From NCBI GenBank assembly GCA_944323645.1, contig CALUTE010000011.1, forward strand, positions 1-64,000: DNA of 64,000 nucleotides, in the 5' to 3' direction. The position numbers and the translations under genes are program-made. Within the stretch, counting starts at the first letter, position 1, and the number at the start of each line of letters is the position of its first letter. The DNA is from an uncultured Helicobacter sp. (GTDB lineage: Bacteria; Campylobacterota; Campylobacteria; Campylobacterales; Helicobacteraceae). Shown piece after piece: positions 1-64,000 of the stretch. Below the pieces are notes generated by a model. It was not told where the DNA came from and searched no databases. It worked only from the letters and a program-made list of their open reading frames with translations.

Positions 1-86
1 CCATAGAATCCATAGAATCCATAGAATCCATAGAATCCATAGAATCCATAGAATCCATAGAATCCATAGAATCCATAGAATCCATA
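1..86. repeat. 9-bp tandem repeat CCATAGAAT, at least 9 copies
   Basis: Nine perfect head-to-tail copies of CCATAGAAT fill positions 1-81, followed by a partial copy (CCATA). The array begins at the window edge, so its true length is unknown. Every copy junction recreates GAATC, the core of the 7-mer enriched throughout this window. No gene is visible within it. Copy number is likely to vary by replication slippage (inference). Confidence 0.97.
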
Positions 87-289
87 ATTGCAAAAATCCT
101 GCTAGATTCCCTCTTTTTACCTTTGTGATATTGCCAGCTCAAATAGACTTCCACGATGATCCTTGTTTTTGGCACATTATAGCAAATATCAAAAAAAAGG
201 GCTAGCAGTACCAAGCCACAAACCGAAGCAAGCTATGAGATAAGATCAGAATCTAAGCCACTAAAAGCAAGTCATAAAAAGCAGGCAAT

Positions 290-322
290 CCACACAGAAT
301 CCACACAGAATCCACACAGAAT
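290..322. repeat. 11-bp tandem repeat CCACACAGAAT, three copies
   Basis: Three perfect consecutive copies of CCACACAGAAT. Like the array at position 1, each junction makes AGAATCC. The stretch from 87 to 391 otherwise shows no gene; it is the long upstream region of the TonB-dependent receptor. Confidence 0.95.
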
Positions 323-391
323 AATCTCAACCAAGCCCTACCATAAGCACCACGCACTACTACAATACACCATCACCGACACATAAAAATA

Positions 392-410
392 AATAATGAT
401 AATAAATGTT
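392..410. promoter_or_regulatory. Fur-box-like operator upstream of TonB receptor
   Basis: AATAATGATAATAAATGTT matches 14 of 19 positions of the classical GATAATGATAATCATTATC Fur box. It lies about 120 bp before a TonB-dependent receptor, a typical iron-repressed gene. Iron regulation is inferred. Confidence 0.55.
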
Positions 411-456
411 ACTTTTTTTGCCATTAAGAGAAAACTGCCTGTATTTTAAGCAAATC

Positions 457-470
457 AAAAAAAAAAAAAA
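457..470. repeat. A14 homopolymer tract in receptor upstream region
   Basis: Fourteen consecutive adenines lie between the Fur-like box and the receptor start, about 60 bp upstream of the ATG. Helicobacter is known to vary promoter strength through length changes in A/T tracts, so this is a candidate phase-variable regulatory tract. No promoter hexamers are clear enough to place the tract exactly. Confidence 0.9.
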
Positions 471-494
471 TGCAAAATTCTTTCGGTTACAAAA

Positions 495-510
495 AATAGT
501 AATCGCTATT
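495..510. promoter_or_regulatory. Short inverted repeat next to the receptor RBS
   Basis: AATAG (495-499) and CTATT (506-510) form a 5-bp inverted repeat with a 6-nt spacer. It ends ten bases before the AGGAG ribosome-binding site (521-525) of the receptor gene. It could be an operator half-site pair or a weak 5' UTR hairpin; nothing in the sequence decides which. Confidence 0.3.
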
Positions 511-530
511 AAAATATTAAAGGAGTAAAA

Positions 531-2828
531 ATGTATTATAAAAAGGCGATGGTGGCGACAACTTTATGTATTTGTTTTATGGTCGCAGATGATGCAGAAT
601 CTAAAAATGAAATAAAAAAGATAGAAACGCGTATGCTTGAAAAGCAAGTCGTAACGGCCTCAGGATTTGGGCAAGACTACACGCTAGCCCCAGCAAGCAT
701 TAGCGTAGTAACGCCAGAAGAGATCCAATCTCGCCCCGTGCGGGATTTGGGCGAAGCAATCGCAAATGTTCCGGGTGTGAGCATCGATACAGGGGTAACC
801 AAAACTGGTGGGTATGGAATCTCTATCCGTGGTATGGGCACATCTTATACGCTTATCCTTGTCGATGGCAAGAGAGTCAATGGAGATTCTAGCCTTTTTC
901 CAAATGGCTTTGGAGATTCTGTAACAAGCTTTATGCCGCCTTTATCGGCTATTGAGCGCATAGAAGTCATACGAGGTCCAGCTTCCACACTCTATGGTAG
1001 TGATGCGATAGGCGGCGTGGTCAATATCATTACCAAGAAAAATTTTACAAAATGGGGCGCGAACTTTGGGTATGACTATACTTTCCAAGAATCTAAACCC
1101 TTTGGAAACACGCAAGGCTTTAATTTCTACACTGCAGGTCCGCTAAATGAGGCAAAAAACTGGGGGTTATCATTGCGCGGGCGACAATACACGCGCGATG
1201 GTGTCTCAGGCAGTGATTTAGCCGTAGCCCCTAACCACACAGGAGTGGGGAACTCTAGCCTTACTGCCAGCCAAGTGGTAGGCTCTGCTCCGGGCAGAAT
1301 CTATAATGTCGGGGGTAGGCTTACCTACAATGGCAACGCGACTTTAGATAACAAGCCTAAAAATAATGTATATCTTGATGTGGATTATTCCCAGCAAAAC
1401 TACGATAACAGCGATGGGCTCGTGATGAGTAACCGCAACAATTGGAATAACAGATACAACCTCCCAGAGCAAGAATTTCGCTCTGCCTATGGCTATGGTA
1501 GGAAGTATAATATCTATCGCGGCAATGTAGTACTTGCGCACAATGGGCTATATATCTCAAATCCTAACGGCATTCTCTCAAAGCTAACAACCGATACATC
1601 ACTTACATACAATATCACAAACAATGCCGGGCGATATGTACCAGGCAGCACATTTGCAACTGGGACAACCTCGCTAAATGGTGTCAATGCAGGCGATAGC
1701 CGAGAGATGACCAATCAAGACTTAATATTAGACCATAAGACCAATCTCTTTTTTGCCTTTGGCAGTAGTTTTGGGCTTAACACCACCTTTGGGGCGCGCT
1801 ATTGGTATAATAATTTCCACGATAAGCTCTTACAGGTAACAAGGAGTAATGCCGATATCGACCAGCACATCGGCGCGCTTTTTGGTGAGGGTGAGTTTAT
1901 GCTCTTTGATAGATTATTCTTAACCCTTGGAGCGCGCGGGAATTTCAACTCTATCTTTGGGGCAAATCTCTCGCCTCGCGCGTATTTAGCATATAATGCC
2001 ATCGATAATTGGCTTACTATTAAAGGCGGGGTATCCACAGGGTATAAAAGCCCAAGTTTAAATAACCTTGTCGCAGAAATCGTGAGCTTTTCTGGTTCGG
2101 GAACAAACCCCACTTATGGTAATCCAAACTTACGACCAGAATCTAGCGTGAATTATGAGCTTTCACTCATTAGTGATAATGACTTTTTTAATGTCTCTCT
2201 AACCGGGTTTTATATTAATTTTAAAGATAAAATCAATCAAGTCGGCGGAATGGGTGGTAGCATAACAGATGGACAGCCAATCCCAGCCATTGGCGTTACT
2301 TGCCATGCGACCAGTGGGGCTTGCTCATATTATGATAACGAAGATACAGCTATAAGCTATGGTGCGGAAGTGTTTTTAGGTATTAAGCCTATTAACGTGG
2401 GCTATGGTAGTATAAGTCTCAATGCTGCTTATACCTACAACAAAACAGAAATTATCCAAGGATCAGACATTGGTGCGCAATTTACAAATGTACCACTCCA
2501 CAGCCTTAATGCCTCACTCAACTACGATACGCATAGATTTGGTGCTTACATTCGTCAAGAATACAAAGCCGGAATCTATCGTGGCGACCCAAGTGTAGCA
2601 AACTCCGCAGCCGCAGCCGCAGGAGAGTACTATGACCCATATCATTTGACACACCTAGGCGGGCATATTAAGTTTAGTAACGCACTGCGACTAAATCTAG
2701 CGATCTATAATCTCTTTGATTTTAATTTCATCGATTATACGCAGTATAATGGCTCAAATTGGACAAATGCTTTCAACTATGTGCGCGAAGGGAGGCGATA
2801 CTATGCATCGATTGTTTTTGATTTCTAA
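531..2828 (+). CDS. TonB-dependent outer-membrane receptor (CirA/CfrA-like)
   Basis: Outer-membrane gated channel that would import an iron chelate such as a siderophore or heme, powered by TonB-ExbBD. The 765-residue protein is a usual length for the family. After a short signal-like segment (about 1-24) comes a TonB-box-like EKQVVTASG (37-45), then the plug domain (about 52-165) with the RIEVIRGPASTLYGSDAIGG signature. A 22-strand barrel follows, ending in FDF with a terminal Phe. An extracellular loop carries a Cys pair in GVTCHATSGACSY. The start is supported by AGGAG at 521-525. Upstream lie a Fur-like box and an A14 tract, suggesting iron repression and possibly phase variation. The ligand cannot be told from sequence alone. 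Confidence 0.9.
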   Translation: MYYKKAMVATTLCICFMVADDAESKNEIKKIETRMLEKQVVTASGFGQDYTLAPASISVVTPEEIQSRPVRDLGEAIANVPGVSIDTGVTKTGGYGISIRGMGTSYTLILVDGKRVNGDSSLFPNGFGDSVTSFMPPLSAIERIEVIRGPASTLYGSDAIGGVVNIITKKNFTKWGANFGYDYTFQESKPFGNTQGFNFYTAGPLNEAKNWGLSLRGRQYTRDGVSGSDLAVAPNHTGVGNSSLTASQVVGSAPGRIYNVGGRLTYNGNATLDNKPKNNVYLDVDYSQQNYDNSDGLVMSNRNNWNNRYNLPEQEFRSAYGYGRKYNIYRGNVVLAHNGLYISNPNGILSKLTTDTSLTYNITNNAGRYVPGSTFATGTTSLNGVNAGDSREMTNQDLILDHKTNLFFAFGSSFGLNTTFGARYWYNNFHDKLLQVTRSNADIDQHIGALFGEGEFMLFDRLFLTLGARGNFNSIFGANLSPRAYLAYNAIDNWLTIKGGVSTGYKSPSLNNLVAEIVSFSGSGTNPTYGNPNLRPESSVNYELSLISDNDFFNVSLTGFYINFKDKINQVGGMGGSITDGQPIPAIGVTCHATSGACSYYDNEDTAISYGAEVFLGIKPINVGYGSISLNAAYTYNKTEIIQGSDIGAQFTNVPLHSLNASLNYDTHRFGAYIRQEYKAGIYRGDPSVANSAAAAAGEYYDPYHLTHLGGHIKFSNALRLNLAIYNLFDFNFIDYTQYNGSNWTNAFNYVREGRRYYASIVFDF

Positions 2829-2931
2829 CCGCGCAAGAGTCATTGGGTTGTACCCCGTTTGTCTTGGGCTTATGCTCTAGTGTTATGTATCTAGGGCTTA
2901 TACCACGTAAATCCCATCATTTTGAGTGCTT

Positions 2932-3061
2932 CTGTCATTCTGAGGGAGGGCAACGCCCAACCGAAGAATCCAGCGCAAATCATCATTCTAAACACAGCGA
3001 AGAATCTAACAGAGTACAGAAGGATCTAACAAGATCTTTGCTATCGCTCAAGATGACGACA
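2932..3061. repeat. Intergenic inverted-repeat element (TGTCATTCTGAG family)
   Basis: The stretch opens with TGTCATTCTGAG and closes with CTCAAGATGACG, which are near inverted complements. Inside it are GAAGAATCC and GAAGAATCTAACA motifs. Related decayed copies occur at 31336-31388 and near 31539. It is non-coding in appearance: the ORF that crosses it has no RBS and no recognisable product. It resembles miniature palindromic intergenic repeats of other bacteria and could fold into a long stem in RNA. It separates two convergent genes. Confidence 0.6.
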
Positions 3062-3121
3062 AAAAGTTATTCTAATTCTTTTGTGTCCAAGACCCTTTTG
3101 TATCATTGCGAGGTTTTAGCC

Positions 3122-3153
3122 GCAGAATCTAAAGTGCTGACTTTAGATTCTGC
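3122..3153 (-). terminator. Perfect 14-bp hairpin after the FadL gene
   Basis: GCAGAATCTAAAGT (3122-3135) and its exact complement (3140-3153) are separated by GCTG. The hairpin begins 27 bp beyond the stop of the leftward FadL-type gene, so a terminator role is likely, though no T-run follows on either strand. Both arms contain the enriched 7-mer AGAATCT/AGATTCT in inverted orientation. Confidence 0.6.
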
Positions 3154-3180
3154 ATACCCCACTAGCAGGCTTAAGCAAGC

Positions 3181-4884
3181 CTACCAGCGATACCCTACGC
3201 TTGCGGTATAGATATAAAGCCCTCCAAGCCCTCCAGAATGATACAGCGAGCTCATCGAGGCTTTGAAGTTCCAGCTCCCAGCTAGCCCCACATCAAAGCC
3301 CCTGAAATTAAACTTCGCACCAACCCCGACCATATACCCATCAGAATCCGGAATCCCAACCTTATCTTGCGGGCTTGGCGCGGCATCATACGCAGCAGAT
3401 GCCATTAAACGCATTAAGGGTGTTTTATAAGTCGCGCCTATGCGAAAGGTATTGGTATCGCGCCAGCCAGCACCCATATTGCTCACCACGCCAAAGTTAG
3501 CGATTCCAACCATTTGTTTTAATGTTTCAGAGCTAAAGACATCTTTTAGCGCGACAAGTCCGCTTAAGCCTTCATACGTAGCATTCTCAAAATCTGGAGT
3601 TACATTAAACTTCCAGCCCCGACTCCAAAAGGTACGCTCATACACACCCTCAATCCTCAAACGTTTGTCAAAAAACTCGTGCGCATAGGCAAGCGTTAGA
3701 ATCTCTGGCATTTGCACAGCGATATTAAGATCGGCAATCGTTAGTACATTCCCCATAGCACCGCCCACATAGGTGAGTGCCTCAACTTTACCTGCCATAT
3801 TAAATTTTACCGGCGAGTTATACACCACGCTTGCCATACCATTATCAAACACGCGCAAAGATGCTGAGAGACGATAGCCATGGGAGAGATCTTTGCCCTC
3901 GCTTTTTTGATAGACTTTGGAAGTGCCATAAAGATTGGTTTTTTCACCTGTAACGCTGCCCATAAGCCCACCCCAATCTGTACATTCTGCTCCTCCTGTA
4001 CAACCCGGTATTTTATAGCCGAAAGCCTGTAGGATGCTTGTAAAAGGAATACCTAGTATCTCCATGTTTCTAATGGATTCTGGTATAAGGGCACTAACTG
4101 CTTCTGGGTGCTTGGCAAGATCGGCAATTTGCTGCTGGCTAAGCTGTATCCCTGTGCCCTCTTCATCAAGCGGCACATACACGACATTGTTAAAGCTCCC
4201 CATAGCATACATCACCCGATAGCCAAAGCCCACCGAGAAGCGGTTGTTTATCGTCCAAGAGATAGAAGGACTTGCCTCAATCATCATAATAAACACATCT
4301 TGCAAAAACTCGCCCCCCTTGCCAGCCCACTGCATAGCAAGCCCCGAGCTCGCTACAAAGCTTCCTCCAAATGTTATGCCGTGGTTTGTGCGTGATTTGT
4401 AAAACATCTTTGGGAGTACGAAGTTGGTATCGCCTGTGGAGCCAGTAACGATTTGAGAATCTGGAACAGAATGCTCTAAAATAACAGGCTTATTCAAGTC
4501 AGCTAGATCATCTATTCCAATACCTCCACACAAGGCTTGACCTATTCCAGAACCACAAAAATCAAAAATTCCTTGAATGGCATTTGAATAATCCATTGTC
4601 GTCTTAGAATAAAGCCCCTGATTGGTTGTCGCTACATCAAAGTTAAAGCCCGGAATCTTAATAAGACTTGTCGCAAGCTCAAACTCGCTTTTGTTCTCGC
4701 CCCAATCATTCTCAAACCCCATATTCGCAGGGTTATAATAGCTCGCATCAGCGCCCCGCGCCCCAGCGATATATGCAGAGCTAAGTGCGGTAGCATTGAG
4801 GCTTTGCTCTTGGATTTTAAAGCCATTGCCAAAGCTTTGCACTACAATCATACAAACACCAAAGGCTACAACAAAGTTTCTCAA
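3181..4884 (-). CDS. FadL/OmpP1 family outer-membrane transport protein
   Basis: Predicted outer-membrane beta-barrel for uptake of long-chain fatty acids or other hydrophobic molecules. A signal peptide (about 1-19) is followed by GFKIQEQSLNATALSSAY and GADASYYNPANM, the N-terminal hatch signature of the FadL/Toluene_X family. The protein ends in YRW, a typical barrel terminus. At 567 residues it is longer than E. coli FadL. The start codon is TTG (4882-4884) with AGGA seven bases upstream. It is convergent with the TonB receptor and divergent from hugZ. The substrate is unknown. Confidence 0.85.
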   Translation of the reverse strand: MRNFVVAFGVCMIVVQSFGNGFKIQEQSLNATALSSAYIAGARGADASYYNPANMGFENDWGENKSEFELATSLIKIPGFNFDVATTNQGLYSKTTMDYSNAIQGIFDFCGSGIGQALCGGIGIDDLADLNKPVILEHSVPDSQIVTGSTGDTNFVLPKMFYKSRTNHGITFGGSFVASSGLAMQWAGKGGEFLQDVFIMMIEASPSISWTINNRFSVGFGYRVMYAMGSFNNVVYVPLDEEGTGIQLSQQQIADLAKHPEAVSALIPESIRNMEILGIPFTSILQAFGYKIPGCTGGAECTDWGGLMGSVTGEKTNLYGTSKVYQKSEGKDLSHGYRLSASLRVFDNGMASVVYNSPVKFNMAGKVEALTYVGGAMGNVLTIADLNIAVQMPEILTLAYAHEFFDKRLRIEGVYERTFWSRGWKFNVTPDFENATYEGLSGLVALKDVFSSETLKQMVGIANFGVVSNMGAGWRDTNTFRIGATYKTPLMRLMASAAYDAAPSPQDKVGIPDSDGYMVGVGAKFNFRGFDVGLAGSWNFKASMSSLYHSGGLGGLYIYTASVGYRW

Positions 4885-5204
4885 TTCTTATTCCTAAATT
4901 CTTTTAAACTATATAAGCACAAGCTAGTCCAAACTTATACTTTCGGCTAAATGAACTAACCACAATATTATAATTAAAAAACACAAATATTCTCTTACAA
5001 AGGTGTAAATACCTAGCTAACATACAAAAAAGATAGAATCTACTAAGTATTTCTTAAAAACTTTGAGATAGAGATTTGATAAAGGCTTTTCACTTTGTAA
5101 GTTAAAGTGAAAGATAGTATTTGAGGATTTTAGATTTGAAAAAAGACTGTTATACTTATTTATCTTGCTTGCAGTTAATGATGTGTGCCAATTATTTTTT
5201 AATA

Positions 5205-5250
5205 GTTATTATTATTTTTAATAATAACATAAGCTTTTGTGATTTATAAT
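5205..5250 (+). promoter_or_regulatory. hugZ promoter with Fur-like operator
   Basis: A perfect 10-bp inverted repeat, GTTATTATTA (5205-5214) and TAATAATAAC (5219-5228) around TTTT, lies just upstream of a TATAAT -10 element (5245-5250) and covers the -35 position. The AT-rich arms resemble Helicobacter Fur boxes. The downstream gene is a heme oxygenase, a classical Fur target, so iron repression is a strong inference. The remainder of 4885-5204 shows no gene. Confidence 0.7.
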
Positions 5251-5277
5251 TCTTGCAACACAATAAAGGAGTATATA

Positions 5278-6042
5278 ATGGATTACGCGAGCATTCTTTC
5301 GCATATGAATGATCATCATACAAAAGAATTAGAAGCGCTTGTGCGCAAATTTGGTGGAGTACAAGAGCCCAAAAGTGTCGTGCTAGATTCTGTGGATTTG
5401 GAGGGGCTAGATATTGCATTTGAGGGCGGCAAGGTGCGCGTGGAGTTTCCTCAAAAAGCCACAAGAGAATCTATAAAAACCGCTATTATCGAGCTTTGCA
5501 AAAGTATAGAGCAAACACACGATCTAGCAAGCATAGAACAAGAAGTCAAAGCATTTGCTAAAAGCTTTGGCTCTGCCGCACTAGCAAGTCTTAGCCCGCA
5601 AGGAAAAGTGCTTGCAACCTATGCACCTGTGATACATCATAACGATAGATTCTACATCTACATTAGCGAAGTTGCCGAGCATTATGAGAGCATAAGAACA
5701 AATCCTACAAATATTGAGCTAATGTTTTTAGAAGATGAAAGCAAGGCAAAATCAGTGATTTTACGCAAACGTCTGCGCTATCGTGTAGAAGCTCGGTTTG
5801 TAGATCGTGGTAGTAGTGAATTTGAAGCAGTGTTTGCAAGCTTCATTGCTCAAAGCGGTGGTAGTGGTGGAATCAAAACGATTAAAACAATGAGTGATTT
5901 TCATCTTATCGAGCTTATAGCGCAAGATGGGCGCTTTGTCAAAGGGTTTGGGCAAGCATACGCTTTGCATAATGGCAAAGCAACATATCTTGGAGGCAGC
6001 GGCAATCCACACAACAGCCAGCACAATCCTCATAAACACTAA
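5278..6042 (+). CDS. hugZ: HugZ-family heme oxygenase
   Basis: Cytoplasmic heme-degrading enzyme that opens imported heme and releases iron. The 254-residue protein has the family layout: an N-terminal helical DUF2470-like part (1-90, with HMNDHH at 9-14), a split-barrel flavin-reductase-like domain, and a His-rich C-terminal tail (GNPHNSQHNPHKH) of the kind that supplies the heme ligand in H. pylori HugZ. KGFGQAYAL near 220 is conserved in the family. The ATG at 5278 is chosen because AAAGGAG precedes it; an upstream in-frame start at 5239 lies at the -10 region. The Fur-like operator fits an iron-starvation role alongside the TonB receptor. Confidence 0.9.
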   Translation: MDYASILSHMNDHHTKELEALVRKFGGVQEPKSVVLDSVDLEGLDIAFEGGKVRVEFPQKATRESIKTAIIELCKSIEQTHDLASIEQEVKAFAKSFGSAALASLSPQGKVLATYAPVIHHNDRFYIYISEVAEHYESIRTNPTNIELMFLEDESKAKSVILRKRLRYRVEARFVDRGSSEFEAVFASFIAQSGGSGGIKTIKTMSDFHLIELIAQDGRFVKGFGQAYALHNGKATYLGGSGNPHNSQHNPHKH

Positions 6043-6138
6043 CCACATAAGCTAAGGAGTAATAGGGTCTTGGGTTGCGGTGGGTCTCCTTAGTTGTTGT
6101 GATTTTTTTGGTTTAATCCTGTTTGCATTATTTTCCTT

Positions 6139-6168
6139 AACTCCCCTTTCTCTCTCCTTAGGGGAGTT
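6139..6168. terminator. Bidirectional terminator between hugZ and MATE gene
   Basis: AACTCCCCT (6139-6147) pairs with AGGGGAGTT (6160-6168) over a 12-nt loop in the gap between two convergent genes. A second, looser pair, CTAAGGAG (6052-6059) and CTCCTTAG (6086-6093), lies nearer the hugZ stop. T-runs are short. Confidence 0.6.
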
Positions 6169-6175
6169 TATCTAG

Positions 6176-7489
6176 TTACCAAAGCTTTTGCCATCTTTTA
6201 CTATACCATCTCCAAGCATTGATCATTCCGCGCAAGCATTCATCAGCACAAAACCCAATCCATATTCCAACAATTCCAAATCCTGCATAAAAACACAGCA
6301 CATATCCTAATGGCAAACTCACACCAAACATAAATACAAGCCCACTCAAAAAAGGAAAGCGCGCATCGCCACTAGCACGCAAAGCATTGACCATAACAAT
6401 ATTAAACGTCCTGCCTAGCTCAAGAACAAGCGAAATACTAAAAAGAGGTAGCATCACAAGACGCAACTCCTCCACAAGCTCAAGCATATCCATTATCATA
6501 AAACGCGCCATAAACACACTTACAACAACAATAAAGCTTGCCACAAGGCTTATACGCAAGGCTTTGAAGCTATGTTTGTAGGCTATATCAAAACGTCTAG
6601 CACCAACAAGCTTGCCGATGATGATTTCATTGCCAATGCTAATTGCTTGTCCAGCTAGCATAATAAAAAGTGAAATCTGAAAATAGATTGTCTGCACGCT
6701 TGCCTGTGCTGCACCAAGCGAAAACACAAAACTTAATGCTATGGTGTATTGCACGATCCATAGTAGATTCTCCCCAGCACTAAAGCCACCTATACGCAAA
6801 ATACTACGCAAAACCTGTTTATGCAAAACAAGAAAATCCTGCACAGATGGTTTGTAACGAATCCAAAACAAAAGCGCAATACCAAGCAAGATAAGCAAGG
6901 TTATGCGCCCTGCAATAGTAGCAAGTCCAACACCAAATAACGCCAAATCCGTATAAGAAAGCGTAAGATAGTTGCCAAGAAGGGTTACTCCATTCATACC
7001 AATTGCACTAAACATCACAAAATATGCGAGATTATAAACACGCACAATTGCGCTTAATAACAGATTGAGTGCTTCGATTATGAGGCAAACTCCAAGCAAC
7101 TGCAAGTAGATATTTGCTTGATAATGCTGGCTTGTGGGTGTTCGTAGCAGGGTCAATAAACTATCAGAAAAGCATACAATGCCAAACGCACAAATACAGG
7201 CTAAAATCATCGTCCAAAGCGCGCTTTGTGCTATCACGGTGCGAGAAAGCTCAGCATTTCTTGCGCCAAGAGCCTGGGCAAGCACGATACTGCACCCTAC
7301 AGAAAGAAAACTAAAAATTGTGATAAATAAATCAAAAATCTGATTCCCCGCACCAAGCGAACCTGCAAGATAATTTGAATACCTTGTAACCATATATGTG
7401 TTAAGCATTAATGAAAAATAATGCAACAATAGTTCAATCCCAATAGGTACAGCAAGTGCATTAAGGCGCAAGGATTGTTTGGAGGACAT
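6176..7489 (-). CDS. MATE family multidrug/Na+ antiporter
   Basis: Inner-membrane exporter with about 12 hydrophobic segments over 437 residues, standard for NorM/DinF-type MATE proteins. The N-terminal block (ALAVPIGIELLLHYFSLM, then LGAGNQIFDL and QALGARN) fits the family. A second half with AGQAISIGNEIIIGKLVGA repeats the motif, as expected from internal duplication. The ATG at 7489 is preferred because AAGGA sits five bases upstream; a TTG thirty bases earlier has no RBS. It is last in the leftward block after dnaB, comEC and the ligase. Substrate is not predictable. Confidence 0.87.
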   Translation of the reverse strand: MSSKQSLRLNALAVPIGIELLLHYFSLMLNTYMVTRYSNYLAGSLGAGNQIFDLFITIFSFLSVGCSIVLAQALGARNAELSRTVIAQSALWTMILACICAFGIVCFSDSLLTLLRTPTSQHYQANIYLQLLGVCLIIEALNLLLSAIVRVYNLAYFVMFSAIGMNGVTLLGNYLTLSYTDLALFGVGLATIAGRITLLILLGIALLFWIRYKPSVQDFLVLHKQVLRSILRIGGFSAGENLLWIVQYTIALSFVFSLGAAQASVQTIYFQISLFIMLAGQAISIGNEIIIGKLVGARRFDIAYKHSFKALRISLVASFIVVVSVFMARFMIMDMLELVEELRLVMLPLFSISLVLELGRTFNIVMVNALRASGDARFPFLSGLVFMFGVSLPLGYVLCFYAGFGIVGIWIGFCADECLRGMINAWRWYSKRWQKLW

Positions 7490-7588
7490 AGCCTTCCTTT
7501 GGCTTTGGTATAGCGACAATTATAGCAGATTCTACAATATAGCCATAAAACTTAGGAAAAAGCGCGATATGCTCTTGCTAGATCACAT

Positions 7589-8569
7589 TTAAGGTGCAGT
7601 ATAGATTCTATAAAAAGTTGCAAAGCGCGGGATTCCACTAGCAGTAAAACCTCGGTATTTGTATGTGATAATTGTACCAATTGGTGGAGGATTCTTACGT
7701 TCCATATCGCTAAAACCACTACCAATTTTAAATCGTATGGTCTTTGTTGGCACATTTTCATCGTGCTGCTTTAGGATTTGTTCGCAAGTTATAGAACCTA
7801 GCATACCACTTAATCGCCCCTTGCCTGCATTGTGAGCGACAACCTTGCATTCTGCATCGTGGTAGGATTTGAGTTTGAGTGCGTTTTTGGTACGTTTGCG
7901 CTCATAAGGCGCACTATCAAGCCGAATCACAAGCCCTTCAGCACCAAGCGCTTCAAGCTTATGCAAATGTTTTGTAAGCTGATGTTGTGATGTGATATGT
8001 TCTTGCGGAATAATGTGGATTCTGCTTGTGGGTGTTTGCTCAAGGTAATGTGCAAGCCTGCTAAGACGTTGTGTGAGTGTGCATTTGGGAGTGTCTTTAG
8101 AATCTACTTGTGGCTTTTTTAGATTTTGTTCTGCGCTAGAATCTAGCAGACACTCTGGTACATCAAAGACATAATACCCCACTTTCTCCCATAAGGAACA
8201 CAAGCATTCCTCACCCTCACATTGTGTGTTAATAATCTTTAGCATTGCTTCAAACTGCCCGCGCCCTATCCAAAGTTCGCCATCAAGTCCAAAGGGTGGA
8301 AAATGCTGCAAAAAGCATTGGGGCGCATTGATTGGCTTGCCATTGCGACTAAAGAGTGTTTTGCCATTCCAGATTCCACGCACTCCATCAAGTTTTTCGC
8401 TTACCAAATAGCCTGCAAGAGATCCATTCTCTAAAAGCGAGCTTTGATACTCCATAAGTTCTAAAACTTTTATAGATTCTGTGGTGTTTTTAGGCGTGGC
8501 ATTTTCTGCAAACACAAAAGCACCAAACAAACATACTAGCACAATATAGGTGTGGATTCTCTCTAGCAT
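7589..8569 (-). CDS. Secreted ATP-dependent DNA ligase (Lig E-like)
   Basis: Seals nicks in DNA through a lysyl-AMP intermediate. The nucleotidyltransferase motifs are in order: KLDGVRG with catalytic Lys59 (59-65), DGELW (96-100), YYVFDVP (132-138), EGLVIR (211-216) and LKLKSYHDAE (231-240), followed by an OB-fold part. An N-terminal signal peptide (about 1-21, ending FVFA) points to the periplasm, as reported for Lig E enzymes of several proteobacteria. At 326 residues it is somewhat longer than minimal Lig E, with an insert near 140-165. It lies 47 bp after comEC in the same direction, suggesting a role in handling transforming DNA. Cofactor supply in the periplasm is an open question. Confidence 0.88.
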   Translation of the reverse strand: MLERIHTYIVLVCLFGAFVFAENATPKNTTESIKVLELMEYQSSLLENGSLAGYLVSEKLDGVRGIWNGKTLFSRNGKPINAPQCFLQHFPPFGLDGELWIGRGQFEAMLKIINTQCEGEECLCSLWEKVGYYVFDVPECLLDSSAEQNLKKPQVDSKDTPKCTLTQRLSRLAHYLEQTPTSRIHIIPQEHITSQHQLTKHLHKLEALGAEGLVIRLDSAPYERKRTKNALKLKSYHDAECKVVAHNAGKGRLSGMLGSITCEQILKQHDENVPTKTIRFKIGSGFSDMERKNPPPIGTIITYKYRGFTASGIPRFATFYRIYTAP

Positions 8570-8616
8570 CTTTTCTCGCTTAATGAAGTATTATAGCCAC
8601 AAATCATACAAAAGCC

Positions 8617-9912
8617 TTATGGTAAATATCCTAAAAATTTCGCATACAAAAACCCATAAAACCCAAGCGCACAAAGAAGCATAATGCCATAGAGTTTTTT
8701 AGAAAATATCGCACCAAATGTAAGCGCACTATACAAAAACGTGGGTACAAGGGGCAAATAGTAATTAATACTAGGAATATCAAGTAATAGCACCCTATCA
8801 AGCAAGCTATCACTAAGCCCTCCAAACCCGATGATATGCAGTCCAATCATCAACGGAAAATATACCACAAACGCCAAACTCACAGGGATAGACACAAGCT
8901 GATAAGGTGAAAAATAAGGAAAAAAATAATGCACAATAGGTGTTATGCTGAAAAAAATAGCAAGATTGAAACATAATGCATAAAGCAAAGGATTGCATTT
9001 AGGAAAATAACGTACAAACAAAAAGATATACAATACGCCAAACATTGAAAGAATAAAGCCTATATTAAAGAGTGCGCTGGGAAAAAGCGCGATACAACTA
9101 AGCCCAACAAGCCCTAAAAGCTTGAAACTAAAAATCTGCAAACCCGAAAAATAAAGCAAGAATCCAAAAACAGCCATAGTATAAGCCCGCAAAAAAGAAG
9201 GGACAAAATCCAACACGACAAGATACAAAAAAAGCAACACTAAAATAATGGCTCCCAAGTCGTATGCCTCATTACGATAACTAAAAAATCGCCGCTGCAA
9301 CAAGCGATACATTGGGGCAAGTACAACAAACAAAGCAAGGCTTAAAATCCCCAAATGAAATCCGCTTATAGCAAGAATATGCGCAAGCCCCAAAAGATTG
9401 CTCACTTCACGCCAAGAATAATGCAAAGTATCTGCAAAAAAAAGCGTAGTAAAGAGGCTGGCATTTTGTTTGTTTGTATGTTGGCTTACAATATAGTCTT
9501 TTATGGGTTTGGTAATTTCTTGCTGAGGCAAAAGTGAAAAACTAAAATTGATAAAAAAACAGCTGCGCAAATAATCAAAAAAAGAGCATTTATCTTTCCC
9601 ATTGATTTTTCCATAGACGCGCACAAATCGCCCTTGTAAAAACTTCAAATCTTCTTTTGATGTGGTATAAAAAATATGCCCACTGGCATTGAGCTTTAGC
9701 ACCCAATAAGGCTTGTCATTTTTAGTTTTTTGGTATTGATTAATGATTTGTGCCTGAATCTCTGCGGGTGTCTCAAAAGGAAGCGCAAGATATGCCCTAT
9801 ATTCTAAGGCTAATCGCACACATAAAATAGTGCATAAAATAAAAAAAACAACAAGCCACTCCTTGCCACTAATGAGAGTAATGTTGTATGGAGAAAGCTT
9901 AGATTTTTGCAC
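8617..9912 (-). CDS. comEC: ComEC/Rec2 DNA-uptake channel
   Basis: Inner-membrane channel that passes single-stranded transforming DNA into the cytoplasm. The 431-residue protein has an N-terminal OB-like segment (about 45-125) and a polytopic Competence domain with GLAHILAISGFHLGIL near 175-190, the family hallmark. It lacks the C-terminal metallo-beta-lactamase domain of Bacillus ComEC, as I recall also being the case in H. pylori. The start is GTG (9910-9912), one base after the dnaB stop, so the two are almost certainly co-transcribed and translationally coupled. Confidence 0.88.
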   Translation of the reverse strand: MQKSKLSPYNITLISGKEWLVVFFILCTILCVRLALEYRAYLALPFETPAEIQAQIINQYQKTKNDKPYWVLKLNASGHIFYTTSKEDLKFLQGRFVRVYGKINGKDKCSFFDYLRSCFFINFSFSLLPQQEITKPIKDYIVSQHTNKQNASLFTTLFFADTLHYSWREVSNLLGLAHILAISGFHLGILSLALFVVLAPMYRLLQRRFFSYRNEAYDLGAIILVLLFLYLVVLDFVPSFLRAYTMAVFGFLLYFSGLQIFSFKLLGLVGLSCIALFPSALFNIGFILSMFGVLYIFLFVRYFPKCNPLLYALCFNLAIFFSITPIVHYFFPYFSPYQLVSIPVSLAFVVYFPLMIGLHIIGFGGLSDSLLDRVLLLDIPSINYYLPLVPTFLYSALTFGAIFSKKLYGIMLLCALGFYGFLYAKFLGYLP

Positions 9913-9913
9913 G

Positions 9914-11395
9914 CTAAATCTGTATAGTATCTACCTTATCGGTATTTATTTCAAGTCGTGTGATTGTCGTGGCATAGGCTTCATCACGCTCATCTGCCTT
10001 ATCTTCAAAACGTGTTAGTGGCTTGTTGTATTGCACTTTGATTGTATCCACTGCTCCATTGCGATTTTTAGCTATAATTATTTCTGCTTTTTCGATCGTA
10101 TTGCTTCTAATCTTTCTCAAATCTTCTTCAAGTTTTTTGAATGCTTGATCATTTTGCTTACCCTCTCTGGTTGCCTTGCTGATTTGAAGCTCAAGAGCGC
10201 GTTGCGTATAAACAGAATCTCGATATAAAAACAAAATCACATCGGCATCTTGTTCAATCGCTCCAGATTCTCGCAAATCAGAAAGCATAGGACGCTTATC
10301 ATCACGCCCCTCTACTGCACGATTTAACTGCGAAAGCGCAATGATAGGAATCTCTAAATCCCGAGCAAGTGTCTTTAGCCCCCGTGAAATCTCACTAATC
10401 TCCTCTTGGCGAGCACCCTCACCTCTTCTACCACCAGTACCGCTCATAAGCTGCAAATAGTCAATCACAGCAAGTTCAAGGTTTGGTTCTCTAGTTTTAA
10501 GTTTGCGTAGTTTTGAGCGCAGTTGCGTGATTGTAAGTGAGCTTCCATCATCAATATAAAGAGGCTTTTGTGCCATTAAAGCAGTAGTGTGCGAGAGGTT
10601 TTCTAATGCCATATCATCAAGCTTGCCCGATCGTAAATCCTGCAAAGGGATATTGCTCATAATAGCAAATATACGCATCATAAGCTGTGTAGCTGGCATT
10701 TCAAGGCTAAAGATAGCAACACCCCCGTCTTTATTTAAAGTGTGCTGAATCATATTTAAAGCAAGGGCGGTTTTGCCCATAGCAGGACGTGCGCCAATAA
10801 TAATAAGTTCGCCCGGATTGAAACCCGTCGTGTATTCATTGAGTCTTTTAAATCCTGTATCCAAACCAACCAAAATATTATTGCCCCGTTCTTTGATTTG
10901 TTTGATAGCCTCCATTGTTTCAAGTACAATTTCTTTGCTATGCACAAAAGCACTGTGTGTACCTTGAAAAGAGAGTGCATACACTTCTTTTTCGATACTA
11001 TCTAGAATTTCCTCACTCTGCAAATCTACATCATTTGTTTGTGCAGCGATTGTTGTGGCGAGTTTTGCAAGCTGACGTTTGATTGAGGCATTTTTAATTT
11101 CTTTAATATAAGCTTGTATATTAGCAATAGGGCTTGTAGCAAGAATCTGGGCAAAATCTTCATTGACAATATTTTGCTCTTGCACCCTTGTACGTACAAA
11201 TTCTGCGTTAATAGGTAGGCTCTGTGTCTTAAGCGAAAGGCAAATATCATATATCTTTTGGTGTGGTGGGTATAAGAAATCCTGCGAAACAAGCATATCA
11301 TTTGCTTCAATAAAAATCTCTTCATCAAACAATATCGCAGCAATGAGCCCTCTCTCGATCTCAATAATATATGTATTAAAATTTTCTTTAGCCAC
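9914..11395 (-). CDS. dnaB: Replicative DNA helicase DnaB
   Basis: Hexameric 5'-3' helicase of the replication fork. The 493-residue protein carries the N-terminal DnaB domain (1-110) and the RecA-like C-terminal domain with Walker A GARPAMGKTALAL, Walker B LAVIDYLQLM and SQLNRAVEGR followed by LRESGAIEQDAD. The start is GTG (11393-11395) with GAGG six bases upstream. It heads the leftward block dnaB-comEC-ligase-MATE and is divergent from the agmatine deiminase gene. Confidence 0.97.
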   Translation of the reverse strand: MAKENFNTYIIEIERGLIAAILFDEEIFIEANDMLVSQDFLYPPHQKIYDICLSLKTQSLPINAEFVRTRVQEQNIVNEDFAQILATSPIANIQAYIKEIKNASIKRQLAKLATTIAAQTNDVDLQSEEILDSIEKEVYALSFQGTHSAFVHSKEIVLETMEAIKQIKERGNNILVGLDTGFKRLNEYTTGFNPGELIIIGARPAMGKTALALNMIQHTLNKDGGVAIFSLEMPATQLMMRIFAIMSNIPLQDLRSGKLDDMALENLSHTTALMAQKPLYIDDGSSLTITQLRSKLRKLKTREPNLELAVIDYLQLMSGTGGRRGEGARQEEISEISRGLKTLARDLEIPIIALSQLNRAVEGRDDKRPMLSDLRESGAIEQDADVILFLYRDSVYTQRALELQISKATREGKQNDQAFKKLEEDLRKIRSNTIEKAEIIIAKNRNGAVDTIKVQYNKPLTRFEDKADERDEAYATTITRLEINTDKVDTIQI

Positions 11396-11542
11396 TTGCT
11401 ACCTCATTATTTTTAAATGTACTCTAAAGGTACGCATTGTATCAAAGTAGTATGAAATAAAACTTTATTAAGCATTTTGTTTGAGATTTTGCGAGATAGA
11501 AAAAATCTGCTAGAATCTAAGGAATGATTTATAAGGATAGTA

Positions 11543-12637
11543 ATGCAAAATATATCTACCATACCACCAACCTCATCTCGCAGAATGCTCGCTGAATGGG
11601 AAGAACAAAGTGCTATTTTACTTGCTTTTCCTCATAAAAACAGCGATTGGGAATATTGTATCGATGAAATACGTGAGTGCTTTTGTCGTATCATTGCTTT
11701 GATTATACAATTTGAACCTGTACTTATTTGCGTTGATACACGCGACAAAGATGGACTTTTGCTATTATATGATCGCTTTGCAAACACCAAAGCAGAATCT
11801 ATTGAGCTATCTCCTTACACAAGCATACAACTCTCAAAAGACATTACGCTTGCTTTTGTGCCCACAAACGATGTCTGGGCAAGAGACTTTGGTGCTATCA
11901 GCGTAGAATCTAAACCTCACACACTTTATTTGCTAGATTTTGTATTTAATGGCTGGGGGCTTAAATTTGCTGCAAATTTTGATAACCAAATTACAAAAAA
12001 ACTCCACGAAATGCAACTCTTGCAAGGCACATTAGAATCTCTTCCTTTTGTGTTGGAGGGTGGCAGTATTGATACCGATGGTTGCGGTAGTCTGCTTACT
12101 ACAAGTGCTTGCTTACTAGAATCTAATCGCAACCAAACACTAAACAAACGCGATATAGAACAAATGCTATGCACCACACTTGGAGTATCGCGTGTTTTGT
12201 GGCTTGATTTTGGCTATTTAGAGGGTGATGATACTGATAGTCATATCGATATGCTTGCGCGTTTTGTGGCTAAAGATACAATTGCCTATATTGGCTGTGA
12301 TGATAAAAATGATATACATTATGAACCATTGCGTGCTATGGAGCAGCAACTGCAAAGCTTTAGAGATGTGCAAGATAATCCCTATAAACTTATACGACTA
12401 CCCTTTGTGCGCACAATCTATGATGAAAATGGTACGCGATTACCTGCAAGCTATGCCAACTTTTTATTTGTCAATGGCGCGCTTCTTGTGCCGACATATA
12501 ATGATCCAAACGATACCTTAGCGCTAAAATTACTCGCACAAGCCCTACCACATCTAAAAGTACTGGGAGTTGATGCAAGAGATCTCATCAAATGGCATGG
12601 AAGCTTGCATTGTATTAGTATGCAGCTTTATAAATAA
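11543..12637 (+). CDS. Agmatine deiminase family protein
   Basis: Guanidine-modifying enzyme of the agmatine deiminase/Porphyromonas-type peptidylarginine deiminase family; the likely reaction is agmatine to N-carbamoylputrescine, feeding polyamines. In 364 residues the expected elements appear: N-terminal RMLAEWEEQSAILLAFP, DVWARDFG, FVLEGGSIDTDG, GDDTDSHIDMLARF, and the catalytic Cys357 in GSLHCISMQ. AAGGA supports the start. Its TAA overlaps the ATG of hypF by one base (TAATG), implying coupling. The same neighbour pair occurs in H. pylori as I recall it. Note the spermidine synthase homologue at 58549. Confidence 0.87.
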   Translation: MQNISTIPPTSSRRMLAEWEEQSAILLAFPHKNSDWEYCIDEIRECFCRIIALIIQFEPVLICVDTRDKDGLLLLYDRFANTKAESIELSPYTSIQLSKDITLAFVPTNDVWARDFGAISVESKPHTLYLLDFVFNGWGLKFAANFDNQITKKLHEMQLLQGTLESLPFVLEGGSIDTDGCGSLLTTSACLLESNRNQTLNKRDIEQMLCTTLGVSRVLWLDFGYLEGDDTDSHIDMLARFVAKDTIAYIGCDDKNDIHYEPLRAMEQQLQSFRDVQDNPYKLIRLPFVRTIYDENGTRLPASYANFLFVNGALLVPTYNDPNDTLALKLLAQALPHLKVLGVDARDLIKWHGSLHCISMQLYK

Positions 12638-15219
12638 TGCTTTGCTTACGTTTTATAGGGCTTGTACAAGGTGTTGGATTTCGCCCATTTTTTTATCGTA
12701 TAGCCCATAAACACAATATTTATGGTGGCATACTCAATCATCAAGGCTATGGAGTCGCGCTCATAGATCTAGCATATAGTTGGTCTTTGGTTGCACCTTT
12801 ACCAAAATTAGTGCGTTTTGTCATACTTGAGATTGCATATCCTATGCGAGGCTTTGGTGTTTTAGCAAACAATACAGGATTTTCGCAGTTTTTTAGCGCA
12901 ATCTTTGCTTCACTTCCACCACTTGCACGCATAGATTCTATACAGATACGCCAAGCCACACTAAAAGAAATAGAGCAACTCCTAAAATTAGCTCCAAAAG
13001 CAATGGGGTTTGCGATTTTGCCTTCAGATTCTTGGAATCTAAATGTTAAGACTTCTTTAGCCTATGCATTACCGCAAGATAGCGCAACGTGCAAGGAATG
13101 CTTGGAAGATATATTTTCTCCTACAAGTCGCCATTATGGTTATCATCTTACCTCTTGCACAAACTGCGGAGCACGCTATAGTATTATCAAAGACATACCC
13201 TATGATAGAGAACATACAGCGATGAAACCTTTTATACTCTGCAAAAATTGTGCTAGAGATTATACTAACCCTCTTAGTCGCTTTTATCATGCACAGCCAA
13301 TCTCCTGCAACAATTGTGCTATACCGCTTAAGCTCTTAGATTCCAAGAATGTCGTGATCGCATATGGATCTAAAGCGATAGAATCTTGTGCTAATATATT
13401 GCAACAAGGGGAAATCATCTGTATGAAAGGGCTTGGTGGTTTTGCACTGATTTGTAATGCAAGCAACAAAGAATCTATAATGCGTCTTCGCAAACATAAA
13501 ATGCGCCCTAAAAAACCATTTGTTGTGATGTTTTCATCATTGGCTAAGGCTTCCAAAGCTGTCTATCTCAATGCCAAAGAACAAGAAGCACTTACCGCCT
13601 CAAATGCTCCAATTGTACTTGCAAGTATGCGGCAAAACAATCCCTCATCACTAGCACTTGAAGAAATAGCGCCAAATCTCACAACGCTTGGTGTAATGCT
13701 TGCCAATACCCCTTTGCAACACCTACTACTTGCACAACTACCATTCCCAATCATCTACACGAGTGCCAATCGTCAAAAAGAACCAATCATTACAAATATT
13801 ACACAAGCTATGGAAGTATTTGGCGGAATGATTAGCTATTTTTTGGATTTTTCACGCGAGATTTATAATGGAATTGATGATAGCATTGTTCGCTATATCG
13901 ATAATGAAATTCGCCCCATACGACTTGCACGAGCATACACACCAAAAAGTATTAGCCTGCGACACCTCTCTACACCCTTGCTACAAGCACAAGATGTTAT
14001 ACCAGAATCTAAGAAGTCAATTATGGCACTTGGCGCACAAGATAAGGCAAATATCGTGTTTGCACAAGGAGAGCACTGCCTTATTACGCCATATGTTGGC
14101 AATATGGAATCACTTGCAGCCTATACGCGCTATCAAGATAATCTTGCTTTTTTTGAAAAAATCTATGCATTTACGCCAGAAATCATCATAAGTGATAAGC
14201 ACCCGCGCTACCATACAACAGAGTTTGCGCATACGCTTTGCGCAAAATATACACAAGATTCCCCATCAAATACAACAATACAACACCTACAAATCTATCA
14301 TCATCACGCCCATTTATGCGCAATTCTAGCAGAATGTGCGCATACAAAAGAAGAGCAAATTCTTGGTATTATATGGGATGGAAGTGGTTTTGGAGCAGAT
14401 AAAAGCATTTGGGGTGGAGAATTTTTGTGGGGTGGTTTTGAAGGTTTTGATAGGGTTGGATATTTTGAGCCATTTGGGCTATTTGGAGGGGAGCAAGCCA
14501 TAAAAGATATAAGACGTATAGGCTATATGCTAGCACTCTATGCGCAACATCTGCCAACAATCGCTCGCTTAGAGGACAAACTCCCCAAAGCTTTATGCAA
14601 AGCTATGCGCAAAGCCTTAGAAACACTACAAACTCGCACACCAAAAAGTTTAGATTCTGCACCAAACACACACACTGCAAGTATGTTTATGCCAATGACA
14701 AGTTCTGTTGGTAGGCTTATTGATGGCGTAGCATTTTTGCTTGGGGTGCTAACACACACAAGCTATGAGGGTGAGGCAGGCGCATTACTAGAATCTTTGA
14801 TTTTAGAGCATAAACCCTATGAGCTATCGCCCTACCCTTATGAGTTGCACTCTGTGCATAACGATAAATATATAATTATATGGAATAAGCTTGTATATGC
14901 CATATGTGAAGACATACACAACCAAGAAAACAAAGCCAAAATCGCTTCTAAATTTTTCTATACGCTTGCTAGAATCGCCTTGCAGGTTGCACTGCAGTTT
15001 CAGCAAGAATACTGCGCCAAGAATGGGTATTCGCTCAAAGTTGGCTTCAGTGGTGGTGTTTTTCAAAACAAAGTTCTGTGCGAAATGATAGGACAAGTCT
15101 TTCGCGAAGCGGGTATAACCTATGCTTTTCATACGATTGTACCTTGTAATGATGGTGGAATCGCATTTGGACAAGCTGCTTATGGAATGTTTGTTGGATC
15201 TAATATATCTAAACCCTAA
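12637..15219 (+). CDS. hypF: [NiFe]-hydrogenase maturation carbamoyltransferase HypF
   Basis: Makes the carbamoyl group that HypE turns into the cyanide ligand of the [NiFe] hydrogenase active site. Domains in order: acylphosphatase with LVQGVGFRP and catalytic Arg16; two zinc fingers (Cys152, 155, 174, 177 and 202, 205, 224, 227); a YrdC-like domain (about 245-425); and a Kae1-like carbamoyl-transfer domain with the HHHAHL metal motif and GIIWDGSGFG. At 860 residues it is longer than E. coli HypF (about 750), with extra sequence in the last domain. It overlaps the upstream gene by one base and the convergent nadV stop by four. Confidence 0.96.
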   Translation: MLCLRFIGLVQGVGFRPFFYRIAHKHNIYGGILNHQGYGVALIDLAYSWSLVAPLPKLVRFVILEIAYPMRGFGVLANNTGFSQFFSAIFASLPPLARIDSIQIRQATLKEIEQLLKLAPKAMGFAILPSDSWNLNVKTSLAYALPQDSATCKECLEDIFSPTSRHYGYHLTSCTNCGARYSIIKDIPYDREHTAMKPFILCKNCARDYTNPLSRFYHAQPISCNNCAIPLKLLDSKNVVIAYGSKAIESCANILQQGEIICMKGLGGFALICNASNKESIMRLRKHKMRPKKPFVVMFSSLAKASKAVYLNAKEQEALTASNAPIVLASMRQNNPSSLALEEIAPNLTTLGVMLANTPLQHLLLAQLPFPIIYTSANRQKEPIITNITQAMEVFGGMISYFLDFSREIYNGIDDSIVRYIDNEIRPIRLARAYTPKSISLRHLSTPLLQAQDVIPESKKSIMALGAQDKANIVFAQGEHCLITPYVGNMESLAAYTRYQDNLAFFEKIYAFTPEIIISDKHPRYHTTEFAHTLCAKYTQDSPSNTTIQHLQIYHHHAHLCAILAECAHTKEEQILGIIWDGSGFGADKSIWGGEFLWGGFEGFDRVGYFEPFGLFGGEQAIKDIRRIGYMLALYAQHLPTIARLEDKLPKALCKAMRKALETLQTRTPKSLDSAPNTHTASMFMPMTSSVGRLIDGVAFLLGVLTHTSYEGEAGALLESLILEHKPYELSPYPYELHSVHNDKYIIIWNKLVYAICEDIHNQENKAKIASKFFYTLARIALQVALQFQQEYCAKNGYSLKVGFSGGVFQNKVLCEMIGQVFREAGITYAFHTIVPCNDGGIAFGQAAYGMFVGSNISKP

Positions 15220-16634
15220 CTTGTAATCGCACGCAAAAATTCTTGTTTGCTATAAGCTCTCATTGCCTCAAAACTAGGTAAATGCAAGTCGTGCGTTAAT
15301 ACATCATCTGCTATTGTGTCATCTAAAAATTGCAGTACCTCTCGATTTGGTTTGAGTGCGACTTTGCCTGAAAGAGACATTTTATAGCCACCAGTTATAG
15401 GATTTTTGATAAGATGTTGTGATTTGCCATTTATTTTTATCCAAGTCATTTTACTCACAAGCCCAACATCATCACGGATTCCAGAATTATACGCACAACT
15501 TCCAACCCCAAAACAAAGAAAAGTAGTTGGATCATATTGGTGCTGCTTACACCACGCATAGATTGATCGAGCGCGCTCTGTTGTAATCGCATCTCCATAG
15601 ATAATGCGTACCTTATCAAGTCCAAAATAAGAATCTATCAAGCGAATTACACCAAGTCTTGCACGCTCATCACTTGCATTATAATCACCTGTAAGAATCT
15701 CGTAAGGATCACCAGAATCTGGGCGGATTACAATAGGGTAAGCGCGGGTATTGATCATTGTGTAAGCTTCTTTATCATCACGCAATGCTTGAATAATCTC
15801 CCACAAATTCCATGTATCAGCAACGATTGAAACCATAGAAAGAGGAAATGCACGCATTATGCGCTTGAATGTCTCTACCTCGCCCTCTTTGCCGCCCATA
15901 CACATCACACTATGCTCGCTTGCTGGGATAGAACCAATATGTCGCACATCACCTCCATAATTATCACAGATATTTTGCAATGCCATAACAGAATCTGTTC
16001 CACTAAAAAAAAGTAAATGCCCCATAGCAGAAGCATAGCAATCAGCAATCCCATTCATACCACGCTGCGAAAAATCATGGAAATTATAACTTTCGTCAAG
16101 ATACCTACCCAAAAAATCATATTCTATGCGTTTAAAAAGTGCCGCCTTAGTTGCAACAAAACAAGCCTTCCAAAGTTCTGAATTCAAATATGTCTCAACA
16201 AAATTCACAAACCAGCAATGCGCACTTTCCTTGCATTCTATGGTAATAATAGGTGTATTTGGTCGAACAAATGTGCCTTCTGGCAAAGCTTTAAAGAGGA
16301 TTGGCATTTTGGGTGGCAAATCAAGCCATTTCTGAATTAAAAACGCGTAGGATTCTTGAGTGGAATCAAGCTTCATAAAATCACTATACAAAAAATGCAA
16401 TGCTTGTTTAAGCTCTTCTTTTGGATAACTCACAAACTCCGCATATAAGGATTCTAGTTTGATAATAGCTTGGCGCATACCAAAGGCGACAATATGTCCA
16501 TTGAGCGTATGCAAATCAAGACCTGGTTTGCGACAATAAAGCACACTATAAACCTCTTCCACATTATCTGGATACATTGCTGCGTGGGTATATTTATAAC
16601 AGTCTGCAATAAAAAGTAACCGAGGATACTGCAT
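15216..16634 (-). CDS. nadV: Nicotinamide phosphoribosyltransferase
   Basis: Converts nicotinamide and PRPP to NMN for one-step NAD salvage. The 472-residue protein matches NAMPT/NadV rather than nicotinate enzymes: FHDFSQRG (185-192), IPASEHSVM (236-244, His241 equivalent to the phosphorylated His), VSIVADTWN (268-276) and VIRPDSGDP (302-310). Its ATG overlaps the stop of the sirtuin gene by one base (TAATG). A sirtuin releases nicotinamide, so the pair forms a recycling circuit. The gene ends four bases inside the convergent hypF and no terminator is visible. Confidence 0.93.
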   Translation of the reverse strand: MQYPRLLFIADCYKYTHAAMYPDNVEEVYSVLYCRKPGLDLHTLNGHIVAFGMRQAIIKLESLYAEFVSYPKEELKQALHFLYSDFMKLDSTQESYAFLIQKWLDLPPKMPILFKALPEGTFVRPNTPIITIECKESAHCWFVNFVETYLNSELWKACFVATKAALFKRIEYDFLGRYLDESYNFHDFSQRGMNGIADCYASAMGHLLFFSGTDSVMALQNICDNYGGDVRHIGSIPASEHSVMCMGGKEGEVETFKRIMRAFPLSMVSIVADTWNLWEIIQALRDDKEAYTMINTRAYPIVIRPDSGDPYEILTGDYNASDERARLGVIRLIDSYFGLDKVRIIYGDAITTERARSIYAWCKQHQYDPTTFLCFGVGSCAYNSGIRDDVGLVSKMTWIKINGKSQHLIKNPITGGYKMSLSGKVALKPNREVLQFLDDTIADDVLTHDLHLPSFEAMRAYSKQEFLRAITS

Positions 16635-17395
16635 TATATCTCCTTAAAAAAAATAGTAAGTTCTTGTTCTATATCCTGAATAGCTTGCGTAGCAGGCTTG
16701 TAGAGCAATACATCAAACACAGATTCTGCAATGGTTTTGCTTTTGGCAAGATTGTTTAGGATTTTGCGCCCGATCTTATTATAAGAAGATTCTGCACGTG
16801 CTAGAATCATACTAATATCAACTACACTGCCACTTGTGCCAATAACAAGCACACAATCCTGCGCCCCAAGCGATGAAAAGACTTCATACATCTTGGCATA
16901 AAGTGGTGCTTGCTCATAAAAAAAGACAACCTTTGGTTTCATACGCTCATACCCACACTGCCCACAAGGACGCATATCAAATGCTTGATAACCTATCTCA
17001 AGGACACACTTACAACGCGGACAAGTAATCTTTGTAAGTTCGCCATGAATATGCATAGCATCTTTGATTCCAGCACGCTCAAGCAAATCATCGATATTTT
17101 GTGTAATATGAATCACCTCAATTGGTTTTGGTTTTTTATATGCTCTTGGAATAGATTGGAAGAATTCTTGCAAAGAAGCAAGAAAAAAATGCATAGCATT
17201 TGGTTTGGCGGCTGCTAGCTCTGCACGCCGTTTGTTATAAAAACTATGCACAAGAGCATAATTTTCCTCCCAATTCTCATAGTTGCACACTTCCATAGGA
17301 TCATATTGTGCCCATAAACCATTGTCGTCACGAAAGGTGGGGATTCCAGATTCTGCACTAAGCCCAGCACCACTAAAGACAACGAGTTTTGGCAT
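16634..17395 (-). CDS. cobB: Sirtuin NAD-dependent protein deacylase
   Basis: Removes acyl groups from lysines, consuming NAD+ and releasing nicotinamide. The 253-residue protein has GAGLSAESGIPTFRD at 9-23, TQNIDDLLERAG at 98-109, catalytic His117 in HIHGE, a four-Cys zinc site (Cys125, 128, 144, 147) and GTSGSVV. The YNKR segment (Tyr53, Arg56) matches the Tyr-x-x-Arg acid-recognition motif of class III sirtuins such as E. coli CobB, predicting desuccinylase activity. AAGGAG precedes the ATG. It sits 33 bp after hypE and overlaps nadV by one base. Confidence 0.94.
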   Translation of the reverse strand: MPKLVVFSGAGLSAESGIPTFRDDNGLWAQYDPMEVCNYENWEENYALVHSFYNKRRAELAAAKPNAMHFFLASLQEFFQSIPRAYKKPKPIEVIHITQNIDDLLERAGIKDAMHIHGELTKITCPRCKCVLEIGYQAFDMRPCGQCGYERMKPKVVFFYEQAPLYAKMYEVFSSLGAQDCVLVIGTSGSVVDISMILARAESSYNKIGRKILNNLAKSKTIAESVFDVLLYKPATQAIQDIEQELTIFFKEI

Positions 17396-17428
17396 ATTTT
17401 CTCCTTTGGATAGCTACTGCGAGAAATC

Positions 17429-18433
17429 TTAGCATATTCTTGGTAACAGCTCACCCTGAGGATATTCCATAAAACGCTTGCCACCCCACTGATTTTTGAG
17501 CACAACACGCGCACCAACTTGACCAGAATCTAATACTTCACCGATAACACAAGCTTGCGCTCCAAGCGAATGTGCCCGCAAAAGTGCGCAAACCTCATCA
17601 GCATTCTCTCTTGCAACACCAAGCACACAAACCCCTTCATTGGCAAGCTGTGTTGCCTCAAGCCCCAGAATCTCACACACACCCCAAACGCGTTCATCAA
17701 CCAAAATCTTTGCTTCATCGATCTCTATGCACACTTGCGCATCTTGCGCCCACTCATTAAGCACTGCGGCAAGTCCTCCCCGTGTCGCATCGCGCAAAGT
17801 ATGCAGGTTAAGATTGCTCAAAAAGAGTGGCTCAAGCATAGGATAAAGCTGTGCGCAATCACTTGATAAATGAGATTCTAGCTCGATACCTTCGCGTATA
17901 GCAAAAATACTTGCCCCGTGTGCGCCAATGCCTGCAGAAAGAATGATCACATCATTTGGACGTAAAGCTTTTGAAGAAATATTTGGCTTAATGATATGTC
18001 CTATACAAGTTGTATTAATAAAAATTTTATCAGCGCTTCCTTTTGGAACGACCTTGGTGTCGGCACTAAGAATCTTAATATTTGTGTTAGAAAGCTCTGT
18101 AGCGATACTACAAACAATGGATTCTAACTCTTGCATACTAAATCCTTCTTCAAGAATAAAGCCAAGGCTTATAAACTCGGGTTTTGCACCCATCATCGCC
18201 ACATCATTACTGCTTCCACATACACTAAGCTTGCCAATATCGCCACCTGGAAAAAATATCGGAGTGATGACAAAGCTATCAGTACTTAGTGCCAAACCTC
18301 CATTTGCGTGAAACACACCCGCATCTTCACCATAAGAGACAAATGAAGTTCCCAAATGTTTTAAAAATACATTCTGAATGAGTTCATTTGTCGATGCACC
18401 TCCACTACCTTGTGCAAGAGTGATTGTCTGCAT
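17429..18433 (-). CDS. hypE: [NiFe]-hydrogenase maturation protein HypE
   Basis: Dehydrates the thiocarbamate made with HypF to a thiocyanate, the source of the cyanide ligands. The 334-residue PurM-like protein begins with LAQGSGGASTNELI and has the AIRS core signature VCGSSNDVAMMGAKPEF. It ends in PRIC, placing the essential Cys334 exactly at the C-terminus. AAGGAGG gives a strong RBS. Its partner hypF lies on the opposite strand about 2.2 kb away, with nadV and cobB in between. No hypA, hypB, hypC or hypD gene is in the window. Confidence 0.96.
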   Translation of the reverse strand: MQTITLAQGSGGASTNELIQNVFLKHLGTSFVSYGEDAGVFHANGGLALSTDSFVITPIFFPGGDIGKLSVCGSSNDVAMMGAKPEFISLGFILEEGFSMQELESIVCSIATELSNTNIKILSADTKVVPKGSADKIFINTTCIGHIIKPNISSKALRPNDVIILSAGIGAHGASIFAIREGIELESHLSSDCAQLYPMLEPLFLSNLNLHTLRDATRGGLAAVLNEWAQDAQVCIEIDEAKILVDERVWGVCEILGLEATQLANEGVCVLGVARENADEVCALLRAHSLGAQACVIGEVLDSGQVGARVVLKNQWGGKRFMEYPQGELLPRIC

Positions 18434-18452
18434 AAGACCTCCTTAACAAACC

Positions 18453-19052
18453 TTAGAGCAAATGCCCAAGCTTTTGCTTCTTTGTTTTGAGATACTGCTC
18501 ATTATGCACATTGCTCTGCACAATAATACTATCACGCACAACCTCCACAAACGCACTGAGTGCTTTGATTTTTCGTGGATTATTAGTGAGTAAGCGTACG
18601 CTATTGATTTGATAATATTGCAAAATCTTACCCACAATCTCATAGTTTCGGTTATCACTTTCAAATCCAAGCGCAATATTGGCTTCCACTGTATCATAGC
18701 CTTGATCCTGTAAGGCATAGGCATTAACCTTGTTGAATAGCCCTATACCACGCCCCTCTTGGCGTAAGTAAATAAGCATTCCGCCTTCTTTTGCATTTTG
18801 TGCGATCTGTTCCATAGCAAGCGCCAACTCACCACCACAATCACACTTTTGAGAACCAAACACATCGCCTGTTAGGCATTCAGAATGCACACGCAATAGT
18901 GGTACTTTGCCTAAATGTGGAGTTGTAACTACTAAATGCTCCAATGAGCAATCACACTCCCCCTTTGTGCCTAATTCTCGGAATGATTGAATGATAAAAT
19001 CACCAAAGCGTGTGGGGAGTTTTGCCTTATTTGAAATATCAATATTCTTCAT
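18453..19052 (-). CDS. ribA: GTP cyclohydrolase II
   Basis: First step of riboflavin synthesis: GTP to 2,5-diamino-6-ribosylamino-pyrimidinone phosphate. The 199-residue protein is the stand-alone length. The zinc ligands lie in [20 protein letters not shown], and [16 protein letters not shown] carries the catalytic region, followed by [15 protein letters not shown] supports the ATG. It is followed 19 bp later by hypE on the same strand, so ribA-hypE-cobB-nadV looks like one operon. Confidence 0.96.
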
Positions 19053-19094
19053 TGCAATCCTTTATTTAAATTAGCCTCGTATTGTAAAATGGTT

Positions 19095-19994
19095 TTAAAA
19101 ACGCATAGCAAACCCCATACCAAAGGGACTACTCCACGAAACAACCTCCCGCATATCATTAATGCCCACCATTTTTGCAAGCCCTAAATCACGCATAATC
19201 ATACCAATAGGGTCCATAAAAGCAACAAGTATATGCCCTAAAATCTTGGAACCAAACAAGCGGTTATTATGAGACTGAATATATTTGGTAGATTGATAAA
19301 ATATCTCACCAAAGATTGAACCTATAGCAGGCGTATAGATGAGATCTTGCCAACTTGGAATTTCTACAAATGCTTCGATTCCATATTCCCAAAAGATCGC
19401 AGAAGTAATAAAAGAAAACAGTGCAGATTCTGCCCAAGAATACCCAGCCACACGAGGTTGCATATAATACACAGCACCAAAATAAGGGTGTGTTATGCCA
19501 TTCAAAAAGAAGTTATCTCTATCAATCACGGGACCTATGCGAACATCTTCATACCACGCCTGAAGTCCAAAACGTGATCTATCCCAATTTGTAACACTTT
19601 CTGGCATAAGATATAGCCCAACAATACTAACAACAATACCACCACTAAGCAACCCAATAGTTGTACCAAGATATTTTCCAGCAGAATCTGGTTTATAATA
19701 CGCGGGTACATCAAACGATAAACCTTGCTTAGAATCTGCTAAACTATGTGGAGAAGCTCCATCTATGTGGTTAGAATGATGGTTGGTATCTTGTATGGCA
19801 ACATAGATCTTGGGAGGATGCTTTAAAAACGTATTATCTGAGATATCTTGCAGAGATAGGTGAGACTTCTGTATAGACATAGGGGCAATATCTGTAACTC
19901 TAGAACGTTCTAAAGCACATAAACTCTGTGTATGTGCGAAAAGCAACAATACTATATGACATAATGGTTTTGTACTATACATAATTGTTTGCAT
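19095..19994 (-). CDS. DUF3943 domain protein, envelope-located
   Basis: Function unknown. An N-terminal hydrophobic segment ending near residue 27 (SLCA) looks like a signal peptide. A hydrophobic stretch near 105-130 follows, then the DUF3943-type core around 155-235 (DRDNFFLNGITHPYFGAVYY, then EYGIEAFVEIPSWQDLIYTP). The protein ends in GMGFAMRF with a terminal Phe, compatible with an outer-membrane barrel. It follows the LpxR-type gene on the same strand after 80 bp and precedes ribA by 42 bp. The pairing hints at envelope lipid remodelling, but this is only context. Confidence 0.65.
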   Translation of the reverse strand: MQTIMYSTKPLCHIVLLLFAHTQSLCALERSRVTDIAPMSIQKSHLSLQDISDNTFLKHPPKIYVAIQDTNHHSNHIDGASPHSLADSKQGLSFDVPAYYKPDSAGKYLGTTIGLLSGGIVVSIVGLYLMPESVTNWDRSRFGLQAWYEDVRIGPVIDRDNFFLNGITHPYFGAVYYMQPRVAGYSWAESALFSFITSAIFWEYGIEAFVEIPSWQDLIYTPAIGSIFGEIFYQSTKYIQSHNNRLFGSKILGHILVAFMDPIGMIMRDLGLAKMVGINDMREVVSWSSPFGMGFAMRF

Positions 19995-20074
19995 TCTTAT
20001 AGCTTTGTATTTATAAAACTCTAAACTTTTAGCGGATTATAGCGTTTTTTGTCCATTTCATAGAAATATTTAGC

Positions 20075-21484
20075 TTAAATACTAACACCAATTGTGATTG
20101 CACCATAGTGGCTTATCATATCTTGTGTAGTAAATTCTCGTGTGCGATGTGTGACACTATATGTCAAGAGAAAGCGTTTATACTCGAGCCCAACTCCCCA
20201 GCTAAACTCTCCAATTATATGTTGTATTTCAATAGAAGTCGGTATGGCATAATGTGGCGCAAAGATATTGCCCTGCAAAAACATATTGCGTCCAACAAAC
20301 CGAGCACCAGCACCAAAAAACCCATATATACTAAATCCATACTGATGACTTGGCGCACGCACAAAACCACTATTTATAGTTACAGGCAACGTATTTTGTG
20401 CAAGATTATAACCAAATTTGGTAGCAAGGCTGACTTGGAGATGAACTCTAGCATTACCCAAAGCCAAGCTTGTTTGAGGCATAAGATCAAAAAAATGTTT
20501 AGACTTTTCATAAATATAAGGCACGCTATAAGATAGGTTAAAATTAAGATTGGCAACAAATTCATTACGTAGTTGTGTATCCCAACCAGCCAGTCTCGCA
20601 TTCCCTGTTATATCGTGGATAATATCTTGGATTTGTTGTGCCAAAGTTGCTTTACCTACAAAACCAACATCAAGAGTGAGCATTTCAAAAAAATTATTCG
20701 AGCGATTCATAGCAGAAAGTCCAATATAAGAAAATCCACTATAGGGGTGATCTGTTGGCGGTGGAATAGGCGAGAAACGGTCTTTTGGTGTATAAAGTTC
20801 TTGAGAGAGACTGATACCAAAAGAACTATAAATTGATTGGGGATGAAAAAGTCTTTGCAGAGAAAAAAATTGCAAAAATTTTGCACCAAACTGGTTAGAT
20901 TCCAACTCTTTAGAGACATAAAAAAGTGCAATCCCAGCGGTGTAGTATTTGTCGATTTTACTATCAAAATTAGAGTCATTTTCATAAGAAACCATCACAA
21001 GATGTTTATTGCGCTTATTTATAGCCAAATCAAGTGGGGCTCGCATATTTGATAAAGGAGAATCTAGAGATTGTTCTGATTTTTTGGCTTGCTTGGAGTC
21101 TAGGGTATTTAATGCAGATTCTGTTTGAACATTTGGGGTCGTATTAGATTCTTTGAAATATTGTGTATCTTTTGCCGCACTCTTTGGCTCTTTGATAGAT
21201 GTTGTGGGCAGTGAGGATTCTGCAATATTCTTGGAGTTTTTAGAATCTAAAATAGCAAACCTTCTAGAATCTGTGATTGTGTAGAATCTAGAATCAAAAA
21301 GTCCAAAATCTGTGTTGGTTTGGAATAGATCATTACAACCTTTTGAATTTGCTGCACTTACAGTGCTCACAAAAAGCATCACCATAAACAATAATGAAAA
21401 ATAAAAAACATACCTCTGCCGCAGCTGCGTTATAAACATTGGAAAAAAAGGGAGGGCTTGTGTAGTAAGAAAATGCATCACCAT
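20075..21484 (-). CDS. lpxR: LpxR-type lipid A 3'-O-deacylase
   Basis: Predicted outer-membrane enzyme that trims 3'-linked acyl chains from lipid A, lowering immune recognition. The barrel part (about 160-469) has YENDSN with Asn169-Asp170, YYTAG with Thr182, PYSGFSY and the catalytic His290 in IIHDITG followed by GWDTQLRNE, matching LpxR active-site residues. Between the signal peptide (to about 44) and the barrel lies an unusual linker of about 115 residues rich in Ser, Asp, Lys and Thr. Many of its DS and ES pairs are encoded by the AGATTCT/AGAATCT word. The start is uncertain, since neither ATG at 21484 nor the one at residue 16 has a clear RBS. Confidence 0.83.
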   Translation of the reverse strand: MVMHFLTTQALPFFPMFITQLRQRYVFYFSLLFMVMLFVSTVSAANSKGCNDLFQTNTDFGLFDSRFYTITDSRRFAILDSKNSKNIAESSLPTTSIKEPKSAAKDTQYFKESNTTPNVQTESALNTLDSKQAKKSEQSLDSPLSNMRAPLDLAINKRNKHLVMVSYENDSNFDSKIDKYYTAGIALFYVSKELESNQFGAKFLQFFSLQRLFHPQSIYSSFGISLSQELYTPKDRFSPIPPPTDHPYSGFSYIGLSAMNRSNNFFEMLTLDVGFVGKATLAQQIQDIIHDITGNARLAGWDTQLRNEFVANLNFNLSYSVPYIYEKSKHFFDLMPQTSLALGNARVHLQVSLATKFGYNLAQNTLPVTINSGFVRAPSHQYGFSIYGFFGAGARFVGRNMFLQGNIFAPHYAIPTSIEIQHIIGEFSWGVGLEYKRFLLTYSVTHRTREFTTQDMISHYGAITIGVSI

Positions 21485-21592
21485 TAAAAATATAAAAAGT
21501 CAGGATATATTCAGAATCCTTAGATATAAACTATAACACACTTACTGTATGAAAATAACCCGCTAGCCAAAAGTGGCTTAAACGCGGGTAGA

Positions 21593-21796
21593 TTATTTTG
21601 CTTCAGCAGATGTAGCTTCAGGTGCAACTGTTTCAGTAGGTTCTGTTGTTTGTGTTGCTTCTGGCGCCGCTTCAGGTGCAACTGTTTCAGTAGGTTCTGT
21701 TGTTTGTGTTGCTTCCTCTTGCTTGTTATCACCGCAAGCACTAAAAAGCACAGCTACCGCCGCTACAATTGCCAATTTAGAAAGAAAACTCTTCAT
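21593..21796 (-). CDS. Small repeat-bearing lipoprotein
   Basis: 67-residue predicted lipoprotein. MKSFLSKLAIVAAVAVLFSAC is a lipoprotein signal with the lipid-modified Cys21. The mature part is a Thr/Glu/Pro/Ala-rich tail made of two 18-residue units containing EATQTTEPTETVAPEA. AAGGAG seven bases before the ATG at 21796 fixes the start; an upstream extension to 21898 is not needed. The tail is probably extended and exposed. The function is unknown. It lies 108 bp upstream of lpxR on the same strand and is divergent from the PDZ gene. Confidence 0.82.
   Translation of the reverse strand: MKSFLSKLAIVAAVAVLFSACGDNKQEEATQTTEPTETVAPEAAPEATQTTEPTETVAPEATSAEAK
21615..21715. repeat. 54-bp period direct repeat inside lipoprotein gene
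   Basis: A 47-bp block at 21615-21661 recurs exactly at 21669-21715. The 54-bp period equals 18 codons, so gain or loss of units keeps the reading frame and would only lengthen or shorten the lipoprotein tail. Exact identity at the DNA level indicates a recent duplication. Confidence 0.92.
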
Positions 21797-22030
21797 ACGA
21801 AACTCCTTAAGGGTAATGTGAGATTCAACTTTAGCGCAATAAGGATTAATCTTACATAAAATTTGCATTAGTTTTTTGAATCTTATATAAAACTCCATAA
21901 TGCTATTGCCTTGCTAAAATCTAGAATCTACTCAAATCCAAAACTATGATAGATTCTATGTGGTAGATTCTGCGCTATTTAGATATTAGCCACCAAACCA
22001 ATAATGCCTAGATTCTGTGCGAAAGTTTGC

Positions 22031-22036
22031 TATAAT
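22031..22036 (+). promoter_or_regulatory. Extended -10 promoter of the PDZ gene
   Basis: TTTGCTATAATC is an extended -10 element of the form seen repeatedly in this window, 32 bp before the ATG. The gap 21797-22068 otherwise holds several copies of the AGATTCT word, including an inverted pair at 21922-21930 and 21950-21958. Confidence 0.6.
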
Positions 22037-22068
22037 CTCAAACAAAAAAACTTCAAGAATGGAGCTTT

Positions 22069-23169
22069 ATGAAAGCAGAACGAGAATCTAGCCTTGGGCA
22101 GATGGTTTTGAAAAAAACAATAAAAAAAATAGGGTGCGCACTAAGCATCGTGGCATTTTTGGGGTTTGGTATCTACACAAATGCGATGAACTATGTAAGC
22201 TGTCAAGCCTACTACAAGCAAGCCACCACCACCATAGATTCTATCAAAGCCTACTCTATACTCTATGACAATAAGCCCCACCTTATCGCCTTTTCAACCA
22301 CACCATTGCACTCTTCTAAAATCATCAAAAAAGACCCTTTTTTAGGGCTATATTTACTTGATGGCAGAACCCCAAAAAGCTACCGCCTAAAACCGCTTGA
22401 TAGCTTTTCTCACACATTGGCACTTGCTGCAGTCAATGCAAATACCAGTACGCCGGGCAAGGTTATAAATTTTGAGCGCGGCGTGTTTGATTTGGGTAGA
22501 TTTAGTGCAACATTGCCTAAAAACTCGGTTGTTAGCACGATTTGTTATCAAATCTATGGGTTTAGTGCCTATGGGCAATATTTTGTGCCAAAGATCCTTA
22601 TTGATCGGTTTTTGAGTAAGCGCGGAGGTGAATATGGCGATATTGGTGTGCGCGTACGAGAAGATACCAAAAACACCAAAAAGGGCGTGGTGGTTGAGCA
22701 AGTGGATTTGTTTTTCCCAAACAATGTCTTTTTGCCCGGTGATGTAATCCTTGCTATTAATGGCAAGAATACTAATAATCTCGCGGATTTTGAGTGGGGA
22801 GTAGCAGATCTTATACCAGGCAAAATGGCAACAATAAAAATCTTGCGCAAAGGTAGGCAACTTGAGCTTGAGAGTCGTGTCGATAAGCGCTATGGTGGTG
22901 GGCTTTTGAGCGATACATTTTTTGAACGTTATGGTGTCGTAATTGATAATAATCTTGTAATAAGAAGTATAACAAAGCCTTTACCCTTTGAGCTCTCACA
23001 ACTTAGCATTGGCGACAAGTTTATCTGGATTGATAAAACGCCAATCCGTGTAGGCGATGGATTCTGGCATTTTCGGCAGCTTTTCTCCCAAGCTGGTATG
23101 CGAGGCAAAGTGGAGTTACTTTTATTGCACGAAGGAGTAGAGATTTTTGTTCGCTCGCCCCTTAAATAA
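22069..23169 (+). CDS. PDZ-domain membrane-anchored protein
   Basis: 366-residue protein with one N-terminal hydrophobic segment (about 20-40), either a membrane anchor or an uncleaved signal, and a periplasmic body. A PDZ domain is visible around 205-270 (GVVVEQVDLFFPNNVFLPGDVILAING in pieces, then LIPGKMATIKILRKGR). A second degenerate PDZ-like repeat follows near 285-365 (LSIGDKFIWIDKTPI, then GKVELLLLHEG). No protease triad is visible. GGAG precedes the ATG. It is conserved in Helicobacter as I recall but its function is not known. It leads ispA by 47 bp on the same strand. Confidence 0.72.
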   Translation: MKAERESSLGQMVLKKTIKKIGCALSIVAFLGFGIYTNAMNYVSCQAYYKQATTTIDSIKAYSILYDNKPHLIAFSTTPLHSSKIIKKDPFLGLYLLDGRTPKSYRLKPLDSFSHTLALAAVNANTSTPGKVINFERGVFDLGRFSATLPKNSVVSTICYQIYGFSAYGQYFVPKILIDRFLSKRGGEYGDIGVRVREDTKNTKKGVVVEQVDLFFPNNVFLPGDVILAINGKNTNNLADFEWGVADLIPGKMATIKILRKGRQLELESRVDKRYGGGLLSDTFFERYGVVIDNNLVIRSITKPLPFELSQLSIGDKFIWIDKTPIRVGDGFWHFRQLFSQAGMRGKVELLLLHEGVEIFVRSPLK

Positions 23170-23216
23170 TGTAGCTCCACAAAATCTCTACAAGAATCTT
23201 ACACATAAGGAAATAA

Positions 23217-24083
23217 ATGGATAGTTACCAACAAACCATAAAAGACTTTGAGGAATTTTTACAAACGCACACGCCACAAATTGATGGTTTCCACCCGCAT
23301 TTTGCACAAGCATTTTGGGAAATGCTACAAAATGGTGGCAAACGTTTTCGCCCCAATCTCTTGCTTGCTGTGGTTAATGGATTAAATCCCATAATGACTC
23401 CTAATGCCTTTTTGCCAGCACTGGCTCTAGAGTGTCTGCATACCTATTCGCTTATTCACGATGATTTGCCCTGTATGGACGACTCTCCACTACGCCGATC
23501 GCACCCAACACTTCATAGCACGTATGGAGAAACAACTGCTGTACTTGTGGGCGATGGGCTAAACACCTATGCGTTTTATTTGCTTTCTCTTGCAAAGCTT
23601 TCTGCGCAAACAAAAATCGCTCTTGTCCAAGAGTTGGCTCATAATGGAGGAATTGGCGGTATGGTTATAGGACAAGCACTTGATTGCTACTTTGAAAATC
23701 AAACATTAAGTCTAGAGCATCTCCAAACAATCCATACTAACAAGACTGCACGACTTATTGCAACCTCTCTAAAAATGGGTGCTCTTATTGCCAATGCTTC
23801 AGATACATATAGTATGCGACTAGCATCTTTTGGCTTGCGTCTAGGGCTATATTTTCAGATTCGAGATGATGTCATTGATGCAGTACAAGAAGAAACTCAA
23901 GCTGGCAAGCCCACCCACAACGATGCACACAAAAATAGCTATGTCAATCTACTTGGACTTAGTGGTGCACAAGAGATTCTACAAAAAGAATCCAATATTC
24001 TCTCTCAAGAAATGCAAACTTTTGGAGAGAGAACAGCCAATAATCTTGCCTATCTTTTAGAGCCTTTTTTTGCGAGAATCTAG
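23217..24083 (+). CDS. ispA: Farnesyl/geranyl diphosphate synthase
   Basis: Prenyltransferase that condenses isopentenyl diphosphate with allylic diphosphates, supplying undecaprenyl and quinone side chains. The 288-residue protein has the first Asp-rich motif DDLPCMDD (82-89) with the two-residue insert of bacterial FPP synthases, GGKRFRP at 40-46, and the second motif RDDVID (216-221). AAGGA supports the ATG. It sits between the PDZ gene and surE, all rightward with short gaps. Confidence 0.93.
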   Translation: MDSYQQTIKDFEEFLQTHTPQIDGFHPHFAQAFWEMLQNGGKRFRPNLLLAVVNGLNPIMTPNAFLPALALECLHTYSLIHDDLPCMDDSPLRRSHPTLHSTYGETTAVLVGDGLNTYAFYLLSLAKLSAQTKIALVQELAHNGGIGGMVIGQALDCYFENQTLSLEHLQTIHTNKTARLIATSLKMGALIANASDTYSMRLASFGLRLGLYFQIRDDVIDAVQEETQAGKPTHNDAHKNSYVNLLGLSGAQEILQKESNILSQEMQTFGERTANNLAYLLEPFFARI

Positions 24084-24113
24084 CACGCTACGATATTGTA
24101 TTTAAGGAGTTTT

Positions 24114-24902
24114 ATGCGACATATTTTATTAACTAATGATGATGGATTTGAGTCTTGTGGGCTTTTAGCACTAAAGGAGGCGCTAAGCCCACTTGGTAAA
24201 GTGCTTGTCGTCGCCCCTGCGCGCGAAAAATCTGCGTGCGGGCACGGGCTTAGTATCACAAAACCGCTAAGTCTTGAGCTTGTAAGTGAAGATTTTTATA
24301 GGCTTGATGATGGTACACCTACAGATTGTGTCTATCTTGCACTAAATACACTGTATAAAGATGTCCGTCCAGACTTGGTGGTATCTGGGATTAATATTGG
24401 CTGCAATATGGGTGAAGATGTAACCTATTCTGGTACGGTTGCAGGAGCTATGGAAGGTGCAATATTTGGAATTCCAAGCATAGCAATCTCCCAACTCATC
24501 GATAAAAAAAGCGATCTAAGTACCGCGACACATACATTAGATTTCACTCTAGCAAAAGCAAGTATTTATGATCTTGCTAAACGCGTTTTGGACAAAAACC
24601 CATTACCCAAGCGGCGGTTTTTGAACGTTAATATCCCAAAAGCTACAGAATCTAAAGGTTATAAAATCACAGAGCTTGGTGTGCGTACATACGGCAATGA
24701 TGCGATAAAAGCATATAATCCAAGAGGTAAAGAGTATTATTGGCTAGGCACCCATCCGCTTGAATGGGAAGAGAGAAGCAAGCGAATGAGTGATTTTAGC
24801 GCAGTTATGCAAGGCTATGTATCAATCACTCCTTTGTGTATAGATATGACGAGTTATCAGGACTTAGAGGCGCTTTCCAAGTGGGTTTCAGGTCCTAAAT
24901 AA
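24114..24902 (+). CDS. surE: 5'/3'-nucleotidase SurE
   Basis: Metal-dependent nucleoside monophosphate phosphatase linked to stress survival. The 262-residue protein begins MRHILLTNDDG with the Asp pair that binds metal, then has APAREKSACGHGLSIT and VVSGINIGCNMGEDVTYSGTV in pieces, all conserved. The ATG at 24114 has AAGGAG five bases upstream; a TTG at 24096 is rejected. It ends 44 bp before the convergent hemD stop. Confidence 0.95.
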   Translation: MRHILLTNDDGFESCGLLALKEALSPLGKVLVVAPAREKSACGHGLSITKPLSLELVSEDFYRLDDGTPTDCVYLALNTLYKDVRPDLVVSGINIGCNMGEDVTYSGTVAGAMEGAIFGIPSIAISQLIDKKSDLSTATHTLDFTLAKASIYDLAKRVLDKNPLPKRRFLNVNIPKATESKGYKITELGVRTYGNDAIKAYNPRGKEYYWLGTHPLEWEERSKRMSDFSAVMQGYVSITPLCIDMTSYQDLEALSKWVSGPK

Positions 24903-24946
24903 ACCCTAATACAGATCTGGATTCCACAATGTTCATTTACGTTGTT

Positions 24947-25645
24947 CTATTTTGGAAGAGTTTTAGCAAGATTTCTAGCAAACTCTACACAACCTTCTAG
25001 TGTCTGTGTCGTACTTACATAGCTTGTTATTCCTTGTGCGAATGCTCTTAGTGTGGTTGTGCCTATAGCAACTGCAATGTAACTGTGATCCCAACCAAAG
25101 TTTTGCACAAACGAAATATAATTGCTAGGTGCTGTGAAAATCAAAATTGAATGCGGATGTGGCTTTTGGCTTTGTGGCAAGGTTTTTGTGATATTTTGAT
25201 AGGCGATTACTTGGTATAGTTTTATGTGCATAAGGAGCTCTTTATCAAGATTTGAAGCAATAGTTTGTGCGCGAAAATATAATGCACTGCGATTTTGCAA
25301 GCGTTTTGTAAGCGCTTCACCAAAACTTGCGCCATACGCTTTGCTTGCCACAAATTCTATGTTGAATCCATTTTGTTCAAGCATACACGCAGTGCCAGAA
25401 CCTATTGCAAAAGCTGGAATCTTTAGGAAATCTTGCATATCGCGGTGCGTTTGCAGCTCTTGCAAGAGGGCTTTTATGGCGTGTTTGGAGGTAAAAATAA
25501 GCGCGTTTATGGTGTCTTTAGGGCATTGTGGGTTAATGCCTACTTCAAGCAGTGCTTTGTATAAGGGTAAATAATGAATTGTATTTACAATAAGTGTTGG
25601 GATTGTAGGAAATGGCGTTGAGTTGATTAGTATAATTTCTCGCAT
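24947..25645 (-). CDS. hemD: Uroporphyrinogen-III synthase
   Basis: Closes hydroxymethylbilane to uroporphyrinogen III in heme synthesis. The protein is 232 residues from the chosen start MREIILI. The family is poorly conserved, but NALIFTSKHAIKALL, AIGSGTACML, SALYFRAQ and ILIFTAPSNYISFV give the expected two-lobe pattern. An in-frame ATG at 25666 lies inside a strong hairpin arm and has no RBS, so the ATG at 25645 is preferred; both lack a good Shine-Dalgarno. It follows the outer-membrane protein gene on the same strand. Confidence 0.85.
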   Translation of the reverse strand: MREIILINSTPFPTIPTLIVNTIHYLPLYKALLEVGINPQCPKDTINALIFTSKHAIKALLQELQTHRDMQDFLKIPAFAIGSGTACMLEQNGFNIEFVASKAYGASFGEALTKRLQNRSALYFRAQTIASNLDKELLMHIKLYQVIAYQNITKTLPQSQKPHPHSILIFTAPSNYISFVQNFGWDHSYIAVAIGTTTLRAFAQGITSYVSTTQTLEGCVEFARNLAKTLPK

Positions 25646-25661
25646 AGCACAGACTTTAGCG

Positions 25662-25692
25662 TTCATAGATTCTGATTGTTAGAATCTATGAA
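25662..25692 (-). terminator. 12-bp hairpin directly after the RG-tail OMP gene
   Basis: TTCATAGATTCT (25662-25673) and its exact complement (25681-25692) flank a 7-nt loop. The hairpin starts two bases beyond the stop of the leftward outer-membrane protein gene. Each arm contains the enriched 7-mer, giving an inverted word pair. It probably terminates or attenuates transcription into hemD. No long T-run follows. Confidence 0.65.
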
Positions 25693-25693
25693 G

Positions 25694-26470
25694 CTAGAAG
25701 CTAAACCCACGATTATACTTGGCATCATAATATCCGCGGTGATAACTGTTAAAATCGTTGCCACCACGAAAGCCTCTTTCGCCGCGGTATCCTCTATGTG
25801 GTTGTCTTGGAGTTAGCATACTAGCTATCAAATCAACAAGCGGGAAAACGACACTAAGCCCAACAACAGATTGGTTAAATGGCTCTATGCCACCCCCAAG
25901 ATGTACTGTATAAAAGCTATATTTATAGAACAAATCCACATAAAGCCCCGGGTAGCCTATCCTGATACCACCATTAGCATACGCTCCATGTGGTGCTTGC
26001 ATAGTTATATGATCGCTAAATCTTGTTTGTTCATACCCACCACCAGCATAAATTCCTAAATATTTAAAAGGCTGCCAGATTCCATTAAGACCGCCACCAT
26101 AACCAAACATATCAATTTCGCTACGCACACTGCTTAAGCCAGATAATGTATCAAAAGATACGAATCCTTTAATCTCAATACCAAGAGTGCTTTTTTGGTT
26201 GAAAAATGCCAATCTTAATCCGCCATCAAATCCTGTGCTAGCATTATTTGACCAAGGAGCAGCATACCATTTTTGCGCTGAATCACTCATACCATTGCGC
26301 ACAGCACCCAAACTAAGAAACACTCCCGTTCCCCTAGAAAAAATGCTATTTGTGGTTTCTGAAGAAGCAGGGGTAGTCCTGTTGGTAGTTGTTGCAGAGG
26401 TTGCCTCTGCAGCTAAGCATACACTGAACGCACAATATAACCAAGCTAATACGAACAAAATCTTGCGCAT
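25694..26470 (-). CDS. Outer-membrane beta-barrel protein with Arg/Gly-rich tail
   Basis: 258-residue predicted outer-membrane protein of unknown role. A cleavable signal (to about residue 21, VCLAA) is followed by a Thr/Ser/Ala linker and an eight-strand-like barrel (about 47-222; alternating strands such as GTGVFLSLGAV, LRLAFFNQKSTLGIEIKG, LGIYAGGGYEQTRF). After the last strand comes a tail of about 36 residues rich in Arg, Gly and Tyr (RGYRGERGFRGGN, HRGYYDAKYNRGFSF). Such a basic RGG-like tail is unusual for this class. GGGAGA precedes the ATG. Confidence 0.7.
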   Translation of the reverse strand: MRKILFVLAWLYCAFSVCLAAEATSATTTNRTTPASSETTNSIFSRGTGVFLSLGAVRNGMSDSAQKWYAAPWSNNASTGFDGGLRLAFFNQKSTLGIEIKGFVSFDTLSGLSSVRSEIDMFGYGGGLNGIWQPFKYLGIYAGGGYEQTRFSDHITMQAPHGAYANGGIRIGYPGLYVDLFYKYSFYTVHLGGGIEPFNQSVVGLSVVFPLVDLIASMLTPRQPHRGYRGERGFRGGNDFNSYHRGYYDAKYNRGFSF

Positions 26471-26570
26471 TGTATCTCCCTGTTTTGATTTCCTAGAATC
26501 TATATCGTATAATAATTCTTAAAAATTAATACCACAACAATGTCGCACAAAGACAAGTATGTTCTAGAAT

Positions 26571-27758
26571 CTATATAGCACCAATTATTTTTGCTCGATA
26601 TGCCAAAAGTCCCACAATACTTACTGCGCAACCAGATAAAATAAGCAGCGCAATCGCCTCATCAAATCGTCCAAAATAATCGTGTAAAAATCCAATAATA
26701 AATGGGGCACACGCGGCAATAAGATAGCCAAAACCTTGCATCATAGAAGAAAGTTTAGTAGCAATTAATGCATTGTTACTTTTAAGAGGAATAAATAATA
26801 GCGCGATCCCAAACACTCCTCCCATAGGAATACCAACTAAAACTGCACTACAATAAATAGCAATCTTTGTGTCACTCACAAAAAGTATGCTATAAGCCAA
26901 AACATAACATAAACAAAGAGTTGCCATATAGGGTTGTTTATAAGCATTACGCATACGTCCAAGCCATAATGGTCCAAGTAGCCCAAAAGGCGCGGCTACA
27001 AGCTGAGAAATGAGCAAGATATGTGCGCCAAACTCCATTCCATAGCCCTTTTCAGCAACAATTGCAGCAAGCCAAGTAAAAGCACTATATGCCATAAAAC
27101 TCTGCAAACCCATAAACAATGTCAATTTCCAAGATGTTGGGTGTGTAGCTAAGCTGATAGTTTTGATACTTTGTGTTTTTATGCGCCAGATTCTACCATT
27201 GCGAATGTATGGAAAATACGCTACAAAAGCAACACAAGCAAACAACAACCAAAACGCAAGGCTTTGTTCAAGGCTCAAAAACGATAGCAATGGCAGTGCT
27301 AGGGCGATCCCACTAATTGCTGAAACATTAAGCACTAAATTATACACACCCATAATCTGTGGAATCTGGCGCGGAAATTTTTCTTTCACAAAGCTTGGTA
27401 ATAAAACATTAGCAATCGCAATTCCACTTCCAAGCAGTGCCATACCAACATAAAGCCCAATAGCCCCTCCAAAACTGCGCAATATCTCTCCACAGACAAT
27501 AAGCAAGATTCCCACCATAAGCGCGCGAATCGGAGCAAAATATGCCACCATAAAGGACACCAACCCAAAAGCAATAAGAGGCAACGATGTAAGTATGCCA
27601 GCTATTGCGGAATTTAACCCATAATATTCTCGAATAACATCAATAATGGGACCTATGCTAGTAATGGGTGCACGCAGATTAAGCGCAATAACAACGATAA
27701 TAAAACAATTCAGCCAAAAAATCTTGCGCTTTGCGGCAGGTTTTTTATATACAGCCAT
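26571..27758 (-). CDS. MFS transporter, CynX/NimT-like
   Basis: Inner-membrane major-facilitator protein with 12 predicted helices in 395 residues. NLRAPITSIGPIIDVI in the first helix is typical of the CynX/NimT (cyanate or 2-nitroimidazole exporter) branch. AAAGGA before the ATG at 27758 fixes the start; an upstream TTG at 27782 is inside the preceding gene. The gap to the preceding GNAT gene is ten bases, so the two are surely co-transcribed. The substrate is unknown. Confidence 0.82.
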   Translation of the reverse strand: MAVYKKPAAKRKIFWLNCFIIVVIALNLRAPITSIGPIIDVIREYYGLNSAIAGILTSLPLIAFGLVSFMVAYFAPIRALMVGILLIVCGEILRSFGGAIGLYVGMALLGSGIAIANVLLPSFVKEKFPRQIPQIMGVYNLVLNVSAISGIALALPLLSFLSLEQSLAFWLLFACVAFVAYFPYIRNGRIWRIKTQSIKTISLATHPTSWKLTLFMGLQSFMAYSAFTWLAAIVAEKGYGMEFGAHILLISQLVAAPFGLLGPLWLGRMRNAYKQPYMATLCLCYVLAYSILFVSDTKIAIYCSAVLVGIPMGGVFGIALLFIPLKSNNALIATKLSSMMQGFGYLIAACAPFIIGFLHDYFGRFDEAIALLILSGCAVSIVGLLAYRAKIIGAI

Positions 27759-27768
27759 TTCGTCCTTT

Positions 27769-29055
27769 CTAACACTTCCCAACTAAAAAATAATCACTAA
27801 AATATACCTTGCCTTCAGGCAGAATCTCCTCAAGCACATCAATTGCGCGCGCACTGGCATTTAATCTACCGATATGTTTGAGATAAAGCGGGCGTTTATA
27901 GCCTAATAGCATTGTTGTGAGTGTTTGAATATCAAGGCGTATTTCATACATATGCACCACATTCTCTTGCTTAAAACGCTCATAAGATTCTAAATCATAG
28001 ACTTTAATAGATATTGGCATTGTATCAAATGCTAACACAAAAGCCTTGTCATTCCATTCTAAAAAACTATCGCGAACAATAAAGCACACACACGCTTTAT
28101 GGAGATTTCTATCAAAAGGATATTGGGATAAAAACTGCTCTATATCAACTATGCGAGCCATAATATATGGCGTTATACTTTCGTTGATGTGTCCATCTTC
28201 TAGCAAAAATGCAAGGCTATGGTTGCTGAAATTTGCACCAACCACTTTATCATACATAGATTTGTGCGCATAGATATAATTCCAAATTCCGCGCCGCGCC
28301 TCCTCACTGATATAAATCATCTCTTTAATCGTGAAAATATCATTTTCAAGTAGATACACAAGGTAGCCACTTGGCTTATCTTTACTATCATAATAGATTG
28401 CTATCATAATATCTTCCACGTCCCATCGCCAGTATTCACTCCAAGCAAGCTCATCGCGTATAAGAGCGCCATGTGTTTGGTGAGCAAATGTGTTATGTAA
28501 TGCTATGAGATCTTTGTGATTTTCTTCAACTCTTTGAATCATTCCTTCTATAGCGACATCGCCCGCTATATCAAAATGTGGGACTTGCGTATCAGCCATA
28601 CTAAAACTCATTTTGTCACTTATGATTTCAAAGCCTCTCTGACGATAGTAAGGAATACTATAAGGATACAAGCATGCAAGACTTTGGCGGTTATTTCGCA
28701 TCGTTTGCAAGATTTCTTTCATTAGCTCTTTCATAAGCCCCATACCACTATATTCAGGGTAAGTAGCCACACCAGTAATACCGCCTATATTATAGATTTT
28801 GTTGTAGATATTCATCGCAAATGGATAGAGTGCAATTTGTGAGATAAGATTTGTCTTATAAAAATAGCCAAGCACAAAGGCTTGCTCTAAAATAGGATAT
28901 TTAGCGTGTTTTATCGCCTCATCGCTCCAGCCAAAACGCACCAAATCACTATCTGTTACTTGGAATGCATAGCGTAAAAGCTTATTAAACTGCTCAATAT
29001 CATTAATGCCAAGCCGCTGCATACGAAGTTGTTGTTTGAATTTTGCAGGATTCAT
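27769..29055 (-). CDS. Eis-like GNAT acetyltransferase
   Basis: 428-residue protein with the length and layout of Eis-type acetyltransferases: an N-terminal GNAT domain with VATYPEYSGMGLMKELM as acetyl-CoA binding region (about 95-125) and YPYSIPYYRQRGFEI, a second degenerate GNAT domain, and a C-terminal sterol-carrier-like part (about 330-428). Eis relatives acetylate aminoglycosides or peptide lysines; the acceptor here is unknown. AGGAG precedes the ATG at 29055. It is sandwiched between two MFS exporters in a three-gene leftward operon, which suggests modification and export of a toxic or signalling amine. Confidence 0.78.
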   Translation of the reverse strand: MNPAKFKQQLRMQRLGINDIEQFNKLLRYAFQVTDSDLVRFGWSDEAIKHAKYPILEQAFVLGYFYKTNLISQIALYPFAMNIYNKIYNIGGITGVATYPEYSGMGLMKELMKEILQTMRNNRQSLACLYPYSIPYYRQRGFEIISDKMSFSMADTQVPHFDIAGDVAIEGMIQRVEENHKDLIALHNTFAHQTHGALIRDELAWSEYWRWDVEDIMIAIYYDSKDKPSGYLVYLLENDIFTIKEMIYISEEARRGIWNYIYAHKSMYDKVVGANFSNHSLAFLLEDGHINESITPYIMARIVDIEQFLSQYPFDRNLHKACVCFIVRDSFLEWNDKAFVLAFDTMPISIKVYDLESYERFKQENVVHMYEIRLDIQTLTTMLLGYKRPLYLKHIGRLNASARAIDVLEEILPEGKVYFSDYFLVGKC

Positions 29056-29080
29056 AAAATCTCCTGATTCCGCTTGAATG

Positions 29081-30415
29081 CTATTTTTTGATGCAATCAG
29101 CAAGCATTTGAGCTTTGACAGAATCTAGCAAGGCATTATTATATTTTAGCACTATCACGCCTTCTGTTTTATTGACATATATTTCAATCACGCCGTATTC
29201 ATCACTTATTTCTTTGATTTTTGTGGCATCGTATTGTTCTACTGAAAGATAAAGATTTGCTTGCTTAGAAGGATTCTCAAGTATGATTAAGCTTCCTAAC
29301 CAAGCCACACATACTAGCGCTACCAAAATACCAAGCCATATCATACCAAGATAATGATATGCTACACCTCCTAAGATTCCACCTATAAAAGAGCCAGCAT
29401 ATGCATAAGTTGTAAAAACCCCAAGCGCCATACCACGCATATGTGCTCTAGCGTATTTACTTGTAAGAGATTGCATAATTGGTTCAAGGGTTGCAAAACC
29501 AATAAAAAACAGAATGATTCCTACAACAAAAAGCCATAACCACTCCCAAGCACCACCAAATGCCAACAATACATAAGCAACAAGAAATAATGTGATACCA
29601 TAGAACATCACCAAACGCGCTTTGCCATATTTTTCTGCTAGAATACTTGCAGGTGCTAGTGCAAAGATTCCACAAATTGCTGCTGGCGTATAGATTTTCC
29701 ACAGATCCTCTTTGTGCATACCTAGCTCATTCACAAAAGCGAGTGGAATCACAACAAAAATCAGTGTCATAAAGGTTTTTTCTAAAAATGAGCTGATATT
29801 CATAATCATCAGATTCTTATTTTTGAGTATATCATTTATACGTGCTTTGCCATCAAAGGCGTAGAGAATCTTTGGTGTAGAAGGCACTTTTAGCCACAAT
29901 AAACCCATAGCCAACAAGCTAAAAAACGCTGTTAGCCAAAAAAGCCAGGATACTCCAAAATAAGCACCAATAATAGGACCAAGAAGCATAGCAAGTGTAA
30001 AGCTAGCAAAAATACCCCCACCCATAATCGCCATAGCATTTGTGCGCTTTTCTTCGCGCACAAGATCTGTGATTTGCGCACTAACTACGCCACCAATTGC
30101 TCCAGCTCCCTGTATGAAGCGTCCAATGATAAGCGTGTAAATATCGTTTGCCAAAGCACAAACAACGGATCCTATCATAAAGACAAGAAGTCCAGCCATA
30201 ACGACTTTTTTTCGATCTATCTTGTCGCTTAATATACCAATTGGCGTTTGAAAGAGGATTTGTGTAAAATACGCTCCTCCTACCGCAAGACCAAGAAGCA
30301 GAGCTGAAGGTTCGCCAAACTCTGTTACATAAAGTGAAATGACAGGCAATACAATAAAAAGCCCCAAAAATCTTAGACAGACTACGAGGCTTAAAGGCAA
30401 AATTGTATGTAGCAT
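29081..30415 (-). CDS. MFS transporter with C-terminal soluble extension
   Basis: Inner-membrane MFS exporter, 444 residues. The signature after helix 2, FQTPIGILSDKIDRKKVV, matches the DRxxRR-type loop of drug:H+ antiporters. Twelve helices end near residue 375, and a soluble tail of about 65 residues follows (LYLSVEQYDATKIKEISDEY onward) as in some YajR-like transporters that carry a small ferredoxin-like domain. AAGGA precedes the ATG. It is first of the MFS-GNAT-MFS operon, and a perfect AT palindrome lies 60 bp upstream. Confidence 0.83.
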   Translation of the reverse strand: MLHTILPLSLVVCLRFLGLFIVLPVISLYVTEFGEPSALLLGLAVGGAYFTQILFQTPIGILSDKIDRKKVVMAGLLVFMIGSVVCALANDIYTLIIGRFIQGAGAIGGVVSAQITDLVREEKRTNAMAIMGGGIFASFTLAMLLGPIIGAYFGVSWLFWLTAFFSLLAMGLLWLKVPSTPKILYAFDGKARINDILKNKNLMIMNISSFLEKTFMTLIFVVIPLAFVNELGMHKEDLWKIYTPAAICGIFALAPASILAEKYGKARLVMFYGITLFLVAYVLLAFGGAWEWLWLFVVGIILFFIGFATLEPIMQSLTSKYARAHMRGMALGVFTTYAYAGSFIGGILGGVAYHYLGMIWLGILVALVCVAWLGSLIILENPSKQANLYLSVEQYDATKIKEISDEYGVIEIYVNKTEGVIVLKYNNALLDSVKAQMLADCIKK

Positions 30416-30474
30416 TAAAAAATCCTTACAAATTTTATTTATTTTAGCATTTATTATTATACCCGATTTACCAA

Positions 30475-30488
30475 ATAATAATTATTAT
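30475..30488. promoter_or_regulatory. Fur/PerR-like AT palindrome between divergent genes
   Basis: ATAATAATTATTAT is a perfect 14-bp palindrome very close to the Helicobacter TAATAATnATTATTA Fur consensus. It lies between the divergent MFS operon (start 30415) and rdgB (start 30518) and could control either. A metal-responsive role is inferred from sequence alone. Confidence 0.5.
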
Positions 30489-30517
30489 GTTAAAGATATA
30501 TACTCTAAGGAGACGCG

Positions 30518-31141
30518 TTGTTTAAATTTATTATAGCAAGCAATAATCAAGGCAAAATACGAGAGTTTCAGGCAATGCTTAGCGATTTAGGCGAAGTTTT
30601 AGGACAACAAGAAGCACGGATTTTTATAGAGCCAAAGGAGTGTGGTCAAACATTTGAAGAAAACGCACTTATAAAGGCAAAGGCAATTTTTAATACACTA
30701 CCAAAGGATTCAAAAAATACCTTTATTCTTGCTGATGATAGTGGAATCTGTGTAGCAGCACTTAATGGAGAACCTGGCGTGAGGAGCGCGCGCTATGCAA
30801 GCACTAATGAGCGTAATTCCAGTGATGAAGCCAATCGAGCTAAACTTATTTCTAAGCTTAAAGCGCATCGGATTAAACACACAGATGCACAATTTATTTC
30901 CTGTGTGGCACTTGTTGGAGAGGGCATACGAGGAGAAAGGATCGAATTTACAGCTACGGGAGAATGTAATGGAAAAGTGATCGATGAAGAACGTGGCAAA
31001 AATGGATTTGGATATGATAGTATATTTATTCCGCAGGGTTATACACAAACTCTGGCAGAAATTGCCCCAGAGGTAAAAAATTCACTTTCTCATAGACATA
31101 AAGCTCTCAAAAAAATACGAGAATACCTCTCATTGCTTTAG
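30518..31141 (+). CDS. rdgB: Non-canonical purine NTP pyrophosphatase
   Basis: Hydrolyses dITP, dXTP and related damaged purine nucleotides, keeping them out of DNA. The 207-residue HAM1/RdgB protein has FIIASNNQGKIREF at the N-terminus, FEENALIKA, ADDSGICVAALNGEPGVRSARYA, NGFGYDSIFIPQGY and SHRHKAL. The start is TTG (30518-30520), supported by TAAGGAG five bases upstream and by the family N-terminus; no ATG is available at the right place. Confidence 0.94.
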   Translation: MFKFIIASNNQGKIREFQAMLSDLGEVLGQQEARIFIEPKECGQTFEENALIKAKAIFNTLPKDSKNTFILADDSGICVAALNGEPGVRSARYASTNERNSSDEANRAKLISKLKAHRIKHTDAQFISCVALVGEGIRGERIEFTATGECNGKVIDEERGKNGFGYDSIFIPQGYTQTLAEIAPEVKNSLSHRHKALKKIREYLSLL

Positions 31142-31335
31142 CATTTTATGAGATTTTACATCTTTTGGTATCTTTAAAAAGATTTAAATACAACTTTGCT
31201 TATGGTCTTTGTTTTCACGTCCCATTTAGAATATCTGCGCATTCACTCCCTCGCTTACACAATAGATTCTATAATATATTGAAGTTAGAATACACACCAC
31301 AAAGCAAAGGCAAAATCGAGCAGATCCTTAGCTCT

Positions 31336-31388
31336 AACCATTCTAAAATATACAGAGAATCTAACACTGCAAGACTTAAAATGACAGA
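31336..31388. repeat. Decayed copy of the TGTCATTCTGAG-type intergenic repeat
   Basis: CCATTCTAAA, CAGAGAATCTAACA and AAAATGACAGA occur in the same order as matching parts of the 2932-3061 element, with a further TGTCATTCTGAAC at about 31539. The whole gap 31142-31730 shows no convincing gene: the only ORF over 70 codons has no RBS and no family likeness. Several AGATTCT words are present. Confidence 0.45.
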
Positions 31389-31730
31389 ATAAAATGCGTT
31401 AAGACCTTTGCAAGGTATTTAATACCACATCTTGTAAGGCAAAACAAGTAATTTAAGAATCTAAACAAAAGCTATACAAATAAAGCTCCGGCTCTAAAAG
31501 ATGTTTCACTTTGTTTAATAGGACTTTAGATTCTCAAATGTCATTCTGAACATATATAACCAAATGAAAAATCTAAATAAATTATATTTTGTACCCTTTA
31601 GATTATGTCTTAGGGCAGATATTTAAGGAACTAGACAGAATCACACTTGCATTTTAGCCAGCTACTGAGATAATTTGAGAATCTTAAACAGGCAATGCTA
31701 GCCAGAATCTTATAATGGCACATTTGATTC

Positions 31731-31760
31731 TTGACAACTACGCGAAGCGTTTGCTATAAT
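31731..31760 (+). promoter_or_regulatory. Consensus sigma-70 promoter of the tRNA cluster
   Basis: TTGACA (31731-31736) and TATAAT (31755-31760) are both perfect consensus hexamers, separated by 18 bp. The first tRNA begins about 64 bp after the -10. Perfect -35 boxes are uncommon in this lineage, in keeping with a strong stable-RNA promoter. Confidence 0.85.
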
Positions 31761-31823
31761 CGCAGTTTCTAAAATGTTTCGGAATCCGCAATAAGGTGTG
31801 ACATAAAGCTTGCATACTGTTTT

Positions 31824-31901
31824 CGGGGCGTAGCTCAGTCTGGTTAGAGTACTTGGTTTGGGACCAAGGGGTCGAAGGTTCGAATCCTTTCGCCCCGACC
31901 A
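31824..31901 (+). tRNA. tRNA-Pro (anticodon TGG)
   Basis: Complete cloverleaf: acceptor CGGGGCG pairs with CGCCCCG, the anticodon stem CTTGG/CCAAG closes the loop TTTGGGA (anticodon TGG), and the T-arm GTTCGAATC is present. CCA is encoded. First of four tRNAs. Confidence 0.96.
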
Positions 31902-31945
31902 TTTTAGATTCTTACGTTTTTATGATTTTACACTATTTATTTTAT

Positions 31946-32023
31946 GGTGGGTGTAGCTCAGTTGGTTAGAGCATCAGTTTGTGGCACTGAGGGTCGTGGG
32001 TTCGAGCCCCATCACCCACCCCA
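31946..32023 (+). tRNA. tRNA-His (anticodon GTG)
   Basis: Acceptor GTGGGTG pairs with CACCCAC, with the tRNA-His-specific extra G(-1) at 31946 opposite C73. The anticodon loop TTGTGGC gives GTG. CCA is encoded. Confidence 0.96.
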
Positions 32024-32036
32024 TTAGCAATACTAT

Positions 32037-32113
32037 GCGTTCGTAGCTCAATTGGATAGAGCACCAGACTTCGGATCTGGGGGTTAGGGGTTCGACTCCC
32101 TTCGGGCGCACCA
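32037..32113 (+). tRNA. tRNA-Arg (anticodon TCG)
   Basis: Acceptor GCGTTCG pairs with CGGGCGC (two G-U pairs). The anticodon stem CCAGA/TCTGG encloses CTTCGGA, anticodon TCG, reading CGA and related Arg codons. CCA is encoded. Confidence 0.95.
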
Positions 32114-32126
32114 TAGTTACCATTAT

Positions 32127-32203
32127 GCGCCCATAGCTCAGCTGGATAGAGCAACGGCCTTCTAAGCCGTAGGTCAGAGGTTCGAATCCTCTTGGGTGCG
32201 CCA
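32127..32203 (+). tRNA. tRNA-Arg (anticodon TCT)
   Basis: Acceptor GCGCCCA pairs with TGGGTGC. The anticodon stem ACGGC/GCCGT encloses CTTCTAA, anticodon TCT, reading AGA/AGG, the commonest Arg codons in AT-rich genomes. CCA is encoded. Last tRNA of the cluster. Confidence 0.95.
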
Positions 32204-32237
32204 TTGAGAAATCCTGTTATTATTGTAAGGTTATATC

Positions 32238-33632
32238 ATGGTGCGCTCTACACGAAATATTGTTCAAAATTCTTTATTACCACATAACTTTATATATCAT
32301 ATACTAAAGCCAAATAACGTAATACAAGCCAATAATTTGGATTCTATCAATCCCCTAGCGCACCAAGCAGATACACAAAATCATAATATAGTAAAAAACT
32401 CTAAAAATATCATATCATCAAATAAAATCGTACTTTTATTTGTCTATGCGGTTGATAATGATGGGCTTGGTGATAATATCATAACGCTTGATGCGCTTTT
32501 TGCTGCAAAGCGCATTTATAATGCACATATTGTAGTGTTTGCACGAAAAATGCTACAAGAGCTACTCATCGGGCTTGATTTTGTCGATGAGTTTGTGATG
32601 ATTGAAGGTTCTTTAATTGACAATCCTAGCAATCAAGAAGCAATCAATACCTATGCGTGCGATTATCTTATCACCGATAGCTCAAAAAAACGCCATTTAC
32701 AGTTTTTTGCCAAAACAAATGCCAAGCATATTTTGACAGCCACAAAACTTACAAATCTTTTTCATCCTCGCTTTAAAACTGTACCGATTTATTGGCATTT
32801 GCCATATCGCAAATTGCGACACCAAGAGACGCATTTACTTTTTGTGCGCCTTGTAGATTCTGCTTTATTTGATAAAAATATAGCAAAGCTAGATTTTACG
32901 CAAACAGAACTTGCCATACCACAAAAAAGTAGGGATCACCTTGTGCGATTTTTAGCAGATGAGCTCGCTTTGCGTGATGTAAATGGATTTAGTGGATTCG
33001 CTAATAGAACGTTGCGCGATCGTTTTACACAAAGTGTGCGCAAACCACCAAAAATAATCTTTGGCACGCGAGATGCTATAGATACACCAAATGCACACGA
33101 TGCCCTTAATGCTTTGCCATTAGTATCTAACCAAAAATTGTTCTTGATTTTTGTCAATCCTTTTAGTATCGCGGCTACTACTTCGCTTCACTTGCAGGGT
33201 TTTTTTCGCTTGATAGAAAAAATCGCTGTGTTGCCCTATTGCATACCGGTAGTTGCAACTTATCCACGCGTACATAGCAGTTTTATGGAGATATTAGAAT
33301 CTTATGCGGATTCTGGTGAATGCAAAGACCCTGCTGCATTCAGACGTTGTATTATTTACCATAATAACAAGAGCATTCACAATTTGGCTGCATTACTTGA
33401 GCAAATGAGTTTTGTGATAAGCCCAAGTACTGGTACTCTACATCTTGCTTCCAACCTACTTATTCCAACCATTGGTATTGTCTCTAAACGCGATACAAAA
33501 CGCTGGGGAACACCTGATGGACGTTATGTGGTTTTACAAAATCCACTAGATTCTCTTACTAATACAGAAGAAAAACAAGCTATAGAATCCAGCATTATAA
33601 TGCTAAAAAACGTATTGCAATTAACAACATAA
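32238..33632 (+). CDS. Heptosyltransferase-like glycosyltransferase (GT9)
   Basis: 464-residue protein with the two-lobe GT-B layout of family 9 enzymes, which add heptose to LPS core. The C-terminal lobe holds the family signature ISPSTGTLHLASNLLIPTIGI (about 395-415, spans read in two parts), and the N-terminal lobe has DNDGLGDNIITLDAL after LLFVYAV. About 60 residues precede the first Rossmann strand, longer than usual. An AAGG lies upstream of the ATG. It follows the tRNA genes closely (34 bp), so read-through from the tRNA promoter is possible. The sugar and acceptor are unknown. Confidence 0.75.
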   Translation: MVRSTRNIVQNSLLPHNFIYHILKPNNVIQANNLDSINPLAHQADTQNHNIVKNSKNIISSNKIVLLFVYAVDNDGLGDNIITLDALFAAKRIYNAHIVVFARKMLQELLIGLDFVDEFVMIEGSLIDNPSNQEAINTYACDYLITDSSKKRHLQFFAKTNAKHILTATKLTNLFHPRFKTVPIYWHLPYRKLRHQETHLLFVRLVDSALFDKNIAKLDFTQTELAIPQKSRDHLVRFLADELALRDVNGFSGFANRTLRDRFTQSVRKPPKIIFGTRDAIDTPNAHDALNALPLVSNQKLFLIFVNPFSIAATTSLHLQGFFRLIEKIAVLPYCIPVVATYPRVHSSFMEILESYADSGECKDPAAFRRCIIYHNNKSIHNLAALLEQMSFVISPSTGTLHLASNLLIPTIGIVSKRDTKRWGTPDGRYVVLQNPLDSLTNTEEKQAIESSIIMLKNVLQLTT

Positions 33633-33670
33633 AACAAAACATTATGATTGAAATTTGGAAAGCTTAATAG

Positions 33671-33698
33671 AATCTAGCTAGAAAAATCCAGCTAGATT
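33671..33698. terminator. Hairpin between convergent GT9 and peroxiredoxin genes
   Basis: AATCTAGCT (33671-33679) pairs with AGCTAGATT (33690-33698) over a 10-nt loop, sitting in the 76-bp gap between two convergent genes. T-runs are weak, so termination is plausible rather than certain. Confidence 0.5.
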
Positions 33699-33708
33699 GA
33701 AAGAATAA

Positions 33709-34311
33709 TTATAGAGCGTTTGCGTTTTTCTTAAGATATTCTTTTACGCCTTCTGCAGTGGGTTTCATACCTTCTTGCCCTTTTTGCCAACCGGCAGGAC
33801 ATACTTCACCATGCTCTTGGAAAAATACCAATGCATCTGCCATACGAAGCATTTCATCCATATTTCGTCCTAATGGAAGATCATTAATCACAGCATGGCG
33901 TACAATTTGATTTTTGTCGATAAGGAAACTTCCACGAAGTGCAACAGCACCATTAACAAGCACATCATAATCACGTGAAATTTGTTTTGTGATATCAGAT
34001 ACCATAGGGAAGGTAACATTACCGATTCCACCTTGATCAACAGGAGTATTTCTCCAAGCAAAATGAACTACATCAGAATCAATTGAAACACCAATTACAC
34101 CAAAACCTTTTTCCTTAAAATCTTTTACACGATGATCCATAGCAAGGATTTCACTTGGACAAACAAATGTAAAATCTTTTGGCCAAAAAAAGACAACAAC
34201 ACCATTTTTATGCGCTTGAAGTTCTTTGCTAAGCTCGAAATCATCTACGATTTGTCCATTTGCCAACACTGCTGCAGCCTTAAAATCAGGGGCTCTTCTT
34301 GTTACTAACAT
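33709..34311 (-). CDS. 2-Cys peroxiredoxin (AhpC/TsaA)
   Basis: Thiol peroxidase reducing H2O2, organic peroxides and peroxynitrite, recycled by thioredoxin. The 200-residue protein has the active-site pattern PKDFTFVC with peroxidatic Cys51 and the resolving Cys171 in GEVCPAGW, marking a typical 2-Cys enzyme. AAAGGAG precedes the ATG. A perfect AT palindrome at 34350-34361 suggests PerR or Fur control, as known for ahpC in Campylobacter. A thioredoxin gene at 58413 could supply electrons. Confidence 0.95.
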   Translation of the reverse strand: MLVTRRAPDFKAAAVLANGQIVDDFELSKELQAHKNGVVVFFWPKDFTFVCPSEILAMDHRVKDFKEKGFGVIGVSIDSDVVHFAWRNTPVDQGGIGNVTFPMVSDITKQISRDYDVLVNGAVALRGSFLIDKNQIVRHAVINDLPLGRNMDEMLRMADALVFFQEHGEVCPAGWQKGQEGMKPTAEGVKEYLKKNANAL

Positions 34312-34349
34312 AGAGTTTCTCCTTTAAAAGTTTAAAATTTGATAACAAG

Positions 34350-34361
34350 TAATAATTATTA
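34350..34361 (-). promoter_or_regulatory. PerR/Fur-like operator of the peroxiredoxin gene
   Basis: TAATAATTATTA is a perfect 12-bp palindrome 38 bp upstream of the peroxiredoxin ATG, within the likely promoter. It closely resembles the palindromes at 30475-30488 and 5205-5228. The divergent yciI gene starts at 34505. Peroxide or iron control is inferred. Confidence 0.55.
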
Positions 34362-34504
34362 TCGTTTAGCATTGTAGCCTGTAATGGTTAATATCGTAAC
34401 ACTTTTTGAAGAAAGAATTTTCAAGCCCCGAGTATTTGTTGCTTTTGCCATAAAGTTTCAAAATTTTTGCTAATATTTAGAAATTTATTTTAGAAAGGGT
34501 AAAA

Positions 34505-34819
34505 ATGGGAGAACAACCACATCTTTTTCTGATTGATATTACATACACTGCAGATTTAGAAACTATTGAAGCAAATCTCAAAGACCACAGAGATTATCTC
34601 ACACAAGGTTACAAACAAGGATTTTTACTTGCTTCTGGACCAAAGACACCACGCATTGGTGGTGTTATTATAGGGAGTTTTGCAAGCTTGCAACAGGCGC
34701 ATACATTTGCTAATAATGATCCATTTTTTATGCGTAATCTTGCAGTCCATACAATTACAGAATTTGATCCAGTGTTGCACAGTGCGTCATTACTTTCGTT
34801 TTTTCAACAAAACAACTAA
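34505..34819 (+). CDS. YciI family protein
   Basis: 104-residue small cytoplasmic protein with a ferredoxin-like dimeric alpha/beta-barrel fold. Family features are DHRDYL (about 27-32), FLLASGPKTPRIGGV and NNDPFF. Relatives include Haemophilus YciI and dehalogenase-like enzymes; no reaction can be assigned. GAAAGGG precedes the ATG. It is nine bases ahead of dedA and begins the rightward run yciI-dedA-pyrF-panC-porin. Confidence 0.82.
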   Translation: MGEQPHLFLIDITYTADLETIEANLKDHRDYLTQGYKQGFLLASGPKTPRIGGVIIGSFASLQQAHTFANNDPFFMRNLAVHTITEFDPVLHSASLLSFFQQNN

Positions 34820-34828
34820 GGATTCTAA

Positions 34829-35527
34829 ATGAGCGAAATTATCCATTTTATTAATGAAATTATCCATTTTATTGTTGATACGGTTGGTTCTCTTGGGTAT
34901 GTAGGGATATTTTTAATGATGTTTTTAGAATCTAGTTTTTTTCCTTTTCCTTCCGAAGTAGCAATGATTCCAGCTGGATATTTGGTTTATAAGGGTTCGA
35001 TGAATATGGGGTGGGCATTGCTAGCTGGTGCGCTTGGCAGTTTGGCTGGTGCACTTTTTAACTATGTTTTAGCACTATATTTCGGACGTGCATTTTTACT
35101 ACGGTTTGGCAAGTACTTTTTCTTTACCGAAAAAACCATGATCAAAATGGAACAATTTTTTACGCGACATGGCGAGGTGAGCACTTTTCTTGGAAGACTC
35201 ATTCCTGTTGTGCGCCAATATATTTCATTGCCAGCTGGACTTGCTAAAATGAACTTATGGAAATTCAGTTTTTATACGACATTTGGTGCACTTATTTGGA
35301 TTACTATCTTAGCGATTTTTGGATATTATGTAGGAGTTGTGTTTGGCGATGATCTCTCGCTTACAAACATTACCAATGTCTTTATTGACAAAGCAAGCGA
35401 ATTTAGTGCTATCAAAGAATATTTGCATTATATTGTTTTTGCTACGCTTGGTGCAGTTGTGCTTATTGCGCTTATTTATGTGTTTTGGTATAAAAATAGG
35501 ACCGCCAAAAATGTCAAACAAAACTAG
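34829..35527 (+). CDS. DedA family membrane protein
   Basis: 232-residue inner-membrane protein of the DedA/VTT superfamily, members of which flip undecaprenyl phosphate or other lipids. Core motifs are visible: FLESSFFPFPSEVAMIPAG (about 33-51), then GRLIPVVRQYISLPAG (about 112-127) with the re-entrant loop arginines, and several hydrophobic helices. The N-terminus contains a 7-residue duplication (EIIHFIN followed by EIIHFIV). It overlaps pyrF by 17 bp. Confidence 0.88.
   Translation: MSEIIHFINEIIHFIVDTVGSLGYVGIFLMMFLESSFFPFPSEVAMIPAGYLVYKGSMNMGWALLAGALGSLAGALFNYVLALYFGRAFLLRFGKYFFFTEKTMIKMEQFFTRHGEVSTFLGRLIPVVRQYISLPAGLAKMNLWKFSFYTTFGALIWITILAIFGYYVGVVFGDDLSLTNITNVFIDKASEFSAIKEYLHYIVFATLGAVVLIALIYVFWYKNRTAKNVKQN
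34835..34873. repeat. 21-bp tandem duplication at the dedA 5' end
   Basis: GAAATTATCCATTTTATT at 34835-34852 recurs at 34856-34873, a 21-bp period equal to seven codons. It adds an extra EIIHFI unit to the DedA N-terminus and looks recent because the DNA copies are identical. Confidence 0.9.
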
Positions 35528-36263
35528 TCATTCTATGCGCCTTGTTATAGCACTTGATATGCCTACTTTTGAGGAAAATCTTGCCCTTGCAAAATACGTA
35601 CGCGAGCTTGATAACACTGTGCGCGAAACTATTTGGCTAAAGATTGGGCTGCGTTTTTTTATACGCGATGGTAAGGAAGGAATAGAATCCATAAAACGCG
35701 CAAGTGATGCCAACATTTTTCTTGATCTAAAGCTTTATGATATTCCAAACACTATGGCTAATGCCGCTTATGAATGCGCACTTTTAGGGGTTAATATGCT
35801 GACAATCCACACGAGCTCTGGGCTTGTTGGTATGCAAGCAGTTATGGAAAAACTAAGCTCTCTTAATACACCGCGCCCTCTTGTTATGGGTGTGAGTGCT
35901 CTTACGAGTTTTGACAAGGAGGGGTTTTGTGCTGTGTATGAACAAAGTATTGATACCTTTGTGAAACGTGCAAGTACACTTTGTGATAAAGCAGCAATTG
36001 ATGGGATCGTATGCTCCTGTCTGGAATCTAAATACATTAAATCTGACTATCCACATTTACTCACGCTAACACCAGGTATTCGTCCATTTGGTGCGATTGA
36101 TGATGACCAAAAGCGAGTTGCTTCTATTGCGCAAGCTTATAATGCCTTATCAGATTTTATCGTAGTAGGACGCCCAATCTACGCTGCCAAGGATCCAAGC
36201 ATAGCTATACACTCCATACTTGATCAAATACATCAAGTGAGCCAGGGTGTAAAGGGGGTATAA
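35511..36263 (+). CDS. pyrF: Orotidine 5'-phosphate decarboxylase
   Basis: Last step of UMP synthesis. The 250-residue TIM barrel has LVIALDMP, WLKIGLRFF, the catalytic FLDLKLYDIPNTM (Asp-Lys-Asp) and TPGIRPFGAIDDDQKRV with IVVGRPI for phosphate binding. The ATG at 35511 has AGGA ten bases upstream and lies inside the end of dedA; the ATG at 35535 (MRLVIALD) is an alternative that fits homologues well but has no RBS. Its TAA overlaps the panC ATG by one base. Confidence 0.93.
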   Translation: MSNKTSHSMRLVIALDMPTFEENLALAKYVRELDNTVRETIWLKIGLRFFIRDGKEGIESIKRASDANIFLDLKLYDIPNTMANAAYECALLGVNMLTIHTSSGLVGMQAVMEKLSSLNTPRPLVMGVSALTSFDKEGFCAVYEQSIDTFVKRASTLCDKAAIDGIVCSCLESKYIKSDYPHLLTLTPGIRPFGAIDDDQKRVASIAQAYNALSDFIVVGRPIYAAKDPSIAIHSILDQIHQVSQGVKGV

Positions 36264-37123
36264 TGAAAATTTTGCATACAAAAGAGGAATTAATCTCTTT
36301 TCGTGCAAGTCTTGATGAATGTTCTCCTACAGTATGTGTGGGGCTTGTACCGACAATGGGCGCGTTGCACAATGGACACAAATCACTCATTCAAGCAAGT
36401 CTTTCAGAGAATCAACACACAATAGTTTCGGTGTTTGTAAATCCCACGCAATTCGCTCCAAATGAAGATTTATCAACCTATCCGCGCACGCTAGAATCTG
36501 ATTGCGCACTATGCGCAGATCTTGGCGTAAGTGCAGTATTTGCCCCAAACGTAGAAGAAATGTATGAATCACCGCTAGATGCACAATTTCATAATGATGA
36601 AGTATCTATGCTTCCGCCAAGATCAATGGGTTATGTTCTTGAGGGATTTGCTCGCCCAACGCACTTTAGTGGTGTTTTACAAGTGGTAATGAAACTTTTT
36701 ATGCTTACGCGTGCGCACAATGCATATTTTGGGCGTAAAGACGCGCAGCAGATCTTGCTTATTCGGCGTATGGTACAAGATCTATTCATACCCATACAAA
36801 TTCGAGATTGTCCTATTGTTCGGGATACCGATGGGCTTGCTCTTAGCTCACGCAATATCTATCTTAGCAAAGAAGAGCGCGCAAGGGCGCTTGCCATACC
36901 TCGCGCACTAGAATCTATCTTGCAGGCATACAACAATGGAGAAATACACACAAACACATTGCGTGCTATAGGACTTAGAGAGCTTAAGGGTGTCGAGGTT
37001 GAGTATTTGCAGATATGCAATGAAAATCTTAGGGCTATAAAGCAAGTCATTGCACAAAAAAGTTTAGTTTTGCTTGCAGCACGCATTGGTACAACACGAC
37101 TTTTAGATAATTTATGGTTATGA
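36263..37123 (+). CDS. panC: Pantothenate synthetase
   Basis: Joins pantoate and beta-alanine with ATP to form pantothenate, the coenzyme A precursor. The 286-residue protein has VPTMGALHNGHKSLI (about 29-43), VFVNPTQF, YFGRKDAQQ and DGLALSSRN, the complete set of adenylate-forming motifs. It starts on the last base of pyrF and ends ten bases before the porin gene. coaE, at the other end of the same pathway, is at 59385. Confidence 0.97.
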   Translation: MKILHTKEELISFRASLDECSPTVCVGLVPTMGALHNGHKSLIQASLSENQHTIVSVFVNPTQFAPNEDLSTYPRTLESDCALCADLGVSAVFAPNVEEMYESPLDAQFHNDEVSMLPPRSMGYVLEGFARPTHFSGVLQVVMKLFMLTRAHNAYFGRKDAQQILLIRRMVQDLFIPIQIRDCPIVRDTDGLALSSRNIYLSKEERARALAIPRALESILQAYNNGEIHTNTLRAIGLRELKGVEVEYLQICNENLRAIKQVIAQKSLVLLAARIGTTRLLDNLWL

Positions 37124-37133
37124 AGGAGCAAGA

Positions 37134-38381
37134 ATGAAGAGTATCCAAAGAATTGCTTACAGCTTAGGGTTGTGCCTTAATGTTGTGTTTGGATTCGAAA
37201 GCATTGATGAAGCACTTAAAAATGGTGTCAGTAAGGGCGATGTGATTTTGTATGGCAATTATGTTGGACTCCAAAAGGGAAGCGTTACAGAAACAGGTAG
37301 TACCACACTTGGTTTAGCGCATTATTCGTATTTGGGGGGGCTTGGATATTTGGTTGGTAATATTGGATTAAACTATACCTCTGGATTTTACAAGAACTTT
37401 CGTGCTTCTATTGGGTTTCGGGCTATGGCTTCTTTATATGATGCAAATGAAGGCTTTTTCGCGCCTACTGGCGGAAGGGGCGATACAAGAGCAGATTTTT
37501 TTAACAGAAATCAAGCCACAATTGCAGAATCTTTTATTGAATATTTTGATGGAGACACAAGCGTAAAAGCAGGACGTCTTGCCATTAAAAACGATTGGAT
37601 CAATACACTTGGTGATGGTGTTTGGATTCGTAATCGTTCCTTTAAAAAGCTTATGATTGAAGCGTTTTGGGTAAATGATTTTGGGCGGATTGATTATTAT
37701 CAAATGACATCTTTTTATCGCCCAACACTCACAGGGATTTATAATGCAGGGCTTAAATATTACATACTTAATGATTCACTCACTGCAAATGCGTATGCAT
37801 ATTTTTCTGCTCCCATTTTTACAGCTGTCGGAGGAAGAATTGATGGAAAAATATCATTTTTGGATTTTGATTTGAAGGGACACTTGGGCTATGCTTATAG
37901 TTTAGAACATACAAATACGCTAGAATCTGTTGATCTTATCAATACAGGAAGAAATGGTAATGCACTTTATACACAAGTTTCTTTTGGACTGCCAAATGTA
38001 TTTGATATTGTGCTTGGTTATATTCACACAGGCAAGCAATCTGGCTGGGGAAGCATTGCGATTATGGGCAATAGCATTGATCCATTTTTTGTATGGGGAG
38101 GTAAGGTACTAAAAACACAGCCTAATGTCAATCTTTTGTATGCGCAGGTTAGCACGCGTGTAGATCGATTTAATTTTCTTATAACCTATGGGGCAAGTTT
38201 TTATGATTATGTGAGTGGCACAACGCGCACACAAGCAAACCAAAACGAGCTAAATATTGCTATGGAGATAGGTTTTACCCGCAATGTCATAGGTGTTCTC
38301 AATATACTAAACACACATTTAGATGCTAGCGGTATTCCTACAATGACACAAGTAAATGGCGGTTTGCGACTAGCTTTTTAA
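37134..38381 (+). CDS. Opr/Hof-type outer-membrane porin
   Basis: 415-residue predicted outer-membrane porin resembling OprD-like channels of Helicobacter and Campylobacter. A signal peptide (about 1-20) is followed by ESIDEALKNGVSKGDVILYGNY, a typical N-terminus of the family, then alternating strands (ETSVKAGRLAIKNDW-like region near 145) and a final VNGGLRLAF with terminal Phe. AAGGAG precedes the ATG. A run of seven G lies at 37334-37340. Which solutes pass is unknown. It sits ten bases after panC, an unexpected companion for a biosynthetic gene. Confidence 0.8.
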   Translation: MKSIQRIAYSLGLCLNVVFGFESIDEALKNGVSKGDVILYGNYVGLQKGSVTETGSTTLGLAHYSYLGGLGYLVGNIGLNYTSGFYKNFRASIGFRAMASLYDANEGFFAPTGGRGDTRADFFNRNQATIAESFIEYFDGDTSVKAGRLAIKNDWINTLGDGVWIRNRSFKKLMIEAFWVNDFGRIDYYQMTSFYRPTLTGIYNAGLKYYILNDSLTANAYAYFSAPIFTAVGGRIDGKISFLDFDLKGHLGYAYSLEHTNTLESVDLINTGRNGNALYTQVSFGLPNVFDIVLGYIHTGKQSGWGSIAIMGNSIDPFFVWGGKVLKTQPNVNLLYAQVSTRVDRFNFLITYGASFYDYVSGTTRTQANQNELNIAMEIGFTRNVIGVLNILNTHLDASGIPTMTQVNGGLRLAF

Positions 38382-38478
38382 TGTGATTTTGTTTTCACAC
38401 TGGCTTTATGTTTGTGCTTTATAATGGTGTTGCTTGGTAGATTCTAGCTGCCAAGCAATTTCTTACAAAGGACAACCT

Positions 38479-38868
38479 ATGAAAAAAATATGTTATGTAA
38501 TGGTACTTAGTATTGTTAGTAGTGTTTTTGTTGGTGCTGCAGATTTTAGCAAAAAGAGCGACAAAGAGTTTATTGCTCTTGCTGGAAGCATAAGCCCTAG
38601 CGATGAGCCTGATTATATGATAGAGCTTCGCAAAAGACTTGATACCAAGCTCTACCCAGAAGCTAAAAACTTTAAAAAAGCCATACAAGATGCCAAAAAA
38701 GAAGCTCATAGCAAGCTTTCAGAAGAGCAAAGACAAAAACGTGCAATCCAAGTATGCAAAGCAATGCGTTCAAAAACCGATACAATGAGTGGCAAGGAGA
38801 TTCGAGAATCTGGGTTGCGCATTCATTATGGGGATTGCGATACGATACCAAAAAAACCAAAACATTGA
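38479..38868 (+). CDS. DUF1104 family secreted protein
   Basis: 129-residue protein with a signal peptide (to about residue 20, VFVGA). The mature part begins ADFSKKSDKEFIALAGSI, the hallmark of DUF1104, a family confined largely to Helicobacter and relatives. The rest is helical and charged, with a Cys pair (VCKAM and YGDCD) that could form a disulphide in the periplasm. AAAGGA before the ATG at 38479 fixes the start; an upstream extension to 38434 is rejected. Function is unknown. It is 97 bp after the porin. Confidence 0.83.
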   Translation: MKKICYVMVLSIVSSVFVGAADFSKKSDKEFIALAGSISPSDEPDYMIELRKRLDTKLYPEAKNFKKAIQDAKKEAHSKLSEEQRQKRAIQVCKAMRSKTDTMSGKEIRESGLRIHYGDCDTIPKKPKH

Positions 38869-38883
38869 TAACTAGGCTAGATG

Positions 38884-38900
38884 GCGCTCTAAATGAGCGC
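38884..38900. terminator. Short GC hairpin after DUF1104 gene
   Basis: GCGCTC (38884-38889) and GAGCGC (38895-38900) with a 5-nt loop lie 16 bp beyond the DUF1104 stop. No T-run follows, so it may terminate weakly ahead of the two-component operon. Confidence 0.4.
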
Positions 38901-38935
38901 ACAGATATTGTTTCTACTAGAATCTAAGGAAAAAA

Positions 38936-39649
38936 ATGCCCGCAAAAATCCTACTTTTAGAAGATGATATTTTGCTCTCTGAAATACTTACCGATGAACT
39001 ACGCGAAAATGGCTTTGAAGTGTGTTTGTGTGAAGATGCTAAAAGCGCACTTGAATCTGGATATGAGCAGCATTTTGATCTGTGGATTTTTGATGTCAAA
39101 GTACCTTTAGGCAAAGATTTCACCAAAAAAAACCAAAAAAGCACATTAGCAAATGGCTTTGAAGTATTGCGTGAGTTGCGCGCACTTGGTAAAACTACGC
39201 CTGCAATTTTTCTCACATCACTTGCAATGCTTGATGATGTAAAAGAAGGATTCCTAGCGGGCTGTGATGATTATGTGCGCAAACCTTTTGAAATCGATGA
39301 GCTCTTGCTCAGAATCCACTCATTACTCAAGCGACGCTTTGCTCATCAGCAAATACAAACCCTAAATCTTGGTGGAGGCTTTTATTTTGATATTATCCAA
39401 AAAACACTTTTTTCTAATGGAGTTATCATATCGCTTACCAATAAAGAACGTGAATTACTTGCTTTATTGCTTGAGAATCGTGGAAAATTTGTTACGCAAG
39501 ATATGATTTTTGAACGCATTTGGAATTACGATGAAATGCCAACTAATATGGCACTACGCGTTTATATCAAAAATCTGCGAAAGATTCTAGGCAAAGAGGC
39601 AATTATTACCCAGCGATTTAGGGGATACTGCTATGCGCAAAAACTTTAA
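38936..39649 (+). CDS. OmpR-family response regulator (CrdR-like)
   Basis: 237-residue transcription regulator: receiver domain (1-125) and winged-helix DNA-binding domain (about 140-237). Acidic residues Asp10-Asp11, phospho-acceptor Asp53 (IFDVKVP), Thr94 and Lys116 are all present. Between Asp53 and the next helix is an unusual basic insertion of about 14 residues (GKDFTKKNQKSTLANG, 59-74) not found in standard receivers. AAGGA precedes the ATG. It overlaps the kinase gene by 17 bp. The pair resembles H. pylori CrdRS (copper and nitrosative stress), but that specific match is uncertain. Confidence 0.88.
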   Translation: MPAKILLLEDDILLSEILTDELRENGFEVCLCEDAKSALESGYEQHFDLWIFDVKVPLGKDFTKKNQKSTLANGFEVLRELRALGKTTPAIFLTSLAMLDDVKEGFLAGCDDYVRKPFEIDELLLRIHSLLKRRFAHQQIQTLNLGGGFYFDIIQKTLFSNGVIISLTNKERELLALLLENRGKFVTQDMIFERIWNYDEMPTNMALRVYIKNLRKILGKEAIITQRFRGYCYAQKL

Positions 39650-40937
39650 TGCAGTTATTTTTAAGATTTTAATACTCTATCTTGGGACAAGCATTTTACT
39701 TTTGGGGTTTATTTTTTTTATGATGTACCACAAAGGTTTGCACAATCTGCGCATACAACAAATGATACAAATACGAACTAACTATATCCAAATCGTAACC
39801 ACTTTATATGAGCAGAATCTAGATTCTGCAATCAAGACATTACCAAGTATGATTTCTACGCCATTTGCTCTCATAGATTCTGCGGACAATGTAGTCTTTA
39901 GTAATCTCACAAAACAGCCTCAGAGTGTGCTAAAAGCCTTAGATAACAATGCTTTTGTTGAGATTGATGCAAGCGTGTTTTTTGATATGAGGCGCAATAA
40001 AACATTTGAACATATCCTAACACAACCACCTTTTAATCTCGCTAAGCGCCCAAAAAAAGAATTCAAACACTTTGAAAAATTGCATTTGCGTGTTATTTTA
40101 CAAAGTGATGCGATCGATGATATTAAGCTGCCATTTTTACAACACGAGGTTTTGTTAGATTCTCCTTCGTCTAAAAGCATACAAGAGGAAATAACCACGC
40201 TACGCTTGGAGATTGTGTTGTATCTACTGTGCGCACTGTGTGTTATGGGGGTTGTAGCTTACGTGCTTGTTCGACTATCTTTTCGCCCAATAGCAGAAAA
40301 AATACAAACATTAGAGCGCTTCATAAAAGACACTACTCACGAGATAAACACACCCCTTAGCGTGATACTAATGAGCACACAGAAATTTGACACAACAAAG
40401 CTTTCGGATGCCAATCTCAAATGGCTAAATCACATTAAGCTTTCAGCGCAAAATCTCCATAGGCTTTATCGAAATCTTATTTTTCTCAATCTCTACAACA
40501 AAAAAGGAGTGCAAAGCAGTATAAACCTTAAAACATTGATACTACAGAGAATCGAATATTTTTCACCACTTATCGCACAAAAATTGCTTACTCTACACAC
40601 ACAGCTAACACCTACCCATATTGATGCCAATCTCGATGAGATTACGATTTTGTTAGATAACCTTTTAAGCAATGCGATTAAGTACAATCACAAAGGTGGC
40701 AATATTACAATCAAACTAGAATCTACACAGCTAAGTATTAGTGATAGTGGCTATGGCATAGACAAAAATCAAATGGCGCATATTTTTGAACGCTATGTTC
40801 GCTGCAATGATGATCAAGGCGGTTTTGGTATAGGACTTGCTCTTGTGCGCGAAATCGCTACGCGATATGGAATGCAAGTAAGCGTGCAAAGCGAAGTGGG
40901 TAAAGGTAGCGTGTTTATAGTAGCTTTTAAAGAATAA
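39633..40937 (+). CDS. Sensor histidine kinase (CrdS-like)
   Basis: 434-residue membrane kinase. Two transmembrane segments (about 9-31 and 193-214) frame a periplasmic sensor domain of about 160 residues with no recognisable fold. The kinase core has the H-box DTTHEINTPLS with phospho-His236, N-box LLSNAIKYN, G1 ISDSGYGID, F-box and G2 GFGIGLAL. It overlaps the response regulator gene, so the two form one signalling unit. An 18-bp perfect palindrome at 39812-39829 encodes part of ENLDSA-type sequence near residues 60-66. Confidence 0.92.
   Translation: MRKNFNAVIFKILILYLGTSILLLGFIFFMMYHKGLHNLRIQQMIQIRTNYIQIVTTLYEQNLDSAIKTLPSMISTPFALIDSADNVVFSNLTKQPQSVLKALDNNAFVEIDASVFFDMRRNKTFEHILTQPPFNLAKRPKKEFKHFEKLHLRVILQSDAIDDIKLPFLQHEVLLDSPSSKSIQEEITTLRLEIVLYLLCALCVMGVVAYVLVRLSFRPIAEKIQTLERFIKDTTHEINTPLSVILMSTQKFDTTKLSDANLKWLNHIKLSAQNLHRLYRNLIFLNLYNKKGVQSSINLKTLILQRIEYFSPLIAQKLLTLHTQLTPTHIDANLDEITILLDNLLSNAIKYNHKGGNITIKLESTQLSISDSGYGIDKNQMAHIFERYVRCNDDQGGFGIGLALVREIATRYGMQVSVQSEVGKGSVFIVAFKE
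39812..39829. repeat. 18-bp palindrome made of the enriched word
   Basis: GCAGAATCTAGATTCTGC is a perfect palindrome: two copies of AGAATCT head to head, inside the histidine kinase gene. It shows the word pairing also inside coding sequence. Confidence 0.9.
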
Positions 40938-41143
40938 ATCTAAGATTTTGTAAATTTTATATCTTTGGCAGATACTTATGGGGTTGCATCAAAATTAGGA
41001 TAGTCATTATTAAACACGGGTAACTTCCATTTCCAAATTTTGTAATTTCATAAACAAAGCCCAGAATACAAAATTTTACGAAGATTATAAACCCAATTAA
41101 AACCAATAGTATTGTTATAAATTTAAACTTGAAGATTATAAAA

Positions 41144-41246
41144 CCCCTTTTCAGATACCTACGGCACAACCCAAAAACGAGTGCTCTGCTGTGTTCCCAC
41201 CCTGAAGCGTTGCCCGAAAATGACTTTGCATAGGTCTAAAAAGGAG
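41144..41246 (-). ncRNA. ffs: Signal recognition particle RNA (4.5S-type)
   Basis: Read on the minus strand, TTCAGG, GTG, GGAA, CAC, AGCAG reproduces SRP RNA domain IV: a GGAA tetraloop closed by GUG/CAC (41191-41200) and flanked by the Ffh-binding symmetric loop (CAGG against AGCA), as in E. coli 4.5S RNA. The ends pair: CTCCTTTT with AAAAGGGG and AGACCTA with TAGGTATCT, giving a hairpin of about 103 nt. TAGAAT (41254-41259) is a possible -10, and TTTT follows the 3' end. The RNA joins Ffh to target membrane proteins. The ends are approximate. The rest of 40938-41375 shows no gene. Confidence 0.78.
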
Positions 41247-41317
41247 CGAGTCGGATTCTATCTAGTTTGCACTTAAAAATCGCTTTACACTTAATTATTT
41301 CTTTACAAAGCTTGTTT

Positions 41318-41323
41318 TATAAT
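41318..41323 (+). promoter_or_regulatory. -10 element of the rsmD-fliL-acpS run
   Basis: TATAAT about 52 bp before the GTG start of the first gene of the run. Confidence 0.5.
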
Positions 41324-41375
41324 ACTTACAGTTTAGTTGTAGCGCACAACAAAATCTATAAACAAAGGCTACCTC

Positions 41376-41729
41376 GTGAAAATTGCAGTTGTATGTGAGT
41401 CAGAACTCCTTCAAAAAAGCCTAGAAATGTATCTGAAAACTATGCTTGCACCTATAGAAGAGTGCGATTTTGTCCTCTCTGATTATCAAGCGTGCGATAT
41501 GAAACCTGTATGTTTGGTGGGCAATATAAGCGGATCACATATAAAAAACCCTTTTACGCAAGAATCTCTTTTAGCAGATTGCAAGATTTTTTATGCAAAC
41601 TATTGCCAAGATAAACTTGGTGCCCTTTCCCCCAAAGATTCCAAAATTTTTATCCAAATCGATGCGCTTATTGAGGAAACGCTGGCTGATTTTCGCCACA
41701 AGCTTTACGCGCTTCTTAGCGGAAAATAA
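41376..41729 (+). CDS. Conserved hypothetical protein upstream of rsmD
   Basis: 117-residue soluble protein of unknown function. It starts with GTG; AAAGG lies seven bases upstream. MKIAVVCESELLQKSLEMYL looks like a Rossmann-type first strand and helix, and the rest alternates alpha and beta. An ORF of this size and position precedes rsmD-fliL-acpS in H. pylori as I recall. It ends four bases before rsmD, so it is part of the same transcription unit. Confidence 0.72.
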   Translation: MKIAVVCESELLQKSLEMYLKTMLAPIEECDFVLSDYQACDMKPVCLVGNISGSHIKNPFTQESLLADCKIFYANYCQDKLGALSPKDSKIFIQIDALIEETLADFRHKLYALLSGK

Positions 41730-41733
41730 ACTT

Positions 41734-42429
41734 ATGATACCAAGCCCTACAAAATCCAAAAAACGTTCTCCGCACGGAAAAAAGACACTTTGTATTATTG
41801 GTGGAAAATGGCGATCTCTAAAACTCTATGCGCCACCTACTCAAGCAAAAACTCCTACCACTCGTCCAAGCAAGGCTATTCTCAAAGAATCTTGTTTTAA
41901 TACGCTTGCTTATGAGGTTTGTGATTCATATTTCATCGAAGGATTTGCGGGTAGCGGAAGTATGGGTATAGAGGCGCTAAGTCGAGGGGCGCAAGGCGCG
42001 ATCTTTTGCGAACAAGACCCAAAAGCCCTTGAAGTTTTACGCAACAATCTTGAACTTATCAAAATACCTATCGTATCCACATATCCCGCCCTATCTCCAT
42101 CCGCTAAGTACCCATCATCAAAATCCCAGCATATTTATGCGCATATTATCAAGGGCGATAGCTTTTTGACACTACCGCCATTGCTCGCTACATTTGCGCA
42201 TTCTAGCATTCTCTACTTGGATCCACCCTTTTTTATTCGCGAGAATTATGCTAATATTTATGAGAAATGTGCTAGCCTTATCGCCCAAATTCATAATCCT
42301 GCTATCAAGATTCTAATAGTTGAGCATAGTAGTTTATATACATTTGGCGAGCAAATTGGCGATTTTATACTGACAAAAAGCAGAAGGTTTGGCAAAAGCA
42401 CTCTGACTTATTTCACACAAGGAGCATAA
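41734..42429 (+). CDS. rsmD: 16S rRNA (guanine966-N2)-methyltransferase
   Basis: Methylates G966 of 16S rRNA during 30S assembly. The 231-residue protein has IIGGKWRSLKL, TRPSKAILKESCFNTL, the SAM-binding FIEGFAGSGSMGIEALSRGA and the catalytic DPPF in ILYLDPPFF. The ATG at 41734 is chosen; an upstream extension overlaps the preceding gene and is not family-like. It abuts fliL with no gap. Confidence 0.93.
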   Translation: MIPSPTKSKKRSPHGKKTLCIIGGKWRSLKLYAPPTQAKTPTTRPSKAILKESCFNTLAYEVCDSYFIEGFAGSGSMGIEALSRGAQGAIFCEQDPKALEVLRNNLELIKIPIVSTYPALSPSAKYPSSKSQHIYAHIIKGDSFLTLPPLLATFAHSSILYLDPPFFIRENYANIYEKCASLIAQIHNPAIKILIVEHSSLYTFGEQIGDFILTKSRRFGKSTLTYFTQGA

Positions 42430-42978
42430 ATGGCAGAAGAACAAGAACAGCAAGAACAAAAAAGCGGTGGCAATAAGACAATATTATTTGTAGTACTTGG
42501 CGTGGTTTTATTGCTTATTATCATCGGTGTGGTCGCGATTATGCTAATGAGTGGTGGACACAAGGAAGAAGATACTGCCGAGTCATCTAAATCTGAATAC
42601 AAAAAAAGCGACACTACACCAAAAGTTGCAAGTGCTGGAGCCGCATCTTTGATGAGTATTGGTCCTACATTTATTGTATTTTCTGATAGCAAACCTACTA
42701 TTGTCAATCTCTCTACGCAAGGGAGAGAAGCGTATCTTTCGGTTGCTATTTCGATTGCACTTAGTAGTGAAAAACTCCAACCTGAAGTGGAAAAAAAGGT
42801 TGATGCAATCAAATTTACTATTATCGATGTTTTTTCGTCTAAAACTCCCGATGAGCTCAAAACAAGTAAGGGTAAAGAAAAAGTTTTAGAAGAAATTCGT
42901 CAAAGACTCAATAGTTTTCTTGTTGATGGAGAAGTTACGAATGTTTTTCCAACGAATTTTATTATTCAACAAGGCTAG
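42430..42978 (+). CDS. fliL: Flagellar basal body-associated protein FliL
   Basis: Inner-membrane protein that surrounds the stators of the flagellar motor. The 182-residue protein has a short cytoplasmic start rich in Glu/Gln, one transmembrane helix (about 17-40), a Lys/Ser/Glu-rich linker and the periplasmic stomatin-like FliL domain (about 75-182; VNLSTQGREAYLSVAISIAL, then RQRLNSFL). The only flagellar gene in the window. rsmD and acpS as neighbours match H. pylori. Confidence 0.94.
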   Translation: MAEEQEQQEQKSGGNKTILFVVLGVVLLLIIIGVVAIMLMSGGHKEEDTAESSKSEYKKSDTTPKVASAGAASLMSIGPTFIVFSDSKPTIVNLSTQGREAYLSVAISIALSSEKLQPEVEKKVDAIKFTIIDVFSSKTPDELKTSKGKEKVLEEIRQRLNSFLVDGEVTNVFPTNFIIQQG

Positions 42979-43004
42979 CTAAAACATAGGGTCCCAGTAT
43001 TTTG

Positions 43005-43385
43005 ATGATAGGTATAGATATTGTCTCAATTACTCGGGTAGAGCGAGTTTTTATGCGATATGGGGAGCGATTTTTGGAGCATTTTCTGCTTCCTAGCGAG
43101 ATTGATCTTTTGCGCTTTAAGGATTTTGCTCTTAGTAGTATTGCAGGATTTTGGGCAGCAAAAGAGGCTTGTGCTAAAGCTCTTGGCGTGGGTATTGGAC
43201 AAGAACTTAGATTTTTTGATATGTGTATTTCTTACACTCAAACAAAAGCACCGCTTATCGTTCTTCCTGAAGAAAAAATGCAAGCATTTGGTATTATTTC
43301 ATTGGCACTTAGTATTAGCCACGATGGTGGATTTGCAATCGCTGCTGTCATTGCTGAATCTAGCAGTAGATACAAAGCTAAGTAG
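43005..43385 (+). CDS. acpS: Holo-[acyl-carrier-protein] synthase
   Basis: Transfers 4'-phosphopantetheine from CoA to acyl carrier protein. The 126-residue protein has the two family motifs GIDIVSITRVER and FWAAKEACAKALG, and ends with LSISHDGGFAIAAV. The ATG at 43005 is used; the TTG codon immediately before it could serve instead, and the RBS is weak. It completes a pathway link with panC and coaE elsewhere in the window. Confidence 0.94.
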   Translation: MIGIDIVSITRVERVFMRYGERFLEHFLLPSEIDLLRFKDFALSSIAGFWAAKEACAKALGVGIGQELRFFDMCISYTQTKAPLIVLPEEKMQAFGIISLALSISHDGGFAIAAVIAESSSRYKAK

Positions 43386-43499
43386 ATAGGCTCTTTTAGA
43401 TTCTGCTTGGTGTGCAAACATATCCAGATTGAGTATTTATGCTAGATTTGGCTCAATTGTTGCTTGGAATATAGAATGAATTATTGGCAAAGGAATATG

Positions 43500-45230
43500 A
43501 TGAAAACTCACAAAACCATTATTATGTGTATATGTAGCGTTTTTAGTCTAGTTTGCACAAGCACCATGGCTCTTGAATTTGGACAAATGGGCAATATAAG
43601 TGCAGGAGTTGGAAGTGCTGGTGTTGCGCTCAAAAACTCACAATGGGCTCTCTACTATAATCCAGCACTGCTAGCGATGAACAAAAAATCAGGCTTTGCT
43701 TATAGCTTTGGAGCTAGCTATAAAACCAATATCGCCCAAGCAACCTCCATAGATATAGATAATCTACAAGCAATGCCCGATAAATTTTCAGCCCTCTTTG
43801 AAGGAGGAGGCGGAACAGGGGGTGGCGGTCTGCAAGGGACGGTTGGCAATGTATTTGGAAATATGGTTGGCGCTGCTGACCCAAGTAATCCAACAAGCGA
43901 TGAGTTAAATACATATCTGACAAATAAAGGGACAGAATTTGGAATTACTATTACGGGCGGAACTAACAACACAGAAGATATTCTAGCTCAATTACAAAAA
44001 AACCCCGAAGTATTTGATAGTATCAAGGGCGATTTGCAAAGCGCCATAGGACAAACCACAGAGCAGAATCCACAAGATTCTGAAAGTTTGGGGCTGCTTG
44101 GCTCTATTGTGGATAATTTGAATGGTAAAAATATTAGTGGGCTTATTGAAGCTTCTTCAAATGGAACCACAGATGTTAATACTTTGCTTGACACAATTGG
44201 TCCTATTACATTGTCTGCTGGCACAGATCCATCTCTTAGGCGTGTGCTTCAAGATGTAAATACAATTAATGAATTATTACAAAACAATGATTTTAGCCTA
44301 TCAACACAAAATGGTATTGTTCTTAACATAGGATCGAGCAAAAAGCGTGGAACAATAAGTTTTGGAATAATGCCAAGTGCTTATGCAAGTGCCACAGCCA
44401 AGCTTGATCCAAGCCATAATCAAATCATTATTCAAAATGGCAGCGACTATATGGGAGTTGATTTTTCTAATGGCGGTATCACAATCCAAAAATCCGATGG
44501 TACAAATTATAATAACTCCTCAATACTAAGTAGCAATGCCAACCATACACTTAATGCGACAAGTATTGCGATTGTAGAAATTCCAATTGGGTATGGGCAT
44601 TTGTTTGAAACAAAACTTGGTGATATAGCAGTAGGCTTGGCTGCAAAATATATTTTTGGTACTGGTTATGGTTATACCAAAGAAGGAAATTACGAAAATA
44701 TTTTTCAAAATTTTAGTTTTACATTTGGAAATATTCCGCAAACGCATACTTTTGGAATCGATCTTGGATTAGCCTATGCTCCTCGAGTCGCGAAAAACCT
44801 CACACTAGGACTTGTAGCTAAAAATCTCAATATGCCAAAAATTGTTACTGATACAGCAACAAATGCGACTACAAGACTTAATACACAAATACGTGCTGGC
44901 GTAAGCTATGGCTGGCTAAATGATAAAATAGTGTTTGCAGCCGATCTTGATCTATTACCCAATGACACAATTTCGCTTTCTCGCCCCAAATCACAAATTG
45001 CTGGGGGTGGTTTGTTGCTAGATTTTAAGTATGTGGATTTGCGCGTAGGGGCAATGTATGATTTTCGGTCACAATCAGATGAGGGAATGATTCTAACTGG
45101 TGGGATTAATATTTTAGGATTTTTAGATATTGCGGTACAAAGCAATTTCCATATGACGACAAACAATCAGCTTGGAATCCCGATACCAAGCTATTTGCTC
45201 GTAAAAGTTGGCGGCGGTTTTAGCTGGTAG
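43500..45230 (+). CDS. TraF-like/FadL-like outer-membrane protein
   Basis: 576-residue secreted beta-rich protein. A signal peptide (about 1-24) precedes ALEFGQMGNISAGVGSAGVA and ALYYNPALLA, the N-terminal pattern shared by the TraF_2 family (named from plasmid transfer) and FadL-like barrels. A Gly/Asn-rich low-complexity middle (about 95-260) is followed by regular strands and the terminus VKVGGGFSW. AAAGGA before ATGATG supports the start at 43500 (or 43497). No other transfer genes are near, so a conjugation role is unlikely; it is probably a chromosomal outer-membrane channel. Confidence 0.7.
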   Translation: MKTHKTIIMCICSVFSLVCTSTMALEFGQMGNISAGVGSAGVALKNSQWALYYNPALLAMNKKSGFAYSFGASYKTNIAQATSIDIDNLQAMPDKFSALFEGGGGTGGGGLQGTVGNVFGNMVGAADPSNPTSDELNTYLTNKGTEFGITITGGTNNTEDILAQLQKNPEVFDSIKGDLQSAIGQTTEQNPQDSESLGLLGSIVDNLNGKNISGLIEASSNGTTDVNTLLDTIGPITLSAGTDPSLRRVLQDVNTINELLQNNDFSLSTQNGIVLNIGSSKKRGTISFGIMPSAYASATAKLDPSHNQIIIQNGSDYMGVDFSNGGITIQKSDGTNYNNSSILSSNANHTLNATSIAIVEIPIGYGHLFETKLGDIAVGLAAKYIFGTGYGYTKEGNYENIFQNFSFTFGNIPQTHTFGIDLGLAYAPRVAKNLTLGLVAKNLNMPKIVTDTATNATTRLNTQIRAGVSYGWLNDKIVFAADLDLLPNDTISLSRPKSQIAGGGLLLDFKYVDLRVGAMYDFRSQSDEGMILTGGINILGFLDIAVQSNFHMTTNNQLGIPIPSYLLVKVGGGFSW

Positions 45231-45382
45231 TTTAAGAATTTTAAAATTCTAATCTTATCAGGTCTATAGCCACTAAATTTTTAAAATTCTCTAAAGCAAA
45301 TGGGGATCTACATATAAAACTTTGTAACAAATTTTGACTTACAGCAGTGCTTTGTGGGTTAAAAATTGAGATAAGAGGTGCT

Positions 45383-45420
45383 AAAATAGTAAGTAATCCC
45401 TCATTTTTACCTACTATTTT
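45383..45420. terminator. Strong hairpin between convergent genes
   Basis: AAAATAGTAAGTAA (45383-45396) pairs with TTACCTACTATTTT (45407-45420), 13 of 14 bp, over a 10-nt loop and runs into TTTATTT. Because it begins with A and ends with T it works in both directions. A 16-bp perfect palindrome AGAATTTTAAAATTCT also lies at 45235-45250, right after the upstream stop. No gene is seen in 45231-45580. Confidence 0.65.
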
Positions 45421-45580
45421 TTATTTAAATCTGATCAGGATAAATTCCACAAAAATCTAAAAAAACCAATGTAAAAACCAACACTGATAGTCTTGTAAAA
45501 CTACACATTACAAAACTCTAGCTCATAAAATCTAACCCTACCAAAAGCTTAGGGGAATCACAACGCTCCCAAAGCCTTTA

Positions 45581-46969
45581 CTAAAACCTTTGAGATCGTT
45601 CTTTTAAGATTTCAGCGACCAAAAAAGCGAGCTCGATTGCTTGTGTAGCATTTAGGCGCGGATCACATTGTGTAGAGTAGCAAGTGGCTAAATTTGCTTC
45701 TGTGATTGCTTGTGAGCCACCCACACATTCTGTTACATCTGCCCCTGTCATCTCAAGATGTATGCCGCCTGCTATGCTACCACAAGCTTTATGAATAGCA
45801 AAAAAACTCTTAACCTCGCTTAGTATTTTATCAAAAGCACGCGTTTTGTAGCCATTGTTTGCCTTAATAGTATTACCGTGCATAGGATCGCAACTCCAAA
45901 GAATTGCACGCCCCTCTTTGTGTACGCTTTCAAGCAAGGGTGGAAAGTTTTTTTCGATTGTATCTGCACCCATACGTACAATAAGATTTAAACGTCCTGC
46001 TTCATTATTTGGGTTCAAAATATCACAGATTCCCATAATATCATCTTTAGTAGCATTGGGACCGATTTTTACACCAACAGGATTCTCCACACCTCGCAAA
46101 AACTCTAAGTGTGCGCCATCAAGATCGCGTGTGCGCTCTCCAATCCAAAGCATATGCGCTGAGCAGTCATACCACTTACCACTTAAACTATCCTCACGCA
46201 CAAGCTGCTCTTCATAATTTAACAATAATGCTTCGTGGCTTGTATAAAATTCTGTTGTTTTTAATATGGGAGTATTACTAGAGTTGATCCCACAGGCATT
46301 CATAAAGCCGAGTGCTTGGGTAATAGATTCTGCAAGTTCTTCATAACGCTGACCAAAAGGCTTTGCTCGTACAAAATCTAAATTCCAACGATGTACTTCA
46401 TTCAAATCTGCAAGTCCACCACTTGCAAAAGCACGTAAAAGATTTAGTGTGGCTGCACTTTGGTGGTATGCCTTAAGCATACGCATAGGGTCTGGCTCGC
46501 GCGCTTGCACAGCAAAAGCAAGCCCGTTGATAATATCACCACGATAGCTTGGCAAACTTGTACCATTAGATTCTTCAAAATCTGCGCTTCTTGGCTTAGC
46601 AAACTGTCCAGCTAAGCGCCCAACTTTGACCACTGGACAACTTCCAGCAAAGGTTAAAATCGCCCCCATTTGGATAATAAGTTTAAACAAATCGCGAATG
46701 CTTGAGCCACTAAACTGATCGAAGCTTTCTGCACAATCCCCCCCCTGGAGTAAAAATGCCTTGCCCTCTTGAACCCGCGCAAAATGTGCCTTCAAAGAGC
46801 GCGCTTCACCAGCAAACACAAGTGGGGGATAAGAAGCAAGTTCTTTTTCGACAGAGGCTAGCTCTTTGGTATCAGAATACGTTGGATGCTGTTTTATAGG
46901 AAAATTACGCCAAGAGCTCTTGCTCCAAGCGTTTTTGGAATCTTGTTTGGAATAATTATGCGCTTGCAT
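45581..46969 (-). CDS. Class II DAHP synthase
   Basis: Condenses phosphoenolpyruvate and erythrose 4-phosphate, the entry to the shikimate pathway. The 462-residue protein is the plant-like class II type: [21 protein letters not shown] (metal-binding Cys), [29 protein letters not shown] and GIHLEMTG are all present. TAGGAG precedes the ATG. It follows the TSUP transporter by eight bases on the same strand. A run of eight G in the coding strand falls in the invariant QGGDC codons. Confidence 0.95.
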
Positions 46970-46977
46970 TACTGCTC

Positions 46978-47787
46978 CTAAAAACTAAAAAATACGCTCA
47001 TTGTAGCATATAAATCTTTACGATATTGCATAATGAGCGAAACAAACATTAGTACAAAGACAAAAATGACCATAATTCTTATTGTTTTTGCACCCCTTTG
47101 CAAAGCAAGCCGAGACCCTAGATAACCTCCAAGCATATTACAAATAATAAGAGGAATTCCAAGCACATAAAGCACATGACCACTCATTAAAAAAGCTGCA
47201 AAACTCCCAATCCCAGAGGCTAAATTTATCACTTTTGCACTTCCACTTGCATAGAGTAAATCCATTTTGAGCACCATATAGAATCCAAGTATTAGAAAGC
47301 TTCCTGTTCCGGGACCAAAATAGCCATCATAAAACCCAACAATAAGACATAAAATAGGTGCAGTCAAAAACGTTTCTTTAAACGAAAATGTATTTTTACC
47401 ACTATGAAATTTACGCGGTATAAGAGCTATAAGTGCAGCAAGTGGCAAAATAATAAGAATAAAGGTCTTAAGCAAACCTTCTTGTGTGTTTAAAACCACT
47501 CTTGAACCAAAATATGCGCCAAGCGATGAGCATACAATGCCAAGCAGGACAATATTCCAAAGCACTTTTTTGTGCAAAATGAAATTAAGACTTGCTGCAG
47601 CTGTTCCAAAGATCACGATAAATTTGTTTGTTCCAAGTGCTAAATGGGGTGGAATCCCTGCTAAAAGCAAGCAAGGTGTAGAGATAAATCCACCTCCTCC
47701 TGCTATGCTATCTACAAATCCCGCCACCAAAAAAGCCAAGCATAGCAAAACAAGCACCCACTCCCAATGTGCTCCTAAGTACTCCAT
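46978..47787 (-). CDS. TSUP (TauE/SafE) family permease
   Basis: 269-residue inner-membrane protein with about eight helices. The duplicated family motif is seen as [21 protein letters not shown] near the N-terminus and [18 protein letters not shown] in the second half. Members export sulfite, sulfoacetate or other small organosulfur or acid anions. AAAGGA precedes the ATG. It is co-directional with DAHP synthase (eight-base gap), which could be chance. Confidence 0.87.
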
Positions 47788-47824
47788 TTATATTTCCTTT
47801 ATGGTTTTTTTGATGGTTTTTTGC

Positions 47825-47830
47825 TATAAT
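47825..47830 (+). promoter_or_regulatory. Extended -10 promoter of gatC-uvrA
   Basis: TTGCTATAATTC lies 66 bp upstream of the gatC ATG in a 109-bp divergent gap; the form matches the extended -10 at 22031 and 58524. Confidence 0.6.
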
Positions 47831-47896
47831 TCCGCCCTTATGCCTGAAGTTTAGGGCTAATGTAGATTGTAGCCCAAGACACCTAAAGGAGTTCTT

Positions 47897-48178
47897 ATGA
47901 TAACTATTGATGAAGCCCTGCTAGCTAAGCTTGAGCGTCTTGCAATGATACAAATCGATCCAAAACAAGTTGCCGAAGTTACCAAAAATCTTAATGAAAT
48001 TTTGGGATTTGTCGAGAATCTACAAAATATTGATACAAGCCATATTGTCTTGGAAAATCACAAAAAAACACCACTTCGTAGCGATGAAATTGTGCAATCT
48101 AGTATTGCACAAGATGTCTTAACGCACGCTCCAAACGCCAAAGATGGATTTTTTATCGTGCCAAAAATCATTGAATAA
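47897..48178 (+). CDS. gatC: Asp-tRNA(Asn)/Glu-tRNA(Gln) amidotransferase subunit C
   Basis: Small clamp subunit that stabilises GatAB, which makes Gln-tRNA and Asn-tRNA by transamidation. The 93-residue protein shows LLAKLERLAMIQID, the helix LNEILGFVENLQNIDTS, and LRSDEI with the FFIVPKII end typical of GatC. AAAGGAG precedes the ATG. gatA and gatB are not in the window. uvrA follows 38 bp later. Confidence 0.94.
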   Translation: MITIDEALLAKLERLAMIQIDPKQVAEVTKNLNEILGFVENLQNIDTSHIVLENHKKTPLRSDEIVQSSIAQDVLTHAPNAKDGFFIVPKIIE

Positions 48179-48216
48179 TTAAAATCATAGCTATCATCTA
48201 AAAGGATTCTATCGTT

Positions 48217-51051
48217 ATGCAAGAATATATAAACATTATTGGTGCTAGAGAACACAATCTTAAAAATATTCATTTGCAGATTCCAAAAAACAAACTTGTT
48301 GTTTTCACTGGTCTAAGTGGATCTGGCAAATCCACTCTTGCCTTTGACACACTTTATGCTGAAGGGCAGCGCCGCTATATCGAATCGCTTTCAAGCTATG
48401 CACGGCAATTTCTTGATCGCGTGGGTAAGCCTGATGTCGATAAAATCGAAGGGCTTACGCCAGCCATTGCCATCGATCAAAAAACCACTTCCAAAAACCC
48501 ACGATCCACGGTTGGTACAATCACAGAAATTTATGATTATATGCGCTTATTGTATGCGCGCGTTGGTTTGCAGCATTGCCATCTTTGTGGCAAAATTATC
48601 TCACATATGTCTTCTAGCGATATTATCGATCAGATTCTTGCACTTCCAAACAATGCCAAAATGACAATCATAGCACCACTGATTCGCGAAAAAAAAGGAA
48701 GTTTTGCTGATAAGATTCAGGAATTGCGCCAAAAGGGATTTGTACGTGCTTTCATCGATGGTGTTATCGTACGGCTTGATGAAGAGATTGATCTTGCTAA
48801 AAATAAAAAACACACGATAAAAGCCATTATCGACCGCGTACAAAATACACAGGATAATCACACCAGAATCGCACAAGCAGTGGAGAAAGCACTTCAAGAA
48901 TCCTTTGGTGAAGTAGAGATTGAATACATACTAGATGACACAACACATTTTGTTCATTATTCCGAGCATTTTGCCTGCTTTGATTGCAAGGTAAGCTTTG
49001 AGCCGCTTGAGCCGCTTAGCTTTTCTTTCAATTCTCCAAAAGGCGCTTGCGATGAATGTAATGGCTTAGGGAGCAAATATAGCATTGATCTCAAAAAGAT
49101 TCTAAATACCTCTCTTCCACTTAAGGAGGGTGGTATCAAGGTGATTTTTGGATTTAATCGCAATTATTATGCCGAGCTTTTTAAAGGTTTTTGTGCTAAA
49201 GCCAAAATTGATACAAAAAAAAGTTTTGATGAGCTTTCGCAACCCCAACAATCCGCACTACTATATGGCAACAACGAAGAAGTTACACTCCAAGTGCGCG
49301 GCAACACAATCACGCGCCCTTGGCGAGGTATATTACAGATTGCTTATGATATGTTCAAAGATGAACGAGATTTGAGTGATTATATGAGTGAAAAACCCTG
49401 TGGTACCTGCAAAGCTCACCGGCTTAAAGCAGAATCCTTAAGTGTTAAAGTTGCTCAAAAAAGTATAGGCGATGTGATTGATATGCCTATTGAAGAAGCG
49501 TATGCCTTTTTTGCCAATGAGCAGAATTTTGACTATTTTTCATCGCAACAACATTTTATTGCTGCTCCTATTCTTAAAGAAATACAAGAGCGACTATTTT
49601 TTCTTGTCGATGTAGGGCTTGGCTATTTGACACTTGGACGTGATGCGCGCACTATAAGCGGTGGAGAAAGTCAAAGAATCCGCATAGCAAGCCAAATTGG
49701 TAGCGGACTTACAGGGGTTATGTATGTGCTTGATGAACCAAGTATTGGGTTACACGAGCGCGATACTCTAAAGCTCATAAAAACCTTGCGAAATTTGCAA
49801 GAAAAAGGCAATAGCGTCATTGTTGTAGAACACGATAGGGAAACCATACAAAGTGCTGATTATATCGTGGATATTGGTCCAGGTGCAGGGAATCAAGGTG
49901 GTGAAGTTATCTATAGTGGTGATTTAGACGGAATGCTTAAAGCCCATACGCTTACAGCAGATTTTATCAATCGCAAACGTGATATTTCTTATCGCTATAA
50001 TCGTATGCAAAAAGACTGGCTTACGATCTCAAATGTTACAATCAATAATATCACAAACCTTAGCGTTAAAATTCCTTTGGGAAACTTTGTGTGCGTAACA
50101 GGTGTTAGCGGTAGCGGTAAAAGCTCTCTTGTCTTACAAACTCTTCTACCCGTAGCACAAGAGATTCTAAATAATGCTAGAAAAATCAAAAAATGCGATG
50201 GTGTCGAGATTCTAGGACTTGATCATTTGGATAAAGTTATTTATCTTGACCAAACTCCCATCGGGCGCACACCACGTAGTAACCCTGCCACCTATACGGG
50301 CACAATGGATGAAATCAGAGCACTCTTTGCACAAACAAAAGAAGCTAAAATGCTGGGCTTTGGTGTCTCGCGGTTTAGCTTCAATCTCAAAGGAGGTCGT
50401 TGCGAAAAATGCCAGGGTGAAGGTGAAATTCGTATAGAAATGCATTTTTTACCTGATGTTATGGTACAGTGTGATCTCTGTAATGGCGCAAAATATAATG
50501 CACAAACATTGCAAATTACCTACAAAGGAAAAACAATTGCGGATGTGCTCAATATGAGTGTGGATTTTGCGTGCGAGTTTTTTCAAAAAATTCCAAAAAT
50601 TTACCAAAAGCTAAAAACACTTCAAGATGTAGGGCTTGGCTATATTACACTTGGACAAAATGCCGTAACGCTAAGCGGTGGTGAAGCGCAACGCATAAAA
50701 CTTGCCAAAGAACTTAGCCGCAAGGACACAGGACATACACTTTATATTCTTGATGAACCAACAACTGGACTACATTTCGGTGATGTGGATAAGCTGACTA
50801 AAGTCTTACATCATCTTGTAGATCTTGGCAATAGTGTCATTGTTGTAGAGCACAATCTTGATCTTATCAAAAATGCCGATTATATTATCGATATGGGACC
50901 AGAAGGTGGCGATAAAGGAGGGAAAATTGTCATCGAAGGTAGCGTAGAATCTCTTATCACCAATGCCAAAACAAGCAAGAGCTACACAGCAGAATTCCTT
51001 GCTAAAGAATTTGCTATACAAGCAAATAGTAAGACAAAAAAGATTCACTAG
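48217..51051 (+). CDS. uvrA: Excinuclease ABC subunit A
   Basis: DNA damage-recognition ATPase of nucleotide excision repair. The 944-residue protein has two ABC modules: Walker A TGLSGSGKST (31-40) and TGVSGSGKSS (about 628-637), signature sequences TISGGESQR and TLSGGEAQR, and Walker B YVLDEPSIGLH and YILDEPTTGLH. Zinc sites are visible as CHLC, CFDC and CEKCQGEGE with CDLC. AAAGGA supports the ATG. Convergent with the hydrolase gene. Confidence 0.98.
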   Translation: MQEYINIIGAREHNLKNIHLQIPKNKLVVFTGLSGSGKSTLAFDTLYAEGQRRYIESLSSYARQFLDRVGKPDVDKIEGLTPAIAIDQKTTSKNPRSTVGTITEIYDYMRLLYARVGLQHCHLCGKIISHMSSSDIIDQILALPNNAKMTIIAPLIREKKGSFADKIQELRQKGFVRAFIDGVIVRLDEEIDLAKNKKHTIKAIIDRVQNTQDNHTRIAQAVEKALQESFGEVEIEYILDDTTHFVHYSEHFACFDCKVSFEPLEPLSFSFNSPKGACDECNGLGSKYSIDLKKILNTSLPLKEGGIKVIFGFNRNYYAELFKGFCAKAKIDTKKSFDELSQPQQSALLYGNNEEVTLQVRGNTITRPWRGILQIAYDMFKDERDLSDYMSEKPCGTCKAHRLKAESLSVKVAQKSIGDVIDMPIEEAYAFFANEQNFDYFSSQQHFIAAPILKEIQERLFFLVDVGLGYLTLGRDARTISGGESQRIRIASQIGSGLTGVMYVLDEPSIGLHERDTLKLIKTLRNLQEKGNSVIVVEHDRETIQSADYIVDIGPGAGNQGGEVIYSGDLDGMLKAHTLTADFINRKRDISYRYNRMQKDWLTISNVTINNITNLSVKIPLGNFVCVTGVSGSGKSSLVLQTLLPVAQEILNNARKIKKCDGVEILGLDHLDKVIYLDQTPIGRTPRSNPATYTGTMDEIRALFAQTKEAKMLGFGVSRFSFNLKGGRCEKCQGEGEIRIEMHFLPDVMVQCDLCNGAKYNAQTLQITYKGKTIADVLNMSVDFACEFFQKIPKIYQKLKTLQDVGLGYITLGQNAVTLSGGEAQRIKLAKELSRKDTGHTLYILDEPTTGLHFGDVDKLTKVLHHLVDLGNSVIVVEHNLDLIKNADYIIDMGPEGGDKGGKIVIEGSVESLITNAKTSKSYTAEFLAKEFAIQANSKTKKIH

Positions 51052-51142
51052 ATTCCAAAAAGACAAAGATTGCACAAATCAAAACTTTATATATGGTAGC
51101 TTATATTTGGAATCTTAGGTATTAAATGAGCAGGCACAAATT

Positions 51143-52087
51143 CTATAAGCCTTTAGAATTTAGCCAGAGGTTTATATCTGCTACTACTTGCTCTTTTATA
51201 GGCTCATCAAAGATTTTGTGGCGTGCTTCTTTATAAAGCAAAATCCCAACATCATCAAACCCCTGAAGCTCTAGGTGCGTGAGTGCTTTTTGAACGCCCG
51301 TGCCAAAATGCCCGCTTGCATCGTTTGCACCACTGACAAAAAGAATCGGAATATGCGGATTCTTGGGTGTTGGGTAATCTCCATAGACTTCTTGCATACC
51401 AAGAAATAAATGCAAAAAACTCTCTATATCAAACATTGCTTGGCATTTTTCATCTGTTTTGTAAGAATCCATTACTGATTTATCTGAGCAAAGCCAGCCC
51501 TTTATGCCACCATTTCTTGCACGAAACTCTTTTTCTAGCCTCCTGAAAATTTTTTTAGCAAAAAACTTTTGTCCAAAAGTTTTTGCCCCAAAAAACTGCA
51601 AAAACTTCGCTATTCTAATATTTGTAGAAATTGTTTTATCAAAGGCAGGTGAACCGCTTAAAATTAACCCATCAAGTACTTCACTATAAAGAGAAAGGTA
51701 GCGCCTTGCAAATAGTGAGCCCATAGAATATCCAAGCAAAATGATACGTGCGCCTTTGTAGCGATCTTTTAAAATACAGGTTAGTTTGTAAAGATCATAG
51801 CTTGCGCGAGCAAAACTATCTTCACCCATACTACCAAGCACGATTCCATTATTTGGATTGAGGCTATCTCCATGCCCACGATGATCACTCACTGCAACAA
51901 TATAACCCCTTTTGGCAAATTCTTGCGCAAGCCATTGATAATGCCCTTTGTGTTCTAGCATTCCATGGGCTATTTGTATGATTTTAGGAGTTGTATTAGA
52001 TGAGATTGTTGGCTCATAAAGATCATAGGCGATGTGTCCAAAATCCGATGAGAAGCTAAGGTTGTTTTGTGTGTATATTTCTCCCAT
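51143..52087 (-). CDS. Alpha/beta hydrolase, monoacylglycerol lipase-like
   Basis: 314-residue serine hydrolase of the S33/lysophospholipase (PldB, monoglyceride lipase) group. The oxyanion motif AHGMLEH (40-46), the DHRGHGDS segment (69-75), the nucleophile Ser121 in GYSMGS, FVSGANDASG with the acid and EARHKIF with the catalytic His make a complete triad. AAAGGAG before the ATG at 52087 fixes the start, 17 bp after the membrane protein gene on the same strand. The substrate is likely a monoacyl lipid (inference). Confidence 0.85.
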   Translation of the reverse strand: MGEIYTQNNLSFSSDFGHIAYDLYEPTISSNTTPKIIQIAHGMLEHKGHYQWLAQEFAKRGYIVAVSDHRGHGDSLNPNNGIVLGSMGEDSFARASYDLYKLTCILKDRYKGARIILLGYSMGSLFARRYLSLYSEVLDGLILSGSPAFDKTISTNIRIAKFLQFFGAKTFGQKFFAKKIFRRLEKEFRARNGGIKGWLCSDKSVMDSYKTDEKCQAMFDIESFLHLFLGMQEVYGDYPTPKNPHIPILFVSGANDASGHFGTGVQKALTHLELQGFDDVGILLYKEARHKIFDEPIKEQVVADINLWLNSKGL

Positions 52088-52104
52088 AAGTACTCCTTTA
52101 TGCT

Positions 52105-53052
52105 TCAATAAGGTATGATGACAATATCAGTATCATCAGATTCTAATGGTTCTGCTCCAAAAGATGCACGAGCTGCATATGGATTAAGAGCAATATTGGT
52201 ATTTTTTTGCAAAATACGATTATGAGCTAGATAGTTTGCAAACCAAGTAATGATTTCTTCTGCACCTTGTTCTTTAAGTCGAACAATGACTTTACGCCGC
52301 CCATCGCTAATAAGCAAATGGCATATATTGGCTTGATTTTCTGCAAGTTTTGTGCCAAATATATATCCAAGCGTGCCCGCTAATACAATGCTCACAAAAG
52401 GTGTAGCCAACCAAAAAATATCAGAAGAATACGATAATAAAATACCAATTAATACACACAAATTAAGCCCCCAAAGTGTGATTCTTGTGATTGTATAGCG
52501 CGTATTTTGGAATACTGGAATCTCATAAAGATTGATCTGATAGTGCTCATAAACAAACAAAGCAATTTTCTCAAGTTCTCGCTTAAATGAATACATAGCA
52601 CCATATTTAAGAGCACATACCAAAACTAAATGACGCACATCAATAGCAATATTTGTGCTACCCCTCTGGATAAAGATTTCGCTAAATTCTGTGCTATCTA
52701 ATGGGTTGTCTTTGTGCACATTTTGTGGTTTTGATGATATTGCAGAATCTAAAATCTGCTCTTCCATAACAAGGCGAAGCAAGGGGCGTTTTGATGCTTT
52801 TGGTACTGCTTGGTTAGAGATTGAATGGTTAGAGAGGCTTATTGTCAAAAGATTGGCACTGCGGTTATTAATCATAACAACAACAAGAACAATACCCCCA
52901 AAAATCATAAGCCACAAAGTTAGTGTATCAATCTGTGGCAGGCATACAATCCATATCGCAAATGCCGCAACTGCACCAACACCAAGACAAATTGCGCCCA
53001 AAGCAAAGCGATACATTGAGGCATCTGTATTGATACGGTAAAAGGAACTCAT
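52105..53052 (-). CDS. Uncharacterised four-helix membrane protein
   Basis: 315-residue protein not recognised as a family. Two hydrophobic helices (about 15-35 and 42-62) are followed by a soluble Ser-rich stretch and a conserved-looking segment (EFSEIFIQRGSTNIAIDV; YSFKRELEKIALFVYEHY), then two more helices (about 188-230). The C-terminal part, about 75 residues, is soluble (KVIVRLKEQGAEEIITWFANYLAHN). AAGGA precedes the ATG. Its stop nearly touches the hydrolase RBS, suggesting the pair works together, perhaps on membrane lipids. Function unknown. Confidence 0.7.
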   Translation of the reverse strand: MSSFYRINTDASMYRFALGAICLGVGAVAAFAIWIVCLPQIDTLTLWLMIFGGIVLVVVMINNRSANLLTISLSNHSISNQAVPKASKRPLLRLVMEEQILDSAISSKPQNVHKDNPLDSTEFSEIFIQRGSTNIAIDVRHLVLVCALKYGAMYSFKRELEKIALFVYEHYQINLYEIPVFQNTRYTITRITLWGLNLCVLIGILLSYSSDIFWLATPFVSIVLAGTLGYIFGTKLAENQANICHLLISDGRRKVIVRLKEQGAEEIITWFANYLAHNRILQKNTNIALNPYAARASFGAEPLESDDTDIVIIPY

Positions 53053-53177
53053 TACTTATCCTTGCGATGATTGCCACATAAATTTATAACGATTGTAACA
53101 AAAATATGCAAAAATAACACTTGTTTATGTAAGCCCTAGGCTAACTTATTAGCTTGAATTCTACACAAAGGAACACT

Positions 53178-53663
53178 ATGCCAAAATCAAATTCAAACCC
53201 CAACACACTAAAAGCACTCGGAGCACCAACAACCTATGCGCACAATTATAATCCAAATGTTCTTGAAGCGATCCCAAACCCACACATTGACACTACGTAT
53301 TTTGTAAAATTTAATTGTCCAGAATTTACCTCGCTTTGTCCCATTACTGGGCAACCTGATTTTGCGACCATCTACATTAGCTACATACCACACAAGCGCA
53401 TTGTTGAATCTAAATCATTAAAACTTTATCTGTTTAGTTTTCGTAATCACGGTGCGTTTCACGAAGATTGTATAAATATCATTGCAAAAGACCTTATAAA
53501 GCTCCTTGAACCACACTACCTTGAAGTTTGGGGCAAATTTTTACCTCGCGGTGGGCTTAGCCTTGACCCTTATGTAAATTATGGCAAAGGCTCTTATGAG
53601 CAAATGGCACGCAATCGTTTAGAAAACCACGATATGTACCCAGAAACTATTCATAACCGTTAA
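53178..53663 (+). CDS. queF: NADPH-dependent 7-cyano-7-deazaguanine reductase
   Basis: Reduces preQ0 to preQ1 in queuosine tRNA modification. The 161-residue protein is the short, unimodular type with nucleophile Cys54 in LCPITGQPD, Asp61, the NADPH motif [15 protein letters not shown] (78-92) and HE (95-96). AAAGGA before the ATG at 53178 sets the start. It ends three bases from the convergent glmS stop. No preQ1 riboswitch is apparent upstream. Confidence 0.95.
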
Positions 53664-53666
53664 ACC

Positions 53667-55466
53667 CTACTCTACCGTTACAGATTTTGCTAGGTTGCGT
53701 GGCATATCGACATCATTACCAAGTCGTATGGCAACCTCTAAAGCAAGAAGTTGGAGAGCCACCATCATCGCAAAGAATTCTTCCATATAACTTTGTGCCT
53801 TGTTGATTTGTATCCAATCATCTGCAAGCGCAAATTCTTCTTGTGCAAGTACACAAATAGTAGCATCACGTGCGCTTAGCTCCTCGACATTGGAAACGAT
53901 TTTTTCATATAAAAGATGTTTTGGCATAAGTGCTATTGTAAAGAGATTGGCATCTACTAGCGCGATAGGTCCGTGCTTCATTTCACCACTCGCATAACCT
54001 TCTGCGTGTAGATAGCTGATTTCTTTGAGTTTAAGTGCGCCCTCTAGTGCAAGAGGATAGAACACATCACGCCCTATAAAAAAGAACCCATGCCCATGCA
54101 AATAACGTTTTGAGAGTCGTCTAAGTCGATCGTGCAAGCCTTGATTTACTTTTGTTGCTGCAATCGCTGCAATCATTGTGGCACGTTCGCTTGCTATACC
54201 CTTTGCATCAATTACACTACGTTTTATTCCAAGAAACACGCTTAAAATCCACAATAGCATCACTTGTGTAGCAAATGCTTTAGTACTTGCAACGCCTTTT
54301 TCTATGCCTGCACGCGTTAGAAGCGTAACATCTGCTTCACGCACGATTGAGCTATTATCAACATTGCAAATAGCAAGTGTGCGTAAGCCCTGTGATTTAG
54401 CAAGCTTTATAGCTTCAAGTGTATCAGCGGTTTCACCACTTTGTGAAATAGCAATAAACAGTTCATTTTTTAGCAAAATTGGTTTAGCATAGCGAAATTC
54501 GCTAGCAAGCACAACATTAGTTCGAATCCTAGCCTTACGCTCCAAGAGATATTTGCCTACCATTGCTGCATTATGACTGGTTCCACAAGCGCAAATGGTG
54601 ATTTCATCAAGTTGTTCTAAAAAGGTAGATGGGATTTCATCAAGGATAATATTATCCTCACATACACGCCCCATCATCGTCTCAAGCAGTACTTGCTCTT
54701 GTTCATAGATTTCTTTTTCCATAAAATAGCGAAAGCCATTTTTTTGCGCGAAGGACCTAGAATGTGTAAGTGCAACCTTTGGGGTAAGAGAAGCAAAATC
54801 GCTACTATCCCCAACCGCGCCATCTTCAAGATACACAACCTCATCAACAAGTCCAATAAGTGGGGCATCTGCTGAAGCAAAATAAATCTCTTCAGAATCT
54901 GCACTAGAGTCTTTGGCTTTGCCTATCAGTAATGGAGCGCCATTTTTAGCATAAAATATCACATCTGGCGCTACCTTGCTAATAAGCAAAATAGCGTAAG
55001 CACCTTTAAGTTTTGCTGTAGTGTTTTCCCAAGCCACTCTTGGATTCTGCTTCGCCTTTAGCTCTTGCTCAAACAAATGCACAATCACTTCTGTATCAGT
55101 TTGACTCAAGAACACGCAACCCTGTTTTGTAAGCTCTTCTTTGATGTCTTTGTGGTTTTCGATAATGCCATTATGCACCACATAACTAAACTCTCCAGTG
55201 TGCGGGTGAGCATTTATTTCTGTTGGTTTGCCATGTGTTGCCCAACGTGTATGCGCAATACCTACACCAAAACCACTTGAAGAAAAATCTTTTGTTTTGT
55301 CTGCGAGATTATAAAGCTTGCCTGTTGCTTTAAATGCCTGCAGTGTATTATTGCTAAGTACAGCCAGCCCCGCAGAATCATATCCACGATACTCAAGCTC
55401 ACCAAGCCCATCTAGCAAGATTTGTTTTTTTTCATTGTGTCCAACATAGCCGACAATCCCGCACAT
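53667..55466 (-). CDS. glmS: Glucosamine-6-phosphate synthase
   Basis: Makes glucosamine 6-phosphate from fructose 6-phosphate and glutamine for peptidoglycan and LPS. The 599-residue protein begins MCGIVGYVG so that Cys2 is the glutaminase nucleophile after Met removal. GIAHTRWATHG and NGIIENH complete the glutaminase domain, two SIS domains follow (ICACGTSHNA, ISQSGETADT), and the end is PRNLAKSVTVE. AAGGAG precedes the ATG. An extension to 55511 is rejected. No glmS ribozyme is seen. Confidence 0.97.
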   Translation of the reverse strand: MCGIVGYVGHNEKKQILLDGLGELEYRGYDSAGLAVLSNNTLQAFKATGKLYNLADKTKDFSSSGFGVGIAHTRWATHGKPTEINAHPHTGEFSYVVHNGIIENHKDIKEELTKQGCVFLSQTDTEVIVHLFEQELKAKQNPRVAWENTTAKLKGAYAILLISKVAPDVIFYAKNGAPLLIGKAKDSSADSEEIYFASADAPLIGLVDEVVYLEDGAVGDSSDFASLTPKVALTHSRSFAQKNGFRYFMEKEIYEQEQVLLETMMGRVCEDNIILDEIPSTFLEQLDEITICACGTSHNAAMVGKYLLERKARIRTNVVLASEFRYAKPILLKNELFIAISQSGETADTLEAIKLAKSQGLRTLAICNVDNSSIVREADVTLLTRAGIEKGVASTKAFATQVMLLWILSVFLGIKRSVIDAKGIASERATMIAAIAATKVNQGLHDRLRRLSKRYLHGHGFFFIGRDVFYPLALEGALKLKEISYLHAEGYASGEMKHGPIALVDANLFTIALMPKHLLYEKIVSNVEELSARDATICVLAQEEFALADDWIQINKAQSYMEEFFAMMVALQLLALEVAIRLGNDVDMPRNLAKSVTVE

Positions 55467-55633
55467 TTTAGCACTCCTTGCAATATTTTTGTAACCACGT
55501 AAAATCAACAAAATTTTGCCTCATTGTATAATATTTTCTTTAATGGTATTAGATTCTGGTGTGTTTGGGAGATTGCAAGTATCAAAAGAGTGTAAAGCAT
55601 TTCTTGCTAAAGCATTCATTATAGAAAAAATGC

Positions 55634-55639
55634 TACAAT
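55634..55639 (+). promoter_or_regulatory. Probable -10 of msbA
   Basis: TGCTACAATCC, an extended -10 form, about 70 bp before the msbA ATG in the 242-bp divergent gap with glmS. The rest of the gap shows only AT-rich sequence and two AGATTCT words. Confidence 0.45.
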
Positions 55640-55708
55640 CCAAAGACTATAAATAAACGCATTATTTTTAACAATAGCTAGTGCTTTTCTAGAATCTAGG
55701 AGCTAAGA

Positions 55709-57397
55709 ATGAAAAGTTTTTATAAACGATTTTATCCCTATATCAAAGATTATTATTTATTCTTTTTTTGTGCGATTTTAGCAAGCCTTCTAAATGCAGC
55801 TTGCACAGCGTTTTCTACCTATCTTGTAAAACCAGTGCTTGATGAGATTTTTATGAACAAAGATATGGCAATGCTTATGATTCTACCGCCTTTGTTTGTT
55901 GGAGCGTATTTTGGCAAAGGGCTTGGTGGCTATGCGCAAGGGTTTTTTGTAAATTACATTGGGTTAGATATTGTACGCAGAATCCGAGAGGACGTACTTG
56001 CCCATATGCTAAAGCTAGATCTAGAGTTTTTCAACAAAATGCGCAAAGGTGAGCTTATTGCACGCATTACAAACGACATTGGGCTTGTGCGTGCAGCTGT
56101 CTCAAACTATTTTGCAGATTTTATACGAGAGGGCTTTACGATCATTGGACTCCTTGTGGTTGTTATTTACCAGAATCCACGTTTGGCATTTTTTGCTCTT
56201 ATTATTATGCCTATTGCGATTATCCCTATTCTTATCATTATTCGACATATAAAACGTATTTCTCGCAAAACACAAGCAAAAAATTCCGACATCACTTCAA
56301 AAATTTCAGAGATCTTTAACAGTGCTGAGATTATCAAGGCAAATAATGGCGAGCAGATTGAGCTTGATCATTACAAAAAAGAAAACCACCACTTTTTTAA
56401 GCTTGGTATGAAAACAACGCTTATTGGAGGGCTTGGTAGTCCAGTTATGGAGACGCTTGGAGCGGTTGCGATTGGGGTTGTGATTTTTGTAGGGGGTTCT
56501 GAAGTCATCAACGGACATATGACAACAGGCGAGTTTGCCTCATTTACCGCAGCACTTTTTATGCTCTATACACCCATTAAACGTATGGTAAATCTTGTTA
56601 CGAGCTTTCAAGATGCGCTTGTTGGGGGTGAGCGCATAGCGGAGATTCTTGATATTCAACCAACAATTATAGATGGCACAAAAGAGTTGCAGCCACCTAT
56701 CAAAGAAATCGTTGTTCAAGATGCACATCTTCATTATGATGATGTGGCAGCTCTTAATGGTGTAAGTCTCTCTGTGCAACGCAATGAAATTATTGCTCTT
56801 GTAGGCAAGAGTGGTAGTGGTAAAAGCTCTCTTGTTAATATGATTTTGCGACTTTATGATTCAAGTAGTGGCGGTGTGTATATCAATGGCAATAACATTA
56901 AAGATTTTACACAAAAAAGTTTGCGCGATCATATCACTATCGTAACCCAACGTATTTTTATCTTTCACGATAGTATCGCAGCAAATGTAGCCTATGGAAG
57001 TGAGATCGATGAGGGGCGCGTGATTGATAGCTTGAAAAAGGCACAAATGTGGGATTTTGTCTCTCAGCTTGAAGGAGGGATTTATGCTATGCTTGATGAG
57101 TTTGGCACCAACCTTAGTGGCGGACAAAGGCAAAGGATAGCTATTGCGCGTGCGATCTATAAAAATAGTGATGTACTAATTTTTGATGAGGCTACTTCGG
57201 CACTTGATATACAAACCGAAGAAGCTATTCGCGCTACGATAGATTCTATCAAGCACAATAAAATCATCATACTTATCGCACATCGACCAAGCACGATTTC
57301 GCTTGCTTCGCGTGTGTATTGTATGCAAGAAGGAAAAATTGTGCAAGTTACTACCCCACAAGGTTTTCTTGAAACGAGTGCTAATGAAACAATATGA
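55709..57397 (+). CDS. msbA: Lipid A-core flippase MsbA-type ABC transporter
   Basis: Half-transporter that forms a homodimer and flips lipid A-core across the inner membrane. The 562-residue protein has six helices (1-300) and an ABC domain with Walker A GKSGSGKSS, Q-loop VTQRIFIFHD, signature LSGGQRQR and Walker B LIFDEATSALD, then the switch His in IAHRPSTI. It overlaps the phosphoesterase gene by 14 bp. A role in LPS export pairs with the GT9 and LpxR genes elsewhere in the window. Confidence 0.9.
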   Translation: MKSFYKRFYPYIKDYYLFFFCAILASLLNAACTAFSTYLVKPVLDEIFMNKDMAMLMILPPLFVGAYFGKGLGGYAQGFFVNYIGLDIVRRIREDVLAHMLKLDLEFFNKMRKGELIARITNDIGLVRAAVSNYFADFIREGFTIIGLLVVVIYQNPRLAFFALIIMPIAIIPILIIIRHIKRISRKTQAKNSDITSKISEIFNSAEIIKANNGEQIELDHYKKENHHFFKLGMKTTLIGGLGSPVMETLGAVAIGVVIFVGGSEVINGHMTTGEFASFTAALFMLYTPIKRMVNLVTSFQDALVGGERIAEILDIQPTIIDGTKELQPPIKEIVVQDAHLHYDDVAALNGVSLSVQRNEIIALVGKSGSGKSSLVNMILRLYDSSSGGVYINGNNIKDFTQKSLRDHITIVTQRIFIFHDSIAANVAYGSEIDEGRVIDSLKKAQMWDFVSQLEGGIYAMLDEFGTNLSGGQRQRIAIARAIYKNSDVLIFDEATSALDIQTEEAIRATIDSIKHNKIIILIAHRPSTISLASRVYCMQEGKIVQVTTPQGFLETSANETI

Positions 57398-58043
57398 TAT
57401 TACACTTGATACATTTGTTATTTCTGATACGCATTTTGGGCATAAAGCTGTGATGAAAAAAGAGCCTATCCGAAAAATTGCACTCAAACGCAGTAGCTTC
57501 AAGGTGTTTGATGAGCTTAGTGTGTATAATTGGAATTGTGCTGTGGGTACAGAAGATAATGTATTGCATTTGGGCGATTTGTATTTTGATGAAGGATACA
57601 AGTATCTTGCGCGTCTTAATGGAAAAAAGATTTTGGTTGTTGGCAATAACGATGTTGGCAAGCTTAAGCGTGTCAAAAGTCTTGAAGAATGGAGTATATG
57701 TCAAAAACTCAAACTGCAAATCCCAGAAGCAAAACGCATACGCAATAAGCTCAAAAATAAATTTGGCAAAGACCTAAAAAATCCTTACCTTAACGCAATA
57801 GTGCTTGATTTGGGCGGTGAGCGCGTGATGTTTAGTCATTTTCCTGTTATGAATCGCAAAAAAGATGATAGATTCTATTTGGCACGTGATGTCCTAGATG
57901 AGGCGTATCGACTATGTGATTGCTCACTTAATATCCACGGACACACCCATACCAAAAAAACCTACAATCGTTTTTGTGTCAATGTAAGTTGTGAGGAAAT
58001 AGAATTTACTCCCATTCAACTAAAAGAAATTATTAAGCCCTAG
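57384..58043 (+). CDS. Calcineurin-like metallophosphoesterase
   Basis: 219-residue metal-dependent phosphoesterase. The five-block motif set is present: VISDTHFGHK, LHLGDLYFDEG, VVGNND, MFSHFP and NIHGHTHTK. The compact form resembles phage and bacterial single-domain phosphoesterases, but the substrate is unknown. The ATG at 57384 lies in the end of msbA, which argues for translational coupling; an extension to 57303 is not supported. A link to the lipid-export gene is possible only by context. Confidence 0.85.
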   Translation: MKQYDITLDTFVISDTHFGHKAVMKKEPIRKIALKRSSFKVFDELSVYNWNCAVGTEDNVLHLGDLYFDEGYKYLARLNGKKILVVGNNDVGKLKRVKSLEEWSICQKLKLQIPEAKRIRNKLKNKFGKDLKNPYLNAIVLDLGGERVMFSHFPVMNRKKDDRFYLARDVLDEAYRLCDCSLNIHGHTHTKKTYNRFCVNVSCEEIEFTPIQLKEIIKP

Positions 58044-58098
58044 ATTCTGCATACCTTTATGCGATACGTGAGCAGGTAGTACTACCCATTAGCTTTAT

Positions 58099-58413
58099 TT
58101 AAGAATCTAGTAGGCTTTTTATGCTGTTTTCTATGGGCAATTTATTATCTGGCTCTACAAGGCGCTCCAAAACTTCTTCACCATTTTTATAAAAAATCAG
58201 TGTAGGAATACGCCTAATACCCAATTCATTGCGCAATTCTTCGTTGCTATCAAAATCAAGTAAAATAAACCTTACATCGTTATATTGTTCTTCAAGATTT
58301 TTCAGTATAGGTTCTATTTTGCGGCAATCAGGACACCAAGGTGCACTCACTTCAACAACACATACTCCTTGTTTGATGTGAGTTTGGAAATCTGTTCTTG
58401 TAGCGGCTATCAT
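58099..58413 (-). CDS. Thioredoxin with CPDC active site
   Basis: 104-residue thioredoxin-fold protein with active site WCPDC (Cys27, Cys30) rather than the usual WCGPC, and cis-Pro in RRIPTLIF. H. pylori has a second thioredoxin with the same CPDC site. There is no signal peptide, so it is cytoplasmic. AAAGGAG precedes the ATG. It likely donates electrons to a subset of targets; the peroxiredoxin at 34311 is a candidate partner. Confidence 0.9.
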   Translation of the reverse strand: MIAATRTDFQTHIKQGVCVVEVSAPWCPDCRKIEPILKNLEEQYNDVRFILLDFDSNEELRNELGIRRIPTLIFYKNGEEVLERLVEPDNKLPIENSIKSLLDS

Positions 58414-58523
58414 TAAATCTCCTTTTGCTATTTGAATATGTACTAGGATAATATAAAAATCACAACAAAAGGAAATGACAATTGAGAATCTTAGAGATAA
58501 TACGCAAATATAGCAAAATTTGC

Positions 58524-58529
58524 TATAAT
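58524..58529 (+). promoter_or_regulatory. Extended -10 promoter of speE-coaE
   Basis: TTTGCTATAATCC with TATAAT at 58524-58529 lies 20 bp before the speE ATG, implying a leader of about a dozen bases that still includes AAAAAGGA. Confidence 0.65.
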
Positions 58530-58548
58530 CCTGCTAAAAAGGATAAAA

Positions 58549-59388
58549 ATGTGGCTTAATCAACGAGTTAGCGAAAATTTTCACAAAGAATATGCTATAG
58601 AAGAAAAAATTCTCGATGTGCGTGGCGAAAATATTTTGGAAATTTTTAAAAGTAAGCAGTTTGGACAAATCGCCATTATTAACGAAACTCAAGTGTTGCT
58701 TGAGCGCTTTGTATTTATGCAAAGTGAGCTTATTGCACACATTGGAGCGTGCTGTCTTCCTCTTGATAACAAAAATACAGAGCAAACAAAAACCGGTTCT
58801 TTCATAGAATCTAAACTAAATTCTGCTCTTGTGCTTGGCGGATTTAACCTTGAGATTGCTTATGAGCTTTTACGACACACTATGCGTGTTGATTTTATTC
58901 AAAGTGATACTAAGCTACTTGATTCTTTGATTAGTTTTTTACCGCACTTTCAAGATGTGCGTACAAATCCAGATTTTCATTTGTATGAAAAAGCCATAGA
59001 GCTAAAAAAGAATGCTTATCAGCTTATTATTCACCAATCTGTACCAAGTATTTATGAGATCGAAGGTATGGATCGCATTTTAGAGCCATATGGTGTTTTG
59101 ATAGCCACCTTACCACACCCTTATTTGCAGATAGAGCAATGCAGTGATGCGCTGCTGGCATTTGGAAAAGTTTTTGAAATTGTTATGCCATTTTTCATAC
59201 CATTTTCACCATTTGATCACCAAACTTTTGTTTTTGCATCACATACCACTCATCCACTTGCTAACTTGTGGCTACAAAAATGTGATATGATTGAGGGCTT
59301 ACAGTTTTATAATGCCGATATGCATCAGGCAGCTTTTACACTTCCCACATACCTTGCAAAGACTCTAAAAGGTATAATAAAAAATTGA
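58549..59388 (+). CDS. speE: Spermidine synthase-like protein
   Basis: 279-residue aminopropyltransferase-fold protein that would make spermidine from putrescine and decarboxylated SAM. N-terminal strands (ILEIFKSKQFGQIAII) and the Rossmann core are present, and VDFIQSDTKLLDS matches the family. The glycine-rich cofactor loop reads LVLGGFNLEIAYELL, in which the acidic residues of the canonical GGGDGG motif are gone. The H. pylori SpeE is also divergent here. Activity should be confirmed. The last bases overlap coaE. Confidence 0.8.
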   Translation: MWLNQRVSENFHKEYAIEEKILDVRGENILEIFKSKQFGQIAIINETQVLLERFVFMQSELIAHIGACCLPLDNKNTEQTKTGSFIESKLNSALVLGGFNLEIAYELLRHTMRVDFIQSDTKLLDSLISFLPHFQDVRTNPDFHLYEKAIELKKNAYQLIIHQSVPSIYEIEGMDRILEPYGVLIATLPHPYLQIEQCSDALLAFGKVFEIVMPFFIPFSPFDHQTFVFASHTTHPLANLWLQKCDMIEGLQFYNADMHQAAFTLPTYLAKTLKGIIKN

Positions 59389-60059
59389 TACAGCAGCCCG
59401 AGTTCTCCATGCTAGAATCCAATCGTAATCTGCACTATGCTATCGTACTGACTGGAGGTATCGCCTGTGGCAAATCAAGCGTAGCAGATATACTAAAAGA
59501 AGCGCATTTTGAAGTGGTATGTGCTGATACAATTGCTCATAGAGTTTTAGAAGAATGCGCTATGGAGATTATTGCTGCTTTTGGGGAAAATGTACGCACA
59601 AAACCGCTAAATGCCAATGCAGAATCCACCATAACAACCCCACTTATTGATCGTCAAGCACTTGGAAAAATTGTTTTTAGTGATCCTAAAAAGCGTGCCT
59701 TATTGGAATCTATCACGCACCCGCGTATTTATAAGCAGATTCTAGCAAAAGCCTCTGTATTGGAACGAAAGAAACAATGGTATTTTCTTGATATTCCACT
59801 TTTTTTTGAGAGTGGTGGTATGGCACGCTATCCTGTACGATATGTTGTATGTGTCAGTGCAAGAGAAGAAATACAGCTTAGTCGCTTAAAAAGTCGCAAT
59901 CATTTTGATACAAAGTATGCTAAAGAGCGCATTGACGCACAAATGCCGACAACACAAAAGGAAAAACAAAGCACTTGGATACTATACAATAACGGCACAA
60001 AAGAGGAATTAAAACAGCAGGTACAAACATTTATTCAAACTTTAGATTCTATGCATTAG
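59385..60059 (+). CDS. coaE: Dephospho-CoA kinase
   Basis: Final step of coenzyme A synthesis. The 224-residue protein has the P-loop GGIACGKSS, DTIAHRVLEE, the substrate segment SITHPRI, FLDIPLFFESGG and SRLKSRN. The TTG start at 59385 overlaps the speE stop (TTGA) and keeps coupling; the ATG at 59409 is an alternative that begins closer to the conserved core. Neither has a clear RBS. H. pylori has the same speE-coaE order as I recall. Confidence 0.9.
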   Translation: MIQQPEFSMLESNRNLHYAIVLTGGIACGKSSVADILKEAHFEVVCADTIAHRVLEECAMEIIAAFGENVRTKPLNANAESTITTPLIDRQALGKIVFSDPKKRALLESITHPRIYKQILAKASVLERKKQWYFLDIPLFFESGGMARYPVRYVVCVSAREEIQLSRLKSRNHFDTKYAKERIDAQMPTTQKEKQSTWILYNNGTKEELKQQVQTFIQTLDSMH

Positions 60060-60108
60060 TTAGATTCTAATCAAAAAAACTATTTCAAGCCCCATAAGGA
60101 GACTATTT

Positions 60109-60864
60109 ATGCCTATTAGTAAAAAAATTCTTAGTATTGTTGGTCGTACCAATGCCAAATATAATCTCATAAGCGAAGGTGATAAGATTCTGCTTGGGCT
60201 TAGTGGAGGCAAGGATTCTATGCTACTTGCTACAATTTTGGCATATATGAAACAACATGCACCTTTTACATTTGATTTTAAGGCTGTTACAATTGATTAT
60301 GGACGAGGTGGTGAATATGAATATATTGCTCAATACTGCAATCAACATAAGATTCCTTATGAGCGCGTGCGTACAGACATTTATCAGATTCTAGAAGATC
60401 ATAAACGCAAAGGGACGATTTACTGCAGCTTTTGTTCGCGTATGAGACGTGGCACACTTTATACGCAAGCTCTCAAAGGAGGATTTAACAAGCTTGCTCT
60501 GGCACATCATCTAGATGATGCAACAGAAAGCTTTTTTATGAATCTTATCTATAATGGCGCATTGCGTTCAATGCCGCCAATCTATCGTGCAGAAAATGGA
60601 CTTTATGTGATTCGCCCAATGATTTTTGTGCGAGAACGTCAAATTATAGATTTTATTGCACACAACAATATCTACATTGCACCCGATTGCAACTGCCCCA
60701 TAAATTGGTTACCAGAAGACAAGCGACCAAAGGCACGTGCAAACACTAAGCAAATGCTATTTGAACTTGAAAAGCAGAATCCATTGTTGTTTAAGTCTAT
60801 TCAAAATGCTTTTAGTAATTTACATAGTAATAGTTTTTGTGATACGCGCTATTTGGATACATAG
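60109..60864 (+). CDS. ttcA: TtcA-like tRNA thiolation protein
   Basis: 251-residue PP-loop ATPase that likely makes 2-thiocytidine at position 32 of tRNA. SGGKDS (32-37) binds ATP; CSFCSRMRRG (Cys106, Cys109) and a later CNCP motif would hold an iron-sulfur cluster. HHLDDATESF is the conserved second loop. AAGGAG precedes the ATG. It follows coaE by 49 bp on the same strand and is convergent with the HDOD gene. Confidence 0.87.
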   Translation: MPISKKILSIVGRTNAKYNLISEGDKILLGLSGGKDSMLLATILAYMKQHAPFTFDFKAVTIDYGRGGEYEYIAQYCNQHKIPYERVRTDIYQILEDHKRKGTIYCSFCSRMRRGTLYTQALKGGFNKLALAHHLDDATESFFMNLIYNGALRSMPPIYRAENGLYVIRPMIFVRERQIIDFIAHNNIYIAPDCNCPINWLPEDKRPKARANTKQMLFELEKQNPLLFKSIQNAFSNLHSNSFCDTRYLDT

Positions 60865-60908
60865 CGCCACTGTATAAAATATATATAATATTTAGTAGAA
60901 ATATAGAT

Positions 60909-61757
60909 TTAGCGATTCGATGTGTTTTTTAACATACTTGGCATGTGTTTAATAAGATTTTCTTCTTTAAATACTATGCCTTGTTGTGCGGCTTCTTTAG
61001 TAAGTGCTATAGCCTCATTAGTATTGTAATCATTGCCTCCCTCATAGGGCTCAAACAAGCGATTTGCAATCGCAAGTGCATAGGCATTTTTCTTAATGCT
61101 TAGAGGTGCAGAATGTGGATTTATCACATAAACAATTGTTTGGATAAGCAACTCATCAAACTTCCAATGATCAAAGCAATATGCCAAAAATGAAATATGA
61201 TCCACACCAAAAAACTCTTGCTCGACAAGCGCAATATTTTTAAAGTCATTTTGCTTGAGTGCCTCACGAAACTCTTTATCGCGCTTAGCTTTGATAAGAA
61301 CACTAGAAAAAAGAATCATACCAAGCCGCAATAGCATAGCACAAGGAACAAGTGTTTGAGCAAGCTTTCGATCTTCTTCATTAAGCCAGTTGGAAATAAA
61401 ATCCACTTCTTTTGAACAATTGCCAAGAAACAAATCCGTATCAAGTCCATAAGGACTTACATTAACCCTAATAAGGGAGCGTAGAGAATCTGCCATAACG
61501 ATATTTTTGACATTGTCTATCCCAAGCAGTGCAATCACCTGATTGATTGTTGAAATCTCTGATGAAAATCCATAGTAGGCAGAATTGGCAGTCCTAAGGA
61601 GATTGGCTGTTGTGAGAGGGTCTCTTGAAATAATATCCACTACGCCCTTTAGCTCTATCTTTGATCCCTTTTCATTAATATAATCTCGCAATTTAACCAC
61701 TGTATCTGGCAACGAGGGGAGGTTTTGTTCAATAAGCGTCAAAAGCATATTATTCAT
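60909..61757 (-). CDS. HDOD-domain signalling protein
   Basis: 282-residue protein consisting of one HDOD domain (about 10-210), a degenerate HD-type fold found in regulators. LPSLPDTVVKLRDYI, IISRDPLTTANLLRTANSAYYG and INQVIALLGIDNVKNIV are family signatures. No catalytic HD pair is seen, so a scaffold or regulatory role is likely. AAAAGGA precedes the ATG at 61757; the extension to 61802 is rejected. Partners unknown. A CheY or c-di-GMP link, as in other HDOD proteins, is only a possibility. Confidence 0.83.
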   Translation of the reverse strand: MNNMLLTLIEQNLPSLPDTVVKLRDYINEKGSKIELKGVVDIISRDPLTTANLLRTANSAYYGFSSEISTINQVIALLGIDNVKNIVMADSLRSLIRVNVSPYGLDTDLFLGNCSKEVDFISNWLNEEDRKLAQTLVPCAMLLRLGMILFSSVLIKAKRDKEFREALKQNDFKNIALVEQEFFGVDHISFLAYCFDHWKFDELLIQTIVYVINPHSAPLSIKKNAYALAIANRLFEPYEGGNDYNTNEAIALTKEAAQQGIVFKEENLIKHMPSMLKNTSNR

Positions 61758-61943
61758 ACAATTCCTTTTAAGGCAATCTTGCGATGTGGTGCATTTTATC
61801 AAAAAACTATTATGTTTATGTTAAAAATTATGATTTTGCCAAAACTATTGTACGCCAACCCAAATTTCCACAAAGATAGTCTAAGTAAGATGTAGGTATG
61901 ATTAGGTTTCTTGTTATATCTGATGATTATTTAGAGAGAGCAT

Positions 61944-63605
61944 ATGGAGCTTATATTTCTAATTATTGTTGTGGGGCTTGGCGTCTCAATAATGTTTAAC
62001 CTCATTCTTAGGCATTTTGATATTCCTGCTATCATTGGCTATATTGCTACAGGCGTTTTAATTGTGTATGTGTTTGATATCCACGGCAACAAAACACTAA
62101 GTGATATTGCCGAATTTGGCGTAGTGTTTTTGATGTTTATGATTGGGCTTGAGTTTAGCTTTGACAGATTAAGATCTATGCGCCAAGAGGTGCTTACTTT
62201 TGGTATTTTGCAAGTTTGCCTGACAACATTAGTGTTTTATCTGGCGTGCTATTATATCTTTGGATTCTCGTCAATCTTTTCATTAATCGTTAGTATGGGG
62301 TTTTCTCTCTCTTCTACAACAATCGTACTAACCCACTACGAAAAAAATGGTATGCTTGATACCTCTTATGGCAAAAATGCTATGGGAATCTTGATTATGC
62401 AAGATATTGCAGTAATCCCCATTTTACTTATTTTAGCTATTATGACAAACGCGCAAGCCTCGCTTAGCGGTATGTTGCTTAAAACCTTAGTTTCTGGCTG
62501 CATTGTGCTTACGCTTTTACTCCTGCCGGGCAAGTGGCTTGCTATTGGTATGCTCACGCGCGCAGCAAAAGCCAAAACAAATGAGTTATTTATGGCAAGT
62601 GTGCTATTTTTGGTTTTTGGTTCGGCACTTTTGGCTCACACCTTTGGATTCTCAATGTCTCTTGGTGCATTTATTGCGGGTATGAGCATTTCTAAGACAC
62701 GTTTTCGCTACCAAGTACAATCTGATCTCGCACATTTTAGAGATATATTTTTAGGGCTCTTTTTTGTAACCGTTGGTATGCAAATTGATCTTGTGTTTTT
62801 GCTTAAAGGGTTTGTTGCGCTAAGTATTGTGCTTGTATTTGTTATGGCGTGTAAAATATTTGTGATGTTTTTTATGTTGCAATTTTTCCGAAGTCCGCAA
62901 TCCGCGATAAAAACAGCGCTCTCACTCTGTCAAATTGGTGAATTTTCCTTTGCGATCTTTCTTATTGCTAATCGCAATAATATCTTTGAACAACCTATAA
63001 CACACGGATTATTTGGAATCCTAAAAGAACATCACATTATCAATTTTAGCAATGGAGATATCTACCAATTCTTAGTGCTTATGGTTACTTTCTCAATGAT
63101 TAGCGCACCATTTATTTTAAAATACCTTGACTGCCTAAGTACTGTCATTTTAAAACGACAATCCACAAAAAATCTGGTTGATCATACGCCTCAAGAGGAA
63201 CAAGAAGGGCATATTATTGTTGTGGGATATGGGGAGTTTGGTGTAGAAGTTGTGGATCTGCTCAAAGAAAATCAGCAAGAATATATTGCAGTGGATTCTG
63301 ATGGCGAACGTATCGAGCTTGGACTAAAACGTCAAGACAATGTTCTTTATGGCAATATCAAACAGCTTGCGTTTCTTAAGCTCCTCAAACCAAGCAAAGC
63401 GCGGTGTATGATTTTGGCTATTGATGATGCAAAAACAATCAAGGATATTTGTGATGAGGTGCTAGACTTTGACCCAAATATTCCCATCATTGCTAAAGTA
63501 GATTCTAGAGAAATACAAGCGAGTCTTGAGGGGCTCAACATTATTAGTGTCAATGCACATCAAGAAATTGCAAAGATTCTTGTTCAAAAAGCAATCTATT
63601 CTTAA
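61944..63605 (+). CDS. Kef-type monovalent cation:proton antiporter
   Basis: 553-residue CPA2 antiporter with about 12 helices (IIGYIATGVLIVYVF, FLMFMIGLEFS, MGFSLSSTTIVLTHY, MQDIAVIPILLI, GAFIAGMSIS) and a C-terminal TrkA-N nucleotide-binding regulatory domain (about 425-545; HIIVVGYGEFGVEVVDLL). It probably exports K+ or Na+ in exchange for protons and may be gated by NAD(H) or glutathione adducts. H. pylori has a comparable KefB. The RBS is weak. Divergent from the HDOD gene. Confidence 0.88.
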   Translation: MELIFLIIVVGLGVSIMFNLILRHFDIPAIIGYIATGVLIVYVFDIHGNKTLSDIAEFGVVFLMFMIGLEFSFDRLRSMRQEVLTFGILQVCLTTLVFYLACYYIFGFSSIFSLIVSMGFSLSSTTIVLTHYEKNGMLDTSYGKNAMGILIMQDIAVIPILLILAIMTNAQASLSGMLLKTLVSGCIVLTLLLLPGKWLAIGMLTRAAKAKTNELFMASVLFLVFGSALLAHTFGFSMSLGAFIAGMSISKTRFRYQVQSDLAHFRDIFLGLFFVTVGMQIDLVFLLKGFVALSIVLVFVMACKIFVMFFMLQFFRSPQSAIKTALSLCQIGEFSFAIFLIANRNNIFEQPITHGLFGILKEHHIINFSNGDIYQFLVLMVTFSMISAPFILKYLDCLSTVILKRQSTKNLVDHTPQEEQEGHIIVVGYGEFGVEVVDLLKENQQEYIAVDSDGERIELGLKRQDNVLYGNIKQLAFLKLLKPSKARCMILAIDDAKTIKDICDEVLDFDPNIPIIAKVDSREIQASLEGLNIISVNAHQEIAKILVQKAIYS

Positions 63606-63688
63606 CCAAAGTATCTTAGTAATCTAGGTATTTAAATTCTCTAGCGACACCTAATAGTTATTTCACATTCACTTTATAGAATTAGTGA

Positions 63689-63694
63689 TATAAT
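63689..63694 (+). promoter_or_regulatory. -10 element of luxS
   Basis: TATAAT in AGTGATATAATCGC, 30 bp before the luxS ATG, with AAGGAG in the leader. Confidence 0.6.
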
Positions 63695-63723
63695 CGCACA
63701 TTTATTCTTAATAAGGAGTGAGA

Positions 63724-64000
63724 ATGCCATTACTTGATAGTTTTAAAGTTGATCATACCATTATGCCAGCCCCAGCAGTACGACTTGCTAAGGTTATGCA
63801 AACACCAAGAGGTGATACTATTTCCGTATATGACTTGCGTTTTTGCAAGCCAAATCAAGAGATTCTCTCACAAGAAGGAATCCATACACTTGAGCATTTG
63901 TTTGCTGGATTTATGCGCGATCATCTTAATCGCGATACTATAGAAATCATTGACATTTCGCCTATGGGCTGTCGCACAGGATTTTATATGAGTGTGATAG
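63724..64000 (+). CDS. luxS: S-ribosylhomocysteine lyase LuxS (5' part, cut by window end)
   Basis: Splits S-ribosylhomocysteine to homocysteine and the AI-2 precursor DPD. The first 92 residues are visible: [12 protein letters not shown], metal ligands His54 and His58 with Glu57 in HTLEHLFAG, and the catalytic Cys83 in [16 protein letters not shown] lies before the ATG. The gene continues past position 64000; the full protein is usually about 155-170 residues. Confidence 0.96.

Follow-up and report, generated by a model that had tools for sequence, protein, structure and literature searches.

Nicotinamide salvage through NadV as a probable substitute for de novo NAD synthesis in Helicobacter, next to a neighbouring sirtuin gene

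We suggest that in the uncultured Helicobacter sp. investigated here a nicotinamide phosphoribosyltransferase (NadV) is very probably the entry point of the only recognisable route to NAD, replacing a lost de novo synthesis and making the cell dependent on nicotinamide, and that the sirtuin gene cobB in front of nadV is probably its neighbour by chance. Both genes lie in the window, the whole stretch of 64,000 nucleotides that was analysed (contig C11 of genome G000, called here the window genome). In two Helicobacter genera, the replacement of de novo NAD synthesis by a dependence on nicotinamide can be traced, two genomes (G046 and G047) apparently showing an intermediate state. H. canis and its relatives are predicted to have a simple growth requirement, which might be a reason why they depend on the host. 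In the open-access literature, which gives limited coverage, we found no published account of such a switch in NAD routes or of this locus.

Layout of the locus and gene order in relatives

The minus strand of the window carries, in the order of reading, genes for a DUF3943 protein (19095..19994), GTP cyclohydrolase II (ribA, 18453..19052), the hydrogenase maturation protein HypE (17429..18433, directly upstream of cobB), a Sir2-family NAD-dependent deacylase of 253 aa (cobB, 16634..17395) and NadV, of 472 aa (nadV, 15216..16634). The last two were identified from their ORFs, domain matches and PDB hits, together with motifs for cobB and an alignment for nadV. Both frames are intact and share a single base at 16634 (TAATG), which confirms the overlap given in the preliminary description. 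Only 19 bp separate ribA from hypE and 33 bp separate hypE from cobB, ribosome-binding-like sequences are present, and the counts of internal promoters and terminators are not above those of shuffled sequence. A shared transcript of ribA, hypE, cobB and nadV, as had been proposed, is likely. On the plus strand, the carbamoyltransferase gene hypF (12637..15219) converges on nadV, the 3' ends overlapping by 4 bases, and the gene of an aguA-like agmatine deiminase with a PAD_porph domain (11543..12637, also plus strand) has one base of its stop codon in common with the start of hypF. Since hypF is on the opposite strand and convergent, there is no interrupted hypE-hypF operon in the window: the earlier remark that cobB and nadV separate hypE from hypF is true of the map but not as an operon insertion.

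From 121 analysed family genomes, NadV was found in 17, belonging to only two genera: that of the window (4 from 5 species) and a second one, g3 (13 species). In three congeners, H. canis (G049), G051 and G052, nadV comes directly behind hypE with about 28-31 bases between them, a clean empty site without cobB, and the order DUF3943-ribA-hypE-nadV is kept, the window having the same order with cobB interposed. In relatives the pair is therefore not a unit: three of the other four congeners have nadV alone behind hypE, and the window genome has cobB in addition. The supposed lineage specificity, on the other hand, was borne out, with hypE-cobB-nadV in the window genome alone and hypE-nadV in those three congeners.

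The fifth species of the genus, G050, is without nadV and shows the order aguA-hypF-hypE, which is also found, colinear, in G024, G007 and the H. pylori group, in agreement with the hypE-hypF neighbourhood given for H. pylori in the preliminary description. The two genes are thus neighbours in the pylori group, but in the window hypE seems to have moved to a place behind ribA, rather than a gene pair having entered between hypE and hypF. In three relatives, a gene with GmrSD_N/GmrSD_C domains (DUF262/DUF1524) converges on nadV (L056:5221-6915 in H. canis, L055:3836-5626 and L057:5625-6419), a place taken by hypF in the window. In G049 and G052 the protein is matched by PADLOC HEC-06/Orf5, whereas the ORF read in G051 covers the C-terminal domain only.

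NAD supply in NadV carriers

The window NadV matches PF04095 (NAPRTase; 84 bits, cut-off 20.8) and PF18127 (NAMPT_N; 27.8 bits, cut-off 25), and the top hits in the PDB are nicotinamide phosphoribosyltransferases (E 2e-63). The closest NCBIfam model, PRK09198, carries the name nicotinate phosphoribosyltransferase; it is matched below its cut-off. Candidate residues of the nicotinamide/PRPP site are F188 and R191 (HDFSQRG), D214 (GTDSV), H241 (EHSVM) and R304/D306 (RPDSGDP). They agree with those of characterised NAMPTs, including the amide-recognising Asp (human D219, Xcc D203), whose role, like that of the catalytic His, is taken from PMC10907753. Since 17 of 17 aligned Helicobacter NadV sequences conserve D214 together with H241, R304 and D306, the catalytic His, Arg and Asp, the protein sequence argues for nicotinamide as the substrate.

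NadV would join PRPP to nicotinamide, coming from the host or diet or released inside the cell, producing NMN. This would be deamidated by PncC to NaMN, adenylated by NadD to NaAD and amidated by NadE to NAD. Such a NadV-PncC route was described in gut bacteria (PMC6593275) and in Shewanella (PMC3855486). All its genes are here as in Shewanella oneidensis, with PncC, NadD and NadE found by profile searches in the window genome. S. oneidensis keeps NadA/B/C (PMC3855486), whereas NadA and NadC were not found by profile searches in the window genome (a draft of 45 contigs, estimated as 99.99% complete), so that NadV-PncC is its only recognisable route. The NadD frame is truncated at the end of a contig (180 aa) and reaches 95 bits, with a curated cut-off of 112, and for this reason its identity rests on its best match. 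The genome has four nucleotidyltransferases, among which NadM and NadR were not found; the three besides NadD are CoaD, HldE and a phosphoenolpyruvate (PEP) mutase fusion. The gene content, with NadA and NadC absent and PncC, NadD and NadE present without NadM or NadR, is thus that of a NadV-PncC salvage standing in for de novo synthesis. The fusion just mentioned joins a nucleotidyltransferase domain to PEP mutase (L128:1598-2956, on G000:C1), suggesting phosphonate metabolism or surface decoration in this genome.

Profile searches of the draft assembly found no second PF04095 protein, and therefore no recognisable PncB, and no PnuC. We also considered a nicotinamidase route and set it aside: besides the lack of a recognisable PncB, the sole isochorismatase-family protein (G000:C23) has its best matches among general hydrolases, below cut-off, and not with PncA. 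It could be a divergent nicotinamidase.

NadA is absent in 15 of the 17 genomes with NadV versus 11 of the 104 without it (Fisher p 1.6e-10, which ignores kinship), an association that goes back to only a few separate events within two genera. Among 30 genomes checked for NadC, a full-length match was missing in all NadV carriers except G046 and G047, where NadV occurs together with both NadA and NadC. NadA and NadC are also both found in G050, the species of the window's genus that has no NadV. NadV would have been gained by one ancestral Helicobacter, or by two through transfer, and most carriers would then have lost NadA/NadC, becoming nicotinamide-dependent. Because G046 and G047 hold both routes, they suggest that nadV was gained before nadA and nadC were lost, and would represent the intermediate state.

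In G046, a PncC (CinA) match is also missing, and NMN there may go another way. Four genomes of g2, the genus that contains H. pylori (G012, G031, G032 and G033), have neither NadA nor NadV and keep NadC; their NAD may come from imported quinolinate or by a different route.

Origin of nadV and cobB

The Helicobacter NadV proteins form one clade in the tree (support 100/100), with 24-30% identity to NadV of other Campylobacterales and at most about 36% to phage and plasmid forms among the matches listed. In Haemophilus ducreyi, which has no de novo synthesis, it is NadV that makes nicotinamide usable. The likeness is that NadV opens nicotinamide use where de novo synthesis is missing; the H. 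ducreyi protein is 32% identical to the window NadV, but it is plasmid-borne (pNAD1) and falls outside the Helicobacter NadV clade. Placed behind ribA-hypE in the window's genus, nadV probably uses the transcription of that operon.

CobB is a Sir2 protein with its best matches, among solved structures, to E. coli CobB (PDB 1s5p) and SIRT5. It contains GAG at 9, the class III-type FYNxRR (YxxR) at 52-57, TQNID at 98, the catalytic-His motif HIHGE at 115 and four Zn cysteines (CPRC 125, CGQC 144), and so has the Sir2 fold motifs, catalytic His and Zn cysteines of CobB-type sirtuins. The YxxR motif and Zn cysteines are shared with 1s5p and SIRT5, and the differences are a length of about 250 aa and an insertion at about residues 84-96. 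The names given initially to both enzymes, NadV and the sirtuin CobB, are supported by domain matches and PDB hits. Most simply, CobB would be an ordinary lysine deacylase, judging from these motifs.

The window CobB has its closest homologues, with 58-68% identity, at unrelated loci of other genera, and in the tree it groups with that of G055, of another genus (support 99/94). H. canis and G052 have only a distant sirtuin, elsewhere in the genome, and a search of the family genomes detected no sirtuin in G051 or G048, both NadV carriers. In the hypE tree, G049, G051 and G052 form one clade, the deeper nodes not being separated. The shortest account is a gain of cobB in the window lineage (one step) versus an ancestral gain and one loss (two steps); the older gain costs only one step more because those three species form one clade. 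We suggest that cobB, separately acquired or moved, came to lie between hypE and nadV in the window genome, where it is probably a recent neighbour of nadV. Foreign composition was considered for both genes, but their GC and GC3 are like those of the neighbours, with no sign of recent import. A sirtuin homologue in another genome (G060:C1:442113-442854) is divided between two frames that overlap, and the gene may be frameshifted.

Other explanations for the neighbourhood

The preliminary description had taken cobB and nadV for a closed NAD-recycling unit, in which the co-expressed NadV clears the nicotinamide released by CobB, relieves product inhibition and returns the pyridine to NAD. We consider such a dedicated module unlikely. 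Enzymatic logic speaks for it, the one-base overlap and operon-like layout agree with it, and PMC5107563 considers how NAMPT and sirtuins interact in phages and eukaryotes. According to that source, the KVP40-like Vibrio phages phiGrn1 and phiSt2 likewise have NAMPT and Sir2/CobB in one genome, with nicotinamide recycling proposed; however, these are phage genes with a separate NMNAT and no cobB-nadV operon described in the passages on them, while those of the window are chromosomal. Sirtuins are also commoner with NadV (15/17 genomes versus 38/104 without it; Fisher p 9e-5, ignoring kinship), leaving some room for coupling, but this co-occurrence is confounded by clade, since the sirtuins of NadV carriers fall in two deeply separate clades of the tree. 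G048 and G051 have NadV without a detected sirtuin, and 38 genomes have a sirtuin without NadV. In the family, cobB adjoins nadV in 1 of the 17 NadV genomes, the other 16 loci lacking this adjacency, so there is no sirtuin-NAMPT operon conserved in relatives, and the cluster also holds ribA and hypE, functionally unrelated. As a sirtuin precedes nadV in the window genome only, the pair looks like chance neighbours. What remains of the recycling unit is its biochemical possibility: NadV likely re-uses some nicotinamide released by CobB, as the two enzyme families would allow, and if this re-use, or a relieved product inhibition, couples the two, it would do so incidentally. A further proposal, in which the sirtuin of the same operon couples deacylation to nicotinamide, NadV keeping nicotinamide low and CobB active so that the acylome reports host vitamin B3, seems to us quite improbable. 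The locus warns against taking a one-base overlap of two NAD-related genes as sufficient proof of a functional module.

The linking of flavin, NAD and hydrogenase cofactors through ribA was not supported beyond gene order. The grouping DUF3943-ribA-hypE-nadV is common to four species of the genus (cobB being interposed in the window genome), but a biochemical link does not follow from it. In the regions fetched from g3, nadV lies elsewhere, adjoining neither hypE nor cobB, and hypE is instead found behind hypF in G050 and in the H. pylori group. An operon that functionally joins the supply of flavin, nickel-hydrogenase and NAD thus seems to us very improbable. An anti-phage role, also raised at first, is scarcely credible, whether a Sir2-family NADase depletes NAD on infection and NadV restores it or the pair is an NAD-repair defence. 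Sir2 domains do occur in some defence systems, NadV is found in many phages, where it was proposed to counteract the depletion of NAD (PMC9503650), the window NadV has matches in 1905 phage records, and the GmrSD-type gene adjoins nadV in three relatives. Nevertheless, CobB has the architecture of a small single-domain deacylase with Zn cysteines and E. coli CobB as best match, and NadV belongs to a coherent Helicobacter clade less than 36% identical to the phage hits among the matches listed. No PADLOC model was matched by cobB, nadV, hypE, hypF or the DUF3943 and LpxR proteins, and nadV is distributed in line with the loss of NadA/NadC. Elsewhere in the window, at 21593-21898, we observed a small lipoprotein-like ORF with TQTTEPTETVAPEA-type repeats near its C-terminus.
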